This document shows, one piece after another, positions 1 through 64,000 of a DNA stretch of 64,000 nt. This DNA is from a virus. The position numbers and the translations under genes were made by a program. Location of the stretch: positions 1 through 64,000 of the IMG/VR virus record IMGVR_UViG_3300044844_001686; one strand, written 5' to 3'. Numbering within the stretch: position 1 is the first letter of the stretch; every line of letters starts with the position of its first letter. The notes beneath the pieces are model-generated. The model searched no databases. It worked only from the letters and a program-made list of their open reading frames with translations, and was not told where the DNA came from.

Positions 1-687
1 TTCTTTTTCGAAAGTGTCCATATCATTAGCTCGCCATGCTTTGGACATTCGTTCCCCTCTCTTACTTGCAGCTCTATACGCTAATTTTGAGGAGATTTCG
101 TCAAGTTCTTCAACTTCTTCGTTGGTCGCTTTCTTAGCGGCATAAAAGGCACCAAGAGCCATTTGAATTCTTTCTTTCTTGGATTTACCTTCAAACTTGG
201 GGTTGTCAGAATGTACAAAATCGTGGATCCACTTTTCGGCTCCATCGGAAACAGATAACTTTTCTTCTAGTTCTTCTGATTCTTTTCTTAATAACTTGAA
301 ATCTTGAGAATCTAATTTACCATTTTTATTTTTATCAAGTTTGTGTTGGTCGCCTTTTAGTTTAGTTTCAGCTCTAGCTAAACCAGTATCCATTTTCTTT
401 TGCGCCTTTTCATTAGCACCCATATCCCATTGACGTTTATTAACGTAACTTTGAAGGGTTTCTTTGCTTAGTTCTTGGATGGATTCAGATTCTTCAAAAT
501 CTTCGTCTTCAAAGTCGTCAACTGGTTCTTCTCTTTCGTTTTGAACTAGGGTTTGTGCAACTTCGATTCTTTTACCAGCAAGAGCGTCAGAAACTTTCTG
601 CATTAGAGCGTTTTCGATTTCTTTTCCCATTTCGCTAATGTTATTAGAAAATGCGAAATCTACCGCTTTAGAAATATTCTCGTTCAT
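1..687 (-). CDS. Partial head/prohead-associated protein with an EF-hand-like loop
   Basis: The gene starts at ATG 687 and stays open to the window edge (229 codons seen, C-terminus missing). A purine-rich AGGAGT lies just upstream at 692-697. The protein is charged and probably mostly helical. It has an acidic stretch (about residues 51-72), then a segment LSKETLQSYVNKR (73-85) of a kind I associate with head-region proteins of T4-like phages. Residues 118-129 (DKNKNGKLDSQD) match a 12-residue EF-hand calcium loop at positions 1, 3, 5, 6, 8, 9 and 12. In T4 the genes after the portal gene encode prohead core proteins and the prohead protease, so a prohead core role is plausible from position. 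This is not proven by sequence. Confidence 0.6.
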   Translation of the reverse strand, partial: MNENISKAVDFAFSNNISEMGKEIENALMQKVSDALAGKRIEVAQTLVQNEREEPVDDFEDEDFEESESIQELSKETLQSYVNKRQWDMGANEKAQKKMDTGLARAETKLKGDQHKLDKNKNGKLDSQDFKLLRKESEELEEKLSVSDGAEKWIHDFVHSDNPKFEGKSKKERIQMALGAFYAAKKATNEEVEELDEISSKLAYRAASKRGERMSKAWRANDMDTFEKE

Positions 688-705
688 TATTGACTCCTAA
701 ATTTA

Positions 706-2364
706 TTATTTATATACGTTGTATGGATTATTTGGATTTTGCGGTGTTGATTCTTGACCTTGTTCTTGTCCGGCATCAATCTGTTGATCTGGTTGAGGCA
801 TCAATTTACTCTGCAATTCCGCTGCTTGAGCTTGTAATTTAATTTGATTGCTCTGATCTTCTTCTTGATTTTTTATGTCTTCCTTTTTTTCGGTTTCCAT
901 CTCTTTACTCATATGTCGAATCTCGTCGTCATTCAACCTTAATACATTCCTTTGAATCCATTCTTTTGAATAATATTTCCCAACGTAAGGGTCAATAATC
1001 CCAAGAATCCCCAATCGACCTTGCATCAATTCTGCTTCTTTCAATTCAGAATAGTTATTATCTTTTACGAAGTCGTAAAATACGCCCTCTTTATATTCTT
1101 CCCATTCTTCTTCTGTACAAACCCCTTTTAAAACTAATTGAATTCTCATGATTTGATCAAACATATCAGAAAATTTATTTCTTAGTTTGTCAATAAATTT
1201 AGCAAACTTTAATTCGTCTCTTGTAATTTCGCTGCTTCTACCAACATTATAAACATTTTGTGGGTCCAATCTATTTACGGGAACGTTCAGAGATTTATAC
1301 AATTTTCTCTCAAAATATTCTACCATATCCATATTTGAGAAATTGTCTAAAGATTCCAGAGTTTTAATTTCTGTAGTTGTTCCGTTATTTCTTCTAGGCA
1401 TCCAAAAATCTTCGAGCATGGATAAATGTTTTCTGTCGTCTCTTACTTCTCCAGTAGTGGCGTCATACACCAATTTATTTCTATATTTGGTCATCATATC
1501 CCTAAGATATTGTTCAGCTTTTGCTTTAGGCATATCACCAACATCAACGTAGAATACTCTTCTAGAAGGAGCTCTTGATAGCTTATAAATCACAGAAGCG
1601 TCTTCAATCATTCTTAATTGGTTTAATGGCTTGATTGCTTTATGTAAATAACTTAAAACGACTGCTCTTCTAGCGTCCATTAGCCCCGAATTGATATTGA
1701 TTACAGAATCTGGAGCTATTTTAATACCTTGAACGCTTGAAGTTGCTGTGGTGCCGGATACCATTCTATCGTTATAGATATAGTATTCGCTCACATCTGT
1801 AACGACTTCTACTCCTGTTTCTTTATCTTTTTGCTTTTTTACTTCTCTAATTTTTCTAATTTTTCTTGGATCAACATATCGTAATTCTTGAATACCTTTT
1901 TTTGGGTTGGTAATATCAATAATTGCGTGGTAAAATAATCTACCATCTACATAATACCTTCTGAAAATATCAGACGCCATATTATTATAATTTAAAAGTT
2001 TTAATACAACTTTAAATTCTGCTTCGATGGCATCTCTCAATTTATCTGACATTTTTGCGATATTGTCTGTGACGATATCTACAGATTTTCCATCATCGTT
2101 TTGTACTATAGCTTCATTAATAATATCTTCAATAGCAGATTCAATTTCTGGTTGCATCGCCATTTCCCTATAGCGAGTTATTAATTCAACCTCGTTTTTT
2201 GTTATTCCGTCTAAGTCTATAGTTTGAGAATAAAAAGCAGAAGAAGAAATTGTTGTTGCACCGTCTTCGTTAGCAGGTACAGTAAAACTTGGTATTTGAT
2301 CTACCTTTTCTTCTTCTTTACGCTTTAATTTAAACCCGAATAAACTGAATGATTTATCTGCCAT
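706..2364 (-). CDS. 20: Portal vertex protein of the head (gp20)
   Basis: The dodecameric portal sits at one capsid vertex, nucleates prohead assembly and is the channel for DNA packaging. The 552-aa product is close to T4 gp20 (524 aa). It has the family pattern throughout: an N-terminal region ending in ITRYREMAMQPEIESAIEDI (about 62-81), a central YVDPRKIRKIREVKK block (about 163-177), and the conserved LSRAPSRRVFYVDVGDMPK block (about 263-281). The C-terminus is rich in Gln and Asn and low in complexity. It lies between tail tube gp19 and a probable prohead gene, the expected T4-like position. It has its own late promoter at 2395-2402. The assignment is firm. Confidence 0.97.
   Translation of the reverse strand: MADKSFSLFGFKLKRKEEEKVDQIPSFTVPANEDGATTISSSAFYSQTIDLDGITKNEVELITRYREMAMQPEIESAIEDIINEAIVQNDDGKSVDIVTDNIAKMSDKLRDAIEAEFKVVLKLLNYNNMASDIFRRYYVDGRLFYHAIIDITNPKKGIQELRYVDPRKIRKIREVKKQKDKETGVEVVTDVSEYYIYNDRMVSGTTATSSVQGIKIAPDSVININSGLMDARRAVVLSYLHKAIKPLNQLRMIEDASVIYKLSRAPSRRVFYVDVGDMPKAKAEQYLRDMMTKYRNKLVYDATTGEVRDDRKHLSMLEDFWMPRRNNGTTTEIKTLESLDNFSNMDMVEYFERKLYKSLNVPVNRLDPQNVYNVGRSSEITRDELKFAKFIDKLRNKFSDMFDQIMRIQLVLKGVCTEEEWEEYKEGVFYDFVKDNNYSELKEAELMQGRLGILGIIDPYVGKYYSKEWIQRNVLRLNDDEIRHMSKEMETEKKEDIKNQEEDQSNQIKLQAQAAELQSKLMPQPDQQIDAGQEQGQESTPQNPNNPYNVYK
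707..714 (-). promoter_or_regulatory. T4-type late promoter for the downstream head gene
   Basis: Exact TATAAATA on the minus strand, overlapping the portal stop codon and about 20 nt before the ATG at 687. The spacing leaves room for a short leader carrying AGGAGT. Confidence 0.8.
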
Positions 2365-2394
2365 ATTTTTATTCCATAATTAAGATTAATTCAA

Positions 2395-2402
2395 TATTTA
2401 TA
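2395..2402 (-). promoter_or_regulatory. T4-type late promoter for gp20
   Basis: Exact TATAAATA on the minus strand in the short gp19-gp20 gap, about 30 nt before the gp20 ATG. Confidence 0.8.
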
Positions 2403-2406
2403 GACA

Positions 2407-2976
2407 TTAAGAAGAAGTCTTATCTGTACTTCCAGTATTAGATTCCCACCATTGCATTGCGAAAGTTACGGAAAATCTTTCGATTTGGTCGTTTTGATCC
2501 CAACCCAAATTAATTGGAGAAATATCTACTGGAAAGCACTGGACCATTTTATATTCTGCTAGAATACCTTTACCGTCTTTACTATAATGTCTAACGTATC
2601 CATCTTTTTGGTAGTCGTTTGGTGTGATTTTTGCTGAATCTCTAACGTTTGCAACGTGACCATTCAATTTATTCATCCAACTTTCTAAGAAAAATCTTGG
2701 ACCGCTCTTGTAATCTTGCTCGTCAACTAGAATTTGAACGGTCCAATTATCGAACCTTCTATTACCAGCAAATTTCGCTTCTCTACCGAAAAAATATGCA
2801 GAAGCAGTACCAATACTAGAACCAGGAAGGGAAGTAGATTCTGCTCTTAATGTAAAGTTGTCTCCAACGTTTTCTGATTGAGCTTCAAAAGTGATGTCAA
2901 AAAGGTTAGGTCTGGCTCCATCAAAGGTCATGTTATTGACAAAAGTGGAAATGTTAAAAGGTTGGTAATTAGCCAT
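2407..2976 (-). CDS. 19: Tail tube protein (gp19)
   Basis: Hexamer-forming protein of the inner tail tube, through which DNA passes. The 189-aa length is near T4 gp19 (163 aa). The N-terminus has the family hallmark FVNNMTFDGARPNLFDITFE (12-31), followed by the loop FTLRAESTSLPGSSIG (41-56). The C-terminus has MVQCFPVDISPINLGWD and a final tube beta-strand, FSVTFAMQWWE. It lies between sheath gp18 and portal gp20 and is separated from gp18 by a terminator and its own late promoter. That fits independent high-level expression of an abundant structural protein. TTTCTCC upstream (GGAGAAA on the coding strand) is the ribosome binding site. Confidence 0.96.
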   Translation of the reverse strand: MANYQPFNISTFVNNMTFDGARPNLFDITFEAQSENVGDNFTLRAESTSLPGSSIGTASAYFFGREAKFAGNRRFDNWTVQILVDEQDYKSGPRFFLESWMNKLNGHVANVRDSAKITPNDYQKDGYVRHYSKDGKGILAEYKMVQCFPVDISPINLGWDQNDQIERFSVTFAMQWWESNTGSTDKTSS

Positions 2977-3010
2977 CTTATTTCTCCTTGGAAATGTAAA
3001 TATTTTTAAG

Positions 3011-3018
3011 TATTTATA
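3011..3018 (-). promoter_or_regulatory. T4-type late promoter for gp19
   Basis: Exact TATAAATA on the minus strand, immediately after the gp18 terminator and about 35 nt before the gp19 start codon. Confidence 0.85.
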
Positions 3019-3041
3019 ATAATCTTAATTTACGTCAAATA

Positions 3042-3065
3042 AAAAGGGGTCCTAAGACCCCTTTT
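3042..3065 (-). terminator. Rho-independent terminator after gp18
   Basis: A perfect hairpin with arms GGGGTC (3046-3051) and GACCCC (3056-3061) and a 4-nt loop, extended by four A:T pairs on each side. On the minus strand it ends in a T-run. It lies 20 nt after the gp18 stop codon. It is the clearest terminator in the window and could also work from the other strand. Confidence 0.88.
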
Positions 3066-3084
3066 ATTATTATTCTAATTTATG

Positions 3085-4875
3085 TTAGAATTGTCCTACA
3101 ACTGTATTAAAGTCCACACCAGTTTTTACTGCAACAAAGTTTAATTGGATAAAGTTGATGCTTCTTGCTGGTTTAATATAGATATCACCAACAAAAGCGT
3201 TTCTATCAATAATATCTGAAGTATTATTGGTTTCGTCACAAACTACTCTAAATGCGGTAATACCCCTTCTTGCTTGTACTGAACGTAGGTATGGTTCAAT
3301 TAAAGCGACGAATTGTGATCTAGTGAACGGATCGTTAAATTCAAATAGGCTGAATTTTGCTGCTCTAGAAATAGATTTTTCAAGAGTAATGAATAATCTA
3401 CGAACATTAATTCTATCGAACGCAGAAGGTTTTCTTTGTAGAGTTTTATCTCCAAGAAGGACAACCCCATCACCAGTAACAGAAACTACTGGATTGATTC
3501 CATTCTTATATAATTCGTCTCTTTGTGTTAAATTAGGATTCCAAGCAAGCTTTACTGCATTTTTAACTTTACCTCTATTAAATCCAGCAGGAGAATACCA
3601 AGGATCAGCAACAGAATCGGTATACGCGCAAAGCCCTGCAATATCTGCGTTTAATGGAATCCAACGGTAAACATTATTATAGCGGTCGTATTGGTACTTC
3701 CAACCAGAATCCACAACCATATAAGAAGAACTTCTATTCAAGACGTTTAAGAAAGAAAGGTTGTTTGTTACTATATTATCGACTTCAAATCCTGATTCGT
3801 TTAATACGTCTCCTATGCGAGGAGATACAAATAACATACAATCTTTTCTTCCGATAATTGGGGTTTCGCCGCTAGTTCCAAGAATAATATTGTCTAATAC
3901 GTGTTGCGCGACAATTGGTGTCGCGTCATTATTTGGTGCTGCTGCGCCTAGAAAAGCCAAAGAAATTTCATACTTATCTTTATCGTTGATTAAATCCCAA
4001 GAAGAAGTAACGTTTGCAGTCGTTGGGGCGACACCATCAGACCCACCATTTAATGTCACATTAAAGTTAATGGGTGAATCATAAGAAACAACGTCTGAAG
4101 AAAGTTTTCCCCAAGTATTGGCTGTATTTGCATAATCTGGGTTGTCTAACACATACAAATAATTCGATGATTGTAGCAAAACGTTTTTGAAATAAGAACT
4201 TCTTCCGTTAATATCTACTGCATCTTTTGCTTTTGATAAAAATGCAAATTTTTCAAGGATTGTATTAGCTTTACCAGACATTTTCCCCAAACTGTCGATA
4301 ACAATCATATGGAATTCGTCATTGGCAGAGTAATTTCCAGTCGTTTCTGCGACATAAGTTGATGTTCCTGGAGCGTTATCGAAATAGTTCTTATAAGACC
4401 AAGAAGAAAAACCAGCAGAATTTGCGCACAAAGAAATTTGAAGTCCATTGGCAATTTTTCCGGGATATTTTGCTACAAAGTCGCCGTATAAGAATTCATT
4501 ATTAGCATTTAAATAATTATTTTCGTATGCGTCTTCGTTGGAAATTAAAATTTTATTTGCTGTTCTGTCTGTTGAGGCATTTAATGCGCTATTTGCGTTA
4601 ATAGTTCTTGTTACATACAAAGAATTTGTATAAGACAAAAAGTTTGCACAAGAAAAGAAAGAAGTAGCAACATAAGAATCTGAAGTTTCTGTTGTGGGTT
4701 TTCCAAAAACCGATAGTAATTGCGTCTCGTTAGAAATGAGCACTGGTTGATTAACTGGTCCCCAATTGAATTCCCCAACGAATGCTCCTACAGAAGTAGA
4801 TACTCCAGGAACGATAGTAGTCAAATCTACTTCGTTTACTTGAATTCCTGGGGATAACATATTTAAAACACTCAT
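3085..4875 (-). CDS. 18: Contractile tail sheath protein (gp18)
   Basis: Sheath subunits surround the tail tube and contract during DNA injection. The 596-aa product is somewhat shorter than T4 gp18 (659 aa), as in many marine T4-like phages. The N-terminus reads LSPGIQVNEVDLTTIVPGVS (7-26) followed by GAFVGEFNWGPVNQP, the classic sheath start. The C-terminal handshake region holds LFITLEKSISRAAKFSLFEF (about 495-514), FNDPFTRSQFVALIEPYLRS, and then GDIYIKPARSINFIQLNFVA near the end. An SD (AGGAGA) precedes the ATG, and a late promoter lies at 4910-4917. A strong terminator follows. Confidence 0.97.
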   Translation of the reverse strand: MSVLNMLSPGIQVNEVDLTTIVPGVSTSVGAFVGEFNWGPVNQPVLISNETQLLSVFGKPTTETSDSYVATSFFSCANFLSYTNSLYVTRTINANSALNASTDRTANKILISNEDAYENNYLNANNEFLYGDFVAKYPGKIANGLQISLCANSAGFSSWSYKNYFDNAPGTSTYVAETTGNYSANDEFHMIVIDSLGKMSGKANTILEKFAFLSKAKDAVDINGRSSYFKNVLLQSSNYLYVLDNPDYANTANTWGKLSSDVVSYDSPINFNVTLNGGSDGVAPTTANVTSSWDLINDKDKYEISLAFLGAAAPNNDATPIVAQHVLDNIILGTSGETPIIGRKDCMLFVSPRIGDVLNESGFEVDNIVTNNLSFLNVLNRSSSYMVVDSGWKYQYDRYNNVYRWIPLNADIAGLCAYTDSVADPWYSPAGFNRGKVKNAVKLAWNPNLTQRDELYKNGINPVVSVTGDGVVLLGDKTLQRKPSAFDRINVRRLFITLEKSISRAAKFSLFEFNDPFTRSQFVALIEPYLRSVQARRGITAFRVVCDETNNTSDIIDRNAFVGDIYIKPARSINFIQLNFVAVKTGVDFNTVVGQF

Positions 4876-4909
4876 TTTTATCTCCTATTATAGTGTAAAT
4901 TGATATAAT

Positions 4910-4917
4910 TATTTATA
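4910..4917 (-). promoter_or_regulatory. T4-type late promoter for gp18
   Basis: Exact TATAAATA on the minus strand, about 35 nt before the gp18 ATG. The leader also carries AGGAGA at 4881-4886. Confidence 0.85.
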
Positions 4918-4929
4918 AAATTGAGCGTT

Positions 4930-6141
4930 TTAAAAATCTAACATATCCTTTAAAATAAGTTTATATGGGTCTGGGTCAGACGTTTCTATCCAAACGGAAT
5001 TACCTTCTACAAAATGTTCAAATTTTAATCCGTTGTCTAATTCGCCCAAAGGTAGTTGGTCTTCTTCAGAAAAGTTAAAATGTTCTAACTGAAGTTGTTT
5101 TCTGAGGTCGTGATCTACTATTTCTTTAAACATTTTTTGTGTTGCCAACCAACCAAATATGACCAAAGTCATAGCAAGATCGTCGTTTGCCCCTTCTTCG
5201 GCTTTATATGAAGGACCGTCTTGCACAAATGTTGTTAATTCGGATATAGTTTCAAAATCTTGTATAACCAATTTATCCGTTTCGACTAGGGTTTTTAGAG
5301 TAGAACAACCAATACGTTTAACTAGTGGGCTCATTTTTAATCCCATAGCAACGTTTCTACCTCCGTATAAACATAATGTTTGTGCTCGCTTATTACCAGA
5401 AGAAACCTTTAATACGTTTTCATATTCTAAATCTTCAATTAAAACGTCTGCTATTTGTGGATTATTATTTACTTCAATTAATACATGAGCGTTATTATAA
5501 TATTCAGCACACATTTTAAGAACAGTTGGGTATAACATTGGAGGTATTGCGTTATTTCTATAAACAGCAACTTGCTTATAAGGCATAGTTGAAACGTCAA
5601 AAACAGAAAACGCAGAATAATCTAAATTTTTACCTTCTGAAACGTCTACAGTCATTGCGTATAAATGATCTCTAGTTAATAACTCTCCAGTATCCTCATC
5701 ATAAAATTCTTTTATAGGGTCTTCATAAACTATCATATCCGCATATTTTTTTAATGATTCTTTATATGCTATTGTAGCCAGTTTTTCGCCAGATATGAGG
5801 GTGTTTGTTGAACCCAGGAAATCACAATTGTGAGAAATGACGTTGTTAGTAAAATATGTTTTATACGTTCCAACAGATATAGGTTCATATACATCAAAAA
5901 TTCCGTTTTCTGTTACTATATCTTTTATTTTTTTGTTTGTTATCGTGTTTTTTAGAGTTATATTTTTGGCTTCTAAAAATCCGATGTCAGTTAAAAATTT
6001 GTGACCTCCAGAACACTTTATTGATTCCCCGTCTTCAAAAATAAAAGTATATAATATATTAATTTTTTTATTTTGTATACCCTTAAAGGATTCAAACCCT
6101 AAAGGGGTTTTTATTAAATATCTATTATTTTCTTTAAACAT
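4930..6141 (-). CDS. 17: Large terminase gp17, C-terminal half with C-intein
   Basis: 403 aa. Residues 1-105 are the C-terminal part of a split intein. Residues 106-403 are the nuclease half of the packaging motor, beginning CDFLGSTNTLIS. Metal-binding nuclease residues are visible as D166 in MTVDVSEG, E223 in HVLIEVNNN, and D320/D321 in GANDDLAM. The ATPase half is encoded separately at 6750-7637. The two halves must be joined by protein trans-splicing to give a roughly 562-residue terminase (T4 gp17 is 610). The ATG overlaps the end of the HNH gene by 8 nt and has no clear SD, so translation is probably coupled to that gene. Transcription is likely from the late promoter at 6725-6732. Confidence 0.93.
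   Translation of the reverse strand: MFKENNRYLIKTPLGFESFKGIQNKKINILYTFIFEDGESIKCSGGHKFLTDIGFLEAKNITLKNTITNKKIKDIVTENGIFDVYEPISVGTYKTYFTNNVISHNCDFLGSTNTLISGEKLATIAYKESLKKYADMIVYEDPIKEFYDEDTGELLTRDHLYAMTVDVSEGKNLDYSAFSVFDVSTMPYKQVAVYRNNAIPPMLYPTVLKMCAEYYNNAHVLIEVNNNPQIADVLIEDLEYENVLKVSSGNKRAQTLCLYGGRNVAMGLKMSPLVKRIGCSTLKTLVETDKLVIQDFETISELTTFVQDGPSYKAEEGANDDLAMTLVIFGWLATQKMFKEIVDHDLRKQLQLEHFNFSEEDQLPLGELDNGLKFEHFVEGNSVWIETSDPDPYKLILKDMLDF
5827..6141 (-). other. C-terminal fragment of a split intein (105 aa)
   Basis: Residues 1-105 of the downstream terminase fragment. It contains a block B-like GGHKFLTD (45-52), a block F region around DVYEPISVGTYKTYF (83-97) and a block G ending VISHN (101-105), followed by Cys106 as the +1 nucleophile. 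It starts unusually early, just after where block A would end, so the N-fragment is very short. This layout and several motifs (LGFESFKGIQ, IFEDGESIK) resemble, from memory, the atypically split AceL-TerL intein from Antarctic lake metagenomes. No inteins were aligned here. Confidence 0.92.
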
Positions 6142-6697
6142 TTTTTATTATTTGCAAAATTCTAGTATCAGTAACATTATAAATTTTAGAATAATATTCT
6201 GCAAAAGCTTTTTCGTATGTTAATTTTTTACCATTTTTTTGCGTTTTTCCTATTCTGTCGTCTTCTATAAAAATTCTATCTTTATAGTTTTTTATAATTA
6301 CCCTTACATTTTCTTCTGATATTTTTCTAGGTTTTGCTTGATTTTGTTTTTGCTTTCCTTCTTCAGTTAAATTCAATTTATATCCAGTTAAACCTTTGTT
6401 CCAAGGTTTGGTTCCCTTTTTAACGCCACCTATTCTCGGTCTCTTAACACCTTTCTGTATCTCAGAAATATAATTTGGAGGTAAAGACATGCGTTTTGCT
6501 ATCATAACACAAGCTCCATAATCTCCATTTTTATAGTGTATTTCATAATGTTCTTGAATACTAACGCACAATAAATTGTTTATATCGTTATTTGACTTAT
6601 TACCGTCTATATGGTGTATTTCAAAAGTTCTTCCGTTATCATCAAAAGGGATTTTCCCAAAACGATTTTCCCAAATTTTTCTATAATTATCGCACAT
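6134..6697 (-). CDS. Free-standing HNH homing endonuclease inside the split terminase gene
   Basis: A 187-aa predicted DNA-cutting homing enzyme. The HNH core is EIHHIDGNKSNND (about 26-38) followed by NNLLCVSIQEHYEIHY (about 40-55), giving the His-His-Asp/Asn/His metal and catalytic set. A NUMOD-like DNA-binding motif follows at GVKKGTKPWNKGL (about 92-104), and the C-terminal half is basic. It lies exactly between the two terminase halves, has its own late promoter at 6725-6732, and overlaps the C-half gene by 8 nt. It is not fused to the intein, so the arrangement is a fractured gene rather than a standard intein with an embedded endonuclease. Its natural target is probably the intein-free terminase gene. 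This is inference. Confidence 0.9.
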   Translation of the reverse strand: MCDNYRKIWENRFGKIPFDDNGRTFEIHHIDGNKSNNDINNLLCVSIQEHYEIHYKNGDYGACVMIAKRMSLPPNYISEIQKGVKRPRIGGVKKGTKPWNKGLTGYKLNLTEEGKQKQNQAKPRKISEENVRVIIKNYKDRIFIEDDRIGKTQKNGKKLTYEKAFAEYYSKIYNVTDTRILQIIKNV

Positions 6698-6724
6698 ATT
6701 ATGAACTATATTTCTAAAATATAA

Positions 6725-6732
6725 TATTTATA
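6725..6732 (-). promoter_or_regulatory. Late promoter inside the fractured terminase locus
   Basis: Exact TATAAATA on the minus strand, between the stop codon of the terminase N-half (6750) and the HNH start (6697). It would drive both the HNH gene and the terminase C-half. Confidence 0.8.
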
Positions 6733-6749
6733 AAGCAAAAAAGTCTTAA

Positions 6750-7637
6750 TCAAACAAAATCTTCGTAAAAATCTTTTATTGGTATAGATATTGTTTGATT
6801 TGTTTTTGTGTCTAAAATTTCTATTAAAGTTTCTCCATGAACGCATTCAAATTCTTGTTGCCATTGCCGTAGCGAAGTATTCTTGATTGTTTGTTCTTTA
6901 AACTTTTCGTCTCTTCCGGGAACCATTCCCCAATGGATACTAAAAGTTTTATATTCACTTCTTTTTGATACAGCATCAGTCCACATTTTATAAAACAAAT
7001 TCATACCGTTTGGAGTAGAAACAATAATCATCTTAGTTGTTTTACCAGAAGATATTACTGGATAAACAGATGTGAAGAAATTTTCTGCTATATTAGAAGG
7101 AACGAATGCAAATTCGTCCAAAAAGACACATGTGAAAGAGCCACCACGTATGGCGTTTGAAGAAGTAGCAGACGCCAATACTTTCGAACCGTTTTCTAAT
7201 TCAATAGAACCTTTATTCCAAACTCTAACTCCCTGTTGTAACCAAATAGGCAAGTTTTCATATGCGAGTTGGTATCTATCGAGAATTTCTCTTGCTAGGT
7301 CGCCTTTGTTTGCTAGGATTGCTATGTTTTGATCGTCATTGAATAAAGTCATCCAAAGAATGTACGCCACAGAAGAAACTGTTTTTCCCACCTGACGAGG
7401 ACACTTAACAATACTAAAACGGTTTTCGTGAAACGTTTTAATCATGTCTTTTTGGAAATCCCACATATTAAAAGGAATAACGCCTTTATCTACATGGACC
7501 ACTTTTACATAATTTTGGATGAAATATATTGGATCAGACGCGCATTTAATATATTCTTCTACTTGCTCCTGAGTAAACTCTATTTGTATTCCTTCACGCT
7601 TGAGCTGTGGATTAGCTCTATAAGAAGACTCTATCAT
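6750..7637 (-). CDS. 17: Large terminase gp17, ATPase half with N-intein
   Basis: 295 aa. Residues 1-264 are the ATPase half of the DNA-packaging motor: Walker A CPRQVGKT (79-86), Walker B VFLDEF (171-176) and the coupling motif IIVSTPNG (204-211). At residue 265, directly after QQEFE, the sequence changes to CVHGETLIEI, an intein N-terminus, and ends 31 residues later. The gene therefore stops before the nuclease domain, which is encoded at 4930-6141. It begins 3 nt after the gp16 stop codon and no strong SD is seen, so translation is probably coupled to gp16. The insertion site lies in a conserved terminase segment, as is usual for inteins. Confidence 0.95.
   Translation of the reverse strand: MIESSYRANPQLKREGIQIEFTQEQVEEYIKCASDPIYFIQNYVKVVHVDKGVIPFNMWDFQKDMIKTFHENRFSIVKCPRQVGKTVSSVAYILWMTLFNDDQNIAILANKGDLAREILDRYQLAYENLPIWLQQGVRVWNKGSIELENGSKVLASATSSNAIRGGSFTCVFLDEFAFVPSNIAENFFTSVYPVISSGKTTKMIIVSTPNGMNLFYKMWTDAVSKRSEYKTFSIHWGMVPGRDEKFKEQTIKNTSLRQWQQEFECVHGETLIEILDTKTNQTISIPIKDFYEDFV
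6753..6845 (-). other. N-terminal fragment of a split intein (31 aa)
   Basis: Residues 265-295 of the upstream terminase fragment. Block A is CVHGETLIEI with catalytic Cys265. The remainder (including IPIKDFYEDF) ends in a stop codon. Canonical split inteins have N-fragments of about 100 residues, so this one is atypically short. Its partner is encoded at 5827-6141. Confidence 0.92.
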
Positions 7638-7640
7638 AAT

Positions 7641-8084
7641 TTAATTTTCGATAATTTTTTCTTTTGAATTTAGATCTTTGAGCATTTTGCTTAATTCTGT
7701 CGTACTACCAACAAATAAAGCATTATTGATTGTGGTTTTTTCTTCTTTTTGATTTTTGTAATTAGAAATATCTCTTACTTTTTTATGTATATCTAATAAT
7801 TGTTGGTTTGCGTCCAATACGTTTTTAAGCAAATTTGCAGCAACTTCAAAATCCCTTCCTTTTTCGCTTTCCCTTGCGATAGTTAATATATCTTGTACTG
7901 CGTCTTTACCAACCTCAATCAATTCGTGAAAATTTTCCCTGGCTGTTTCGTAGTCTTTCTTTAAATCTACGTCTAGAGTTTCATGGGGTATTGGTTCTGA
8001 AGAAGAAATTTTCTCTGGAAGGTTGTTGGGTTCAGATGGAGCAACTTCAAAAAAGTTTTCCATTTTTTCATCAAATTTGCTCAT
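7641..8084 (-). CDS. 16: Small terminase subunit (gp16)
   Basis: Recognises DNA and regulates the gp17 packaging motor. The 147-aa length is near T4 gp16 (164 aa). The acidic, disordered N-terminus (residues 1-40) is followed by a helical core: DYETARENFHELIEVGKDAV (about 44-63), ESEKGRDFEVAANLLKNVLD (about 72-91) and LLDIHKKVRDI (about 96-106). The core matches the coiled-coil oligomerisation region of this family. The C-terminus is short and charged. It sits directly upstream of gp17, as in T4, and 8 nt after gp15. Confidence 0.93.
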   Translation of the reverse strand: MSKFDEKMENFFEVAPSEPNNLPEKISSSEPIPHETLDVDLKKDYETARENFHELIEVGKDAVQDILTIARESEKGRDFEVAANLLKNVLDANQQLLDIHKKVRDISNYKNQKEEKTTINNALFVGSTTELSKMLKDLNSKEKIIEN

Positions 8085-8092
8085 AATAATGT

Positions 8093-9112
8093 TTATGTAA
8101 CGTATTCTGTAATAGATAGTTCTGGTTGCCAGTAAGAATTAGCGTTTGCTGTATTCGGGGATACCGTAATTGTTTTTGTGAACGCTATCATATCGTTTGA
8201 TGTGGCAGAAATTGGTACGTGAATAGAAAGAGAATCTGTTCCTACTATTGGTTGATTAAGTTTGAAATTGCCCATAATATCGGTAATATAAACAGTATTA
8301 GAATTTGCATTCCAATCCCCAACCTTACCAGTAGCATACGCCAAATCGTATTTTTGTCCCTGATAAACCCATTCTCCATTTATATAGTCGCCATATCCGT
8401 CGGGGTCCACATTAAAAGATTTTGATCCATTTGGATTACAAGAAGTACCGATTCCAGAATCGAAAGAACCACCAATACCAAATAAGAAATTTTCGTTTAC
8501 TTCTTTGATGATAGGAACATCTTTAACTGCCCCAAATATAAACCCTTTAGCTGTAAAACTCAAAGTCCAAATTACTGTTCTTACTTCTGTATTAAACATC
8601 CCATCAGATTCTATAATTAATCTAACGTCGTTTAAAACAATAGGTATTACTTTAGTTATACCCATTTCTGGTACTAAAGTAACTCTTAAAGAATAATCTG
8701 GGGTAAAGTATGGAAGGATTTGTTCTATAATTTGATTTCCATCTTCAACATTTCTGGTATATATTGTCAATCCAAAATTGAAATCGTAAGGAACCGGATT
8801 ATATTGCATAAACGCTTTATCTGCATTATCCGGATTTGAAGAGAAATTTTTATTGTTTGTATTTAATTTTCTATCCTTATCATAATTAAACCCAACCATC
8901 TCATAAGACATTCTAGGTAAAAGGACTTGGACTTTTTTATCCAATTCTGGATCGCCTTGCAACCTCTTAACAAATTTTTCTTTATCTCCATATTCTATAG
9001 GAACAACGATTCTTTGGTTATTGTCCCTAATTAATACTATATTATTAAATATTGAAGCAAACGCAGAAGTGATTTTGCGGACACATTTATGATAATGGTT
9101 TATTGCGGTCAT
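8093..9112 (-). CDS. 15: Tail completion and sheath stabiliser protein (gp15)
   Basis: The terminator hexamer that caps the tail tube and sheath and binds the neck. The 339-aa product is longer than T4 gp15 (272 aa). The N-terminal half has conserved family segments: HYHKCVRKITSAFASIFNNI (6-25), LPRMSYEMVGFNYDKDRKLN (about 65-84) and YNPVPYDFNFGLTIYTRNVE (about 104-123), and then ILPYFTPDYSLRV. The extra length is a C-terminal beta-rich domain (about 230-339) rich in Asn, Ser and Thr, including a YINGEWVYQGQKY segment. It starts at ATG 9112 in a TAATG overlap with the gp14 stop codon, so the two are translationally coupled. Confidence 0.95.
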   Translation of the reverse strand: MTAINHYHKCVRKITSAFASIFNNIVLIRDNNQRIVVPIEYGDKEKFVKRLQGDPELDKKVQVLLPRMSYEMVGFNYDKDRKLNTNNKNFSSNPDNADKAFMQYNPVPYDFNFGLTIYTRNVEDGNQIIEQILPYFTPDYSLRVTLVPEMGITKVIPIVLNDVRLIIESDGMFNTEVRTVIWTLSFTAKGFIFGAVKDVPIIKEVNENFLFGIGGSFDSGIGTSCNPNGSKSFNVDPDGYGDYINGEWVYQGQKYDLAYATGKVGDWNANSNTVYITDIMGNFKLNQPIVGTDSLSIHVPISATSNDMIAFTKTITVSPNTANANSYWQPELSITEYVT

Positions 9113-9984
9113 TATAATATTCCAAATGGGTTACTTTCCGAAGTATCTATTACTGTATCGCTAATATCTTCAATAACCTTATTATCCCAACCGTCTCTAA
9201 TTTGAGGGTTATCCAATTCATCAAAATTCTGTATAGAGTAATTTGCTCCGGATTCAGAACCAATAACGTTTAAATCAGAATCAAATATACCAGACATATT
9301 GGTAACTTTTAAAGTTTTTGTTGGAGCGTTCCAATTTTGTACTGTGGCGAAACTTGTTGGTGAACCTACCGGACCTTGATATGCTAATTCGTTGACTTTA
9401 AAGTTGCCAGTACCAGTATCCAATATATAATCAATAGCAAAAGAATTAACTTGTTCAACAACGTCTATCTCTTCTACCCCCGTATTCATATCTTCATGAG
9501 AATATTTGAATAATTCTAGTTCAAGTTCCCAATAATATGGCTGTTTTCTACCCAAAGTGAAATAGTCTGTGGCGTCGTTGGTATATTTAATTTCATATAA
9601 TTCGCCAGTACCAGACAAAAATGGAATATACACTAAATCCCCTTCCTTTGGTCTGGTGTGGGTATCTTGAGGTACTCTTTTAGCAAATGCTCTTCTAGGC
9701 ACTTGAATTCTAATTGTATTTTTAATTTCTAGCCCGAATTTAGAAAAGAAATCGTTGTTCATGCCGGGATCTACAGAATTTGTTAAATACACTTCCATAG
9801 GGTATGCAGCATCAAATTTCTTTAACGGGTCATCGCCATAAAGTAGATCAGATACAGCAGCTTCATTTCTGGGTATGTAATAACAATCAAACCCGAACAT
9901 CTTAACTGCCTCGTGAATTAAATCTTCTACGAGGTTTTGTTCTGGTCTATTCTTATAGAAATCGAAATATGGGTTTGTTGGCAT
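9112..9984 (-). CDS. 14: Neck protein (gp14)
   Basis: Head completion/neck protein that joins the filled head to the tail. The 290-aa length compares with 256 aa for T4 gp14. Family segments are LVEDLIHEAVKMFGFDCYYI (18-37), a neighbouring PRNEA, then YPMEVYLTNS and FFSKFGLEIKNTIRIQVPRR. These are followed by an OB-like stretch with GDLVYIPFLSGTGELYEIKY. A 60-70 residue Asn/Thr-rich tail carries the extra length. The gene lies 6 nt after gp13 and overlaps gp15. Confidence 0.95.
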   Translation of the reverse strand: MPTNPYFDFYKNRPEQNLVEDLIHEAVKMFGFDCYYIPRNEAAVSDLLYGDDPLKKFDAAYPMEVYLTNSVDPGMNNDFFSKFGLEIKNTIRIQVPRRAFAKRVPQDTHTRPKEGDLVYIPFLSGTGELYEIKYTNDATDYFTLGRKQPYYWELELELFKYSHEDMNTGVEEIDVVEQVNSFAIDYILDTGTGNFKVNELAYQGPVGSPTSFATVQNWNAPTKTLKVTNMSGIFDSDLNVIGSESGANYSIQNFDELDNPQIRDGWDNKVIEDISDTVIDTSESNPFGIL

Positions 9985-9990
9985 TATTTT

Positions 9991-10737
9991 CTACCCAATC
10001 ATGAATTCTGGCGGTTCTGAATATTTAACCAACATTTCGTTTTCTAGTGTTGAAATTTCATCAACTGCTTCTTGATATATTCTATCCCCATTTAAAGTAA
10101 CGCCACCCGGTAGGGAAATTTGTCCGAATTTCTTCATATTTTCTCCCCACTGACGTTTTATCAATGCTGTAGAATACCTTTTAATCCAACGGTCGTTAAA
10201 CACGTCGGAATATTCTTCTGGGTCTATTATTTGGTATCCTTCAATAACAATAACGGTTCCTTCTGGACATTGTTCAGTACCCCAACCCATATCAATCTTA
10301 ACTTTATTTTGATGTCTTTGAAACCTTATGGGAATTTCGCCGTTAAACAACATTTCTAATCCGCGAATATGTTGCATTGCTATAGTATACGGAACCATAG
10401 AAGTAGAGGTTAAATCCCAAAGGTTGTTGAGGATTAGTTGATACCGAATATCCCACATATACGACTTACTCAGCAAATTGTTCAGCGGTAATATTCTAGT
10501 AACCCCAATTAATGAATCTGGAACCGTTATATATCTATTTTCAATATCTTCTTGAGTTATTGTGTGTTTATAATATGCTTTAGAAGTTGCATCATAATGA
10601 TAATCAATGTAAAACTGCATACAATCAGACAAACGATCCTCAATTTGCTCTTCAGATACATTTATCTCAATTACTGGAAAGCCAAGTCTTCTTAAACAAT
10701 AATCTTTTAATTCGTCTCTTGTTGATACGTTAGACAT
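9991..10737 (-). CDS. 13: Neck protein (gp13)
   Basis: Forms the neck ring with gp14 and plugs the portal after packaging. The 248-aa product is shorter than T4 gp13 (309 aa). Recognisable features are LKDYCLRRLGFPVIEINVSE (about 10-29), DCMQFYIDYHYDATSKAYYK (about 38-57), the central MQHIRGLEMLFNGEIPIRFQ, and the C-terminal KRQWGENMKKFGQISLPGGV followed by TLNGDRIYQEA. The ATG overlaps the end of the upstream small gene by 8 nt. It heads the 13-14-15-16-17N cluster, whose nearest late promoter is at 11141-11148. Confidence 0.95.
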   Translation of the reverse strand: MSNVSTRDELKDYCLRRLGFPVIEINVSEEQIEDRLSDCMQFYIDYHYDATSKAYYKHTITQEDIENRYITVPDSLIGVTRILPLNNLLSKSYMWDIRYQLILNNLWDLTSTSMVPYTIAMQHIRGLEMLFNGEIPIRFQRHQNKVKIDMGWGTEQCPEGTVIVIEGYQIIDPEEYSDVFNDRWIKRYSTALIKRQWGENMKKFGQISLPGGVTLNGDRIYQEAVDEISTLENEMLVKYSEPPEFMIG

Positions 10738-11047
10738 TTTCTATCCAAGGTGGTGTTATTGATACTGTTTCTGGAGTTTTTTGTTTATCGATTTCCATTG
10801 TAATAACTTCTTTCATTGATTTAATATATTCTTTGTCTAAAGAACTTTCAATGAATTTAATTACTTCTTTTTCTTGTAAATTTTCTAGGGGAATAAACTT
10901 TTTCCCTTTGACGTCTAATTGCGTTACGTTATAAATTTCATATTTACAATCGTTTTCTTTACCGACATACCACCACTCAACAGAAGTTAGTTGTTTAGAA
11001 TCTGGATTTATGTTAAATTTTGTTATTTTATATGAGTATTTAATCAT
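10730..11047 (-). CDS. Small conserved phage protein upstream of gp13
   Basis: About 105 aa, starting MIKYSYKITKFNI. The start at 11047 is preferred over the ATG at 11071 because AAGGTG lies 7 nt upstream of 11047, while no SD precedes 11071. The fold is probably beta-strands (KQLTSVEWWYVGKEN) followed by a helix (KEVIKFIESSLDKEYIKSMK) and a Pro-rich tail (TPPWIENV). I recognise this as a small protein often found near fibre genes of T4-like aquatic phages, but I know no proven function. Its start overlaps the end of a 22-codon ORF that is a truncated copy of a fibre gene 5' end. Confidence 0.7.
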   Translation of the reverse strand: MIKYSYKITKFNINPDSKQLTSVEWWYVGKENDCKYEIYNVTQLDVKGKKFIPLENLQEKEVIKFIESSLDKEYIKSMKEVITMEIDKQKTPETVSITPPWIENV

Positions 11048-11108
11048 CGATACACACCTTATAATTGACATCTATACCATGCTTAGTGATAAAATTTTTA
11101 GTTGACAT
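11040..11108 (-). pseudogene. Truncated 5' copy of the 1015-aa fibre gene (22 codons)
   Basis: ATG at 11108, stop at 11040-11042. The first 16 residues (MSTKNFITKHGIDVNY) are a close copy of the N-terminus encoded at 29146 (MSTKKFTTRHGIDANY). After that the sequence diverges and stops. It keeps its late promoter and the GAGGATAGGGA leader. It overlaps the start of the next gene, so it could act as a leader peptide that couples translation. More simply, it is a leftover from fibre gene duplication or exchange. Confidence 0.75.
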
Positions 11109-11127
11109 TCCGATTCCCTATCCTCGG
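11061..11127 (-). repeat. 67-bp direct repeat shared with the 29.1-kb fibre gene start
   Basis: Nearly identical to 29099-29165 (about six mismatches) in the same orientation. It covers the leader CCGAGGATAGGGAATCGG and the first 16 codons. Similarity ends abruptly at the codon after HGID(V/A)NY. Confidence 0.85.
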
Positions 11128-11163
11128 TTAATTATACTATTATTTATAAAACGAGGATAGGGA
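11115..11163. repeat. 12-bp perfect inverted repeat around a late promoter
   Basis: Arms TCCCTATCCTCG at 11115-11126 and CGAGGATAGGGA at 11152-11163, with 25 nt between them that contain the late promoter octamer (11141-11148). In read-through RNA the arms would pair and hide the GAGGATAGGGA leader. RNA started at the late promoter would lack the first arm. Confidence 0.8.
11141..11148 (-). promoter_or_regulatory. T4-type late promoter upstream of the gp13-gp17 cluster
   Basis: Exact TATAAATA on the minus strand, in the loop of the inverted repeat. It is the nearest late promoter upstream of the small protein, gp13, gp14, gp15, gp16 and the gp17 N-half. Confidence 0.8.
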
Positions 11164-11176
11164 GGAAATTTAGAAG

Positions 11177-11278
11177 TTATTCTATTAATTTATTAGGGGG
11201 GTCTGATTCTAATAGTTCTATTAAACCAGCAGAATTGTTTATAAAAGGTTGTAGTAAATATTTTGGAGATTCTTCTTT
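11177..11278 (-). pseudogene. C-terminal remnant of a lost protein-coding gene
   Basis: A 33-codon open frame ends at TAA 11177-11179 and begins after an in-frame TAA at 11279-11281. It has no ATG, GTG or TTG start. The peptide has normal protein-like composition, including PKYLLQPFINNSAGLIELLE and then DPPNKLIE. It looks like the tail end of a real protein cut off by recombination. The parent family was not identified. An exact late promoter lies just upstream. Confidence 0.5.
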
Positions 11279-11286
11279 TTAATTAA

Positions 11287-11294
11287 TATTTATA
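11287..11294 (-). promoter_or_regulatory. T4-type late promoter now facing only a gene remnant
   Basis: Exact TATAAATA on the minus strand, overlapping the stop codon of the polyglycine adhesin gene. No intact gene starts directly after it. The next intact gene is at 11047. Confidence 0.7.
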
Positions 11295-12243
11295 ATACTC
11301 CAGTATTTGTTGATGGGTAATATCTGTTTACTCCCCACATAAACCTTACCAGACCAGCACCACCGGTTCCTGTTGTATCACTTCCACCGCCTCCACCATA
11401 TCCTCCACCAGCACCACCTAAAAGAAATCCACCAACTCCATCTGTTCCATAGGAACCGCCCTTTCCTGCTCCTCCGTTTGTCCCACTAGCAGCACCACTT
11501 GGTCCTTCTCCGATATTCCCTACTCCTCCTCCGCCTCCACCAGTACTGAATGAAGACGACCCTCCGCCACCTCCGCCACCTCCTCCAGATCCAGCAGTTC
11601 CCGCTTGTGTGGATGGGTTTCCTCCGGTTCCTCCAACTCCAGAATATCCGGCTGCACCTCCACCGCCAGCAGATCCTATACCTGTATAAGAATTCCCATT
11701 TCCTCCAGAATATTTAACAGATCCAACTCCAGCAGAAGCTTGACCTCCTGTTGCATATTGGCTTCCTCCAGCAGCACTTACAAGAACAGTTGCCCCCCTA
11801 GAAACAGAAGACGTTCCTCCTTGCTCTTGTCTTGCGGTTATAGGTGCTGCAACATATGATAAAACTTCTCCTGGTGTTACTGGTATGTTATTTGTATATG
11901 ATAATGCACCTCCGCCTCCAGAATAAGTGGTGCTTCCAGAAAGCGCTGCACCTCCGCCGCCAGCGCCAATACATAATATGCTGACATAATAAACTCCTGT
12001 TGGCACTGTCCAATTTCCACTGGTGCTAGTTGCAAAAGTTTGTCCTTGTATCACATATTTTGAATAAAAATTAGAAAACCCTATTTGTCCTGTGTTGATT
12101 CCACCTAAATATCTACAATCTGTTTCTGTTAAGTTTGTTGACGCATATGCAGTTCTTTTTAACTCTGTTCCAATTGAGGTGTTTGGTGTAGCTGCTGCTG
12201 CGTTTGGACCTAATTCAATATATCCACTCGCTACCATTGTCAT
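11290..12243 (-). CDS. Glycine-rich tail adhesin
   Basis: 317 aa. The N-terminal 70 residues (ASGYIELGPNAAA..., IGFSNFYSKYV) look like an attachment domain. Then come a strand-rich segment WTVPTGVYYVSILCIGAGGG and a long Gly-rich region with runs of up to nine glycines, and the end is GAGLVRFMWGVNRYYPSTNT. This pattern is typical of glycine-rich phage tail proteins. The stacked polyglycine resembles the type II helix bundle of gp38-like receptor-binding adhesins. A host-surface binding role is likely by analogy. A strong SD (AAGGAGA) precedes the ATG, and the gene follows the 149-aa protein gene after 12 nt. Confidence 0.8.
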   Translation of the reverse strand: MTMVASGYIELGPNAAAATPNTSIGTELKRTAYASTNLTETDCRYLGGINTGQIGFSNFYSKYVIQGQTFATSTSGNWTVPTGVYYVSILCIGAGGGGAALSGSTTYSGGGGALSYTNNIPVTPGEVLSYVAAPITARQEQGGTSSVSRGATVLVSAAGGSQYATGGQASAGVGSVKYSGGNGNSYTGIGSAGGGGAAGYSGVGGTGGNPSTQAGTAGSGGGGGGGGGSSSFSTGGGGGGVGNIGEGPSGAASGTNGGAGKGGSYGTDGVGGFLLGGAGGGYGGGGGSDTTGTGGAGLVRFMWGVNRYYPSTNTGVL

Positions 12244-12255
12244 GATGAGTTCTCC

Positions 12256-12705
12256 TTATGCAACGATAACCCATTCTTGAGAACTTTCATCCCAATAATA
12301 TTCTTGTCCATCTTCCGGTTTTGGGATAGGAGCATCCCACGAATTAGTTTGGTCGTTCCATATCCAACTTGGATATGGTTGTGGTCCTTTGTCTCTCTCC
12401 TTTGCCAAATGAAAATATAAAGAATACATTAATACGTATAAATCTTTGTATGTTGCAAATGTTCCTATATATTCTTCTGTTTCCGGGTTTCTCAACTCAA
12501 ATGCAGTATTAGCGTTATCAGAATTAAATTCTTGATGTAATTTTGACTGGATTCTATTGGATGCAAATTCTCCATTATTCAATACTATTATATCTTCTTC
12601 ATCAAAAAGTATTACTGGATTTTGATTATAATTATTATAACAAATTATTTGAGGAGATCTTCTCCACAATTCTCCTGAAACGTTTGATTGATTGTATTTT
12701 GGCAT
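12256..12705 (-). CDS. Small fibre-associated protein with a Trp-rich C-terminus
   Basis: 149 aa, function unknown. The first 95 residues look globular. The C-terminal 45 residues have PYPSWIWNDQTNSWDAPIPK, and then a WDESSQEWV repeat of the W-x(n)-W type. That module is common in virion-associated proteins of aquatic T4-like phages. It is co-oriented with the polyglycine adhesin and shares the late promoter at 12734-12741. It may be a fibre assembly or accessory protein, but this is inference from context. Confidence 0.7.
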   Translation of the reverse strand: MPKYNQSNVSGELWRRSPQIICYNNYNQNPVILFDEEDIIVLNNGEFASNRIQSKLHQEFNSDNANTAFELRNPETEEYIGTFATYKDLYVLMYSLYFHLAKERDKGPQPYPSWIWNDQTNSWDAPIPKPEDGQEYYWDESSQEWVIVA

Positions 12706-12733
12706 ATTGATACCTATAAGTTGTTTATATTAG

Positions 12734-12741
12734 TATTTATA
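12734..12741 (-). promoter_or_regulatory. T4-type late promoter for the 149-aa and adhesin genes
   Basis: Exact TATAAATA on the minus strand, about 30 nt before the ATG at 12705 and overlapping the end of the glycosyltransferase-methyltransferase gene. Confidence 0.8.
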
Positions 12742-13993
12742 TTTTTAAAAATCCGGGGTATCGGATAGAATCGTCTTTAATAACTGTTAAATATGCGGAA
12801 GTAACACAAACATTTATTTGTTGTAACCATTCATTTGGAAAATATGTTTGTTTATAATATTCTTGAAATCTTATATATTTATTATTTATAAAATTAGCAA
12901 GATATTTATCGGTATAATATAAAAAACTATTTTCGTTCCAGAAACTTACATGTGTGGGGTCTTGGAATGCTCCTCTTCCATCCGTGCTTGGAATTTCTAT
13001 AAAAGCCCATCCACCATGACATAACACCCTATGAATTTCGCTCATAGATTTGATAGGATCTTTTAAATGTTCTAATATATGACTGGCATTGATAACTCCT
13101 ACGCTATTATCTGGTAACGGTATCCCTTCATTTAAATCGTATTGAAAATCCGCAGATTCTGTGATATCAACGGTTTTATAATCTTTATACGGATTTAAAC
13201 CCCCTCCCAAATCAATTTTCAATAATCCTTTTTCTTCGCAATCTTTTTCTGCTAAAAGTTGAATATAATTATTGAATAATTCTATTGTTTTTTGTTGTAT
13301 TTCTTGATTTCTTTCCAACCAAGTATTTTCCCCGGTAATTCTATAGATATAAAGAACTTCCGGAATTCTTTTCATTTTAGTGTGTAGATATGTTCTAATA
13401 CATAATTCATGATCATCGCATACTGATAATTCTGGATTGTGTCCTCCAATTTCTTTATAGACATTAGACCTCCAAGATCTGACATGATCTGGAGCATACC
13501 AAATATAACCTAAACTTTGAGAAGATGGTTCGAAACTTTTCATAGAAATTAAATCTCGACCTTTCCAATTATAAATAGAATATTCCCACCCTTGATTTGC
13601 GTCATATGGGGAAAATTCATCGGTCATATGTAAGACGGCATTATCGCTATATACGAATCCCATGTTTTCATCTTGATATACTTCGTATAATTTTTCTAAA
13701 CAATTTTCTATTAATATATCATCATGATCAACTTCTACTAAAACATCTCCGGACCCAAGATGAAATGCTTTATTTTTTATAAATCCAATATTTGAATTGG
13801 TTTCTTCTAGTTTGTATACATTTACTTTATCATGGTATAAAATTTGTTCTGGAAGGTCTTCGAATTCGCAACCATTATTTAATAATATTACCCATTCCCA
13901 ATTTTCATAAGTTTGGTTTTCTATGGATTCGAACAATTCCATCAAATACGGATTATTTTTATTATGTTCTGGGGTTATAATGCTAAATTTCAT
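12737..13993 (-). CDS. Glycosyltransferase family 2 / methyltransferase fusion
   Basis: 418 aa, two domains. Residues 1-about 245 are a GT-A glycosyltransferase: FSIITPEHN at the start, the metal/nucleotide-binding VEVDHDD (D89-D92), and an acceptor-site-like CDDHELCIRTYLHT (192-205). Residues about 255-418 are a class I SAM-dependent methyltransferase: motif I KIDLGGGLNP (259-268), then INASHILEHLKDP (301-313) and EIHRVLCHGGWAFIEIP (319-335), typical of the Methyltransf_11 group. It starts 2 nt after the preceding gene, so it is the last gene of the fibre-modification operon. It probably adds a sugar and methylates it or the acceptor. The true target is unknown. Confidence 0.88.
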   Translation of the reverse strand: MKFSIITPEHNKNNPYLMELFESIENQTYENWEWVILLNNGCEFEDLPEQILYHDKVNVYKLEETNSNIGFIKNKAFHLGSGDVLVEVDHDDILIENCLEKLYEVYQDENMGFVYSDNAVLHMTDEFSPYDANQGWEYSIYNWKGRDLISMKSFEPSSQSLGYIWYAPDHVRSWRSNVYKEIGGHNPELSVCDDHELCIRTYLHTKMKRIPEVLYIYRITGENTWLERNQEIQQKTIELFNNYIQLLAEKDCEEKGLLKIDLGGGLNPYKDYKTVDITESADFQYDLNEGIPLPDNSVGVINASHILEHLKDPIKSMSEIHRVLCHGGWAFIEIPSTDGRGAFQDPTHVSFWNENSFLYYTDKYLANFINNKYIRFQEYYKQTYFPNEWLQQINVCVTSAYLTVIKDDSIRYPGFLKI

Positions 13994-13995
13994 AA

Positions 13996-15714
13996 TTAAT
14001 CGAAGAAAAATAAATGAGTTAATCTACTATCATGAATAGCAGAGCCAAAATATGGACCAGCAGAATGGATATTTTGAGCATCCATTATTACTAATCTATT
14101 GTATATATTCCCCACATTATCAATAATTTCAAATTTAGTGCTGTCATAGAAATTGCCATTAAATGCAAAATCAACGTTTGGTTCTGATGCGTGTTTTGTT
14201 CCGTTTAATTTGGATCTATGGGTTCTTGTTCCGCTTTCTAGCGGAGAATTTGGGGTTAAATATATCATTGCTGCCCATTTTTGTGCATCATAATGATATA
14301 CTTGGGGATCTTTTGCGCTTGTTATCTGAAAAACTCCATTAAATCCGTGTTCTTCGAAATTATAAATCTTTTTTCCTATTATTTCTTCAAATGCTTCTTT
14401 TATACCATCTGGTCTATATGTTACTGTAGATCTTAACCCTTTATACCAATTTAAATCTTCTTTATATTCAACAAAATTTAATGCAAAATCTCTGACATCA
14501 TCTGGATTGGTATAAAAATTATCAACTACAAATAAATTTTTATCTTTATTTAAATTTATATAAAATGGTAATGGAATATGTTGTTCTTTTGTATTATGTG
14601 ATAATGCAAAATTATGAAGTTCTTCTACGACATTATTTTCTTCATTGATATATAAAGAAGAATCTATAAAATTACAATATTCTGGGAAAGGGTTTTTTCT
14701 TTCTGGGTTAATCATTACAGAAGTGATTTGTAACATTTCTTCATATTGCTTCAAACGTTTATAAATTCTTGCTAATCCAAAAAGATGATCATTTCTTTTT
14801 GGAGCAAAAGATTCTGCAAGAATATAACACTCTATTGCGTTGTCTTCTTTATTTAAGAATATATATGCCTCTGCCATTAAAATTAGTGACATGTAAGAAG
14901 TTTCGTCTACAAACTTTGCTTTTTTGGTCTTATCAAAATCGTGCATCAAATTTAAATATTCTGTAAAATAATAGATGCACCTTCTAGCATACTCTTTTTG
15001 TTGATTGTTTCCAAGAGGAAATGCGGTTGAAGGGTATGCGTCAGCATAACTTTTTCCAATATACCAAAAATGATATATATCACTATGAATAGTGTTTTCT
15101 CTAATCATTTTTTCTTCTAATATTAGAGAATCTGTTATAAATTTTGTTGGAACCGACCAACTTTGCCCTTCATTATATCCAACTTGTCTAAATGATTTAG
15201 GTAAATCCTTACATATAAAATTTTTATCAATTTCTGGAATTTCGCAGTAAATTGTTTCATGACAAGTATCATGATTAAATCTCCAAGGAAGTTTTGCATT
15301 CCACATCCATGCTCTGTAATATACACAACTCCCACTTACCGCTGGAATGTGGAACGCTTGGATAGAAGTATCTGATATTAAATCCCAGTCAAAATCTTCA
15401 TCAATCTCCAAAACTTCGTCGCAATCCATCTTTAAAATCCAATCACATCCATGATCAATATCTTGACATGTTTGAATTAAATGATCTCTATTCCATCCAA
15501 ATCCAACCCAACCTTCTTCTACATCATATAAAGTTCCGGATAACTCGTTATTAATCAAGAAATCTTTTACTATTTGATCGGAACCGTCTGTCGATCCGTT
15601 GTTCTGAAGAACATAGTAATCTACAAAAGGTAAACAAGAATTTAGCATTCTTTCTATGGATCTTGCTTCATTCTTAAACATGGTAATCATAACAATTTTA
15701 CATTTTTTATTCAT
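13996..15714 (-). CDS. Glycosyltransferase with TPR-like middle and 2OG-oxygenase-like C-terminus
   Basis: 572 aa. Residues 1-about 230 are a family 2 glycosyltransferase: KIVMITMFKNEARSIERML, QNNGSTDGSD, and metal-binding D97-C-D99 in LKMDCDE. Residues about 245-345 are helical repeats resembling TPRs (AEAYIFLNKEDNAIECYILA; HLFGLARIYKRLKQYEEML). Residues about 385-572 look like a DUF6445-type 2OG-Fe(II) oxygenase: H474-Y-D476, distal H550 in NIHSAG, and R564. Its ATG lies in an ATGA overlap with the upstream oxygenase gene. The fusion suggests sugar transfer linked to hydroxylation of the same substrate, plausibly the collagen-like fibres made from the same operon. Confidence 0.83.
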   Translation of the reverse strand: MNKKCKIVMITMFKNEARSIERMLNSCLPFVDYYVLQNNGSTDGSDQIVKDFLINNELSGTLYDVEEGWVGFGWNRDHLIQTCQDIDHGCDWILKMDCDEVLEIDEDFDWDLISDTSIQAFHIPAVSGSCVYYRAWMWNAKLPWRFNHDTCHETIYCEIPEIDKNFICKDLPKSFRQVGYNEGQSWSVPTKFITDSLILEEKMIRENTIHSDIYHFWYIGKSYADAYPSTAFPLGNNQQKEYARRCIYYFTEYLNLMHDFDKTKKAKFVDETSYMSLILMAEAYIFLNKEDNAIECYILAESFAPKRNDHLFGLARIYKRLKQYEEMLQITSVMINPERKNPFPEYCNFIDSSLYINEENNVVEELHNFALSHNTKEQHIPLPFYINLNKDKNLFVVDNFYTNPDDVRDFALNFVEYKEDLNWYKGLRSTVTYRPDGIKEAFEEIIGKKIYNFEEHGFNGVFQITSAKDPQVYHYDAQKWAAMIYLTPNSPLESGTRTHRSKLNGTKHASEPNVDFAFNGNFYDSTKFEIIDNVGNIYNRLVIMDAQNIHSAGPYFGSAIHDSRLTHLFFFD

Positions 15715-16433
15715 AGTTTACTTCTATTTTTAATCAATTGTTCAATGTTTCTATCATTCTCTTGAGATTTTGATGCTGAATATAATGCTCTGTATCGTTC
15801 CTCTGTGATTTCTTCTGGGTCAGTTAGGTAATAACAAGCAATACTTTTTCTATATGTATTATTTGGGCAAGTTATGGGATCGTTAAACCCATGCCAAGAA
15901 TTTTTGGTAGTGTCAAAAATTACTGCTCTATTGAATATACAATCCACTTGGGCAATTTTTTCTTTTGGTTTTTTGTTTAGAAAATCGTGTGACCAAAATT
16001 CTAAATTACCTCCCCATTTTGGATTCCATTCCTGTGATAGATATATTATAAAATTATATTTTCTTTGTAATTTTAATTTTGGGTGAATTGAATAATCTAG
16101 ATGTACATTCAATTTCCCACCGTTACCATGAATGTGCCAGCCAGCACCATGTAATCCGATATCAGTATATAGATTATTTGTTTTTGTTATATTTTGAATT
16201 ATTTCTACGAATTCTTTTGAATTTAGATAAGAAAAAAACTTATAAGTGGTTTCTGGAAAATGATACCAATTGTTTAAAGTTTTTTTTATTTCTAATGGAT
16301 TATTATAATCGAACCAATGTGTGGATTCAAATGGGATAAATTCTTCTGATATCTTTTTTGCGATAGATGGTTCTAAAAAATCATCTATAATGTAGTAATC
16401 AAACGGTTCATTATAATGTATGGTTGGGTGCAT
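15711..16433 (-). CDS. 2OG-Fe(II) oxygenase, prolyl-hydroxylase-like
   Basis: 240 aa from ATG 16433, chosen because GGAGA lies 6 nt upstream. A longer reading from 16469 would overlap the upstream gene by 35 nt. The jelly-roll dioxygenase core has iron ligands H111-L-D113 (KLNVHLDYS) and H181 (NSWHGF), and R195 (TYRKS) as the probable 2-oxoglutarate-binding residue. IIYLSQEWNPKWGGNLEFW (129-147) is the strand-turn typical of prolyl hydroxylase-like enzymes. A charged helical tail follows. It probably hydroxylates a protein side chain. It lies two genes after collagen-like fibres in the same operon. Confidence 0.88.
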   Translation of the reverse strand: MHPTIHYNEPFDYYIIDDFLEPSIAKKISEEFIPFESTHWFDYNNPLEIKKTLNNWYHFPETTYKFFSYLNSKEFVEIIQNITKTNNLYTDIGLHGAGWHIHGNGGKLNVHLDYSIHPKLKLQRKYNFIIYLSQEWNPKWGGNLEFWSHDFLNKKPKEKIAQVDCIFNRAVIFDTTKNSWHGFNDPITCPNNTYRKSIACYYLTDPEEITEERYRALYSASKSQENDRNIEQLIKNRSKL

Positions 16434-16434
16434 A

Positions 16435-17007
16435 TTATCTCCATTTCGGACCTTCAAACCATGCAGCAATACTATATCTAGTTCCTCTTATTACTGGATT
16501 TGCTCTATGTGTAAAAAATGAAGGAAAAAATATAGTCGATCCTTGTTGCCTAATCTCAGAAGCATCAGGATATGTTGATACATCTACTAACTCAAAATCT
16601 CCACCTTCATATTCAGTAGAGTCTGATAGTTGGATTACACAAGAAAGTTTTCTATGATAAACGGGATCATTGTTTAACCAAAAAACGTCGTGATGGTTTT
16701 TATATTCTCCTTGGTCTTCGTGACTATATTCTGCGAATTGAATGAAATTTAATCTAGTAATGTGTATGTCAAAAAAATCATTATTTGCACTTATTGCTGC
16801 TTTCCATAATGCATCAAATATATACGCAAATCTCCAATTTGAACTATGAATAAATTTTATTTTACTTCTTCTATTTTTATAATCAGCGAAAGCATCGATA
16901 TTACCAACAAGAGCATCTTGTGATGGAATGGATTGAACATCTCTGATTATTTTTTCGCAAGTATCTTTATCAAAATATGATTTAAAATAACACCATTCAC
17001 CTTTCAT
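16435..17007 (-). CDS. 2OG-Fe(II) oxygenase, PKHD/prolyl-hydroxylase type
   Basis: 190 aa from ATG 17007. GAGG lies about 6 nt upstream, and a TTG start at 17019 is less likely. It is a compact dioxygenase with H105-H-D107 (YKNHHDVFW), distal H167 (SFFTHRANPV) and R177 (GTRYSIAAWFEGP). SCVIQLSDSTEYEGGDFEL (122-140) is the classic PKHD/prolyl 4-hydroxylase strand pair. All catalytic residues are present. The stop codon lies 1 nt from the start of the second oxygenase, and the start is 8 nt after the last collagen-like fibre gene. That makes the fibres likely substrates. Homologues are common in T4-like cyanophages, but their substrates are unknown. Confidence 0.9.
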   Translation of the reverse strand: MKGEWCYFKSYFDKDTCEKIIRDVQSIPSQDALVGNIDAFADYKNRRSKIKFIHSSNWRFAYIFDALWKAAISANNDFFDIHITRLNFIQFAEYSHEDQGEYKNHHDVFWLNNDPVYHRKLSCVIQLSDSTEYEGGDFELVDVSTYPDASEIRQQGSTIFFPSFFTHRANPVIRGTRYSIAAWFEGPKWR

Positions 17008-17015
17008 AATATTCC

Positions 17016-18698
17016 TCAATTTTTTGTTTTTAGTTCATCTATCTGTATTTTCTGTTCTTTTAATGCTTCTATTAATAACGGTACTATTTTTGAGTATAGT
17101 ACGGTTAAATATTTTTCTCCAGAAATACTATGTCCATATTTATTAGAATCAAAAGGGGCAATTTTTACTGCTTCTGGTAGCACTTCTTGTATTTCTTGTG
17201 CTATAAATCCTATTTGTCTTGAAGAGTCTTTATATCCAAATGAATTAGCTAATTCGTTTTGTTCGTAATATACACCATGTATTTTACTTATCTTTTCTAA
17301 ACAATTGTCAACATTTCCTAAAACTTGTTTTAATCTTTTATCAGAATAATATGCAGTAATTTGTCCAGTTGCTCTTATTTCTCCTGTTGTTCCTGCTATA
17401 GTATTAACTCCTAGTGCTGTAACTTCAGTTACCACATTGCTAGCCGCTCCTTGTACTCCTTGAGGACCAGTAGCACCAACTGCCCCCTGTGCTCCCTGTG
17501 GACCCTGTGGACCTTGAACTCCTTGTCTGCCTTGAAATCCTGCAATTGAACTAGCCGCTCCTTGAACTCCTTGCGGTCCAGTAACACCAACTGCCCCCTG
17601 TGCTCCCTGTGGACCTTGAGCGCCTTGGAATCCTTGCCTACCTTGGAATCCTGCTATTCCAGCAACTCCTTGAGGACCAGTAGCACCTACAGCGCCTTGT
17701 GCTCCTTGAGCGCCCTGTGGACCTTGAGCGCCTTGGAATCCTTGTCTACCTTGGAATCCTGCTATTCCAGCAACTCCTTGAGGACCAGTAGCACCTACAG
17801 CGCCTTGAGCGCCTTGTGGTCCTTGTGGACCTTGAGCGCCTTGAAATCCTTGTCTACCTTGGAACCCCGCAATCGAACTTGCAGCACCTTGTACTCCTTG
17901 AGGACCAGTAGCACCGACAGCACCCTGAGCGCCTTGAGCACCTTGAAATCCTTGTGGACCTTGGAACCCTGCCACCCCTTGAACTCCTTGTGGTCCGGTA
18001 ACGCCAACTGCCCCTTGAGCGCCTTGTGGACCTTGTGGACCTTGCGCTCCTTGAAATCCTTGTGGACCTTGAAATCCTGCTACCCCTTGAATGCCCTGTG
18101 GTCCAATAGCACCAACTGCGCCTTGAGCGCCTTGTGGTCCTTGTTGACCTTGAGCGCCTTGGAATCCTTGTGGACCTTGGAACCCCGCAATCGAACTTGC
18201 AGCACCTTGTACTCCTTGAGGACCAGTAGCACCGACAGCACCCTGAGCGCCTTGAGCGCCTTGAAATCCTTGTGGACCTTGAAATCCTGCTACCCCTTGA
18301 ATGCCCTGTGGTCCAATAGCACCAACTGCGCCTTGAGCGCCTTGTGGACCTTGTGGACCTTGAGCGCCTTGGAATCCTTGTGGACCTTGGAACCCTGCCA
18401 CCCCTTGTATGCCTTGTGGACCAGTAGCACCAACTGCGCCTTGTGCTCCCTGTGGACCTTGTGGACCTTGAGCGCCTTGAAATCCTTGTGGACCTTGGAA
18501 TCCTTCTACTCCTTGAACTCCTTGTGGACCAGCAGCACCCACAGCACCCTGAGCGCCTTGTGGTCCTTGTGCTCCTTGTGGTCCTTGTGATCCGGAATAG
18601 CTTGAAGCGGGACCAGTCCAAATGCCTTCTGATGAAATTATTTCATTTAGATTTATAGATATGCCATTTTTTACAACGAAATTATTATTAGCTGCCAT
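17016..18698 (-). CDS. Collagen-like tail fibre with S74 chaperone domain (copy A)
   Basis: 560 aa. A short N-terminal domain ([20 protein letters not shown], about 10-29) is followed by about 385 residues of Gly-X-Y triplets, mainly [18 protein letters not shown] and GRQ. The triplet run is interrupted three times by SSIA. The C-terminal 125 residues form an intramolecular chaperone of the Peptidase_S74 type: YYSDKRLKQ with the Ser...Lys self-cleavage pair, then [20 protein letters not shown] and a final coiled coil [16 protein letters not shown]. The chaperone normally trimerises the fibre and cleaves itself off. It overlaps copy B by 11 nt. Prolines occur only at the X position. Confidence 0.92.
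17439..18600 (-). repeat. Collagen triplet repeat tract, copy A
   Basis: 9-bp triplets combine into longer units of roughly 60-100 bp that recur with few changes, for example the block ending in the SSIA interruption. Long near-identical stretches are shared with copies B and C, which favours recombination. Confidence 0.9.
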
Positions 18699-20397
18699 AT
18701 TTTATTTCTTTTATTAATAAATCTATTTCTTTTTGTTGTTCTTTTATAGTTTCTATTATTAATGGAATTAATTTTTCATAATTAACCGTTAATAAATTTA
18801 AACCTGTGATGCTATTGTGATTTTCATCAATATCAAATGGTGCTAATGCAACAGCTTCTGGTATAATTTTTTGAACTTCTTGTGCTATAACTCCTATTTG
18901 TTTGCTATAATCTTTATATCCAAAGGTTTCTGCAAACTTATTTTGTTTATAAAAAATTCCATTTAATTGATATAATTTTTCACTAGCATTTTTTATAGAT
19001 TCTATATTATCTTTTAACCTTATGTCAGAATAATACGAAGTTATGTTTCCGGTTGCTCTTATTTCTCCTGTTGGTCCTGCTGGGGTTCCAACTCCTAACG
19101 CAGTTACTGATGTTTGCAAAACATTAGATATCCCTTGAACGCCCTGCGGACCTTGTGGACCTTGGACTCCTTGTCTACCTTGGAATCCTGCTATTCCAAC
19201 TGCTCCTTGAACTCCTTGTGGTCCAGTAACGCCAACTGCACCTTGTGCACCTTGTGGTCCCTGTGGACCTTGGACTCCTTGTCTGCCTTGAAATCCTGCA
19301 ATAGAACTTGCAGCACCTTGAACTCCTTGTGGTCCAGTAACGCCAACTGCTCCTTGTGCGCCCTGTGGACCTTGTGGACCTTGGACTCCTTGTCTGCCTT
19401 GAAATCCTGCAATAGAACTTGCAGCGCCTTGAACTCCTTGTGGTCCAGTAACGCCAACTGCTCCTTGTGCGCCCTGTGGACCTTGTGCGCCTTGAAACCC
19501 TTGTCTGCCTTGAAATCCTGCAATAGAACTTGCAGCACCTTGAACTCCTTGTGGTCCAGTAACGCCAACTGCACCTTGTGCACCTTGTGGTCCCTGTGGA
19601 CCTTGGACTCCTTGGACTCCTGTTACGCCGATTGCTCCTTGAACTCCTTGAGGACCAGTAATACCAACTGCTCCTTGTGCGCCCTGTGGACCTTGTGCGC
19701 CTTGAAACCCTTGTCTGCCTTGAAATCCTGCAATAGAACTTGCAGCGCCTTGAACTCCTTGGGGTCCAGTAGCACCGACAGCACCTTGTGCTCCCTGTGG
19801 TCCTTGCGCTCCTTGGACTCCTTGTCTACCTTGGAATCCAGATATGCCAACTGCTCCTTGAATTCCAGCGTTTCCAGTAGCACCAACTGCACCTTGTGCA
19901 CCTTGTGGTCCCTGTGGACCTTGGACTCCTTGGACTCCTGTTACGCCGATTGCTCCTTGAACTCCTTGTGGACCAGTAGCACCGACAGCACCTTGTGCAC
20001 CTTGTGGACCTTGTGCGCCTTGAAACCCTTGTGGACCTTGGAACCCTGCAATAGAACTTGCAGCGCCTTGAACTCCTTGGGGTCCAGTAGCACCGACAGC
20101 ACCTTGTGCTCCCTGTGGTCCTTGCGCTCCTTGAAATCCTTGTGGACCTTGGAACCCTTGTCTACCAACAACCCCTTGTATGCCTTGTGGTCCTGTAACT
20201 CCCGCAATTCCTTGAGACCCTTGTGGTCCTTGTGCTCCTTGTGGTCCTTGGAATCCTTGAACGCCTTGAAATCCTTGTGGTCCTTGCGGACCTTTTATGT
20301 TCGTTGTAGAAGCAATCCAAACAGAGTTGTTGGAAATAACTGAAGTATTTCCAACAACTAATCCATTTTTTATTATTAGTTTAGATTGTTCTGCCAT
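18688..20397 (-). CDS. Collagen-like tail fibre with S74 chaperone domain (copy B)
   Basis: 569 aa, with the same plan as its neighbours. The N-terminal domain ([20 protein letters not shown], about 8-27) is followed by about 385 residues of Gly-X-Y triplets with several SSIA interruptions. The C-terminal S74 chaperone has [30 protein letters not shown] and the coiled-coil end [20 protein letters not shown]. It lies 4 nt after copy C and overlaps copy A. The three copies differ mostly in the order of repeat blocks and in the chaperone. They could form homotrimers or mixed trimers, which the sequence cannot decide. Confidence 0.92.
19126..20292 (-). repeat. Collagen triplet repeat tract, copy B
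   Basis: Tandem 9-bp triplets arranged in larger blocks, several of which recur almost identically within the tract (for example around 19280-19600). Confidence 0.9.
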
Positions 20398-20401
20398 CTG
20401 A

Positions 20402-22090
20402 TTAGTTTCTTAATGTTAAAAGTTCTTTAATTTGCTTTTGTTGTTCTTTTATAGCTTCTACTATTATTGGAATTAATTTTTCATATTGTACTGTTATGTA
20501 ATTTTCCCCAGAAATGCTATTTCCATCGGAATCCGTATCAAAAGGAGCAGGTTTAACTATTTCAGGAGCAAAAGGTTTTATTTGCTGTGCTATCAATCCT
20601 ATTTTTTTACTATAATCGTTATATCCAAACTTTTCTGCTAACTTATTTTGAGTAAAATAAATTCCACTTATACTTAATACTTTTTCTAAACAATTTTCAA
20701 TTTTGTTTATATTTTTCTTTAATCTTTGATCTGAGTATGCTGCTATGATATTTCCAGATGCTCGTATTTCTCCAGTTCCGCCAAGTGCAGCATTTACTCC
20801 TAATGTACTAAGATTATTGGCAGGAATTATTAAATTTGCTCCTTGGAATCCTTGTCTGCCTTGGAATCCTGCTATTCCAGCAACTCCTTGAGGACCAGTA
20901 GCACCTACAGCGCCTTGTGCTCCTTGTGCTCCTTGCGGACCTTGTGCGCCTTGGAATCCTTGTCTGCCTTGGAATCCTGCTATTCCAGCAACCCCTTGAG
21001 GACCAGTGGCGCCAACTGCTCCCTGTACGCCTTGTGGTCCCTGTGGACCTTGGACTCCTTGTCTACCTTGAAATCCTGCTATTCCAACTGTCCCTTGAAC
21101 TCCTTGCGGTCCAGTAGCGCCAACAGCACCTTGTACACCTTGTGGTCCCTGTGGACCTTGGACTCCTTGTCTACCTTGGAATCCTGCTATTCCAATAGCA
21201 CCCTGAACTCCAGTATTACCAGTAGCACCAACAGCGCCTTGAACGCCTTGTGGTCCTTGTGGTCCTTGTGCGCCTTGGAATCCTTGTCTTCCTTGAAATC
21301 CTGCTATTCCAGCATTACCAGTAGCACCTACAGCGCCTTGTGCTCCTTGTGGACCAGTAGAACCTTGAAACCCTTGTCTGCCTTGAAATCCTGCTATTCC
21401 AATAGCACCTTGCACACCAACATTACCAGTAGCACCTACAGCGCCTTGTGCTCCTTGTGGTCCAGTAGAACCTTGTATTCCTTGTCTACCTTGAAATCCT
21501 GCTATTCCAATAGCACCTTGCACACCAGCATTACCAGTAGCACCAACTGCTCCCTGAACTCCTTGTGGTCCCTGTGGACCTTGTGTGCCTTGAAACCCTT
21601 GTCTGCCTTGGAATCCTGCTATTCCACTATTTCCAGTAGCACCAACTGCTCCCTGAACGCCTTGAGGACCAGTAGAACCTTGTATTCCTTGTCTACCTTG
21701 AAATCCTGATATTCCGATAGCGCCCTGAACTCCAGCATTTCCAGTAGCACCAACCACGCCTTGTACGCCTTGAGGACCAGTAGAACCTTGAACGCCCTGC
21801 CTACCTTGAAATCCTGCTATTCCGATAGCACCCTGAACTCCAATATTACCAGTAGCACCCAAAGCACCTTGTACGCCTTGAGGACCAGTAGAACCTTGTA
21901 CTCCTTGTCTACCTTGGAATCCTGCTATTCCAGTAAATCCAACATTTCCAGTTATCCCAATATTTCCTTGAAATCCTTGATCTCCGGTTATATTTGTTGA
22001 TGGACCTACCCAATGACCAGTTGAATTTGCGACAAGAGTATCCCCAACAATTAATCCGTTTTTTATTTCAAAGGGTTTATTTGTTGCCAT
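20402..22090 (-). CDS. Collagen-like tail fibre with S74 chaperone domain (copy C)
   Basis: 562 aa. The N-terminal domain ([20 protein letters not shown], 7-26, then WVGPS) matches copies A and B and is probably the attachment end. The triplet region is of another flavour: GSTG, GNAG, GNVG and GAIG blocks alternate with [10 protein letters not shown], and there are no SSIA breaks. The C-terminal S74 chaperone has [29 protein letters not shown] and the end [20 protein letters not shown]. It is the first collagen gene of the operon and follows the 206-aa fibre protein gene by 1 nt. The promoter is probably the one at 22743-22750. Confidence 0.92.
20838..21984 (-). repeat. Collagen triplet repeat tract, copy C
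   Basis: Units of about 90-100 bp encode GATGN(A/V/I)[13 protein letters not shown]-type blocks repeated many times, with an A/B-like segment at the C-terminal end (around 20840-21010). Confidence 0.9.
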
Positions 22091-22091
22091 T

Positions 22092-22712
22092 TTATACCAA
22101 GATTAGTTGTCTTGTTAATTTTACTACGGTAGTAGCATTGGTTGGAGTAAATAATAAATTCATATTACCGGAAGTAATTGTAGCATCAAATGTTCCTAGA
22201 GAAGCATTTGTGAATATTTCTCCATATTGAGCGAGATAAACTGTTGTGCCGTTATGTATTAGTTTTAGTGTTATTGTATGATAATTTGTAGATGAAGTCA
22301 TTTGCACTTCATAAGTTGCTGTTCTATATGTTGCTGCGGGAAAGCTGTCTAGTGTAATTTGATTTGTGGTTGTGGTAGTATAATTTTCCGAAATTAAAAC
22401 TGTTGAAGGTCCGATTTGAACCTCGCCACCATATTGAGCGAGTTTTACTAATCCAGTGTCAAGAACTTCTATAGAAGGTATACCAGAGATATCATTAACA
22501 GAGAATATTGTTCCGGACATTGAGTCTGTGATAGAGAATAATTGTCCGGTGTTACCTTCAAAAGAAAGTGTTCCGTTTGAAGTTGGGTATACATTAAGAA
22601 CAATATTCTTAGCATTTGTTGATGCGTCTGCTGCGGAAAACGTAATTTTTGGGTTAGTATTTGCTATACCAACATTAGGTTGAATTACTATATTTTGTTC
22701 GTTTAATGCCAT
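22092..22712 (-). CDS. Fibre-associated structural protein with a shared C-terminal domain
   Basis: 206 aa, beta-rich and low in Lys. The N-terminal half has ITFSAADASTNAKNIVLNVY and GTLSFEGNTGQLFSITDSMS, a segment type common in marine phage fibre proteins. The C-terminal about 90 residues (from LDSFPAATYRTATYEVQMTS to KLTRQLILV) match the C-terminus of the protein encoded at 29958-30962 in pattern and length. It heads the operon containing the three collagen-like fibres, 2OG oxygenases and glycosyltransferases. It may form a fibre base or tip. No enzymatic motif is seen. Confidence 0.75.
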   Translation of the reverse strand: MALNEQNIVIQPNVGIANTNPKITFSAADASTNAKNIVLNVYPTSNGTLSFEGNTGQLFSITDSMSGTIFSVNDISGIPSIEVLDTGLVKLAQYGGEVQIGPSTVLISENYTTTTTNQITLDSFPAATYRTATYEVQMTSSTNYHTITLKLIHNGTTVYLAQYGEIFTNASLGTFDATITSGNMNLLFTPTNATTVVKLTRQLILV

Positions 22713-22742
22713 TTGGTATTCTCTAAGGAGTTGTTATTTAAC

Positions 22743-22750
22743 TATTTATA
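22743..22750 (-). promoter_or_regulatory. T4-type late promoter for the collagen-fibre and modification operon
   Basis: Exact TATAAATA on the minus strand, about 30 nt before the ATG at 22712. No other exact copy occurs in a gene gap until 12741, so the eight genes between are likely co-transcribed. Confidence 0.82.
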
Positions 22751-23483
22751 TCCCGAAGCGATTGCGAGAAGCGTTAAAATTTTGTTGAATTTCTGCTGCG
22801 GATAATGCTCTGTTATACGCCATAACACTCGATATTTCAATATTGCCAAACAAACTAGCTCCTCCCCTACAACCTATATAAAATTTTCTGTTACCGAAAT
22901 TATTAGTATTATTAGCATATCCAGAAAGGGGGTTAGATATTTCGTCTTTTATAACACCGTTGCTGTATATAAGATTTTCTTTGGAAGTTTGTGAAGTGTC
23001 GTGTATTATAATATTAGAATGCCAATTGGAATCGTTTAATAAAGTTTTAGAATATACTCCTATATTATATCCAACATTTCCTCTAACACTAGCAAAAATA
23101 TCATAATTCGCTCCAACAGAATTATCAGAAAATGATGCTACAAAACAATCGGTATAACTGTTAAAATTTGGACCTAATTCATATAGAACTTTTGGAGAAG
23201 TCCCATAGGATAATACTTTTACTGAAAATAAAACTGTTACCGCATTGGTTGTTGATAAATTTAGAGGATTAATCGTTTCTACATAATCATTTATTCCGTC
23301 TAATACAAATTTGCCATTATTTTCTGTAGAATAAACTGGTCCATTTACTAAAGAAGCGTGATTACCATTTCCACTCAAATCATACCAAACAGCACCTGAT
23401 CCAGGATAACTTTTTGGATTAGCAGCATCTAAACATAAAACTAATCCATTAGTAACAATACTTGCTCCGTGACCCAAACTCAC
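22746..23483 (-). CDS. LamG/concanavalin A-like lectin fibre protein
   Basis: 245 aa. It starts at GTG 23483, with GGAGG 8 nt upstream. It is a LamG-type jelly roll: LVLCLDAANPKSYPGSG and YDLSGNGNHASLVNGPVY at the start, then DGINDYVET. WHSNIIIHDTS, FYIGCRGG and the typical ending VMAYNRALSAAEIQQNFNAS follow. Such domains bind carbohydrates or proteins, and a cell-surface glycan is the likely target. It is the compact form of the LamG frame also used by the 789-aa protein encoded just upstream at 23728-26097. The two share the same N- and C-terminal sequences. Confidence 0.85.
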   Translation of the reverse strand: MSLGHGASIVTNGLVLCLDAANPKSYPGSGAVWYDLSGNGNHASLVNGPVYSTENNGKFVLDGINDYVETINPLNLSTTNAVTVLFSVKVLSYGTSPKVLYELGPNFNSYTDCFVASFSDNSVGANYDIFASVRGNVGYNIGVYSKTLLNDSNWHSNIIIHDTSQTSKENLIYSNGVIKDEISNPLSGYANNTNNFGNRKFYIGCRGGASLFGNIEISSVMAYNRALSAAEIQQNFNASRNRFGI

Positions 23484-23738
23484 TTACATTTCCTCCATTG
23501 GAGCAGTCCATTCTAATCCATTTAATATTTCTAATATTTCTTCGTAAGTATACGGACCTTCTGTATTCTCCAAAGTAGAAACAAATTCTGGCTGTTCTCC
23601 ATCCCATTTAACAAACGTTTTGGAACCATCCACAGAACGTCTAACCGTTTCGGCAGAAGTTTCTAATACTTGACTAAAATCAACTTTTGATAATTCCGAA
23701 GTTGGAAAGATTATAAAATTTCTATCATTATATTCCAT
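23484..23738 (-). CDS. Small conserved protein between the LamG genes
   Basis: 84 aa from ATG 23738, preceded by AAGGAG at 5-nt spacing. Longer readings from upstream codons run through the LamG gene and are not supported. The sequence has DFSQVLETSAETVRRSVDGS, then TFVKWDGEQPEFV, and YTYEEILEILNGLEWTAP at the end. This pattern recurs in small proteins of T4-like aquatic phages near fibre genes. Function is unknown. A fibre-assembly role is only suggested by position. It overlaps the 789-aa gene by 11 nt, and the next gene starts immediately after its stop codon. Confidence 0.72.
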   Translation of the reverse strand: MEYNDRNFIIFPTSELSKVDFSQVLETSAETVRRSVDGSKTFVKWDGEQPEFVSTLENTEGPYTYEEILEILNGLEWTAPMEEM

Positions 23739-26097
23739 ATCTGCTCCTTGTAGCGTTGAAGTTTTGTTGAATTTCTGTGGCGGATAATGCTTTGCTGTAT
23801 ACAGAAATATTAGAAGCTTTCCCTTGAAATTTAGATGACGTTGAAATGTCATTAAACAAATTATATAAAAGAATACCAGAATTTTCTACATTTGGAATTT
23901 CACATACTAATTGTCCGTTTAAATATGCTTTATAGGTAGAATTAGTATCCATAGATTCCACTAAATTTATAGTGGTATTCCCGTCAAAAATGTCATATAA
24001 TTCATTGGCTGTTAAAATTGTTTGCGATGCTCCGATAATAGTTAAGTCTACAGGTGTTTTGTTAACCCACGCAAATACAAACCCATCTAAATATCTGATA
24101 TTATAAAAATTTGTAGATAGATTTACACAAGATTCAAAATCAGAAGTAAGACCAAATATGTCTGTTACAAAAGTCCCATCATATATGTCTAATCCTACGA
24201 ATCTACTTACAGCACTGCCTTGATATGTAGTGAATGAGCCACCAACATATAACAAACCTGAACTATCTGCTAATATAGAAAGCACAGCACCGTCAAACCC
24301 AGTACCATAAACAAAAGAAGTTTCTATTGACCCGTCAGTGTTTAATGTAATTATTCGGTTTGCTGCGGTTCCGTTATATGTAGTAAACGCTCCCCCAACA
24401 TATAACCATGAAAAGTCATAACTGTATGATATTGATCTAACAACACCATTAAACCCAGTACCATAAACAAAAGAAGCATCTATCGACCCAGTAGAGGTTA
24501 ATTTAACCATGCGATTTACTGCCGTTCCATTATATGTAGTGAACCCTCCCCCAACATATAAATCTCCGTTTTCGTCAAACTCTATACAAAGGACTTGATC
24601 ATTAAACCCAGTACCATAAACAAAAGAAGCATCTATCGACCCAGTAGAGGTTAATTTAATAATTCGGTTTGCTGCGGTTCCGTTATAAGAAGTAAAATTT
24701 CCTATAACATATATGCCTCCATTAATTGGATCTATGTAAATTGCTGTTACTACATTATTAAACCCAGTACCATAAACAAAAGAAGTATCTATTGAACCGT
24801 CAGTGTTTAATTTAATAATTCGGTTTGCTGCGGTTCCGTTATAAGAAGTAAAGGAGCCAACAACATAAATATTTCCTGAACTGTCTTCTGCGGAAAATGC
24901 CGTAGAAAAATTAAATCCAGAAGTAGATGTTCCGAAACCAGTATCTAACGATCCATCAGAATTATATCGTTTGAATCCTATTTTTCCATATTTACTATAT
25001 TGGCTAAGGTTTTCGCATACATATATTTTCCCAGAATAATATGTAGATGCTGTTATGTGAACTGGAGTGGATAGGTATCCTACAGAACCTGTATTAAATC
25101 CTTGATCGACCGCTGTGAAAATAGAATTCATCTTAAAAATTTTAGGGATTCTTTCTGAACCAACAAAATTGGTTACATAGTTAGAACAAATATAAAAAGT
25201 GCTACCTATTGAGCTTTTAGGTGTTATATATGTAGTATCCGTTTGAGTTGTTAGTGGGACAGAACAAGGGTATCCTAGATAATTACCTTCAACAGCATAA
25301 AATACAGAAGCTCCTATTTTAGTGGAATTAAATACAGGACTTATCCAACACGATAGAGTCCACCCACTTCCTGATTTAAACGCCATAGGGTTTTGTTTAA
25401 CGTAATCATCAACGCCATCGAACACAATTACCCCTTGAGATTGGTATGATGGACCATTGATTAAATCTGAATTTTGATTTCCGCCAGTTAAAATTTGATT
25501 TGATGTTGCAGAGGATCTTATACCATTTACAAAAACAGTCGGATACGTTTTTTGTTCTACTTGTATATCCCAAATATCTATAATATCACCAACTTGAAAT
25601 GTTGGTGTATCAAAAAATCTATATGTCGAATCATAAGTAATTCTTTTCGCCGTTGCTGAAGCAAAAATATAATCGCCTGTATCTATAATTAATCTGTCGC
25701 CAACATTAACATCACAAAAATCGTTTATTAAAAAGTTGGTTAATCCAGAAATGACTTTATATTTGTATGATAATGTATATGTTTGGTTGTTTACTAACAA
25801 ACCATTAGGAATTGATATTCTAATTAGCCCACTAGTGTTACACTGAACGCGATATTTACTATTTGCCTCTACAGTTGTCACTGAAAAAGAACCCGTTAAT
25901 GTTCCAATAGACCCAACAAAAGTTCCGGAAGAATACATTAAATTTGTAGTGGTTTCTCCGGATATAGTTTCTGAACGATTGCCTTTTACTAAATTAAACC
26001 AATTATTTCCAGTTCCTGGATAACTTTTTGGATTAGCAGCATCTATACATAATACCAAATTATCAGTAACAAGTTTACTATTATATGCAGTTGCCAT
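23728..26097 (-). CDS. LamG lectin with an inserted beta-propeller
   Basis: 789 aa. The first 35 residues (LVLCIDAANPKSYPGTG) and residues about 205-300 (LINGPSYQSQGVIVFDGVDD, WTLSCWISP) belong to a LamG fold. The last 100 residues close it (ENSGILLYNLFND, YSKALSATEIQQNFNATRSR). Two domains are inserted. Residues about 40-190 look like a carbohydrate-binding jelly roll (ending IWDIQVEQKTYPTVF). Residues about 300-690 hold at least five clear delta-60/DUF5122 repeats (DGSIDTSFVYGTGF..., GNFTSYNGTAANRIIKL), with more degenerate ones at both ends, forming a beta-propeller. It is probably a host-receptor-binding protein. Confidence 0.83.
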   Translation of the reverse strand: MATAYNSKLVTDNLVLCIDAANPKSYPGTGNNWFNLVKGNRSETISGETTTNLMYSSGTFVGSIGTLTGSFSVTTVEANSKYRVQCNTSGLIRISIPNGLLVNNQTYTLSYKYKVISGLTNFLINDFCDVNVGDRLIIDTGDYIFASATAKRITYDSTYRFFDTPTFQVGDIIDIWDIQVEQKTYPTVFVNGIRSSATSNQILTGGNQNSDLINGPSYQSQGVIVFDGVDDYVKQNPMAFKSGSGWTLSCWISPVFNSTKIGASVFYAVEGNYLGYPCSVPLTTQTDTTYITPKSSIGSTFYICSNYVTNFVGSERIPKIFKMNSIFTAVDQGFNTGSVGYLSTPVHITASTYYSGKIYVCENLSQYSKYGKIGFKRYNSDGSLDTGFGTSTSGFNFSTAFSAEDSSGNIYVVGSFTSYNGTAANRIIKLNTDGSIDTSFVYGTGFNNVVTAIYIDPINGGIYVIGNFTSYNGTAANRIIKLTSTGSIDASFVYGTGFNDQVLCIEFDENGDLYVGGGFTTYNGTAVNRMVKLTSTGSIDASFVYGTGFNGVVRSISYSYDFSWLYVGGAFTTYNGTAANRIITLNTDGSIETSFVYGTGFDGAVLSILADSSGLLYVGGSFTTYQGSAVSRFVGLDIYDGTFVTDIFGLTSDFESCVNLSTNFYNIRYLDGFVFAWVNKTPVDLTIIGASQTILTANELYDIFDGNTTINLVESMDTNSTYKAYLNGQLVCEIPNVENSGILLYNLFNDISTSSKFQGKASNISVYSKALSATEIQQNFNATRSRYGI
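24193..24960 (-). repeat. Tandem delta-60 beta-propeller repeats
   Basis: Five units of about 153 bp (51 residues) with strongly conserved DNA, for example repeated segments encoding FVYGTGF and YNGTAANRI. High DNA similarity suggests recent expansion or gene conversion. Confidence 0.85.
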
Positions 26098-26098
26098 A

Positions 26099-29000
26099 TT
26101 ATTCCTCTACTATTAATGAAGGTACATCTTTTCTTTCTGCCGTTATATCCCAAAAGAATTCGTATTCTTTAGTAAAAATGCTAGTAGTTTCGTCAATACC
26201 CACTGTAAACCGATTTTCTTTAATGTTAATGTCTTCTACCCATAATACTTTACCGTGTTTAATATTTGTTAATTGAATATTAACATCTTCTTCATGAACC
26301 AAATCTCTAAAGTAATATGGTAAGGTTACTACTCCTTTTCCGTTAATAACTTTTCCTTTACCTGTTAATCTTACTCCGTGATATGGAGATTCCAACGAAC
26401 CATATCTTAATCGTTTATTTGGATCGGAAGGATGAACGATATCGAACGATTTTGTGGTAGCATTTAATGCACCCGAAATACCAACGCCACCAGTTACAAT
26501 TAATGTTCCTGTTGTAGTATTAGTAGAAGCAGTATTTGCAGTTAGAGTTAATGTATTTGCTTTAGCAGTCCCCACAACTTCAAATTTGTAATTTGTAGTA
26601 TTAGAACCAATTACTACATTACCCGAATTTAAAATTGCTAATTGGATATTATTTGCTGAGTCTCTAAACCAATGATTGGAATTTGAAGGTCTACCAGAAA
26701 CATAATTCATTCCGTGAGACAATCCGGCGAATTCTGAACCATAAAAATCGTATACTATTCTTGAAGTCGTATAACCAGAATAATTGACTTTAAAATTGAT
26801 GCCAGTAGCCCAACCAGAAGAATTGTCTAATGTTAGAATTGGTACACAAGCACCGGCGCTTTCGGTTATGTGTAACTTTGTTGTTGGTGTTGTTGTCGCA
26901 ATCCCAAACCTACCATTTGCAACATCAAACGCAAACGCATTATTAGTATATCCAGCAAGAGTTCCGGAAGTAGCAGAAACCAATTGTGGATAATATGTTC
27001 CAGAAGTAGCGTTGGTTATTACTTCAAAATTAGCGACATTGGCAGTTAAATTTGACGCAGTTCCAGTTAAACCAGTTCCTTCTCCATAGAACGTAGTGGC
27101 ATATAAATTACCATCGTAATTTAATCTAGTAGTATTTGTTGGTGCAGTTGAACCACCATCAAACTGACCAGCAGTTTTCGTAGTTCCATTATATTCAATA
27201 AACGATGGAGTTGTGGAACCAGCGGTAACACCTCTATCGCCCGGAATTGTTCCTGTAGTCAAATTCGAAGCATTAGAAGCGTTTGTGTTTGTGGTATTTG
27301 CTTGGTTATAAGCAGAGTTTGCTTGGATAAATGCTGCAGTAATAGAAGTATTCTGAGTCGCGTTTATATTTGTTTGCAGAGTATTATTAGAACTTAACCA
27401 ACTTGTTAAATTAGTAATATTTGTGTTCTGGGTAACATCAGTTCCTTCAATGACAGTCAATCTTGTATTTTGAGTATTATCTACTCCTTGTATATTAGAT
27501 ATTGTTGTGGATGTTAGTACATCTATTCCGTTAATTTTATAGGTTTTACCAGAAGCAATGTCAATATTTTCGCTAGAAGTCCACGAAGAAGTTGCGTTAA
27601 TCCAATTCCAAGTTTTATCTGTTGTTCCTCTAACAGTAATACCACCGCCATCAGCAGTAATATTCGTAGGAGAAGCAACATTTGCTAAAGTTATGTTCTT
27701 GTCTTCTACAGCAATAGTATCAACATCAAGAGTGGTTGTAGTGCCTTGAACCGCAACATTACCAGTAATAACAACATCTCCTGTGATTGTCCCACCAGAA
27801 GAACTAAATTTAGTATTAGAAGATAAGAATGCGGCATTAGCATGAGTAAATGCTGCTTGAGTAAATGTGTTTTGAGTAACATCAACACCTTCAATAACAG
27901 TCAATCTTGTATTTTGGGTATTATCAACTCCAGCAATCAAACTTACATTAGAACTTAACCATGATGTTAAATTGCTAATATTGGTGTTCTGAGTAACATC
28001 AACACCTTCAATAACAGTCAATCTTGTATTCTGAGTATTATCTACTTCCTGTATAGATAATATATTTGTATTTTGGGTATTATCAACTCCAGCAATCAAA
28101 CTTACATTAGAACTTAACCATGATGTTAAATTGCTAATATTAGTATTTTGGGTAGTATTAATTCCCTGTAATAATGTTACATTAGAATTTATTACATTAT
28201 TGGTGTAAATTAAATTGTTTGTATTAGCAGTATCTGTATACCCTGTATAATAACTACCATGTTCGCCATCTAATTTATCGGAATTGCCAACATCTAAATT
28301 CGATTGAGGTTTATTCTCCCATCTATTATTCGCACTCCAAATAATAACATCGTTTGCTGAAATATTAGTAATCTTAACGTCACGTGCTTCTGATAATTCA
28401 TATCCAAAATCTGGACGAACCATCAAAATGCCATTATTAGAAGATGGAGAATTAGAAACTCTAACAACTGCTGCTAATGTTATAGCATAATCTGGGGCAG
28501 TAGGTCTTGTATTAGAAAATGCTCCAGGATTGTTATTATCTAGATATAAAATATCTCCAAGAGAATAATTGTACGTGTCAACGTCATTAACCTTACCAAA
28601 CCAAGTTACATATCCCCAATTATTTTGAGGAATAGTTTGGGTGGCAACACCAACAATCCATCTAGGTTCAAATCCAGTAACTTGTGTATTTGCTAATCTT
28701 AATAGAAGACCATCTCCTTGAGCGCCAGCGAACATAACAATTTTACCATTTTGGATGGTTTCTGTTGCTCTACCATAGATATGAGATTCTTGTCCTACTT
28801 GTAATGTAACTCCATTTAGTAGTTCCATATCATATGTTGAATATGTATTATTCCACGAGATATTTTTCAATCCCTCGGAAGAGTTCATATACAATCCATT
28901 TAAAGAAATAAATGAATTTGCATCTCTTACGACTACAGTATTTGCAGCGTTTGATGTTGCAGTATTATAACCATCGAGTAAATCTACGTTGAGATTTTCA

Positions 29001-29146
29001 ACTTTTGTAGTTGATGAGACGGTTAGAGGTGGAGTTCCCGTAGAAACAAGAGCTGTTAATGTATTGGTTGATACATTATTGGCAGAAACAATATCTTGAT
29101 AATTGGCATCTATACCATGCCTAGTGGTAAACTTTTTTGTTGACAT
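26099..29146 (-). CDS. Long tail fibre protein (1015 aa)
   Basis: The N-terminal domain begins MSTKKFTTRHGIDANY. A globular region (about 100-260: GKIVMFAGAQGDGLLLRLAN, ILYLDNNNPGAF, VVRVSNS) follows. A stalk carries repeats such as GVDNTQNTRLTVIEGVDVTQ and ISNLTSWLSSN (about 320-620), consistent with a trimeric coiled coil. The C-terminus is not S74. It is another recurrent fibre end: SFDIVHPSDPNKRLRYGSLE, GVVTLPYYFRDLVHEEDVNI, then FFWDITAERKDVP. The late promoter is at 29178-29185, and GAGGATAGGG precedes the ATG. A truncated copy of its 5' end lies at 11061-11127. Confidence 0.87.
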   Translation of the reverse strand: MSTKKFTTRHGIDANYQDIVSANNVSTNTLTALVSTGTPPLTVSSTTKVENLNVDLLDGYNTATSNAANTVVVRDANSFISLNGLYMNSSEGLKNISWNNTYSTYDMELLNGVTLQVGQESHIYGRATETIQNGKIVMFAGAQGDGLLLRLANTQVTGFEPRWIVGVATQTIPQNNWGYVTWFGKVNDVDTYNYSLGDILYLDNNNPGAFSNTRPTAPDYAITLAAVVRVSNSPSSNNGILMVRPDFGYELSEARDVKITNISANDVIIWSANNRWENKPQSNLDVGNSDKLDGEHGSYYTGYTDTANTNNLIYTNNVINSNVTLLQGINTTQNTNISNLTSWLSSNVSLIAGVDNTQNTNILSIQEVDNTQNTRLTVIEGVDVTQNTNISNLTSWLSSNVSLIAGVDNTQNTRLTVIEGVDVTQNTFTQAAFTHANAAFLSSNTKFSSSGGTITGDVVITGNVAVQGTTTTLDVDTIAVEDKNITLANVASPTNITADGGGITVRGTTDKTWNWINATSSWTSSENIDIASGKTYKINGIDVLTSTTISNIQGVDNTQNTRLTVIEGTDVTQNTNITNLTSWLSSNNTLQTNINATQNTSITAAFIQANSAYNQANTTNTNASNASNLTTGTIPGDRGVTAGSTTPSFIEYNGTTKTAGQFDGGSTAPTNTTRLNYDGNLYATTFYGEGTGLTGTASNLTANVANFEVITNATSGTYYPQLVSATSGTLAGYTNNAFAFDVANGRFGIATTTPTTKLHITESAGACVPILTLDNSSGWATGINFKVNYSGYTTSRIVYDFYGSEFAGLSHGMNYVSGRPSNSNHWFRDSANNIQLAILNSGNVVIGSNTTNYKFEVVGTAKANTLTLTANTASTNTTTGTLIVTGGVGISGALNATTKSFDIVHPSDPNKRLRYGSLESPYHGVRLTGKGKVINGKGVVTLPYYFRDLVHEEDVNIQLTNIKHGKVLWVEDINIKENRFTVGIDETTSIFTKEYEFFWDITAERKDVPSLIVEE

Positions 29147-29165
29147 CCCGATTCCCTATCCTCGG
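29099..29165 (-). repeat. Parent copy of the 67-bp fibre 5' repeat
   Basis: Intact start of the 1015-aa fibre gene with its leader. The truncated copy is at 11061-11127. Confidence 0.85.
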
Positions 29166-29177
29166 AGGTTTATTTAG

Positions 29178-29185
29178 TATTTATA
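29178..29185 (-). promoter_or_regulatory. T4-type late promoter for the 1015-aa fibre
   Basis: Exact TATAAATA on the minus strand, about 30 nt before ATG 29146. Confidence 0.82.
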
Positions 29186-29216
29186 CTAAGATTTAAAAAA
29201 TATTAACAAAGAAAAT

Positions 29217-29954
29217 TCATCTTGCAATCTCTGTAATACGCAACCACATAGATGTAGGAGAGTTATCTATAATTATACCATCATCGGCGCTGTCTCTACG
29301 AGCACCAACTTGTATTTGTTTTGTTGATGTGCTAGAATTTGTGTATCTACCCGTCAATGGGAATAATACTCCCGAACGACCGCTTGTACCCTGATTATTA
29401 TCATTAGCCATCTGCCAAGCGTATGCAATTTCAGTGTTATCAACTAATAATTGCGAATACCAACTATCATCGGTGGTTCCTTGTGGTTGATATTTTGATA
29501 GATGATAGTGAATGATCAAATAACTCGATGAACTAACAGGAGTATAATTATAAGTAATAAAATTCACTGTTGATCCTGTCGTTGCAATAGTCGTACTAAC
29601 GACAGTAACTTGACTATTATCCAACATAGTATCTTTTATCACTTGACCTGCGGTATAAGATCCCGGAGTAATTGTACCTTTATTTGATATGTTGCCGCTG
29701 TTGGTTATTGTAAATATAACATTAGTATAGGTGCTATCAATTATTTCGATGCTTCCTGTACTATTTAAACGAACCGTTTTGTTTGGATCGGTTGTTCCTG
29801 GAGCAATATTTGTTGCTTTTAATAAATCGAAATATGTTGTTCCTCCGATTGTGTTATTTCCAGATAACATCAATAATGCGCCACTATTAGCCCCATTATA
29901 TTTTGAAAATAATTGACCAGAGGGTATTTTTGAAATTGCTCTTGAATTCGACAT
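29217..29954 (-). CDS. Fibre-associated structural protein with a C-terminal head-like domain
   Basis: 245 aa. The N-terminal region (SGALLMLSGNNTIGGTTYFD) and an Asn/Thr-rich middle are followed by a C-terminal beta-domain with SYLIIHYHLSKYQPQGTTDD, SWYSQLLVDNTEIAYAWQMA, SGVLFPLTGRYTNSSTSTKQ and WLRITEIAR. This domain recurs in marine phage fibre proteins and probably forms a trimeric tip. It starts 3 nt after the 334-aa gene stop codon, so the two are likely made together. No catalytic motif is visible. Confidence 0.75.
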   Translation of the reverse strand: MSNSRAISKIPSGQLFSKYNGANSGALLMLSGNNTIGGTTYFDLLKATNIAPGTTDPNKTVRLNSTGSIEIIDSTYTNVIFTITNSGNISNKGTITPGSYTAGQVIKDTMLDNSQVTVVSTTIATTGSTVNFITYNYTPVSSSSYLIIHYHLSKYQPQGTTDDSWYSQLLVDNTEIAYAWQMANDNNQGTSGRSGVLFPLTGRYTNSSTSTKQIQVGARRDSADDGIIIDNSPTSMWLRITEIAR

Positions 29955-29957
29955 ATA

Positions 29958-30962
29958 TTATACTACAATTGAGGTTTTTGTGAATTTAATACTATTGCTA
30001 TTGTTGGTAGGAGATATCAATAATCTCACAGATCCTCCGGAAACGTCTGTATCATAACTCATTAATACGCCATTTGTTGTAATTAAACCATATTCTGTAA
30101 TATAAGAAGTGGTTCCATCATGAATCAACAATAATTCACTTATTTGATAACTTGTCGAACTTGTGACTTGTATTTGATATTTCACGGATCTATATAACGC
30201 GGTTGAAAATAAATCCAATACTTGATTTGCGCTATTTGTCGTAGTTATTATATTATTCGAATCAATATTTCCATATATTAAACTATAAGAATTTGCAACA
30301 TTTACATCGTTATACCATTTTTGTATTGAAACGTCGTCACCTAAAGGTGCTGGAGACGATAATATTATAGATGTTCCATTTGTTGCCGTATAGTCGGAAG
30401 AATTTAAAAGTACACCATTTACAAATACTTTAATTTTACCTATATTATATCCATTTGTAATGGAAAATTCTGTTTGATTATTTGCGGCTGTGAATTCTTG
30501 ATACGCTAAGTTTGTTGATGTAGGACCAGATCCAGAACTGTTAAATGCTAAATTTGCTAAGTTATAGACAGCGTTTAATGCGTTTGCTGTTGCTACTAAC
30601 ACAATAGAATTCGAATCAACTCCATCGTATAATTGAACAACACCCTCTTCAAAAACTGTTCCGGATTTTACTCCAATAGTAAATTTATCATTAACAGAAT
30701 CTGGAGTTAATGTTATTGCTCCCGTAGAGTCTATAGATAAAATATCAGAATTGGATGTTGCAATTAATAATGAAGAATTTACATTTAGAACAGAATATGC
30801 GTTTGTTGTGGTATCTGTTCTTACGGTTCTTATAACATTAGAAGGATCTTTATAGAATAAAATACCGTCAGCGGTATTAATCGCTATTTCGCCGCTTTCT
30901 AAACTACTAGGAACATTTCCAGGTACTATAGATTTCTTTAATTGAATTACTGTGTTCGCCAC
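29958..30962 (-). CDS. Tail fibre protein with an IQLKKS-type N-terminus (334 aa)
   Basis: It starts at GTG 30962. The GTG start is supported because the resulting N-terminus MANTVIQLKKSIVPGNVPSS parallels MANTIIQIKRSQTTALPTTL encoded at 33086. The N-terminal domain (LESGEIAINTADGILFYKDP, about 22-41) is a widespread virion attachment module. The middle has a FTAANNQTEFSITNGYNIGK segment, a beta-sandwich often seen in fibre proteins, and GKIKVFVNGVLLNSSDYTAT. The C-terminal 90 residues (ALYRSVKYQIQVTSSTSYQI...) match those of the 206-aa protein at 22092-22712. Confidence 0.8.
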   Translation of the reverse strand: MANTVIQLKKSIVPGNVPSSLESGEIAINTADGILFYKDPSNVIRTVRTDTTTNAYSVLNVNSSLLIATSNSDILSIDSTGAITLTPDSVNDKFTIGVKSGTVFEEGVVQLYDGVDSNSIVLVATANALNAVYNLANLAFNSSGSGPTSTNLAYQEFTAANNQTEFSITNGYNIGKIKVFVNGVLLNSSDYTATNGTSIILSSPAPLGDDVSIQKWYNDVNVANSYSLIYGNIDSNNIITTTNSANQVLDLFSTALYRSVKYQIQVTSSTSYQISELLLIHDGTTSYITEYGLITTNGVLMSYDTDVSGGSVRLLISPTNNSNSIKFTKTSIVV

Positions 30963-30972
30963 TTAATATCTC

Positions 30973-31491
30973 TTAAAATGTTCCGCCGTCTTTAGAATAG
31001 GAATCTACTTCTTCTTTAATTTCTTTAGTTACTACGGGAGCGTTTTTAGCATCAAATTTTCTTCTTTGTGCTGGCGTCATTTGTAGATATTCTATTTTAG
31101 AGTTTAATTCTTCTATTTTCTTTTCGTATCTTAACGCGAGTTTTTCTTTTTCTTTTTCTTTATTTTGTAATTCTTGTCTTGCAGAAATCAACTCGTTCTT
31201 AAAAGTATTTAAGTGGTTTGTTTCTGCTCTTATTTGTTCGAATTCGTTTTTTAATCTACCAATTTCTGTATTTTTATCGAGTAGTTGGTGGTCCTTTTCT
31301 TCTATGTTCTTTTCTATGTCGTTAAATTCTTGTAACTTATTTTCTAAAATTTCGACCTTCTTTTTTAATTCTTCTTGATCTTCTGCATTGATTTTTGCTT
31401 GCGCTTGGAATACTATATTTTTTCCCAAAGCGTCATGAAAGGTTGACGTCAACAATTCAACATAAGCGTTAAAAAATCTCTCATTATTCAT
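30973..31491 (-). CDS. Coiled-coil virion-associated protein
   Basis: 172 aa. The N-terminus (NNERFFNAYVELLTSTFHDA, then LGKNIVFQAQAKI) is followed by a long Lys/Glu-rich coiled coil (about 35-140: EELKKKVEILENKLQEFNDI, ELISARQELQNKEKEKEKLA). The short tail APVVTKEIKEEVDSYSKDGG ends in TF. The DGGTF end resembles the DGGSF and DGGLF ends of neighbouring fibre proteins (31581 and 33102). That may be a shared interaction signal, which is an inference. Similar coiled-coil proteins occur near fibres in T4-like marine phages. Function is unknown. Confidence 0.7.
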   Translation of the reverse strand: MNNERFFNAYVELLTSTFHDALGKNIVFQAQAKINAEDQEELKKKVEILENKLQEFNDIEKNIEEKDHQLLDKNTEIGRLKNEFEQIRAETNHLNTFKNELISARQELQNKEKEKEKLALRYEKKIEELNSKIEYLQMTPAQRRKFDAKNAPVVTKEIKEEVDSYSKDGGTF

Positions 31492-31508
31492 TTATCACCC
31501 CTATTAAT

Positions 31509-31549
31509 AAAAAACCGTAGAAAAGAATATATTTTTCCTTCCTACGGTT
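31509..31549 (-). terminator. Hairpin with T-run overlapping a late leader
   Basis: Arms AACCGTAG (31513-31520) and CTACGGTT (31542-31549) form an 8-bp stem with a 21-nt loop, followed on the minus strand by six T. It should stop or attenuate read-through from the 501-aa fibre gene. Transcripts started at 31552-31559 would begin near 31546 and lose most of the first arm. Confidence 0.6.
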
Positions 31550-31551
31550 AT

Positions 31552-31559
31552 TATTTATA
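31552..31559 (-). promoter_or_regulatory. T4-type late promoter for the coiled-coil and fibre genes
   Basis: Exact TATAAATA on the minus strand, directly before the hairpin at 31513-31549. Confidence 0.8.
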
Positions 31560-31580
31560 TGTTTTTACTAAAGATCTTTT

Positions 31581-33086
31581 TTAGAAAGATCCGCCATCAA
31601 GATGACCGAATTTTACTCCAGTTGCCGCAGCAAATTGTAATACATGACCGTCAGAAGCAGAATTTGTATAAGACATAGCATTTCCACTTCCGGAATAGAA
31701 TACTGCTGAGTTTGCGTTTGGATTGGTGAAACCAAGACCACCACCAAGCAAATCTAATGTTCCAAAAGTAGGAGCGCCAGAACCGCCAGATATAAACGCT
31801 TGTCCTGTTGTTCCAACTGTATTGAATAGATACGATGTACCATTACTATACGCAACAGAACCAGCAGAACCAATTGCCGCAGCATTAGTACCGCCATGAG
31901 CGATAGGTAGAATATCTGCTACGTGAGTGGCTAGACCAACTTTTCCGTAAGAAGGTGCTACACCAGTACCACCAGAAAGTAAAACGCTACCAACAGAAAC
32001 GTCGCTTAATACTGTTAGAGAAGTAGAACCATTAGCAAAAATTATATCGCCGACGGTATAACTTCTTAGTCCAGTACCACCATCTGAAGGTTGGATTGCT
32101 TGATGTAAATTAGATATTACACCACCAGTTACATTAGCTCTTAATGTTGCGGTATTAGCAACAGTAATGGAAGCAGAAGGAATCGTATTTCCTGTGGGGT
32201 CGTCATCCAAGCCTTTAAATAAGAAATATTGTTTAGAATCCGAAATGGTTCTGGCTAAACCAGAGAATTTAACTCCAGAGTCGTTATAAGTTCCATAGAA
32301 ACCGATATCTAAACCATCGCCAGAAGTATTATTGTTTGCAAGTTTAATTAGAGAGTCTTCTACAAACAAACTAGAAGTATTAACTGTTACTGTGTTACCA
32401 AGTACGGTTAAATCGCCGGAAACTGTTAAATCGCCACCAACAGTTTGTCCGCCAGAAGTTCTAATAACAGTATTATCAACGAATATAGAAATATTATCGT
32501 CGGTTACTGTGGTGGTAATTCCATCTCCACCTTGGAAATTCAAAGTCTCTGTTAATAGAGAAACGCCATCAGAACCAGTATCGCCAGTTATATTAAGTGT
32601 TGTTGCAATGGAAACATTAGCTGCTGCAGTAACAAGACCTTTACCGTTTACCGTAAATACTGGAATTTGAGAAACGCCACCAAACGTTCCAACGTTGTTA
32701 TTTACTGTTGCGAAAGTTAATCCAATACCGGCATTAGCAGTTCCGTCTATAGATGCAGAACCAGACGCATCACCAAAAACAAATACGTCTCTTGCGGTTT
32801 GCCATTTCGTTGCTGTATTAGCGTTACCCCATAAACTAGCATTAACAACAGTGGCGGAAAAACTTCCGTCAGAATCTCTCTTAACAATGGTAGAACCAGT
32901 ATTAGAAGAAGTGGCGGCATCTAGCATTTGTGTATAGGTATTGCCGCCTATAACAACAACTCCAGTAGTAGCATCACCAATTGCTATTTTACCGGATTGG
33001 AACGAATATGCTAACTCACCGTAATTTAGTGTGGTTGGTAACGCTGTGGTTTGGGAGCGTTTTATTTGGATGATTGTATTTGCCAT
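31581..33086 (-). CDS. Tail fibre/structural protein with an IQIKRS-type N-terminus (501 aa)
   Basis: The N-terminal module MANTIIQIKRSQTTALPTTL leads into NYGELAYSFQSGKIAIGDAT, the same attachment type as the 334-aa protein. A phage fibre beta-segment follows (SGGQTVGGDLTVSGDLTVLG, TVNTSSLFVEDSLIKLANNN, GLDIGFYGTYND). The C-terminal half contains Gly-rich repeats (PIAHGGTNAAAIGSAGSVAY, SGGTGVAPSYG, SGGSGAPTFG) ending GHLDGGSF. The HGGT repeats are frequent in phage fibre shafts. No enzyme motif is seen. A structural fibre or baseplate decoration role is likely. Confidence 0.82.
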   Translation of the reverse strand: MANTIIQIKRSQTTALPTTLNYGELAYSFQSGKIAIGDATTGVVVIGGNTYTQMLDAATSSNTGSTIVKRDSDGSFSATVVNASLWGNANTATKWQTARDVFVFGDASGSASIDGTANAGIGLTFATVNNNVGTFGGVSQIPVFTVNGKGLVTAAANVSIATTLNITGDTGSDGVSLLTETLNFQGGDGITTTVTDDNISIFVDNTVIRTSGGQTVGGDLTVSGDLTVLGNTVTVNTSSLFVEDSLIKLANNNTSGDGLDIGFYGTYNDSGVKFSGLARTISDSKQYFLFKGLDDDPTGNTIPSASITVANTATLRANVTGGVISNLHQAIQPSDGGTGLRSYTVGDIIFANGSTSLTVLSDVSVGSVLLSGGTGVAPSYGKVGLATHVADILPIAHGGTNAAAIGSAGSVAYSNGTSYLFNTVGTTGQAFISGGSGAPTFGTLDLLGGGLGFTNPNANSAVFYSGSGNAMSYTNSASDGHVLQFAAATGVKFGHLDGGSF

Positions 33087-33101
33087 TTATTTTCCTAATT
33101 T

Positions 33102-33389
33102 TTAAAATAATCCGCCATCAATATTGTTTATGTCAATAGAAGAAGAGTCTATCCTTTTGGATACATATTTACCTGTTACAGCATTAAATACCAACACGTT
33201 ACCGTCCACAGGACTAAAAGAGTAAACGTCTTCTAACTGAGATATTTTTTTAGCTCCATAATTTATAGATTTTACAGAATAATCTTGTTGGTTATCAACT
33301 TTAACATTAATAGTATTATCATAAGTCACATTACCAACTCTAGTTGGGTTTTGCCCATTGACTTTTACTGATACTGCTCTGATTGACAT
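33102..33389 (-). CDS. Small conserved virion-region protein (95 aa)
   Basis: Sequence: a beta-rich N-terminus (SIRAVSVKVNGQNPTRVGNV), a middle motif KKISQLEDVYSFSPVDGNVL, and the end DINNIDGGLF. The LEDV...DGNVLVF motif recurs in fibre proteins of aquatic T4-like phages. The DGGLF end parallels that of the adjacent 501-aa protein. It has its own late promoter at 33412-33419 and a 15-nt gap to the next gene. It may be an adaptor or short fibre piece. Function is not established. Confidence 0.7.
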   Translation of the reverse strand: MSIRAVSVKVNGQNPTRVGNVTYDNTINVKVDNQQDYSVKSINYGAKKISQLEDVYSFSPVDGNVLVFNAVTGKYVSKRIDSSSIDINNIDGGLF

Positions 33390-33411
33390 TTTAGTTTCCT
33401 AATTTTATTAG

Positions 33412-33419
33412 TATTTATA
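33412..33419 (-). promoter_or_regulatory. T4-type late promoter for the 95-aa and 501-aa genes
   Basis: Exact TATAAATA on the minus strand, about 25 nt before ATG 33389. Confidence 0.8.
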
Positions 33420-33431
33420 AAAATGTCAAAC

Positions 33432-33779
33432 TTATATTTTAGTTGAACTAGGTTCTACGTGAATAATCCCTTCCAAAACTTTTGATCTATTAGTGGGGTT
33501 TGATGTATTTGTTATAAAAACGTCATAAACATACCTTCCAGATTTAATGTTTTGTGTAGTATTTGCAGATAGTGATAAATTTATAATCCCTAATTGGGTA
33601 TTAGCAACATTTGCAGAAAAAGAAGCAGCAACGTTCGCAGACCAATAAGATTTTCTTATATCAGATTTTACGTTAGAATTGGTAAGATTATATGGATAAC
33701 CGTTTAATCCGTCTAATGTGATATTAACGGAATAATCTTCCCCTTGTTCCAAAAATAATTCTAAATATCCTGCTGACAT
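33432..33779 (-). CDS. Small beta-sandwich-like virion protein (115 aa)
   Basis: 115 aa. YLELFLEQGEDYSVNITLDG at the start, a central SDIRKSYWSANVAASF, and GRYVYDVFITNTSNPTNRSK then VLEGIIHVEPSST at the end. The layout recurs as a small protein next to long fibres in T4-like aquatic phages and reminds me of baseplate upper-protein (BppU-like) N-terminal domains. That link is weak. It starts 1 nt after the 1955-aa fibre gene and is probably co-expressed with it. Confidence 0.7.
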   Translation of the reverse strand: MSAGYLELFLEQGEDYSVNITLDGLNGYPYNLTNSNVKSDIRKSYWSANVAASFSANVANTQLGIINLSLSANTTQNIKSGRYVYDVFITNTSNPTNRSKVLEGIIHVEPSSTKI

Positions 33780-33780
33780 A

Positions 33781-36700
33781 TTAGTTTCCTATTTTAGATT
33801 TTAGTTCGTCAATTTGTTTTTGCTGTTCTTTAATTGCCTCAATTAGAACACCTACGATATTACCATAAGCAACTGAAAGTATTCCATCGGAATTTTCTAC
33901 AACAACTTCTGGAAGAACTTCTTGAACCTCTTGAGCAATTACACCGATTCCTTTCTTATTGGAGTCAATCTTGGTAAAAGACACACCTCTTAGATTTAAA
34001 ACTTTATCTAAAGAATTTTCTAATGTAATAACATCTTTTTTCAGCGTTTTGTCGGAATATGCAGTAACGTTTCCAGAAGCAGTGAAATCTCCTGAGGGAC
34101 TTAAAATTGCAGTTCCAGTTCCGGCAGACATTCCAGTATTACCGGAACCGATATTAGACATCCAAAAATTACCATTAGCACCAACATCTTTAATAATTCT
34201 AGCATGATAATCATATTGCCCAGGAGTTCCTGCTGAATGAAAGTCGATTAAAGCTCCCCTATCGCCTGTTCCTTGTCTTCCCAGTTCAATAGTCCCAACA
34301 CTACTAAATTCGGAGGTTCCAATTATTGCGGTAGTAGCAGTAATTTGTCCGTTACCATCTCTAGCGACAATTTTGTTTGCTGTATTAGTTGTTGTAGCAT
34401 CTACTGCCCAAGTGGTTGCAGCAGAACCGTCAAAATTGCTGCCTGTTAAATATGTTCCTCTGGTTAAAATGTTATTTACTTTACTTGCAGTAGACGCATT
34501 ACCAGATAAAGATGCTGTAATTGTTCCTGCAGAGAAATTACCAGAACCGTCTCTAACAACAATTTTGTTTGCTGTATTAGTTGTTGTAGCATCTACTGCC
34601 CAAGTGGTTGCGTTATAGCCAGTATAATTAGAACCAGTTAAATACGATCCTACAGTTAATGTTGCTGGAGTGTATTCGTACCAAGTTGTTGCGTCGTTTG
34701 TACCACCCCAAACCCTTGCCGGAGTTCCTGCTTGATCGGTGTTGTCAAATGCTATACCAAGAGTGGAATACGGAATATTCCACGATGATGTTGCAGCAGA
34801 CCAACCACCGACTTGCAGTCTATTGTTAGTTCCTAGACCAAAATATGTAGCGTAAGCTCCTGGTCTATGAAATGCTATGAATGCTGCGGAAGAACTGTTT
34901 GGTCCTTGGATTTCAATACCACCAAGAGAACCTGTTGAAGTTCCTAAAGAAGACGATGCTTGAGAACCAGTAGCAAGTATTCTCGTAGAAGACGAGAATT
35001 GTCCAGTTACTGATAAAGTAGAACTAAATGATCCTGTCGATACGCTAACGGTTCCAGCACCACCAATACCAGTAGCAGTACCGTTGATGTTCATTGTCTG
35101 ACCGCTGATAAAACTTGCGACAGCAGCAGCACTAGCAGTTCTATAAAAATTATCAGAAGTCTTCGATATAATTCCAGTCACACCAGTAGTAACTGAATTA
35201 TCAGAAGAATTAAAATAAGATGAGGTAATTGTTCCTGCAGAGAAATTACCAGATCCATCTCTAGCAACAATTGTAGAAACGGTATTTGCACTTGTAGCAT
35301 TAGAAGCTATTGTTGGATTTCCAGCAGATCCATCGGCATTAGTAATAGAAATTCCTGTTCCAGAAACAGCGATAGACCTAGCAGTTATTGTACCAGAAGA
35401 TGTTCTAGTAAATAATCCAGTAGTTGTCATGTCGTGAAGGTTTAATGCTTGTCCAGTTAAACCAATAGTCCATGATCTATTTGTAGATAAATCTGTAGCA
35501 GAACCGCCGCCAGTAATACCAGTTCCATTCGCTATTGTCAATGTTCTGCTTGTTGGAACCATAGTACCCGCAGTTAATACAACATTACCAACCGGAAGAG
35601 TAACAGAATAGTTGGACGTTACGTCAGAAGTAATGAATTCCCAATAATTGGTGTTATTAGTATCCCATATTCTTACGGTACTAGTTCCTGGTTTTAGGTC
35701 TATAGCTCCTAATCCAACCCCGGTATCTAGAGTTATCGCCCCAGTACCTTTTGTAGATATGGTTAGACCAACATTACTATCAAACTGCCCCTCTGTTGAT
35801 ATCAACACTGGAGATCCGTTTGCAGCGTTTGTTATGGTTGCATAATTCACACCAGAAGTAACACCTACTGTGTTTAGTGTTGTTGTTCCGTTGGTTCCAA
35901 AAAGATTTGGAACGAGTATATTCGCAGAACCATTAAAGGACACTCCATTAATATTTCTTGCAGTTTGTAAAGTAGTTGCAGTAGAAGCATTACCGCTTAA
36001 AGCTGCGGTAATTGTTCCCGCAGAGAAATTACCAGATCCATCTCTAGCAACAATTTTGTTTGCTGTATTAGTTGTTGTAGCATCTACTGTCCAAGTGGTT
36101 GCTGCAGATCCGTCAAAATTGCTGCCTGTTAAATATGTACCTCTGGTTAAAATGCTGTTTACTTTAGATGAGCTGGTTGCATTACCGCTTAAAGATGCGG
36201 TAATTGTTCCTGCAGAGAAATTACCTGAAGCATCCCTAGCAACAATTGTAGAAACGGTATTTGCACTTGTAGCATTAGAAGTTATTGTTGGATTTCCAGC
36301 AGATCCATCAGCATTAGTAATAGAAATTCCTGTTCCAGAAACAGCGATAGATCTTGAAATTATAGATCCGGCAGAGTTTCTGGTAAATAGACCAGTAGTT
36401 GCTAAATCATGTAAGCTCCTTGCTTGTCCAGTTAATTGGAACTGTCTATTAACGCTTAAATTGGTAGTCGCGTCGGTTGCGATACCTCCAGAAGCAGTAA
36501 TAGTTAAAGAAGTTGGAACCATAGTGCCGGGAACTAGAGTAGTATTTCCAGCGGCAAGATTTAACAAATAATTAGCTGTTGTATCTCCAGTAACAATTTC
36601 ATGATAATTTGAATTATTGTTGTCCCAAATTCTAACATTAGTTGATAAAGGTTTTAGGTCTATTTGTCCAGTTAACCCCGAAACCACTAATTTATTATTA

Positions 36701-39648
36701 ACATTTGCTTCTTCAGCAATAAAAGCGTCGTTGTTTGCTCGAAAATCTCTAGTAAATATTGTTTGGGTTACAGAAAGATTTTGGGTATTAGCAAAATTGT
36801 TTGCTTGTAAGCTGTTTGAAACAACTATTGGAGAAATTACATTAGTGTTTGCAACAACAAAGTTAGATAATGTTGTTCCTGTTACCGACAATGTTGATAT
36901 ACCACCAAAAACTGTATTAGTTCTATTTAAATATACTGGCGTTGTCCCTATAGTTATTGCTGAATTTGCGTGTGTATAAACAGAATTTGCATGTGTATAA
37001 GCAGAATTAGAATTTAAGAATGCAGAATTTGCGTGTGTTCTTGTTAGAGAATGTACTCTAGAAGAAGGAACTCTTACGGAACTAGTTTCATTTAGATTAT
37101 CAGCAATATCTAACTCTAGCAATAAATTAGTATAAATTTTACTGTTGGCGGTAGAATTAGGAACATCGACTGCTCTCCATCTTAAAGATAGATCGGACCA
37201 AGATATTGCTGCGTCAGAGTTTGCAGAATACCATATACCATTTGCCTCATCTAATTTTCTATTAACAATCAGTTCTGCAGGAATGGTGTTGGTCCACCAA
37301 GAAGGGCTGTTAGCACTTAATCTTATTGATTTACCATCATACTGAGTAGCCCCTAAAACTTTTAAGTCTCCTCCAACAACCATGTTTGAAACTATCGAAG
37401 CATTATTGAATAGTGCTTCTCTTGAATATACATTATATACAGATGGATTTTGGCTGTTATCTAGATATCCTACACTATTAGCTTGAACTAGATTTGATGC
37501 GTATAAATTGGTAGTATTTGCATTATTTACTACTAAAATGTTAGTATTAGATATAAAATCATTTGTAAATATTCTCTGAGTTACTGATAGGTTTTGAGTG
37601 TTTGCTGCACTATTTGCTTGCAAAATCGCAGTAAATACGTTACTACTACCGTGTAAAGTAGGAGAAGTAACTAATGAATTAGCTGAAACAGTATTAGTTA
37701 TTACATTAGTATTAGATTGAACAGTTTCAGTGACAACTCTAGTATTAGCTTGGACAATACCTGTCACAACTCTAGTATTTGCTAAAACATCATTAGTTAT
37801 TACATTAGTATTAGCTTGGACAATACCTGTCACAACTCTAGTATTTGCTAAAACATCATTAGTTATTACATTAGTATTAGATTGAACAGTTTCAGTGACA
37901 ACTCTAGTATTTGCTAAAACATCATTAGTTATTACATTAGTATTAGATTGAACAGTTTCAGTGACAACTCTAGTATTAGCCTGAATATATCCAGAGAATA
38001 CATTACTACTACCATGTAAAGTAGGAGAAGTAACAACAGTATTAGCAGAAACAGTATTAGAATGAACTATATTATTTGCCTGAACAATACCTGTTACAAC
38101 TCTAGTATTAGCCTGAACATATCCAGAAAATACATTACTACTACCATGTAAAGTAGGAGAAGTAACAACAGTATTAGCAGAAATAGTATTAGATATTACG
38201 GTATTGTTTGCTTGAACGAATCCTGCAACAACTCTAGTATTTGCTAAAACATCATTAGTTATTACGTTAGTATTAGCTTGAACAATACCAGTAACTACTC
38301 TAGTGTTAGCTTGAGCGTAGTCGGTATATATGTGGGTGTTCGCTTGAACAATACCAGTAACTACTCTAGTGTTAGCTAAAATGTCGTTTGATAGTATAGA
38401 ATTATTAGATTGTAAAGTCGCTGTAATTATTCTAGTATTAGCTAAAGCAGTATCTGTTATAACTCTAGATTGAGATTCAATAACATCAGTAACAATTAAA
38501 TTATTTGCTTTAAGAAATCCTGTATAAACGTTCGAAGAAGCTTGAACTGTAGGAGTAACTATAGAACTATTAGCAGAGATTGTTGCAGTAAATATGTTAG
38601 TATTAGCTTGAACTATACCTGTAACAACTCTCGTATTAGCTTGAACATAATCGGTGAATACGTTACTGCTACCATGCAACGTTGGAGTAGTAACCAAAGA
38701 GTTGGCGGAAACGGTATTAGCAATAACGGTATTATTTGCTTGAACAATACCAGTAACGATTCTGGTATTAGCTTGTACATATCCGCTGAATACGTTACTA
38801 CTACCATGTAATGTTGGCGAAGTAACTATTGAGTTAGCAGTAACTGTATTAGCAATAACAGTATTATTCGCTTGAACAATACCAGTAACGACTCTCGTAT
38901 TTGCAACAGCAACCCCTGTTTGTAAATTTGTATTCGCTTGCAAGTAATCTACAAAGGCGTCATCAGTTACAGAAAGATATCTAGTATTTGCAGAAGTATT
39001 TGCCTGCAATCTATCGGTATAAGATAAACCTATAACATGAGAATTTACAGACACAAATAAATTTCTATTAGTAGAAATATTATTTGCAGCATATATAAAA
39101 TTATTACTTACCAAATTTCCAACTGTAACGTTCGCAGAAAATTGTGCAGTATTCCCAGATAAATTGTAATAAATTATTTGATTGTTTGCTTGTATTAAAT
39201 TTACATTGGCTGTTTCTAGAATATCTACGCTATTGGCAAATAGAGATTTAGCAAGAGTAACTATACCGTAACTATTGTTAACATTTTCATAACCAATTCC
39301 GGTTAAGTAAGAAGCATAATTTTGATATCCACCAGAAAATATTGAAGTTCCGTTCGAATACAACGTTACGTTATTCGCTCTATCTGTGAGAGATAGAGTT
39401 TTCCCCACTTCAGCATTATTTTGGACGTATAAACTACTGCCAACACCTTCTACCCTAGTTTCTCTAGAAAATACTGATATCGTATTGGAAAGAAACCCAG
39501 TTCCAGAACTTGATATAGAAAAAGTTCCAGAAGGTTTATCCCAATCATAAAACCCCAAATATTGCCAAGCGTTTACTAGGTTATTTGCGGTTCTTACTAA
39601 ATCACCGAAAGTATTAGAGAAATAGATATTGGTTATATTATTTGCCAT
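33781..39648 (-). CDS. Giant tail fibre with S74 chaperone domain (1955 aa)
   Basis: A very long fibre. The N-terminal region (about 1-200) is Asn-rich with beta strands. Residues about 200-690 are made of 11-residue repeats such as VLANTRVVTET and VQSNTNVITND. A THANSVYTHANSAI-type stretch and a middle with repeated SGNFSAGTITASLSGNAS and TTNTANKIVARDGSGNFSAG units follow. The C-terminal about 100 residues form the S74 intramolecular chaperone: [30 protein letters not shown] and [20 protein letters not shown]. It is probably the main long receptor-binding fibre. It lies between fibre genes and the baseplate module and overlaps the 76-aa gene by 11 nt. Confidence 0.88.
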   Translation of the reverse strand: MANNITNIYFSNTFGDLVRTANNLVNAWQYLGFYDWDKPSGTFSISSSGTGFLSNTISVFSRETRVEGVGSSLYVQNNAEVGKTLSLTDRANNVTLYSNGTSIFSGGYQNYASYLTGIGYENVNNSYGIVTLAKSLFANSVDILETANVNLIQANNQIIYYNLSGNTAQFSANVTVGNLVSNNFIYAANNISTNRNLFVSVNSHVIGLSYTDRLQANTSANTRYLSVTDDAFVDYLQANTNLQTGVAVANTRVVTGIVQANNTVIANTVTANSIVTSPTLHGSSNVFSGYVQANTRIVTGIVQANNTVIANTVSANSLVTTPTLHGSSNVFTDYVQANTRVVTGIVQANTNIFTATISANSSIVTPTVQASSNVYTGFLKANNLIVTDVIESQSRVITDTALANTRIITATLQSNNSILSNDILANTRVVTGIVQANTHIYTDYAQANTRVVTGIVQANTNVITNDVLANTRVVAGFVQANNTVISNTISANTVVTSPTLHGSSNVFSGYVQANTRVVTGIVQANNIVHSNTVSANTVVTSPTLHGSSNVFSGYIQANTRVVTETVQSNTNVITNDVLANTRVVTETVQSNTNVITNDVLANTRVVTGIVQANTNVITNDVLANTRVVTGIVQANTRVVTETVQSNTNVITNTVSANSLVTSPTLHGSSNVFTAILQANSAANTQNLSVTQRIFTNDFISNTNILVVNNANTTNLYASNLVQANSVGYLDNSQNPSVYNVYSREALFNNASIVSNMVVGGDLKVLGATQYDGKSIRLSANSPSWWTNTIPAELIVNRKLDEANGIWYSANSDAAISWSDLSLRWRAVDVPNSTANSKIYTNLLLELDIADNLNETSSVRVPSSRVHSLTRTHANSAFLNSNSAYTHANSVYTHANSAITIGTTPVYLNRTNTVFGGISTLSVTGTTLSNFVVANTNVISPIVVSNSLQANNFANTQNLSVTQTIFTRDFRANNDAFIAEEANVNNKLVVSGLTGQIDLKPLSTNVRIWDNNNSNYHEIVTGDTTANYLLNLAAGNTTLVPGTMVPTSLTITASGGIATDATTNLSVNRQFQLTGQARSLHDLATTGLFTRNSAGSIISRSIAVSGTGISITNADGSAGNPTITSNATSANTVSTIVARDASGNFSAGTITASLSGNATSSSKVNSILTRGTYLTGSNFDGSAATTWTVDATTTNTANKIVARDGSGNFSAGTITAALSGNASTATTLQTARNINGVSFNGSANILVPNLFGTNGTTTLNTVGVTSGVNYATITNAANGSPVLISTEGQFDSNVGLTISTKGTGAITLDTGVGLGAIDLKPGTSTVRIWDTNNTNYWEFITSDVTSNYSVTLPVGNVVLTAGTMVPTSRTLTIANGTGITGGGSATDLSTNRSWTIGLTGQALNLHDMTTTGLFTRTSSGTITARSIAVSGTGISITNADGSAGNPTIASNATSANTVSTIVARDGSGNFSAGTITSSYFNSSDNSVTTGVTGIISKTSDNFYRTASAAAVASFISGQTMNINGTATGIGGAGTVSVSTGSFSSTLSVTGQFSSSTRILATGSQASSSLGTSTGSLGGIEIQGPNSSSAAFIAFHRPGAYATYFGLGTNNRLQVGGWSAATSSWNIPYSTLGIAFDNTDQAGTPARVWGGTNDATTWYEYTPATLTVGSYLTGSNYTGYNATTWAVDATTTNTANKIVVRDGSGNFSAGTITASLSGNASTASKVNNILTRGTYLTGSNFDGSAATTWAVDATTTNTANKIVARDGNGQITATTAIIGTSEFSSVGTIELGRQGTGDRGALIDFHSAGTPGQYDYHARIIKDVGANGNFWMSNIGSGNTGMSAGTGTAILSPSGDFTASGNVTAYSDKTLKKDVITLENSLDKVLNLRGVSFTKIDSNKKGIGVIAQEVQEVLPEVVVENSDGILSVAYGNIVGVLIEAIKEQQKQIDELKSKIGN
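37680..38900 (-). repeat. Hendecad-coding tandem DNA repeats in the giant fibre gene
   Basis: Units of 33 and 66 bp (11 and 22 codons), for example encoding NDVLANTRVVTETVQSNTNV, repeat nearly identically, most tightly around 37715-37980. Longer blocks encoding SANSLVTSPTLHGSSNVF recur about every 100 bp. Confidence 0.88.
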
Positions 39649-39868
39649 TAGTTTTATCCGATATTAATTGAATTAGCATAGATTTAATATCACCTATGTC
39701 GTTTTTTAACGAATCTATCTCATTATTTATATTAGCAATTTCTGTCTTTTGTATATGTAACATTTTCGCTTTCATGAAATATTCTTCTCTGGCGCTTCTA
39801 TCAGTATTAAGAAGCGCCATAGATTCTGTATCCCTAATAAAGTTTCCTTCCTCAGTTTTTACTAACAT
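39638..39868 (-). CDS. Small helical protein between the fibre and baseplate genes (76 aa)
   Basis: 76 aa. Residues 1-25 (LVKTEEGNFIRDTESMALLN) are followed by a coiled coil (about 28-70: KAKMLHIQKTEIANINNEID, SLKNDIGDIKSMLIQLIS). Similar short proteins with an FIRDTESMAL-like motif occur beside fibre genes in T4-like cyanophages, from memory. It is probably a fibre or baseplate accessory protein. It begins directly after the 2255-aa gene and overlaps the giant fibre gene by 11 nt. Confidence 0.72.
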   Translation of the reverse strand: MLVKTEEGNFIRDTESMALLNTDRSAREEYFMKAKMLHIQKTEIANINNEIDSLKNDIGDIKSMLIQLISDKTNGK

Positions 39869-39869
39869 A

Positions 39870-42800
39870 TTACCTCATTCCAGTTCCAGCAGGAAGAGCA
39901 ATTGCCCTAATATCAGTTAAGAAAGGAACATATGTAGGATCTGTAGTTGTCATTACCACCTTAATAGCAAATTGGTTAAATGTTGAATATGTTGCTCCAG
40001 AACTACTGGTGTAAACAATATTATTATTAGCTATATTATCCTTACCTGGAGCAGCAACATATTCAATTAAATCTGTTCTTGTAGAGGAAACCCTATTAGT
40101 AGAAGAAATTGGAGTCATTATTTGCCAAGTTCCATCATCAAATTTTTGTTCGTCTTCTCCAGAAAGAATCTTATAATAAACATATATTTCTGTATTCAAT
40201 GGTTTATATGCAGTATAATAAACTCTTAGATCTCCGGCTTCATCTCCAGGAGCAAGAACAACCCGTTTAGAAATATATTTTGCCAGACCGTTTCCTGTTC
40301 TAGTACAAGTTTCGCAATTTATAATAATCGCGGGTTTTCCATTTTCAAATCTTGGTTCTCCATCGATATAGAAAGTTTGATTCGTCGAAGTTCCAAATAC
40401 ATTATTAGAAACCGTAACCCAACCATTGGCATTGTTTGCAGAAACTACTGTTGTAACAAACGAACTATTACCATTAGATATAGATTGACCATACCAAATA
40501 GAACCATTAGCAATGCTCCCATTTTCTGTTTTAAATATGATATTATCATTACCAGATACAGTATTTGCAGTAGATATTGTAGAAAGATATAATTTAGGTC
40601 TTACTGCATAATTACGTCCATTATTAGCAAATACTATTTTAGAAATAGAATTTCCATTAGACGGATCAACAACAACGTCTGCAAGTGCACCAACCCCATA
40701 ACCATCAGCTTCTATTCTTACTCCAGTAGTCGTGTTGGAGTAATTTTTACCCCCATCAACAATATTGATATTATAATCATATACTCCTAGATCGTTAATC
40801 AACCATTTTGTTGTATATAAAGAAACACCATCATCAGAAATCATGGGGCTAACCCATTTATTTGAAGATGTTAATTGCGCAGTCATAACTAAAGAATTAT
40901 TACTATTTCCAGCAATAATTCTAGCACCCCTACCATCAGTTAAAAACTGATCAGCAGAAGGAGTTCCATACCTACCAGGATTAATAGGAGTTTTTGTTCC
41001 TGTTAACAACCAAGTATTTTTTGGTGTTGTATCATAAGAATAATTTATTTTAGTCTGTGTTGGAGTGAAATCCGAAGTTGATAGATTCAACTTATCATAT
41101 TCAATAGAATTTCTTTGCGAGAATACAGAATATGTTGTATTAGCAATAACTTGTAAATCATCTTTAAAATACGCAGAAGCAAAATCTATTGGCTTAGATC
41201 TTGGGGCGCTTTTTGGGATGACAAAATCAATATTCGGAGTTTTGGAAACGTCGAATTCACAAGCATCAATGGTAAACATTAACGATTTTGTTTGTTCAGC
41301 GCTCCAAGTTATTGCGTTTTGAGATACAAATAACGTTCCAACATATGGATTAGAACTCAATTTAGCTGTTGTTTGTGGGTCTGGGTCTGTTGGAAGATTT
41401 TTTGAAGTTGACGCCAACGCAAAATCGTTTTGAGCAGCCAACCAGCAAGTATACTCCAAAGAAGAAGATCTAACAACAAATGCGTACAAAATGTCGGGTT
41501 TGATGTATACTGGAACATCAAATTCAAATGTTGTTTTTGAATTTTGATCCAAGTAATGAGGTCTTTCGGAAGTATTTACAACTAATGGGTCTATGATGAC
41601 TTTAGAATTTTCAAGAACCTTTGATGTAGGATACCCATTTAATGTTTCAACCAAATAAATATAAATTGGTTGATCTATAGACCTTGTTCTAAAAAATAGA
41701 CTTAAAGATTTTAAGAAAACCCCATTAGGATATAAATTTCCTTCGACGATAAAAGATTGACACAAAGGGTCTTCTGGTGGTGGAGGAGGTGGAGGTGGGG
41801 CAATATATTCTTGCTCCTTCCTAGTAGAACTCTTGTTGATTTTATCCGTTTCTGTCCATCCAGGTATTTTTGACGCAAATTGTAAACTTTGACTTTGCGT
41901 CGCCAAGTTTGAAGCAAAGAAGGACGATTCTGCGTATGTTGTAGCAGAATTTGCATTACCATCAATACCATTATCCACTCTGAAAACTTTAGTTCCAGAG
42001 AAAAACTTACCACCAGGAACTTTAAATATACCACAAAACATACCATTAACAGAAGACATAAACGGCATTGGTTCTGAGAAATTAACTGGGTTATTTCTTG
42101 AAGTTGCTAATGGTGTAGAAGCAGAAGTTTTGAAAATAGAAGTATTTCTACTTATAGAGTAAATAGTGGCAGAAGAAATTTCTACATTTATTGTTGTGGA
42201 TAATGTTGCTACTTTAGTAGACCCATTATAAGCAGAAATTACTGCAGAACTGCTCCATTCGTCATTTATTGGATTTGGATTGAAAATAGTAACAATAGCA
42301 TCTTTATAAAAATTATTAGTAGAAGAAGCCATTGACGATAAAGTAATTGAAGTTACTCCCAATTGCCTACGAACCGTTCTCTTAAATAGGGTTTTTGGTA
42401 AATATGTATTATTATTTTGACCCAAAGATTCTGCTCTACTTATTGCTGAATAGTCTCTCCCGGTTTCGTCTTCGTATAAATCTGCTGTTTGCGCAGTTCC
42501 TCCAGAAACAGCCCCTAATAATCCAGACGAATGTAACGTTTCTACTAAAACGCCAGAAGCGGTTGTCCTAGAAAAACTTCCGTTTGTATTAAATACGCCA
42601 ACATTAATCGAATTGGTGTCTGGAGCCGCATATCTTGTAATACCAATATCTCCAACAACATATAGGTATTGGTGAAGCATTCTTAGTCTTAGAGTCGTTA
42701 GAGCACCAGAAGGAAATCTAGAAACTGGTTCATATGCAACCCCGAGTATTTTTCCTGTAGGAACGAAAACCCCTGCAGATAAATAACCAATAACATCACC

Positions 42801-45800
42801 TTCTTTAAATTCTCCACCAGAAACCGCAACTTTTAGAAGATTTGGTAATCTGACGTTTTCGTTAATGTTTACGTTATCGAAATAACAATTTAGCGGGGTA
42901 TTAATTAATAAACCTTTAGTTTTAAACTCAATTTCTTGCGCTCGAACAAAGGGCATTATATTAATATCTGTAATGAAATCGTTGGTTTCTATAAAGTTTG
43001 TATTTAAATCTTTGTAGTATCCATATAAACTATCCCTCGATTCTTGCCAAGTTTTTAGGAACTCTTTTGTTATAGTAGTACCACCAGCAGAATCAACTAT
43101 TCTAGTTGTATCAACCAATTTTTCTGTAGTAGTTCCAGCAACGAGTTTCCAATCAGACTGACTTAAAAGATTTACTTGATCGGATGGTTCATAGAATTTA
43201 AACGCTGGGTCGGCTATCAATAAACTTGGTAGTTTTAAGTTATCGACATAAGTATCCATTGGAGGGGACAAATCCAAGTCTCCAACAACATCAATAACAG
43301 CAACAGGGTTGACGTTTATAGTTCTGCTTGCTAGTTTTTGTTCAATAACTGGTTTTTTTGTAAATGGTAACGTGTAGAATTTATTTGTTTTGTTGCTTGT
43401 TATTGCAAAATCTGTTAATTGAGAATTATCAATCGCTCCCATATTTCTAGAAAGAGCAGAACACTGCAACTTCCAATTTTCTACTGTATGTGAAGCAGTT
43501 AAAGACCTTTCAAGTTTTAATACAGCGCTATTGAAGTCGTAATTTGCAGTATCAGAAGCAGAGAATCCAGTAAAATCATCTGCTAGTATACCATATTTAA
43601 ACCTATTTAATCCGTTTTCGTCTGGAATTTGTAAAGATTCCGCGTTCTTTTCTAATAAACTTAGGGAAGTATAATATTCAATATTATTAACTCTCTTTTC
43701 CAAATCGGAAATGTTCTTCATCTTCCATGTTTTATGGGCTATTTTTTGAATTGCAATATTTGTTACTTTTGAATTTTCTCCAGTTATATATGCTGTATAT
43801 GGGTCTAAATTTATTTTGGCAATATCCATAGAAGCATCTGGTATGGTTGGAAATTTTGGATATTGCGCAGGAACTCCTTGTACGATTTCAAATGTTCTAT
43901 CTTTTGTTAATATTAAAATGTCCTTTCTACCTAGATAGTATTCATAATCTCCAGTAAATGCAGTTAGGTAATTTGGAACAATGTAATCTTTATCAAAAAC
44001 GAAATTTGCATCTCCATTTTTTCTGGTTGGTCTGAAGTCAATACTATCAGACGCACTATATACATCGCCATTTTTAGCGGTATAATTAGAATTTAATACT
44101 TCGGAATATTCTTCTTTTCTTACACCCTTAAAATAAGACATTACGCTAAAGTAACCTATATCACCAGAATGTGAATAGTAATCGAATATTACTAATAAAT
44201 TACCTTTTCTTATTGGAGCGCCAAAATTTAATTGAATATATGCGTGATCATAATACGAATCTTTTTGTCCACTATTAAAAGTGTAATATTTCGTAACGTC
44301 TGTTACATTAGTTAAAGTGGAATTCGGGGCTGTTGAAGAATTTGCTGTTTCATATATTTTAAGAATCCTTTTTACGTCACAAACATATAAACTTTGTATT
44401 TGTGTTATTGGTACTAATTCTGCAAAGGGAATATAAACTTGACCTAAAGCCGAATTAAATCTAATATTACCTTTATCGACAACAGAAGTTCCTGTTGAAT
44501 AGTAAGAAGTATTGCCTTGGTATAATTCTTTAGTTCTTAAAATATTCGTAGCGTCGGCATTATTGACGTTTAATTTAGAAATAATATCAATATCAAAAGA
44601 AATATTACCGAGATTAGAAATTTCTAATTTAGCAGACTGTCTGTTAGTTGGTTCTACAATAACTTTTCTTGAAATCGTGTCAAAGGTCAAAATTTGTCCA
44701 TTAGCACTTCTTGACACTATAAAATTCGATTTTATTTGATCTGCACTTAAAGAACCTGAACCAGAGAAAGTCGTTGAATTTGGAGCCGTTAAATATAATT
44801 CCAGTTTACCGTTTGCGAATTGTAAAGATTGGTCTGCGTATAGATATGTTCCCTGATAACTGGTATCTGTTAATTGTTTAACATAAGAATGTCCAAGGTT
44901 CCACACCATTTCTGGATCGCTTGGCTCGACCAATTTGGCATAACCAGTAGAAAACCCTCTTTCTTTACCGTGTTGAGAATTTATATTACTTCTTATCGTT
45001 TTTGACACGGGAGAAGTGGATAGTACAATACTTTCTGCGTCTTTTATGCCAAAATTTAGTGTGTATTTTGAAGTGGAATCTATTCTTTCAGAAAAATTTG
45101 AGCTAACTACAATCATGCCGCTAGAGTAAGATTCGACGATTGTTCTAGTATCTCCGGCACTAGACCCAGAAGTAATAGAAACCGTAACTCCAACATAAGC
45201 ATTTGCAGTAGTAGTAAAAGTTCCAGACTGTAACCATAAACGGTCAAATGTTGGTGCAGTATTCGCCGCAGCCCCATTTATGTTTCTTGTTTGTATATCG
45301 GTAACAAACATTTTATAAACGATAGAATCTGGATTAGAAATATCGCCAGAATATTGTTCTAAGTTCCTCACATAAGAAGTTCCGACTAAAGTTTTATTAT
45401 ATTCTGTGGTTGAAGAAACATTTATATTATTATAAGGTACGCAATGAATATCTACTTTTGGTAATTTCGTTATTTCGAAAAACCCTTCTAAATTATCAAC
45501 ATAGAAATAGTTTCCATACTCAAAATATACAGTCGCATTATTACTAGATTCTGTTGTTCTTGCTCTTTGACCAAGAATGCCAATATCAGATTGATTTTCT
45601 ACTCTATACCCATTTACATAAGCAACACCCTTTCCTACAGTCATAATATAAGAATTTGCGTCTGCTGGATTTATTTTTGGCGTAAATGCGAAATCGTTTA
45701 CAATATAGTTTCCGTTTGTTTCTGAAGTCCTTTTGGCGAAATAATCATCAATAACAGAATATACAGTATTGTTTACTTGCTTTTTTATTTCTCCTTCTTC

Positions 45801-46637
45801 CATTCTGACCAATTCAATGAAGCTTTGGTCGTCACCAATGGATAAAGGTCTGGTTTCTAAATCCAATTCAATGACGTATCTATCTGCGCCAGGAGCCTGA
45901 TAATTGGATGCACCAATAGCTGGATCTAATAAAGAAGGGTCGTCAACATAATCATAAACTGTTTCGTTTATATTTAAACCCACTCTTAATGTTGGTTTAT
46001 TTCCATACTTATCAAGAATTGCAATTTGCGGTTGAACTCCAACAAAATTACCAATAGTATATTTTGAATAAGTTCCGTCTGGATTTTGAATATTTGAGTA
46101 ACTATATCCATTTACGACAAAGAAAACCCCTTCTGCAATATGAGCGACAGAAGATTTTCCAGAATGATTTGCTGAAGTTAATTGTGCAGTAAAATTAGAA
46201 TCGTCAGCAGAATAAATTATATCTCCAGCATCAAATTGTTGTCCGGAAATATAAGAAACAATTAAAGTTGGGGCTTCTGCGGAAACTTCGTTAACAAAAG
46301 TTTCTTCTGCTACTGCAAGAACTCTAGCAATAACAGTTCCAGTATCGTCCCTAATGATTCTATTGAGAAAATTATTTACATCAATAGAATTTTCTTCATA
46401 TTCTGGTAATAGTCGAAGATAATAACAATCGGTATTGATGGTTACATTACCTCCAGTTACTGGGGTATTTTGTGAAAAAATATGAAATGCAAATTTGGAA
46501 ATTTGATCCTGTAAAATCGTTTGGGATTGAGTCAATTCCCTTGCCTGAATCGCTTTTCCAGGTTTGAAAAGAATTCTGTGAAAATGTTTATTAGGATCGA
46601 AATCGTCTCTGTACGGCTCAACATTAAAATTTAGCAT
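39870..46637 (-). CDS. Very large baseplate-associated protein (DUF4815-like)
   Basis: 2255 aa, the largest protein in the window. The N-terminal 400 residues carry the DUF4815-type pattern: YRDDFDPNKHFHRILFKPGK, QARELTQSQTILQDQISKFA, then YIVNDFAFTPKINPADANSY and VGKGVAYVNGYRVE. The middle and C-terminal parts are beta-rich, with LASRTINVNPVAVIDVVGDL and a large region after an eight-proline linker (about 41775-41800). The C-terminal domain includes WLAAQNDFALAST-like and KVVMTTTDPTYVPFLTDIRA segments. Similar giant proteins occupy this place in cyanophage genomes, where they are thought to be virion proteins. It has only a near-consensus promoter upstream. Confidence 0.85.
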   Translation of the reverse strand: MLNFNVEPYRDDFDPNKHFHRILFKPGKAIQARELTQSQTILQDQISKFAFHIFSQNTPVTGGNVTINTDCYYLRLLPEYEENSIDVNNFLNRIIRDDTGTVIARVLAVAEETFVNEVSAEAPTLIVSYISGQQFDAGDIIYSADDSNFTAQLTSANHSGKSSVAHIAEGVFFVVNGYSYSNIQNPDGTYSKYTIGNFVGVQPQIAILDKYGNKPTLRVGLNINETVYDYVDDPSLLDPAIGASNYQAPGADRYVIELDLETRPLSIGDDQSFIELVRMEEGEIKKQVNNTVYSVIDDYFAKRTSETNGNYIVNDFAFTPKINPADANSYIMTVGKGVAYVNGYRVENQSDIGILGQRARTTESSNNATVYFEYGNYFYVDNLEGFFEITKLPKVDIHCVPYNNINVSSTTEYNKTLVGTSYVRNLEQYSGDISNPDSIVYKMFVTDIQTRNINGAAANTAPTFDRLWLQSGTFTTTANAYVGVTVSITSGSSAGDTRTIVESYSSGMIVVSSNFSERIDSTSKYTLNFGIKDAESIVLSTSPVSKTIRSNINSQHGKERGFSTGYAKLVEPSDPEMVWNLGHSYVKQLTDTSYQGTYLYADQSLQFANGKLELYLTAPNSTTFSGSGSLSADQIKSNFIVSRSANGQILTFDTISRKVIVEPTNRQSAKLEISNLGNISFDIDIISKLNVNNADATNILRTKELYQGNTSYYSTGTSVVDKGNIRFNSALGQVYIPFAELVPITQIQSLYVCDVKRILKIYETANSSTAPNSTLTNVTDVTKYYTFNSGQKDSYYDHAYIQLNFGAPIRKGNLLVIFDYYSHSGDIGYFSVMSYFKGVRKEEYSEVLNSNYTAKNGDVYSASDSIDFRPTRKNGDANFVFDKDYIVPNYLTAFTGDYEYYLGRKDILILTKDRTFEIVQGVPAQYPKFPTIPDASMDIAKINLDPYTAYITGENSKVTNIAIQKIAHKTWKMKNISDLEKRVNNIEYYTSLSLLEKNAESLQIPDENGLNRFKYGILADDFTGFSASDTANYDFNSAVLKLERSLTASHTVENWKLQCSALSRNMGAIDNSQLTDFAITSNKTNKFYTLPFTKKPVIEQKLASRTINVNPVAVIDVVGDLDLSPPMDTYVDNLKLPSLLIADPAFKFYEPSDQVNLLSQSDWKLVAGTTTEKLVDTTRIVDSAGGTTITKEFLKTWQESRDSLYGYYKDLNTNFIETNDFITDINIMPFVRAQEIEFKTKGLLINTPLNCYFDNVNINENVRLPNLLKVAVSGGEFKEGDVIGYLSAGVFVPTGKILGVAYEPVSRFPSGALTTLRLRMLHQYLYVVGDIGITRYAAPDTNSINVGVFNTNGSFSRTTASGVLVETLHSSGLLGAVSGGTAQTADLYEDETGRDYSAISRAESLGQNNNTYLPKTLFKRTVRRQLGVTSITLSSMASSTNNFYKDAIVTIFNPNPINDEWSSSAVISAYNGSTKVATLSTTINVEISSATIYSISRNTSIFKTSASTPLATSRNNPVNFSEPMPFMSSVNGMFCGIFKVPGGKFFSGTKVFRVDNGIDGNANSATTYAESSFFASNLATQSQSLQFASKIPGWTETDKINKSSTRKEQEYIAPPPPPPPPEDPLCQSFIVEGNLYPNGVFLKSLSLFFRTRSIDQPIYIYLVETLNGYPTSKVLENSKVIIDPLVVNTSERPHYLDQNSKTTFEFDVPVYIKPDILYAFVVRSSSLEYTCWLAAQNDFALASTSKNLPTDPDPQTTAKLSSNPYVGTLFVSQNAITWSAEQTKSLMFTIDACEFDVSKTPNIDFVIPKSAPRSKPIDFASAYFKDDLQVIANTTYSVFSQRNSIEYDKLNLSTSDFTPTQTKINYSYDTTPKNTWLLTGTKTPINPGRYGTPSADQFLTDGRGARIIAGNSNNSLVMTAQLTSSNKWVSPMISDDGVSLYTTKWLINDLGVYDYNINIVDGGKNYSNTTTGVRIEADGYGVGALADVVVDPSNGNSISKIVFANNGRNYAVRPKLYLSTISTANTVSGNDNIIFKTENGSIANGSIWYGQSISNGNSSFVTTVVSANNANGWVTVSNNVFGTSTNQTFYIDGEPRFENGKPAIIINCETCTRTGNGLAKYISKRVVLAPGDEAGDLRVYYTAYKPLNTEIYVYYKILSGEDEQKFDDGTWQIMTPISSTNRVSSTRTDLIEYVAAPGKDNIANNNIVYTSSSGATYSTFNQFAIKVVMTTTDPTYVPFLTDIRAIALPAGTGMR

Positions 46638-46669
46638 TTAACTTTTCCTTCAGTAAAGATGTTTTTAAC

Positions 46670-46677
46670 TATTTATT
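46670..46677 (-). promoter_or_regulatory. Near-consensus late promoter for the 2255-aa gene
   Basis: AATAAATA on the minus strand (7 of 8 matches to TATAAATA), about 30 nt before ATG 46637, in the only sizeable gap of this part of the cluster. Confidence 0.5.
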
Positions 46678-46679
46678 TG

Positions 46680-48542
46680 TTAAAATTTTATGACTAATCT
46701 GAATAATTCCAAACCGTCGCTGCTCCTCTGGATTTCTTGGCGGTTTTCTATATGGATTATGTGTCCTGTATACTTTATCAAATCTGGATCAAATACTTGC
46801 AGCAAAGTTCTGGCGGTACCAGAAGATAATCCATATATGGAAGAACCATTAACATAAGTACCATTTAAGTTAATCAGTCTAAGTTTATTTGGGGCTGACT
46901 CGAAATTTACGCAAGTTGCAGTAAACGTAGAGTTTGCAAAATTTGCATTATTTGGTGTCTGATATACTATTTCTCCATCCTGAAACGTACCAAAACCGTT
47001 AGAAACAATAATATCAGTAGATGTGGCATAAGTTTCCGCGTTAGCAACGTATGGATATGTACTATTAGCAGTAGGACTAGAAAGTAACCCTATTTGTCTT
47101 ATTTGCATGTCTGTTGGAAGTTTATTACCTTCAGATTCTTGAAACAAGAAAGCGACCATCACTCGATCACATCCCATCTCAGACATAATATCTGCACCAT
47201 TTCCCCCTATTGGAGATATAGAAGCAATCGCAGAGGCATTATTTCCTGTTGCTGAAGATATAACGACGTTAGCGGTGGTATAATTATATCCTGGATTTCT
47301 TACTACAATATTTTGAATTTTTTTTGTTGTTTGATCTACTTCCGCATAGGCAGAAGCACCCAAACCGTCTCCCATAATAGAAACATCAACAAGGGCTAAT
47401 GATAAATCATAACCAGAACCACCATTTGTTACATTTATTACTTCTATTCCACCAGCCTTTTCGTTAGAAAATTTCGCTTCTGGTGGTGTTGAAATTGGAA
47501 TAGGAATCCAATTTTCATCCATAAACTGCTGAAGTTTACCATAAGAAATAGTAAACATATATTTCCATTTATACCCATCGTCTGGGTCGTAGAAAATATT
47601 AGTAGTATCATCAAAATTACCAGCAACGAAATACGGTTCTACTGTAGAAACGCCACCATTATTATTCCAAAGACATTTAAATACCTGATAAAATTGATTC
47701 ATTACATAGAATTTATATACCGGAGTTCCATCAGAATTTTTTTCATATAAATCAATATCATCTCTATAGTAATCGTATACTTCCCCTTCAGACCAATTTA
47801 TTCTTCTTACTACCGGAGAAATATTATTTGAAGTAATTTTCTTCAAATAAAACATATTTTTAAATATTTGTTTTTTATATTTTATGGTATCTTTTGGTTT
47901 TGGTGGGTGATCGTTATCATTAACTAAAGTAACAGTAGAAGAACTATTAATTGGAGGATAATCCATTAAAGGCTCGTTTAGAGTTATCGTTTTAGTTGAA
48001 GCGTCATATCCAACTACGCTTCTATAATAATTTAATTCTCCAGGATCGTTTAAAATATCAATTTTAACCGCACAATCAGAATAAAAATTATCCTTATTAG
48101 ACAAAGCCCCATTATCATTCAAAGTTATTTTATTATCATTAGGAATAAACCCAGTAAAAGTGAATTTACCTACTGAAGTTTTCGTTGCGTTTTTACTTAA
48201 CGTTAAAACAAAATCTTCATAATTTATTTGATCAACTACTGTATTTGCTGGAACGTTTTCATGAGAAACTTTTTGCCCAATAAAAAAATCATTCAGAGTT
48301 GGTTCGTTTACTATAATTAAACTATTAGAATTTTCAATAATAGCAGCATCTCTAATAATAATCGTTTCAGCTGCATTACTTGAGTAAGAAGTTTCGTTCC
48401 AAGGGTCATTATAAGAAATGAACCCGTACAAAGATTGCAAATTTTTGTTATCTGGAGGTAAAATTACCTGCGGAGCGTAAAAAAATTGAGTAATTTCGTA
48501 ACTATTACTATCATTAGTTAATATGCTGTTATTTGCTATCAT
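46680..48542 (-). CDS. 8: Baseplate wedge protein gp8
   Basis: 620 aa from ATG 48542, which overlaps the preceding stop codon as TAATG. A TTG five codons earlier is less likely. T4 gp8 is 334 aa, and the longer form is common in aquatic T4-like phages. Recognisable features are FFYAPQVILPPDNKNLQSLY at the start, INWSEGEVYDYYRDDIDLYE, FYVMNQFYQVFKCLWNNNGG, the gp8-like YDPDDGYKWKYMFTISYGKL, and the C-terminal HIIHIENRQEIQRSSDGLEL. Inserted beta domains (GGSGYDLSLALVDVSI, VVRNPGYNYTTANVVI) account for the length. gp8 bridges the inner and outer baseplate wedge. Confidence 0.85.
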   Translation of the reverse strand: MIANNSILTNDSNSYEITQFFYAPQVILPPDNKNLQSLYGFISYNDPWNETSYSSNAAETIIIRDAAIIENSNSLIIVNEPTLNDFFIGQKVSHENVPANTVVDQINYEDFVLTLSKNATKTSVGKFTFTGFIPNDNKITLNDNGALSNKDNFYSDCAVKIDILNDPGELNYYRSVVGYDASTKTITLNEPLMDYPPINSSSTVTLVNDNDHPPKPKDTIKYKKQIFKNMFYLKKITSNNISPVVRRINWSEGEVYDYYRDDIDLYEKNSDGTPVYKFYVMNQFYQVFKCLWNNNGGVSTVEPYFVAGNFDDTTNIFYDPDDGYKWKYMFTISYGKLQQFMDENWIPIPISTPPEAKFSNEKAGGIEVINVTNGGSGYDLSLALVDVSIMGDGLGASAYAEVDQTTKKIQNIVVRNPGYNYTTANVVISSATGNNASAIASISPIGGNGADIMSEMGCDRVMVAFLFQESEGNKLPTDMQIRQIGLLSSPTANSTYPYVANAETYATSTDIIVSNGFGTFQDGEIVYQTPNNANFANSTFTATCVNFESAPNKLRLINLNGTYVNGSSIYGLSSGTARTLLQVFDPDLIKYTGHIIHIENRQEIQRSSDGLELFRLVIKF

Positions 48543-49594
48543 TATACTATTACCCAACCTCTAGTAGAATCTATATAACACATTGTTATAGAAACGTTTG
48601 GTACGTCTATTTTTAAATGTTCGTTTGGAGCAAGACCGTGTATTCTCGTACCATTATACTGAATGGTATTATTCTTAGATGGAGACATATTAGTAAAGTA
48701 TATGAATGTATTTTCTTTAGGAACTCCAGCAGGAAGTTTTACGTGAATATTACTATTGACATCACCTAAAATTATATATCTATTGTTAGCAATGGTTACT
48801 AAATTATTTTGAGAGCTTGTGACATAATTAATTGCTGGTTTTATTATACAATTATTTGCATAATTATAAGAAGAATTTGCGTGATTATATATAAAAGCCC
48901 CGTCAAGCGTTATAGATTCTCCCAACCTCAATTGTTTTCCACCAGTAATACCATTTAACGTATTGATAGTTATTGGGTTGGCTCCTATAGTCAAAGGTTG
49001 GCCAAGGGATAAAGATTTATTAAGACCGCCGTCTATAGTTATACCGTTTGTTGCCGTCAATGCTATAGGCGAAACAGAAACCGATAAACTTTGCCCCAAA
49101 GATAATTTGGTGTTATCTGGATTAGAAGATAGCAAAGAAACTCCACCAGATGAAAACAAAGAAATAGCCGAATTTGCTTTATTAAAGGCAGAATTAGCGT
49201 GATTATATGCAACGTTTGCGTGTTGTCTGGCAACATTTGCTCTAGAAAACGCACCGTTTGCATAAATTGAAGCAGAATTAGCTGTATTGTAGGAAGCATT
49301 TGAGTGATTAAATGTTGTTGTATCGCTGATTAAAAGAACATCACCCAAATTAGCAGTCGCTATAGAAGACCCGTTGGCTTTTAGTCCACCCTCAGTTTGA
49401 AATTTAAGGTATGGAAAAGGTAGGGGATCTCCAAAATATTCTGAAAGATATTTTAATAAAGCGTCTAGAGAAAGCCTTTTGGTTTTCATCTCGTTAACAT
49501 TAACTATGGCGAACCAAGTATTACTTGGATTGCCAGCCATAGTTCTTTCTGTTTCTGGCGGAAGTTGAGAAATTCTTATGATAGGTGTAGACAT
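48542..49594 (-). CDS. Short-fibre-like structural protein with ANSA repeats (350 aa)
   Basis: The N-terminus (IRISQLPPETERTMAGNPSN, LDALLKYLSEYFGDPLPFPY) looks like a baseplate-binding domain. Residues about 85-150 have 7-residue ANSAF/HANSAF repeats (NHANSAFNKANSAISLF) that fit a trimeric coiled coil. A beta-rich repeat region follows (LSLGQSLSVSVSPIALTATN, GITIDGGLNKSLSLGQPLTI), and the C-terminal domain has VHVK-like ANVAY patterns ending SITMCYIDSTRGWVIV. It probably forms a short trimeric fibre or wedge decoration. It lies between gp8 and the tailspike-like gene, where T4 has gp9-gp12. Confidence 0.78.
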   Translation of the reverse strand: MSTPIIRISQLPPETERTMAGNPSNTWFAIVNVNEMKTKRLSLDALLKYLSEYFGDPLPFPYLKFQTEGGLKANGSSIATANLGDVLLISDTTTFNHSNASYNTANSASIYANGAFSRANVARQHANVAYNHANSAFNKANSAISLFSSGGVSLLSSNPDNTKLSLGQSLSVSVSPIALTATNGITIDGGLNKSLSLGQPLTIGANPITINTLNGITGGKQLRLGESITLDGAFIYNHANSSYNYANNCIIKPAINYVTSSQNNLVTIANNRYIILGDVNSNIHVKLPAGVPKENTFIYFTNMSPSKNNTIQYNGTRIHGLAPNEHLKIDVPNVSITMCYIDSTRGWVIV

Positions 49595-49604
49595 TTATTT
49601 ACCT

Positions 49605-51020
49605 TTATTCTGAGGCGTTTTCTATATTATTAACTTTCAAGGTATTAGGACCGACAATATTTATTCTCTTTCTTGTTATATTGTTGGAGATAATGTTTTT
49701 ATCACTTGTTCCTGTTTCTATGATATTATTAGCCAAATCGCTATCAAATATACTATTAACAATCTGCCCTTTAAAAGAATTAGAAATTACTACATCATTA
49801 TTACAGTTACTTGAAATGACAGAAGAAACTATATAATTTTTACAATTTGATAATTCAACACCTTTAGAAAAAGAATATCCAAATTCTGCATCAATCTTAA
49901 TATCTGATATTTTCGCATTAACACAAAGTAAAGAGCTACTATTGCCGGAAACTCCGATAGGAATACAATTAACAGTACCGTTAGATCTAAAACCAATACT
50001 AGATATAGAAATATTATCGGGACTTAGAGAGGTGTTGGATTTTGTATATTTAAGGACAGTAGAATTATTTGCTAACGTTACAAATATCGAAGAGTTACTT
50101 CCGTCGCCTTTAATGCTTATACCAGGATTAATATTCAAAGTGGTAACACCATAAAAGCCAGAAGGGATAAAGATCGTTCCAAAAGGAATAGAATTAATAA
50201 CGTTTTGCAAATTTACCGTATCGTCTGTAACACCATCACCAACAACATTAAATCTTTTCGCGTTAACGATAGGATATAGATTTAATTCAGAAACCAAAGA
50301 TTCATGTGTGCTGTTTGCCAAACTATACGCAGAAGATAATTTTATATCAGTATTTGCTGCAATAAATAACGCATTGTTTGCAACACTCAATGCTGTAAAA
50401 GCGTTTGTGTTTGCATTTTGAGAATCGCCTATTGCAGTTTGCGCTAAATCGTAAGCTACAGTTGAATTTGTGTTTGCAAATTGTGCAGATATAGAAGCTG
50501 AATTTGCTGTATCATATATTTGTTGTAATTTAGCGTTTACCCCTATAGCATAAGAATTTGCAGAATTTGCTTGAATAAATGCGGCGTTTGCTTGAATAAA
50601 CGCATTAGCGGAAAAAGAAACCCCGGAATTAGCAACGCCAAAAATTATATTTGAGATATCATATAAAGAATTAGAGAAACTATATACAGAGGATAATTTT
50701 ATTTCTGTATTAGAGAGTGTGTTTGCCGTAGTGTTTGCGAAATTATAAGAAGCATTAGCCCAATTATATGCTGAATTGGCATAAACGAACGCTGAATTGG
50801 CGTAATTAGCAGCAGAATTTGATGCATCGTAAGAAGCATTAGCTTTTACAAAGGATTGATTCGCCTTTAAAAATGCTTCGGCAACAATAAACGATTTTAG
50901 GTTTGCTGCGGTTATTTTTACGCTATTATTTGGGGTTTCGTTAATAACGTTTACCCCTATTAATAATGTATTACTTGTTGGATTACCTAGATTTGGTAAA
51001 CTGCTGGTTATTATTCCCAT
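49605..51020 (-). CDS. Tailspike-like beta-helix protein (471 aa)
   Basis: An N-terminal attachment region (SSLPNLGNPTSNTLLIGVNV) leads into a long coiled coil of 7-residue repeats (AYNWANASYNFANTTANT, FIQANAAFIQANSANSYA; about 50-245). Residues about 255-465 start with AKRFNVVGDGVTDDTVNLQN, the signature of the pectate-lyase-3/beta-helix family. Right-handed beta-helix turns follow (GVTTLNINPGISIKGDGSNS; then VELSNCKNYIVSSVISSNCN). Such domains often cut host surface polysaccharide, but the catalytic residues cannot be confirmed here. It is a candidate depolymerase or glycan-binding spike. Confidence 0.82.
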   Translation of the reverse strand: MGIITSSLPNLGNPTSNTLLIGVNVINETPNNSVKITAANLKSFIVAEAFLKANQSFVKANASYDASNSAANYANSAFVYANSAYNWANASYNFANTTANTLSNTEIKLSSVYSFSNSLYDISNIIFGVANSGVSFSANAFIQANAAFIQANSANSYAIGVNAKLQQIYDTANSASISAQFANTNSTVAYDLAQTAIGDSQNANTNAFTALSVANNALFIAANTDIKLSSAYSLANSTHESLVSELNLYPIVNAKRFNVVGDGVTDDTVNLQNVINSIPFGTIFIPSGFYGVTTLNINPGISIKGDGSNSSIFVTLANNSTVLKYTKSNTSLSPDNISISSIGFRSNGTVNCIPIGVSGNSSSLLCVNAKISDIKIDAEFGYSFSKGVELSNCKNYIVSSVISSNCNNDVVISNSFKGQIVNSIFDSDLANNIIETGTSDKNIISNNITRKRINIVGPNTLKVNNIENASE

Positions 51021-51027
51021 ATTAAAC

Positions 51028-54000
51028 CTATTTAATTCTTATGTAAATTGTTGCTGATATGTTAACATTATTTTCTGTTAGTAGCGGTTCTCCAGATTCG
51101 CTTAATAAATCGTCATTGAATACAAAATAGTTTTCTTCTGGTCTTTGTCTCGCACCACCAATAGAACCGTATTTTTCAGTAAATTGACCAGATTCTACCC
51201 TTACGAATTCGGATGGAATTTCAGAGTCTCTATTACTAGTACCATCACCCAAGAAATAATAAACATTATCGATAGAAGTTTTTATACAATTGTTTGATAA
51301 TAATAAAGTATTGTTCGACGTTATTATTCTACTTATTCTAGTATTGTAAGGAACGCTCTGGAATTGTATATAATTATATTTATATACGCCAACAGTGGTC
51401 TCGGTCTGTTTATCAAAGTAGCTATAGCTGTATCCGTTAGCATTAGCAGAAGCATTATGGGTCATAACAATGGTATTATTACCAGAAATTATTTGAGCAA
51501 CCTTTGTTCCGTTGGGTATATTGTTTCCGGTAATATATTGCCCAACAACAACGTTGGAGACAGATTCAACTTCTTTAAGCATGTTACTGTTATTAACAGT
51601 GTTAGCATAGATAGTCGTAGTATTTCCAACAACGATCTGATTTTTAATCAAATCAGACGTTAAATTGCTACTAGAAGAAGTTCTTATTACCACAACATTA
51701 CTATTACTAGAAGTATTGCATAGAATCAATTGGTGCGGTAATATGTACTTATTATCCGATCCAGACCAATTATCCATAACCAGCAATAAAGTATTGTTTT
51801 GGTTTTCAGTAGCGTTTTCTGTTAAAATTATGCTGCTGTTTGCAATATTAACAGATTTTATTTTAGTGTCCCAAAGAATTCCAGCACCATATATGTTTTG
51901 GTCTTTAGAAATATTGGGGAATGTAGACAACCGCAACATATTGGAATTATTAGAATCAAGCGTTGCATATTTGGAAATTGATTCTGGGAATCGCATTAAT
52001 TCAGAATTAAACTCGTTTTCGGCAACTTCTTCAGTAGCCAACGCAGCCCATATATATTCAAAATCGTCAATATAATTTACATAAGTTGATTCTTTTAATT
52101 CTATTTCAGAGTTAGCTTCGTTCTTTATTACCGCTTGACCAATTACCTTGGTTCCAGAAGGATGCATACTTTCATATAGAATATCTCTATATTTTGAGAT
52201 GTCTTTTTCAACAGAAACGACATAAGTAAAATTATTGTAGTTTTCATCTTCCAGAACAGAAAAAGAACTTGGTTGGTGCGATTCATCAATATATCTTCCA
52301 GAACCAAGTATCAGTCCGTTTAAGAATTTAGAATTTGCTTTAGCAGTACCATCACCATAAGTTAATATACCGTCTTTACCAACTATCTGAGAAGTTCCGT
52401 CTGGTAAAAATTTTCTAGGGAAAACATAGTCGGTTTTTATAGTTATTGGATATGTATTTGGTTCTATTATTTTGGTTTTTTGTAGAGTTAATTCTGCGTT
52501 AGGGTTTGGAAGTTTATTATAATTATAAACCCTTAGTATATAAGTAGATGTTTCAGAATTTTCGTCAAACGTGATTCTATTAATAGAATCAACATACGAC
52601 TTATAAGTAAAACTAGTAGAATTGGCTCCTTGATATACTATGTCTCCCTTTTGAGGTACATATAACAAACTTACGTTACTTACAGCGATATCCTGAACCT
52701 TTAGAGAAACTTTTGGCGCAGAAATATAATCTTCACCAAAATTGGTAATTTTTATTGTTGTTATTGAACCAATTCTATCTGTAATTGGTACCAGCTTTGC
52801 TCCATCGCCAAGTACAGTACTGACGTATAAGTCTGCTCCGGTTCCAACAAAAGAATAAGTGTTGGATACATAGGTTCCTGTCGCGCTATTAGATAATATT
52901 ACCCAACCATTAGAATATGAATTTATAACGGTTGTTGTAACAGGAATACCATTACCAGAAACAGTTTGCCCCACTAAAACATTTCCAGTAACAAAAGAAC
53001 TAGAAACCCTTAGTACATTATTGCTAGAAATACTAGCAGAAGTTTCCGTTGGTTTAACGTAAACGTAAGGCAATTCTCCGTTGGAATATCCAAACCCGCC
53101 TAAAGGGGCAGGGTTGTTTGTGGACGTATAATAAGAAACGGTGTTGATTTCGCCTCCAGATAATACTGAAGTAACGTTTGCAAAAGCCCCTCCACCAAGA
53201 CCACCAGAAAATAGTATTTCGTCCCCTACCTTGTAGCCAACTCCTCGTTTTCTATTACCAGAAGAGTCTGTTCTGATAAGGATTGGTCCTAGAATACCAA
53301 AATTTTTGATAGACGTTACCGTATTTGCTGCTGGAGTGTATCTAGGGTCGTATTCATCCCCCATTCCAAACGGCAAATCCGTTTCATACATTGATTCGGC
53401 GGATATGGTGGGAATTGTTCTAAATCCACCACCACCATTTTGAACAATAACTGTATCAATAGAATACGTCGAAAATTCTCTAAACGTAAATGCATTCGCC
53501 ATAACCGTATTTGCATTACATATTAAAGAATTTGCTAATGTTCTTGAGAAATTATAATTAAGAGTATTGCTTATTGGGAACCCAGTAAAAACGTTGCAAT
53601 TTAGTGGAATATTTTCTTTCAATTCCAAAGAATCCGCAACCATCATTGTCACGTTTGACGTATTTGCTGGATTTATAGCACCAACCGTTAATATAGGTTT
53701 ACCGGAATCGGGAGTTACAAAAATAAATGTGTTGGGATGTTCTCTATAACCATAAGATCCCTCTTCAACTTTTACGCGCTGTATAGCACCCAAAGTAACT
53801 TCCCCGACTTCAGCAACAGCACCAATATCAGAAGTTTCCTCTTCTAATCCTTCGTAAAAAACGACCGGGTCGCCCGATAAATAATAATTACCTCTATAAT
53901 TTCGATTAACGTCAACTGAAGATATAGTTCCTAATAGTTTTCCCTCTAATATTTCCCCTTCTTCTACTATATTACCTTCAACATCAAAATAAACGTTTTG

Positions 54001-54597
54001 GAGGTTTACGTCAACTACTTTTACAAATTCTCCAGTTTGGAACAACCTTTGTATGTCGGATATGAATATCTCTACCCTATCGTTTACAACCTTTGCCCTT
54101 TCGATTTTAGCCAAAGACTTTGAAATATCACCGAAAATAAACAAATTTTCAGCATTGATCCACCTAGAATCATTGGATTTAATTTTAACAGATTTAGGTA
54201 AAAACCATTTACCTGCAGACGCTTTTACTACATATTCTTTAGTTTCATATACGTCAGAATCAACATTATATAAACATCTAAATAGAAATTTATAAGCCGC
54301 TCTATTTCCTTTATTTTCATAAAGTTCTTTTGAGAACCTTAATAATTTTCTTTTGTCTGTAATAACATCTTTTGGAAATGCTGGCATAAACGTTGAATAA
54401 AAATATTCAACGAATTTTTCAACGGTAGAATCAATATCAATATATTCTTGTATTTTTTTAGATTCGCTTAATACATTAGAATCTTGTTCTAACCATTCAT
54501 AATAAGATTCTATAAAAGCAACAAAATTCTGATAGTTATCATCTTCCCTAACGAAACTAGGTAATTGCTGTTGTACTAATAGAGAAGTTTTTATCAT
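51028..54597 (-). CDS. 7: Baseplate wedge protein gp7
   Basis: 1189 aa (T4 gp7 is 1032 aa). It lies between gp6 and gp8, the T4 gp7 position. The N-terminal about 130 residues are helical and conserved in this protein group: LLVQQQLPSFVREDDNYQNF, VAFIESYYEWLEQDSNVLSE, FVEYFYSTFMPAFPKDVITD and ENKGNRAAYKFLFRCLYN. Long beta-rich tandem domains (YSNGWVILSNSATGTYVSNT) follow, and the C-terminal part has IGGARQRPEENYFVFNDDLL. It starts at ATG 54597 in a TAATG overlap with gp6, so they are coupled. The family call rests on position and N-terminal pattern. Confidence 0.82.
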   Translation of the reverse strand: MIKTSLLVQQQLPSFVREDDNYQNFVAFIESYYEWLEQDSNVLSESKKIQEYIDIDSTVEKFVEYFYSTFMPAFPKDVITDKRKLLRFSKELYENKGNRAAYKFLFRCLYNVDSDVYETKEYVVKASAGKWFLPKSVKIKSNDSRWINAENLFIFGDISKSLAKIERAKVVNDRVEIFISDIQRLFQTGEFVKVVDVNLQNVYFDVEGNIVEEGEILEGKLLGTISSVDVNRNYRGNYYLSGDPVVFYEGLEEETSDIGAVAEVGEVTLGAIQRVKVEEGSYGYREHPNTFIFVTPDSGKPILTVGAINPANTSNVTMMVADSLELKENIPLNCNVFTGFPISNTLNYNFSRTLANSLICNANTVMANAFTFREFSTYSIDTVIVQNGGGGFRTIPTISAESMYETDLPFGMGDEYDPRYTPAANTVTSIKNFGILGPILIRTDSSGNRKRGVGYKVGDEILFSGGLGGGAFANVTSVLSGGEINTVSYYTSTNNPAPLGGFGYSNGELPYVYVKPTETSASISSNNVLRVSSSFVTGNVLVGQTVSGNGIPVTTTVINSYSNGWVILSNSATGTYVSNTYSFVGTGADLYVSTVLGDGAKLVPITDRIGSITTIKITNFGEDYISAPKVSLKVQDIAVSNVSLLYVPQKGDIVYQGANSTSFTYKSYVDSINRITFDENSETSTYILRVYNYNKLPNPNAELTLQKTKIIEPNTYPITIKTDYVFPRKFLPDGTSQIVGKDGILTYGDGTAKANSKFLNGLILGSGRYIDESHQPSSFSVLEDENYNNFTYVVSVEKDISKYRDILYESMHPSGTKVIGQAVIKNEANSEIELKESTYVNYIDDFEYIWAALATEEVAENEFNSELMRFPESISKYATLDSNNSNMLRLSTFPNISKDQNIYGAGILWDTKIKSVNIANSSIILTENATENQNNTLLLVMDNWSGSDNKYILPHQLILCNTSSNSNVVVIRTSSSSNLTSDLIKNQIVVGNTTTIYANTVNNSNMLKEVESVSNVVVGQYITGNNIPNGTKVAQIISGNNTIVMTHNASANANGYSYSYFDKQTETTVGVYKYNYIQFQSVPYNTRISRIITSNNTLLLSNNCIKTSIDNVYYFLGDGTSNRDSEIPSEFVRVESGQFTEKYGSIGGARQRPEENYFVFNDDLLSESGEPLLTENNVNISATIYIRIK

Positions 54598-56684
54598 TAG
54601 GATTTCTCTTTGATGTTTATCACTATTGCTGAAGGGTCAAACTGGTCTATAGTTAATATTCTATTTCTACTGGAACTTATAATGTTAGATTGAGGTTTTG
54701 CCGTCAAAGTTAATTGTGCCAATGGGTTATTCACATTCAAAGGATTAAAATCTGTTAGAGTTACTTTTCCAGTATAATAATCAACAACGCCAACATTTTC
54801 ATCAAAAGAAGTTTTTATATTTTTCTTATTGTAATAATAAGATTTTATAGTACCATACCTACCTTGTAGTGTTGCTGTTGCTTGACCCAGATTTCCACCA
54901 CCACCCTCAATTTCAATAATTGCCTGAGAATAATTCGCTCCGGGGTTATCAACAACAATTTTGCTCAAAGAACCATTAACAACTATAGAATACGCATTAG
55001 CGCCAGACCCATCACCAACTATTTTTATTGAAGGGTTTGTTTTATATCCAAATCCGGGATTAACAATATCGATTGATTCAACACCCCCAGAATATGAAGG
55101 CAATTCTTCAAGGTATATCCCATCAATAACGGCATAAGAATTTTGTCTATCATAATATTGCATAGAAGGAGAAGAAGTTATACCAGAAAATAATATACCC
55201 CTCTCCAATACGCTTCCAAACTCTAATTCATATGTTGTGGCTACTTCTAAACTTGGTAAGAACTTCTTTTGAAGGGTTACGTCTATTTCGTTGGTCACGA
55301 TAGAATTATCAGCGTTCTGAACTGCGAACATTAAATCCGGGTAACTAAATGTAGAATTAAAAGAGTTTAAAGTTTCTCTTGAAAACTCTTGTATGGAAGT
55401 TCTTATTCTAGATTCAAGTTCACCAACGCTCAGTATAGTTTTTCTGGAATCATATATTACATCTATTTCTAATTTAATATATGTGTAGTCTGGATCAATA
55501 ATAGTAGGCTCAACAGTAATTACATTCAAAGGTTTAATCAACTTTGTTTTCACAATTTCTTTTTGAGATGTTGTTAAAGCGTAACCTCCTTGTGGTTTTA
55601 GAGAAACAAAAACTTGACCATACACAGGAGGATCATTTTCTTGTCCACCCCAAACATTAACAGAATCAAATATAAACCCATAATTATTGTTATTCAATAG
55701 GGTCATATAATCTTGATTCGTTACTGCCCTATTTTGCGCCGAGTATGATTTTGGAGCAATAAATTTTATTGACTCAATAGATTCTTTTTCTCTGCCTCCA
55801 AAGGCTGGACTAGTAGTTTCAACGCTTATGATGCCAGAAGCAAGCTGTTCGTTACCCCCCACAATAGTGAATTCTTTAGCTCCGTTTGCAATACTACCAT
55901 CAGACGTTATGTAGGAAACTATTACAACATTACCGTTTTCTAATTGTTTACCAAGAACTCCATCACCAAAGTAAATTTCATAAAAACCATCCATAGATTC
56001 TTGAACGAAATAAATTTCTGATTCAGGAGTTATGGACAAAGTTTCAGTAGAACCCGTATAAAAAGAAACAGAAGAAAAATCCAACCGAGACTTTTGGACT
56101 ATTACTTGGAGTGTGCTTAGGTCTATATTTGCGTCTGGTATTTTATATATACCCTTTGGGTTTTCTTTTAAATTATACGTGAATGTATACTGTACTGGTT
56201 CTCCTTGTTTTACTATAACGTCTGCTATTACTATAGCAGTATTAGGGTTATTATTTGGATCGTTATTAACAACGTATTCTTTATCGGTCATAAAAACGTA
56301 GTTAACACCATCAACAGACTCTGATATAAATTTTGTAAATTTAGGAATAGTTATAGACGGTAGTTCATAATTAGTAATGGTTAATTTAATTGTGGCAGTA
56401 GGAGCAACAACAGATCTTGGAAAATACCCTAACATTTTCGAATGCGATATTACGGAAGCTCTTTTAACGGCAGAATCCAAAAACATTTCATTAGCAACCA
56501 TATTCAAATAGAAGGCATTATAATGGGTATTGTACGCTAAAACGTCTAATAAAGTTTGAAGAACACTACCAGTATAATCTGCGTCTTTTAGAACATCTTG
56601 ACCTCTAAGGAAAGTTAATAAATTACTTTTGATCTGATCAAAATCTGTCCCCACAAGAGTTAAATTAGAATTAGAGGTTGCCAT
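54597..56684 (-). CDS. 6: Baseplate wedge protein gp6
   Basis: Core wedge subunit that forms the iris around the hub. The 695-aa length is close to T4 gp6 (660 aa). It has a baseplate J-like architecture: DFDQIKSNLLTFLRGQDVLK, SVLQTLLDVLAYNTHYNAFY, ANEMFLDSAVKRASVISHSK, then a beta domain (DGVLGKQLENGNVVIVSYIT). AVTNQDYMTLLNNNNYGFIF and SYPDLMFAVQNADNSIVTNE are typical of this family. The C-terminal 170 residues contain Gly-rich beta-repeats (NPGFGYKTNPSIKIVGDGSG) like those in gp7 and gp8. It starts 10 nt after gp25. Confidence 0.95.
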   Translation of the reverse strand: MATSNSNLTLVGTDFDQIKSNLLTFLRGQDVLKDADYTGSVLQTLLDVLAYNTHYNAFYLNMVANEMFLDSAVKRASVISHSKMLGYFPRSVVAPTATIKLTITNYELPSITIPKFTKFISESVDGVNYVFMTDKEYVVNNDPNNNPNTAIVIADVIVKQGEPVQYTFTYNLKENPKGIYKIPDANIDLSTLQVIVQKSRLDFSSVSFYTGSTETLSITPESEIYFVQESMDGFYEIYFGDGVLGKQLENGNVVIVSYITSDGSIANGAKEFTIVGGNEQLASGIISVETTSPAFGGREKESIESIKFIAPKSYSAQNRAVTNQDYMTLLNNNNYGFIFDSVNVWGGQENDPPVYGQVFVSLKPQGGYALTTSQKEIVKTKLIKPLNVITVEPTIIDPDYTYIKLEIDVIYDSRKTILSVGELESRIRTSIQEFSRETLNSFNSTFSYPDLMFAVQNADNSIVTNEIDVTLQKKFLPSLEVATTYELEFGSVLERGILFSGITSSPSMQYYDRQNSYAVIDGIYLEELPSYSGGVESIDIVNPGFGYKTNPSIKIVGDGSGANAYSIVVNGSLSKIVVDNPGANYSQAIIEIEGGGGNLGQATATLQGRYGTIKSYYYNKKNIKTSFDENVGVVDYYTGKVTLTDFNPLNVNNPLAQLTLTAKPQSNIISSSRNRILTIDQFDPSAIVINIKEKS

Positions 56685-56694
56685 TTATTTTTTC

Positions 56695-57087
56695 CTATCT
56701 TGATCTTTCTAAAAGCATATCTACTACAACTGGTGTCGTTGAATTTTCTATATAAAATACAATATTTGCTCGTAATGCGTTTTCGTCAGGATAACCTTTA
56801 ACTTGAACAAAAACATTTTTTGCTCTGGGTTCAAAAGTTGTTACAACATTATAAATTTCTCTCTGAATGTAATTTTCTGTAAGAGAAGTAATTGGTTCAA
56901 ACAACATTTTCTTAACGTTTGACCCTATTTCAGATTGAAACGGTCTTTCGTAATGGTTTGTAAGAACCAAATTTCTAACAGAACGAATTACTGCCTTCTC
57001 GTTTATACTCATAACCAAATCTTGTTTAACAGGATGTATGTTAAACATTAGGTCTAAGTCCGAGTATATTATGTCTTTATTTTGCAT
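56695..57087 (-). CDS. 25: Baseplate wedge protein gp25 (GPW/gp25 family)
   Basis: 130 aa, the same size as T4 gp25 (132 aa). The family pattern is complete: YSDLDLMFNIHPVKQDLVMS near the start, AVIRSVRNLVLTNHYERPFQ, SEIGSNVKKMLFEP, and the conserved FEPRAKNVFVQVKG with its E-P-R motif, which contacts sheath initiation. It connects the wedge to the tail sheath. It sits between gp5 and gp6, with a near-consensus late promoter at 57092-57099. Confidence 0.96.
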   Translation of the reverse strand: MQNKDIIYSDLDLMFNIHPVKQDLVMSINEKAVIRSVRNLVLTNHYERPFQSEIGSNVKKMLFEPITSLTENYIQREIYNVVTTFEPRAKNVFVQVKGYPDENALRANIVFYIENSTTPVVVDMLLERSR

Positions 57088-57091
57088 GTAT

Positions 57092-57099
57092 TATTTATT
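57092..57099 (-). promoter_or_regulatory. Near-consensus late promoter close to the gp25 start
   Basis: AATAAATA on the minus strand. It lies only a few nucleotides before ATG 57087, too close for a normal leader, so it may serve gp6 or be a chance match. Confidence 0.25.
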
Positions 57100-57865
57100 A
57101 GCCCCCGCTATAGTGTATACCAATAGCATCTGTGTGAGTACCTGTAGTTTTGTGATTCGGAGTATCTTCATTAATGCCGCCAGGAGCTTTATTATTTATG
57201 GAACCAGTCGCAATTATATTAACATTTTTACCCGAAATGGTGATATTTCCTCCAGAATCTATAGAAATAAAACTTCCAGTTCTATGAATTAAAGTAACCC
57301 TTTCCGCGTTTGGAGTATCGTCTAAATCCAAATAATGCCCAGATTCAGTTTGTATTGAAAATACATATGGATATTTCCCTCCATGAGACTTACCATATGG
57401 CGTTTGATCCATATTTTCGTTTCTAGCAGACCTGCTAATTGTTGGCTGATTTAATTCTCCGTCTCCAGGATATCTCGTTTGTCCAGAATGCAATGTTCTT
57501 GGTCTTTGTTTTATTTCTTCTTCTGTTGCTGGGTCTGCAAAACCTTTTTCCTTAGGATACCTTATTTCTGGTATATTTGGAATTACCCCCATATAAAACG
57601 GTACTTGCGCGTATTCTCCATCCATAAAAAACCCAAACAAAACTTCTCCTTCCTTTGGTACGTGAGAAATTTGGTATGCGTTTGCCGACATAACAGGTTG
57701 CGCCCATAATAAACCGTCAGAAGGAACGTTTGATTTATCGTCTTTATGCCAACCAAAAATTCTAACCCTAACCCTACCAACTTTCAAAGGGTCTTTACGG
57801 TCTTCTACTATACCAGTCCACCAAATAAACCCATCCATCCCAGGGAAATTTTTAGTTTTTTCCAT
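57098..57865 (-). CDS. 5: Baseplate hub spike protein gp5 without a lysozyme domain
   Basis: 255 aa (T4 gp5 is 575 aa). The N-terminal OB-fold is typical: WWTGIVEDRKDPLKVGRVRV, LLWAQPVMSANAYQISHVPK, EGEVLFGFFMDGEYAQVPFY. A linker (RPRTLHSGQTRYPGDGELNQ) leads to a C-terminal spike of short beta-strands (HYLDLDDTPNAERVTLIHRT, GSFISIDSGGNITISGKNVN) resembling the gp5/VgrG beta-helix. The T4 lysozyme-like domain between them is absent. GGTGAT precedes the ATG. Puncturing without peptidoglycan cutting is implied, or the enzyme is elsewhere. Confidence 0.92.
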   Translation of the reverse strand: MEKTKNFPGMDGFIWWTGIVEDRKDPLKVGRVRVRIFGWHKDDKSNVPSDGLLWAQPVMSANAYQISHVPKEGEVLFGFFMDGEYAQVPFYMGVIPNIPEIRYPKEKGFADPATEEEIKQRPRTLHSGQTRYPGDGELNQPTISRSARNENMDQTPYGKSHGGKYPYVFSIQTESGHYLDLDDTPNAERVTLIHRTGSFISIDSGGNITISGKNVNIIATGSINNKAPGGINEDTPNHKTTGTHTDAIGIHYSGG

Positions 57866-57868
57866 GCA

Positions 57869-59365
57869 TCACCACCATTTATAATTATCAGAACGGACCT
57901 GTATTATAACATTATTACTATTGTCAAAAGGTTTTAATCCTTGAACGTTAGTTCTCGCTTCTACTTGTCCACAATAAGCGTCTTTTACGCATTCTAAAAC
58001 CGTTTCATAAACACCTTGATCAAACCTTTGTCTAACTGCAGAAACCAAATACCTACCCTTCAAAAACCTATCCAAAGGTTTTGTACCTTTTTCTTCTTTT
58101 GCTTGCGGAAAATGTACATAAATTATGTTACCAACGGCAATATATGGGTCTCCGGATATAAGCAATTTTAACCTATTGAAATTTATCAACCCCAATTGAG
58201 CAAATCTGTACGGGATGGTATTCTCAACAAAATTTTGAGGTATATTTGGCTGTCTTTCTTTTATATATGGATTATTTTTTTGGTTTGTCGTTGATGGAGC
58301 AATTTTTACTACTGGTTGATATTCGTTATGTTTTTTCTTAAATCTATCTTCTGCGTTACTAAGAATAGGGTTTTTATTATAGGTCTTATACATTTCAACT
58401 TTTTTTGCCAAATGATTATTAAAGTATTTTTCATAATCAAATACCTTTTCTTCGTGAGTTCTTCTTAAATAATCAATAGCAATAAGTTTATTTGAAACCA
58501 TCCCGCTTTGCATCATATCCATTGCGTCGTGATTATCTACAATTTGATATGATATAATCTGCTCAAAGGGGTCGAAATCAAAATTCATATCTTCTTTTGG
58601 AGAAAGGTTCTTAGTACCATACCAATACCCAGAAGTGTTTTTACTTTTTTTGAACGGGCTTTTATATTCAAATTTAGGGATATTATTAAATATTGATAGT
58701 ATGGATCTAAAATTCCAACCATACCTGTTCTTATAAAATAGGTATGTCGCACCACCTTCTGGACCACCATGAGAACCAGAACTATTATCAGCAATCGCCA
58801 TAGTACATAACCAAGCAACAGCTTCAAGGGGTCTCATATTCGGAATTACTATATCATACTTACCAAAAGTGGGTTCAATATTAGCGTCTGGAAATTTATC
58901 TTTTGGAATTTTCAAAACATTTAAAGCGATATCTTTTACGATATCAGATATTCTCATTTGTTTATAAGATTTATTTAACTGCATCCGATTTGAAAGGAAT
59001 TCTTCTTCGCAACAAAAATGTAATACGAAGGTTTCGTTAAATTCTCTTCCAGTTAAGTGCCTTCCTTGAGTTTTAAATATTCTAAACATCCCACGAAACC
59101 GTTTATTTTTATCTAAATTTCCGGGTTTGTCGAATTCCAAAAGTACAAACTCGTCGCCGCACCAAGAATAAGCGTTATGCAAACCACCAGAGTCGTTTAA
59201 AACTATATTACCAGAAGTGGCGTTAGAAAATATATCCTCAAAATAGTTAATTTCAACCAAAGTTGGTTTTAAGTCTATGATTTTATTTTCTGCAGATAAA
59301 ATCTGACACTTATATAATTCTAAACCATTAAGTTGAGTTACTGCGTTATCTGTAATTTCTGCCAT
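57869..59365 (-). CDS. Baseplate hub protein (gp27-like)
   Basis: 498 aa. LDLKPTLVEINYFEDIFSNA-like sequence at about 30-49, then SGNIVLNDSGGLHNAY and FRIFKTQGRHLTGREFNETF, which match the hub tube-like domain pattern. SYKQMRISDIVKDIALNVLK and MRPLEAVAWLCTMAIADNSS follow. The C-terminal part has GDPYIAVGNIIYVHFPQAKE and DRFLKGRYLVSAVRQRFD, close to the gpD/gp27 group. It is next to gp5, its expected binding partner, and would form the trimeric hub under the tube. T4 gp27 is 391 aa. The assignment rests on pattern and position. Confidence 0.72.
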   Translation of the reverse strand: MAEITDNAVTQLNGLELYKCQILSAENKIIDLKPTLVEINYFEDIFSNATSGNIVLNDSGGLHNAYSWCGDEFVLLEFDKPGNLDKNKRFRGMFRIFKTQGRHLTGREFNETFVLHFCCEEEFLSNRMQLNKSYKQMRISDIVKDIALNVLKIPKDKFPDANIEPTFGKYDIVIPNMRPLEAVAWLCTMAIADNSSGSHGGPEGGATYLFYKNRYGWNFRSILSIFNNIPKFEYKSPFKKSKNTSGYWYGTKNLSPKEDMNFDFDPFEQIISYQIVDNHDAMDMMQSGMVSNKLIAIDYLRRTHEEKVFDYEKYFNNHLAKKVEMYKTYNKNPILSNAEDRFKKKHNEYQPVVKIAPSTTNQKNNPYIKERQPNIPQNFVENTIPYRFAQLGLINFNRLKLLISGDPYIAVGNIIYVHFPQAKEEKGTKPLDRFLKGRYLVSAVRQRFDQGVYETVLECVKDAYCGQVEARTNVQGLKPFDNSNNVIIQVRSDNYKWW

Positions 59366-59367
59366 AA

Positions 59368-60210
59368 TTATTGTTTAATCAATCGTTGAAATTCTTCTTG
59401 AGCCTTTCGTATGTAATTTTTATCTAAAATTTTAACGTTTCTTTTAGATTCATTTATTTCCATTTCTCTATCATAGATAGTTATTTCTGGGTATTTTTTT
59501 GAAACTTCATATATACTATAATTAGATTGCGAATTATAGATAAATATTTTCCCATTAGTTTCACTACTTTTTGCTGGTATAGTTATATTAAATAAACTGT
59601 TCGCAGAATCAATAGATTCAACTTTAGCAAAATTTGGTATAAACTCATTACCGATTAATATATCCCCAACATTTAATACGGAGCCAGCATTAAGTGTTAA
59701 TTGGTAAGAATTTAATTCCGATTCCGCATAAATTGTATAAGGGGTTCCAGTAGAATAAGTATTGGTAAATTCTAGTTCTCTGTACGACTTTTCGTCAATA
59801 ACATAATTTCTTTTAGATATCCCTTCGCTTGTAGTTATAGTAACTGTCTTTTGGTATCTATATATCGGGTCAGGGGTTGTTTGGGCGTATGCCAATCCAG
59901 TTTTGTTAACTATAGACCCTTGTTCTTTATATTTGTCTTCAATATATTTGTTGAAAGTATAATAATCTATTGGGAAATCCCAATTCGCATCAAAAATATT
60001 ATTCGTGAATAGAATAACCCAGTGTAATTCTTCTTCTCCGTAATACTTGTGCGCTAAGTGTTCTGGTCTATCAGAATCCTTATACTTATAATTGTAATAT
60101 ATTCTTGGATCATTTAACCAAGATTCCCTAACCTTTGCTCTAACAAGCAGGTCTGTAACTATTTGTTTATTGTAAACAATACTAGGGTAAAAATAAAAGA
60201 AATTTGACAT
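59368..60210 (-). CDS. 53: Baseplate wedge protein gp53
   Basis: 280 aa (T4 gp53 is 196 aa). The first 90 residues carry the gp53 signature: FFYFYPSIVYNKQIVTDLLV, RESWLNDPRIYYNYKYKDSD, RPEHLAHKYYGEEELHWVIL and FTNNIFDANWDFPIDYYTFN. This is the LysM-like module that binds gp6/gp25. A long beta-rich middle and a C-terminal region with KYPEITIYDREMEINESKRN, then LDKNYIRKAQEEFQRLIK, follow. It starts directly after the gp48 stop codon. Confidence 0.93.
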   Translation of the reverse strand: MSNFFYFYPSIVYNKQIVTDLLVRAKVRESWLNDPRIYYNYKYKDSDRPEHLAHKYYGEEELHWVILFTNNIFDANWDFPIDYYTFNKYIEDKYKEQGSIVNKTGLAYAQTTPDPIYRYQKTVTITTSEGISKRNYVIDEKSYRELEFTNTYSTGTPYTIYAESELNSYQLTLNAGSVLNVGDILIGNEFIPNFAKVESIDSANSLFNITIPAKSSETNGKIFIYNSQSNYSIYEVSKKYPEITIYDREMEINESKRNVKILDKNYIRKAQEEFQRLIKQ

Positions 60211-61236
60211 TTAGTAACCTGCTTCAATATCTTGCTTAGTCACAACCTGAGTCTCAGTAAAATGTAAAGACATTCTTGTTTGTATGGGCATACCATCTAC
60301 GTGGGTTGACCAACCCGTTGGAGCGTAATCCACGTCATACCCAGTAAGAACGCAAGTGGAAACTTGATGTATTTTAGTGTTTCTAGAACCCCTGTGCATA
60401 AACTCTATATCAAAAGTTCCAGGAGCAATATAAAATAAACCATAATCTAATACTGCCTCCGGATGAGCATGAAACCTAAACGCTCTTATTATTTGCTGTA
60501 CTGACTCTGCTTCTTTTGGACTTTTTGGGGTGAAGAAAAAATCGTATGAGAATTCTCGCAAACCAACTTGCCTAAAAAGAACCAACATTTGATCGTTTAC
60601 AGTGACTCCACCAATTTTACCAAGGTTTTCCAAAAGGTTCATAGCGCCAGAAATACCTTGAACCAATTTACTGTTAGTTACCTTACTAAGATAACCAGAA
60701 AGGGTTTTATCCAAAGAATTTAACAAAGAAGCGCCCATTTGTCTAGCGGAAGTGTGTTCGTATTGTATTTGCGAACTATACGACATAGTATCTGGAATAT
60801 AAAGCGAAATCGCTTGGGATATCCTTTGGGTTCTAATATGGTTTACAGCGCCAGCAGCAGAAGTTGGGTCTTTGATTGGAGTCCCGTCGCGTTCAACTTC
60901 CTTTATAGAATATCCGTTCGAAGTAATACCGATAGAACCAAGTAAACCACCAACTTCTGGCATACCTTCATAAGAATAAGAAGAAATTCCTGTTTTTCCG
61001 TCTTTTTCCCAATATTTACCCCAAACTGGAGCGTTCACGTAAAAATTTATATAATGCCCATGCATAAAATAATGTTCTATATCTTCTGGATATTTTAACG
61101 ATATAAAGTCATACATACCAACATTTCTACTGGGAAACACACCCCCAGGACTAAACGCTTCTAAACCTTCTAGGATCAAAGTTTCTGGGTCTAAAGAAGC
61201 TAGAGGATTTGCAGCTAAAAATGAAGGCATTGCCAT
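60211..61236 (-). CDS. 48: Baseplate tail-tube cap protein gp48
   Basis: 341 aa (T4 gp48 is 364 aa). It joins the hub to the tail tube as one of the two tube-initiating rings. The N-terminus is Pro/Gly-rich (FSPGGVFPSRNVGMYDFISL, YPEDIEHYFMHGHYINFYVN). The core has ISQAISLYIPDTMSYSSQIQ and FRQVGLREFSYDFFFTPKSP. The C-terminus has FHAHPEAVLDYGLFYIAPGT and CVLTGYDVDYAPTGWSTHVD, with a final strand MSLHFTETQVVTKQDI, as in tube-like proteins. The late promoter is at 61268-61275. It is the first gene of the minus-strand baseplate cluster. Confidence 0.9.
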   Translation of the reverse strand: MAMPSFLAANPLASLDPETLILEGLEAFSPGGVFPSRNVGMYDFISLKYPEDIEHYFMHGHYINFYVNAPVWGKYWEKDGKTGISSYSYEGMPEVGGLLGSIGITSNGYSIKEVERDGTPIKDPTSAAGAVNHIRTQRISQAISLYIPDTMSYSSQIQYEHTSARQMGASLLNSLDKTLSGYLSKVTNSKLVQGISGAMNLLENLGKIGGVTVNDQMLVLFRQVGLREFSYDFFFTPKSPKEAESVQQIIRAFRFHAHPEAVLDYGLFYIAPGTFDIEFMHRGSRNTKIHQVSTCVLTGYDVDYAPTGWSTHVDGMPIQTRMSLHFTETQVVTKQDIEAGY

Positions 61237-61267
61237 AAGAAATTCCTACGAATCTACTAAATAATAT

Positions 61268-61275
61268 TATTTATA
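61268..61275 (-). promoter_or_regulatory. T4-type late promoter for the baseplate cluster
   Basis: Exact TATAAATA on the minus strand in the 50-nt gap between divergent gp48 and gp4. It would drive gp48, gp53, the hub genes and onward. Confidence 0.82.
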
Positions 61276-61286
61276 TTGAACTTTAG

Positions 61287-61724
61287 ATGTCTAATTACAA
61301 ACAGGGTATTTATAAATTAAAGAATCCAGAAAAATATCATGGAGACCCTCATAACGTAATTTATCGCTCTTCCTGGGAGCTGAGAGTTTTTAAGTGGTTG
61401 GATAAAAACGAAAACGTTTTATCTTGGGGTTCTGAAGAATTGGTAATAAATTATATTTCTCCAGTAGACAACAGACAACACAGATACTTTCCAGATATAT
61501 TAGCAAAAGTTAAAAAATTAGACGGTTCTATAGAAACTTATGTCATAGAAGTAAAACCTTATGCTCAAACTATAGAACCAAAAATAAAGAAAAGAGTAAC
61601 CAAAACGTATATTAACGAAGTTTGTACTTGGGGAGTAAATTCTGCTAAATGGGCGGCAGCAAAAGAATATTGCAGACATAGGGGTTGGACGTTTAAACTT
61701 CTTACAGAAAAAGACATCTTTTAA
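61287..61724 (+). CDS. 4: Head completion protein gp4 (gp50/4)
   Basis: 145 aa, close to T4 gp4 (150 aa). YKLKNPEKYHGDPHNVIYRS (9-28) and SWELRVFKWLDKNENVLSWG are typical. The protein keeps the restriction-endonuclease-like motifs of the TnsA group: E31, D70 (RYFPDILA), and E88 with K90 (YVIEVKPYA). The end has WAAAKEYCRHRGWTFKLLTE. It helps finish the filled head before tail joining. It is the first plus-strand gene, divergent from gp48. Only a weak 6-of-8 match to the late promoter (ACTAAATA, 61256-61263) is seen upstream. Confidence 0.93.
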   Translation: MSNYKQGIYKLKNPEKYHGDPHNVIYRSSWELRVFKWLDKNENVLSWGSEELVINYISPVDNRQHRYFPDILAKVKKLDGSIETYVIEVKPYAQTIEPKIKKRVTKTYINEVCTWGVNSAKWAAAKEYCRHRGWTFKLLTEKDIF

Positions 61725-61741
61725 TATTCAATAAATAGTCC

Positions 61742-62485
61742 ATGGACAATACAAAATATTCGGAATGGCATGTTGTTGAATTAAAAGGCAAAAAATATAT
61801 TTTCAACCCGTTTTTTATGGGGGTTGGCGCTTGGGCAGAATTAACATTTACAAATTCTCCAGGAAGGTATGCAACAAACCAAGAAGAATTAAATGAAGCG
61901 TTCTTTAAACAAAGAAAATTACCTTCTATGTATGAGAGGTTTAAAAACGCTTCTCCAGCAGAAAGATCTGCTCTAGCGAGTCAATCGATGGGTTGGTTAA
62001 ATTTAAAAGTAAAGGCTTTAAAATCTAACGCTCCAGAACTGGACAAAATAATAAAGAAAAAGGTTTTTTATCCGGGAGGAATGTTTTTCTTTTCTTATGA
62101 CGCAAAATATAAAGATACATTGCCTTATTGGGATAAATTTCCCCTGATAATTTTATTAGAAAATAAAGGTTCGCATTTTCTTGGGGTGAATATACACTAT
62201 TTACCCTATGAAGTTAGATCTTTGATTATAGCAGAAATAGCAAGCAAATCTCAATACATAAAAGAGAACGATATGTTAGTTTCTAATATAAGTTATGAGA
62301 TCATTAAAAGGTCTAAAAATTATAAAGATTTAAAAGAATATTGTATTAAACTGTATCTTAAATCTAATGTTAAAAGTAGGATACTGCCAGTAGAAGCGCA
62401 CGAATGGTTATTTGCCGCAAACCTACCAGTAGCAGATATGCAAAAACAATCAAATTCAAAAGTTTGGAAGAAATATAAAAGATGA
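61742..62485 (+). CDS. gp2-like DNA end protector protein
   Basis: 247 aa (T4 gp2 is 274 aa). The first 110 residues are variable. The C-terminal half has PGGMFFFSYDAKYKDTLPYW, DKFPLIILLENKGSHFLGVN and IHYLPYEVRSLIIAE, a pattern I remember being annotated as the DNA end protector gp2 in T4-like cyanophages. It lies next to gp4, as gene 2 does in T4. gp2 protects packaged DNA ends from host RecBCD. The stop codon overlaps the gp54 ATG (ATGA), so translation is coupled. The family call is moderate. Confidence 0.68.
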   Translation: MDNTKYSEWHVVELKGKKYIFNPFFMGVGAWAELTFTNSPGRYATNQEELNEAFFKQRKLPSMYERFKNASPAERSALASQSMGWLNLKVKALKSNAPELDKIIKKKVFYPGGMFFFSYDAKYKDTLPYWDKFPLIILLENKGSHFLGVNIHYLPYEVRSLIIAEIASKSQYIKENDMLVSNISYEIIKRSKNYKDLKEYCIKLYLKSNVKSRILPVEAHEWLFAANLPVADMQKQSNSKVWKKYKR

Positions 62486-63159
62486 GCGAAATAAAATATA
62501 ACTCAGATATAAGAAATTTTCTTGAAACTTTCTCTAAAACGGAAGTAGCAAGACCCTGTAACTTTGACGTTATGATCACCCCAACAAATCCGGTTTTTGC
62601 TTTGGATTTGATGGCGGCTGCAGGTCTTGACGGAGAAGACCCAGCTTCTGCTTGGAAAAAAATGAAATTTCACTGCGAAGCGGCAGAATTACCATCAAGG
62701 ACATTTTCTGCGGTTACGCAAAAGTTATACGGTCCAGAAATCCTACACCCAATACAAAATTCATATAACAAAATAAACCTAACTTTTATTTGCTCAGACA
62801 ATATGATTGAACGTTGGATTTTTGAATATTGGATGAATTATATTTCAAACGCGTCTTTTTTCCCATTCCAAATAGGAATAGAAGACGTTGTTGGTCTATT
62901 TACTGACGGTCCAGTAGTAAACTACGATTTTAAATATAAAAATCAATACGAAGCATTTATATTAATCACGCAATATAACGTAAAAAACGACCCATCGTAT
63001 TGGGTTGGTTTGTTTCACGCATTTCCAATATCTTTAAACGAAATGCCCCTTTCTTGGGAAAATGGTAACGCAATACATAAACTAACAGTAACTTTTGCAT
63101 ACACATACTACAACGCAGCAATTCCTTTAGGTGGATCTATACCATTCCCAGTATTTTAA
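62482..63159 (+). CDS. 54: Baseplate tail-tube initiator gp54
   Basis: 225 aa, shorter than T4 gp54 (320 aa). The tube-like fold is suggested by RPCNFDVMITPTNPVFALDL, FHCEAAELPSRTFSAVTQKL, ICSDNMIERWIFEYWMNYIS and IHKLTVTFAYTYYNAA. The ELPSRTF and final YTYYN patterns resemble gp19-type tube proteins. It seeds tube polymerisation on the gp48 ring. It overlaps the gp2-like gene by 4 nt. A GGAG sequence lies before the next gene. Confidence 0.85.
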   Translation: MSEIKYNSDIRNFLETFSKTEVARPCNFDVMITPTNPVFALDLMAAAGLDGEDPASAWKKMKFHCEAAELPSRTFSAVTQKLYGPEILHPIQNSYNKINLTFICSDNMIERWIFEYWMNYISNASFFPFQIGIEDVVGLFTDGPVVNYDFKYKNQYEAFILITQYNVKNDPSYWVGLFHAFPISLNEMPLSWENGNAIHKLTVTFAYTYYNAAIPLGGSIPFPVF

Positions 63160-63173
63160 TCATGGAGTAAATT

Positions 63174-63893
63174 ATGTTACCAAAAATCGAAAGTCCTTTG
63201 TATGAAACGACATTACCAATTTCAAATCAAACGGTTATGTTTAGACCTTTCCTAGTAAAAGAACAAAAAATTCTATTACTAGCAAAACAATCTGAAGACG
63301 CAGAATTCGCTTTAAATAATATTAAACAAATAATAAAAAATTGTTGTACCTCAGATATTGACGTTAACAAACTCAATCAAATAGACATAGAATACTTTTT
63401 CCTACAACTTAGAGCAAGGTCTATTGGAGAAATTGTAGAAACAAAATATAGATGCAATAATAAAATAGAAGAAAATATTTGCGGGAACTTAATGCCGGTT
63501 TCTATAAACCTATTAGAAGTTTCTGTAGACAAAAAAGAAAATAACGACATAATTCGATTAACGGATAGTGTTGGGTTTAAAATGAAATATCCTGATATTG
63601 CAGAATTGTCTAAATTGAATACTGAAATTACTGACGCCGTTACCCTAACATTAGAGGTAATTTATAACTCATTAGATTACATATTCGACGAACAAAATTT
63701 CTATTACAAAAACGAAACGCCAAAATCAGAGGTATTAGAATTTTTAGAATCTATGTCTATTGATCAATTTAAAAAGGTAGAAGAATTTTTCAGCAATTTA
63801 CCAGTATTAAAAGAAACCCTAACGGTAAAATGTTCTAAATGTGGGTTTGTACACGATATTGATATTGTAGGTCTTGATAATTTTTTAGGGTAA
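63174..63893 (+). CDS. 26: Baseplate hub protein gp26 (T4 baseplate family)
   Basis: 239 aa (T4 gp26 is 208 aa). The N-terminus PKIESPLYETTLPISNQTVM and FRPFLVKEQKILLLAKQSED are typical of this family. The protein has four-cysteine potential for a zinc knuckle: C in KYRCNNK and ENICGN, and the C-terminal VKCSKCGFVHDI. SMSIDQFKKVEEFFSNLPVL is the conserved helix before it. The ATG has GGAG 7 nt upstream. The last codons form a U UUU UUA slip site, and the -1 frame continues into gp51. Confidence 0.88.
   Translation: MLPKIESPLYETTLPISNQTVMFRPFLVKEQKILLLAKQSEDAEFALNNIKQIIKNCCTSDIDVNKLNQIDIEYFFLQLRARSIGEIVETKYRCNNKIEENICGNLMPVSINLLEVSVDKKENNDIIRLTDSVGFKMKYPDIAELSKLNTEITDAVTLTLEVIYNSLDYIFDEQNFYYKNETPKSEVLEFLESMSIDQFKKVEEFFSNLPVLKETLTVKCSKCGFVHDIDIVGLDNFLG
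63881..63887 (+). promoter_or_regulatory. Candidate -1 ribosomal frameshift heptamer U UUU UUA
   Basis: TTTTTTA in the correct phase (T, TTT, TTA in the gp26 frame), two codons before the gp26 stop. The -1 frame has a stop at 63878-63880 and is open from 63881, so the two frames overlap only across this site. No strong downstream stem-loop is obvious. Confidence 0.7.
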
Positions 63894-64000
63894 CTCTTTC
63901 TCATGATAATTTGGAAAACTATTATAAAACAAATTTTGCAATGATGCAACATCACAAATATAGTTTATCTGAACTAGAAAATATGATCCCGTGGGAAAGA
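63881..64000 (+). CDS. 51: gp51-like baseplate hub assembly protein, partial (-1 frame)
   Basis: 40 codons are open to the window end in the -1 frame relative to gp26. The peptide contains NLENYYKTNFAMMQHHKYSL, then SELENMIPWER. This matches what I recall of short gp51-like hub assembly proteins in T4-like aquatic phages, where a YxxxFxxMxxHKYS...MIPWER block is present. No ATG with a ribosome binding site precedes this block in its own frame. The only ATGs lie inside the conserved part without an SD. Production as a gp26-gp51 fusion by frameshift is the best explanation. Confidence 0.72.

What the first reader, a model, noticed from the sequence alone, without database searches (positions are those of the whole stretch)
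4930..7637. Terminase large subunit split in two genes by an atypical split intein with a free HNH endonuclease between
The ATPase half ends ...QQEFE followed by a 31-residue N-intein beginning CVHGETLIEI. The nuclease half begins with a 105-residue C-intein ending VISHN, then Cys. Both catalytic ends of an intein are intact, and all ATPase and nuclease motifs are kept across the two proteins. A 564-bp HNH gene sits between. Fractured genes with split inteins and free endonucleases have been described from metagenomes, and an atypically split TerL intein (AceL-TerL) is known. This locus combines the very early split with an adjacent HNH gene and its own late promoter. It would give an essential enzyme that works only after trans-splicing.
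Basis: partly seen in the sequence, partly recalled or inferred. Interest (0 to 1): 0.9.

Follow-up and report, generated by a model that had tools for sequence, protein, structure and literature searches.

The report
Split terminase intein with homing nuclease
In this phage the DNA-packaging motor gene is cut into two genes whose protein halves should be stitched together by a split intein, with a DNA-cutting enzyme gene lodged between them; it proves to be one member of a widespread, mobile family, which explains how such broken genes arise, spread and decay.

Summary
Window 4930-7637 (minus strand) carries a T4-type terminase large subunit in two genes: ATPase half + 31-aa N-intein, and 105-aa C-intein + nuclease half. 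A free-standing HNH gene lies between. At least eight other IMG/VR contigs hold it at about 99.9% identity, so it is not an artefact. The C-intein matches the solved consensus TerL split intein CatC (6dsl; E 4e-15; model TM 0.81), and the joined 562-aa product aligns without a gap through the splice point with intein-free terminases.

It is not unique. Two capped scans gave 107 distinct split TerL inteins at this same site. Between the halves lies HNH (29), GIY-YIG (43), PD-(D/E)XK (11), a nuclease-less DNA-binding protein (3) or nothing (21). HNH and GIY-YIG types share one C-terminal domain. Family evidence supports a homing cassette: a precise present/absent pair in ~99%-identical terL (one PD-(D/E)XK cassette), cassettes younger at silent sites than their host gene, and nuclease relics in nuclease-less members. 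Most HNH/GIY genes carry a phage late promoter, usually preceded by a copy of the C-extein start, resembling the I-TevI autorepression operator.

Splicing, cleavage and repression are inferred, not shown. The window's own operator-like box is weak.

The parts
6846..7637 (-). N-extein: TerL ATPase half, 264 aa (motifs CPRQVGKT and VFLDEF present)
   Evidence: ORF; Terminase_6N E 4e-23; aligns with intein-free TerL
6753..6845 (-). IntN, 31 aa, CVHGETLIEILDTKTNQTISIPIKDFYEDFV; catalytic Cys1
   Evidence: sequence; aligned with 106 other IntN at the same extein junction
6734..6748 (-). 15-nt box TAAGACTTTTTTGCT, at the place where relatives carry a copy of the C-extein start (homing-site mimic); degenerate here (8/15)
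   Evidence: strong in relatives, not significant in the window itself
6725..6732 (-). T4-type late promoter TATAAATA of the HNH gene
   Evidence: present upstream of the nuclease ORF in 22/29 HNH and 37/42 GIY-YIG loci
6134..6697 (-). Free-standing HNH endonuclease, 187 aa: HNH head (about 1-82) + conserved C-terminal domain (about 83-187, GGVKKGTxPWNKG...NG..xY..AF) shared with GIY-YIG relatives
   Evidence: HNH_3 E 1e-11; alignments; only copy in the 73.7-kb record
5827..6141 (-). IntC, 105 aa, ending ...NNVISHN; block-B His47, penultimate His104, Asn105
   Evidence: 6dsl CatC E 4e-15; AlphaFold2 model pLDDT 84, best PDB match 6dsl TM 0.81; H47 and N105 invariant in 59 relatives, H104 in at least 90%
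4930..5826 (-). C-extein: TerL RNase H-like nuclease half, 298 aa, starts CDFLGSTNTL (Cys+1), plus stop codon
   Evidence: Terminase_6C E 1e-6

Best explanation
The locus is a homing cassette in a T4-type phage terL gene. The cassette is a class-1 split intein (31 + 105 aa, split after the first short segment as in AceL/GOS/Cat TerL) with an HNH homing-endonuclease gene inserted at the split. The two precursors meet, IntN docks on the partly folded IntC, and Cys1, block-B His, penultimate His, Asn105 and Cys+1 join the exteins into a normal 562-aa terminase. The HNH protein is made late from its own TATAAATA promoter, and the nuclease half of TerL is translated from a start that overlaps the end of the HNH gene. 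The HNH protein should bind and cut intein-free terL at the QEFE|CDFLG junction, so that repair copies IntN + HNH + IntC into it. Shown here: anatomy, homology, intact catalytic residues, conservation across relatives; and in relatives, precise presence/absence and horizontal transfer of cassettes. Inferred: splicing, cleavage of terL, and (weakest) repression of the HNH gene by its own protein through a target-like box beside the promoter.
For: Intein identity: CatC 4e-15, starting at the same Met; IntC fold, 6dsl TM 0.81; G15, H47, N105 invariant in 59. Product: (562 aa, gap-free across the junction against intein-free TerL). Real. Family: (107 distinct split pairs at this site; Cys1/Cys+1 73, Cys1/Thr+1 21, Ser1/Cys+1 13; HN before the splice point in 106). 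Mobility in relatives: L053 carries a 1,536-bp cassette (PD-(D/E)XK type) exactly at the site where L372 has none, flanks 99.0 and 99.5% identical in DNA and TerL 100% identical; L086 and L121 have 97% identical exteins but 40-45% identical inteins with different nucleases; 32 changes of nuclease class on the extein tree; silent-site divergence lower in HNH cassettes than in exteins (L213/L228 0.05-0.06 vs 0.19-0.30; L025/L046 0.06-0.53 vs 0.97-1.67). The window's nearest TerL relative by tree path, L196 (N-extein 91% identical), carries a different intein (31-34%). HNH motif residues invariant in 26 relatives; the HNH gene is under purifying selection (e.g. L146/L197 dN 0.12, dS 0.85).
Against: No splicing or cleavage data. 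IntN alone is too short to be recognised in the PDB search; its assignment rests on the junction, the family alignment and the partner IntC. No near-identical intein-free sister of the window's own terL was found (best 63%), so mobility is shown for relatives and not for this copy; the near-identical present/absent pair carries a PD-(D/E)XK nuclease, not HNH. SNP density among the eight contigs gives no sign of a recent sweep centred on the cassette.
Confidence: 0.87

Rival explanations
1. Genes in pieces: the intein is dead and the two TerL halves work as a non-covalent complex, as in the split NrdA of a T4-like phage.
For: Split, still functional phage enzymes made by endonuclease insertion exist (cited in PMC10448857).
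Against: All class-1 catalytic residues are kept here and in nearly all of 107 distinct relatives, the intein halves are under purifying selection, and the splice product would match intein-free TerL exactly.
Confidence: 0.07
2. The HNH gene is not a homing endonuclease but a packaging partner of terminase, as proposed for the HNH protein next to terminase in HK97.
For: HNH genes beside terminase can act with it in cos cleavage (PMC10448857).
Against: At the same place relatives have GIY-YIG, PD-(D/E)XK, a nuclease-less protein or nothing, and nuclease-less loci keep relics of the lost gene; a needed packaging factor would not be so exchangeable.
Confidence: 0.04
3. The gap is a group I intron with an HNH gene, removed from RNA.
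For: Intron-borne HNH genes are common in T4-like phages; the closest named relatives of the HNH head are called intron-associated endonucleases.
Against: No Rfam intron match in 3000-9500; both intein halves flank the gene with intact ends; RNA excision of the HNH gene alone would leave a contiguous intein, for which there is no sign.
Confidence: 0.02
4. Chimeric assembly joined parts of two phages.
For: Metagenomic source.
Against: Eight contigs with different sample numbers carry the arrangement; dozens of divergent relatives have the same gene order.
Confidence: 0.005

Closest known systems
AceL-TerL, GOS-TerL and the consensus Cat-TerL atypical split inteins (reviewed in PMC11766414; PDB 6dsl)
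   Same: Same host protein, IntN of about 25-37 aa and IntC of about 104-115 aa, IntC begins at the same Met as CatC, Cys1 with Cys+1 (AceL, Cat), Glu/Asp at +2.
   Different: IntC about 40% identical to the AceL-like L110; 31-aa IntN; an HNH gene lies between the halves. L110, whose 25-aa IntN is AceL-TerL's as I recall it, has no gene between (gap -13).
Fractured genes with split inteins and free endonucleases (Dassa 2009, cited in PMC6892783; paper not held)
   Same: Host gene broken inside an intein, free endonuclease gene between the halves, phage/metagenome setting.
   Different: There the new endonuclease family is Vsr/EDHL-like (from memory); here HNH. A PD-(D/E)XK (DUF559/MTES_1575) nuclease does occur in 11 relatives, mostly with Ser1 inteins.
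Split PolB intein of Pseudomonas jumbo phage MIJ3 (PMC6892783)
   Same: Split intein with an HNH gene between two host-gene pieces.
   Different: Other host gene; long N-intein holding blocks A to N4 (canonical split).
T4 I-TevI / I-TevIII (PMC2988022)
   Same: HNH or GIY-YIG head plus modular DNA-binding tail; late promoter; homing-site-like sequence overlapping or beside the promoter. The HNH head is 54% identical over 85 aa to T4-like 'intron-associated endonuclease 3'.
   Different: Those sit in group I introns; here the splicing element is a split intein.
Split TerL of cultured phages: Vibrio Va1, VP-1 and 1.244, Shigella JK32
   Same: Va1, VP-1 and 1.244 are split at the same terL site.
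   Different: The nuclease is fused to IntN (GIY-YIG in VP-1 and 1.244) or in front of IntC (Vsr-like in Va1); JK32 is split at the Walker B site.

Membership tests
Atypical TerL split intein (AceL/GOS/Cat) | Host is a T4-type terminase large subunit | tested here: met
   Pfam Terminase_6N/6C, PHROG terminase large subunit
Atypical TerL split intein (AceL/GOS/Cat) | Split just after the first short segment (S2), IntN about 25-37 aa | tested here: met
   IntN 31 aa; IntC aligns with CatC from CatC's Met9 to the splice point
Atypical TerL split intein (AceL/GOS/Cat) | Sequence and fold relationship of IntC | tested here: met
   E 4e-15; TM 0.81 to 6dsl
Class-1 intein | Cys1, block-B His, penultimate His, terminal Asn, Cys/Ser/Thr+1 | tested here: met
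   C1, H47, H104, N105, C+1 in sequence; H47 and N105 invariant in 59 IntC, H104 at least 90%
Class-1 intein | Trans-splicing activity | not testable with these tools
   needs expression
Fractured gene (Dassa type) | Two genes each with extein half + intein half, free endonuclease gene between | tested here: met
Fractured gene (Dassa type) | Endonuclease of the Vsr/EDHL-like family | tested here: not met
   HNH_3, E 1e-11. The relatives L047, L050 and L020 hit PD-(D/E)XK models
Homing endonuclease | Intact catalytic motif | tested here: met
   H28 H29 D31 N36 N37 N41 H50 H54 invariant in 26 relatives
Homing endonuclease | Presence/absence at an otherwise identical site; horizontal transfer | tested here: inconclusive
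   Met in relatives: L053/L372 99% flanks, a PD-(D/E)XK cassette; silent-site divergence of HNH cassettes. No close intein-free sister for the window copy
Homing endonuclease | Cuts the intein-free allele | not testable with these tools
   needs protein
I-TevI-type autorepression | Homing-site-like sequence at the endonuclease's late promoter | tested here: inconclusive
   Family: box 1-2 nt upstream of TATAAATA in 41 of 59 loci, 6% in control; 20/42 GIY-YIG but only 2/29 HNH loci individually significant at p<0.01. Window: 8/15, not significant
I-TevI-type translational control | Hairpin hiding the start in read-through RNA | tested here: not met
   Strong in a few loci (L021, L089) but weak as a class and absent in the window (z +1.0)
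Group I intron | Conserved intron RNA | tested here: not met
   no Rfam match

The most novel reading that the evidence does not exclude
Split TerL inteins are a mobile cassette family that runs a full homing cycle. Endonuclease genes with interchangeable heads (HNH or GIY-YIG) on one shared DNA-binding tail, or an unrelated PD-(D/E)XK gene, sit at the intein's break; cassettes replace one another at one terL codon; the nuclease gene is later deleted, leaving relics and split or re-fused mini-inteins, so that laboratory tools such as AceL-TerL are descendants that lost their nuclease. The shared tail reads the first ~15 nt of the C-extein and the same sequence, copied beside the late promoter, makes the nuclease repress itself.
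Probability: 0.45. Interest if true: 0.72.

Novelty: new variant of a known kind. Interest (0 to 1): 0.6.

Why it matters
Naturally split inteins are prized tools, but how an essential gene comes to be broken in two, and why the break persists, has had little direct evidence. This family gives snapshots of successive stages: intact gene, split gene with nuclease, split gene with nuclease relic, and re-fused intein. It also offers over 100 natural split inteins with mostly 24-37-aa N-fragments, including a Cys1/Thr+1 group, as possible labelling tools, and a concrete prediction for which DNA the nucleases read.

Tried and rejected
Group I intron: no Rfam match. Recent homing sweep in the window's own population: SNP density among contigs is not lowest at the cassette only. 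I-TevI-style hairpin: not general, absent here. Fold search of the HNH model: no significant match, pTM 0.45. IntN alone against the PDB: no intein match. Profile of the HNH family against the PDB: nothing significant. The original AceL, GOS, Cat and fractured-gene papers are not held; details of those come from reviews or memory. Whether AceL-TerL's published contig has a gene between its halves could not be checked; L110's IntN is called AceL-TerL from memory, and its supposed nuclease relic is weak (9 of 60 shuffles score as high).

Full report
What is there. The three genes lie on the minus strand in the order ATPase half + IntN (7637-6750), HNH gene (6697-6134), IntC + nuclease half (6141-4930), between the small terminase gene (7641-8084) and the tail sheath gene (3085-4875), the usual T4 order gp16-gp17-gp18. 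The last 8 nt of the HNH gene overlap the start of the C half. A TATAAATA late promoter stands 35 nt before the HNH start (counted from its first base); 13 of 17 such motifs on this strand stand within 90 nt upstream of gene starts, zones that are 6% of the window, so the motif is meaningful here although its total count is not above chance (18 against 13 expected). Eight contigs carry the same locus, so it is not an assembly error.

Why it is an intein. IntC matches CatC, the solved consensus of atypical TerL split inteins, at E 4e-15 along its whole length, beginning at the same methionine. A model built from 59 relatives (pLDDT 84) has 6dsl as best PDB match, TM 0.81, followed by other inteins. 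Cys1, His47 (block B), His104, Asn105 and Cys+1 are present; His47 and Asn105 are invariant in the alignment. Removal of the intein gives a 562-residue protein that aligns without gap across the junction with intein-free terminases L009 and L018. The break is therefore at a natural, intein-free-compatible site and should be repaired by trans-splicing. That step is inferred.

The family. IntN is 24-37 aa in nearly all. Nucleophile pairs are Cys1/Cys+1 (73), Cys1/Thr+1 (21) and Ser1/Cys+1 (13). Between the halves: HNH (29), GIY-YIG (43, one of them uncertain), PD-(D/E)XK with DUF559/MTES_1575 matches in the three members scanned (11, mostly Ser1 inteins; one is a short relic and two are incomplete loci), a protein with only the C-terminal domain (3), nothing (21). 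Six further distinct loci have a contiguous intein. The window's element is an ordinary member of this family.

One tail, two heads. BLAST joins the window's HNH protein to nearly all the GIY-YIG proteins only through residues about 83-187 (down to E 1e-19), a domain with GGVKKGTxPWNKG and NG..(S/T)Y...F motifs that also stands without a nuclease head in L151, L178 and L210. The nuclease head has been exchanged while the presumed DNA-reading tail stayed.

Mobility. L053 (with a PD-(D/E)XK cassette) and L372 (without) have identical TerL proteins and flanks 99.0 and 99.5% identical in DNA; the difference is a precise 1,536-bp insert at the site. L116/L459 and L051/L355 are similar pairs with GIY-YIG cassettes. 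L086 and L121 have 97% identical exteins but inteins only 40-45% identical and different nucleases. Nuclease class needs 32 changes on the extein tree and 21 on the intein tree (quick trees, not fully resolved). In close pairs of HNH cassettes silent-site divergence is lower than in the exteins: L213/L228 0.05-0.06 against 0.19-0.30; L025/L046 0.06-0.53 against 0.97-1.67. The nuclease genes are under purifying selection. For the window itself, its nearest TerL relative by tree path, L196, with a 91% identical N-extein, carries a different intein (31-34% identical), and no close intein-free sister was found (63% at best).

Decay. Nuclease-less split loci carry the tail end of a lost nuclease between the halves: L159 VSDQYIYRIITRKSK, L194 VHNNYVYQIITKKI, L042, L052, L055, L101, none matched by 60 shuffles. 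In contiguous L103 and L226 the N-part runs directly into the same 3' remnant that follows the HNH gene in their close relative L125, so these look like re-fused inteins after nuclease loss. This is the homing cycle described for inteins (PMC1654191), here in split form. L110, whose IntN equals AceL-TerL's as I remember it, has a possible but statistically weak remnant.

Regulation. TATAAATA precedes the nuclease ORF in 22/29 HNH and 37/42 GIY-YIG loci against about 0.5 and 0.7 expected. Just before it, most loci have a 15-nt sequence like the start of their own C-extein (TGTGAGTTTTTAGGA = CEFLG): 41 of 59 best matches end 1-2 nt from TATAAATA, 6% in a shuffled control. GIY-YIG loci average 10.8/15 against 8.5 for shuffled queries, and 20/42 are individually significant at p<0.01; HNH loci average 9.6 against 8.1, only 2/29 significant; loci with the PD-(D/E)XK gene show nothing. 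The first codon follows the host (TG in 31/31 Cys+1 loci, 0/13 Thr+1 loci), though relatedness inflates this. In T4, I-TevI represses itself through a homing-site-like operator at its late promoter, and I-TevII and I-TevIII have similar putative operators (PMC2988022). The same logic here is a good hypothesis for the family. In the window the box is degenerate (8/15) and not significant. A mere relic of an insertion is the main alternative.

Verdict. The observation and its reading as a fractured terL with an atypical split intein and HNH gene are right. The claim of a unique combination is not: it is one case of a widespread mobile cassette family. What is new, as far as the papers held here allow, is that family picture.

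Noticed in passing
L012 (MH107028.1) and record W01: 69027-69554 (-) and 93501-94829 (+): In Campylobacter phage CP39 the two TerL parts lie about 24 kb apart on opposite strands: an ATPase half elsewhere and a C half that begins with an IntC spliced at the Walker B site (CAFIDKW). This looks like a dispersed split terminase in a cultured phage.
   Followed up: partly
L013 1846-5188 (Vibrio phage VP-1): TerL carries two inteins: a contiguous one in the Walker A motif (QSGK|C...HN|TT) and a split one at the window's site whose IntN is fused to a GIY-YIG nuclease.
   Followed up: partly
L015 2239-5350 (Shigella phage JK32); also several Escherichia phages: TerL split at the Walker B site (DE|C...HN|CAF); JK32's halves are annotated as two 'terminase large subunit' genes, with a nuclease-like stretch fused behind IntN.
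   Followed up: partly
L017 about 3176-5300 (Nitratidesulfovibrio phage SRB7757): Contiguous mini-intein at the Walker B site of an otherwise intact TerL ORF, the unsplit counterpart of JK32.
   Followed up: no
window 17016-22090 (-): Three neighbouring genes of about 560 aa match collagen-like tail-fibre families; contig L147 diverges strongly from about 17.5 kb on while being almost identical from 6.3 to 17 kb.
   Followed up: no
window about 2500-4300 (-): SNPs among near-identical contigs cluster in the tail tube/sheath region (up to 71 per 500 nt), with almost none from about 4.5 to 10 kb, suggesting recombination between strains.
   Followed up: partly
L020 7300-8175: Another intervening gene type: repeated CapR/zinc-ribbon modules followed by a PD-(D/E)XK-like domain (MTES_1575).
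   Followed up: partly
L151, L178, L210: Intervening proteins that keep the shared C-terminal domain but have no recognisable nuclease head; one clade, conserved, so perhaps still functional as binding proteins.
   Followed up: partly
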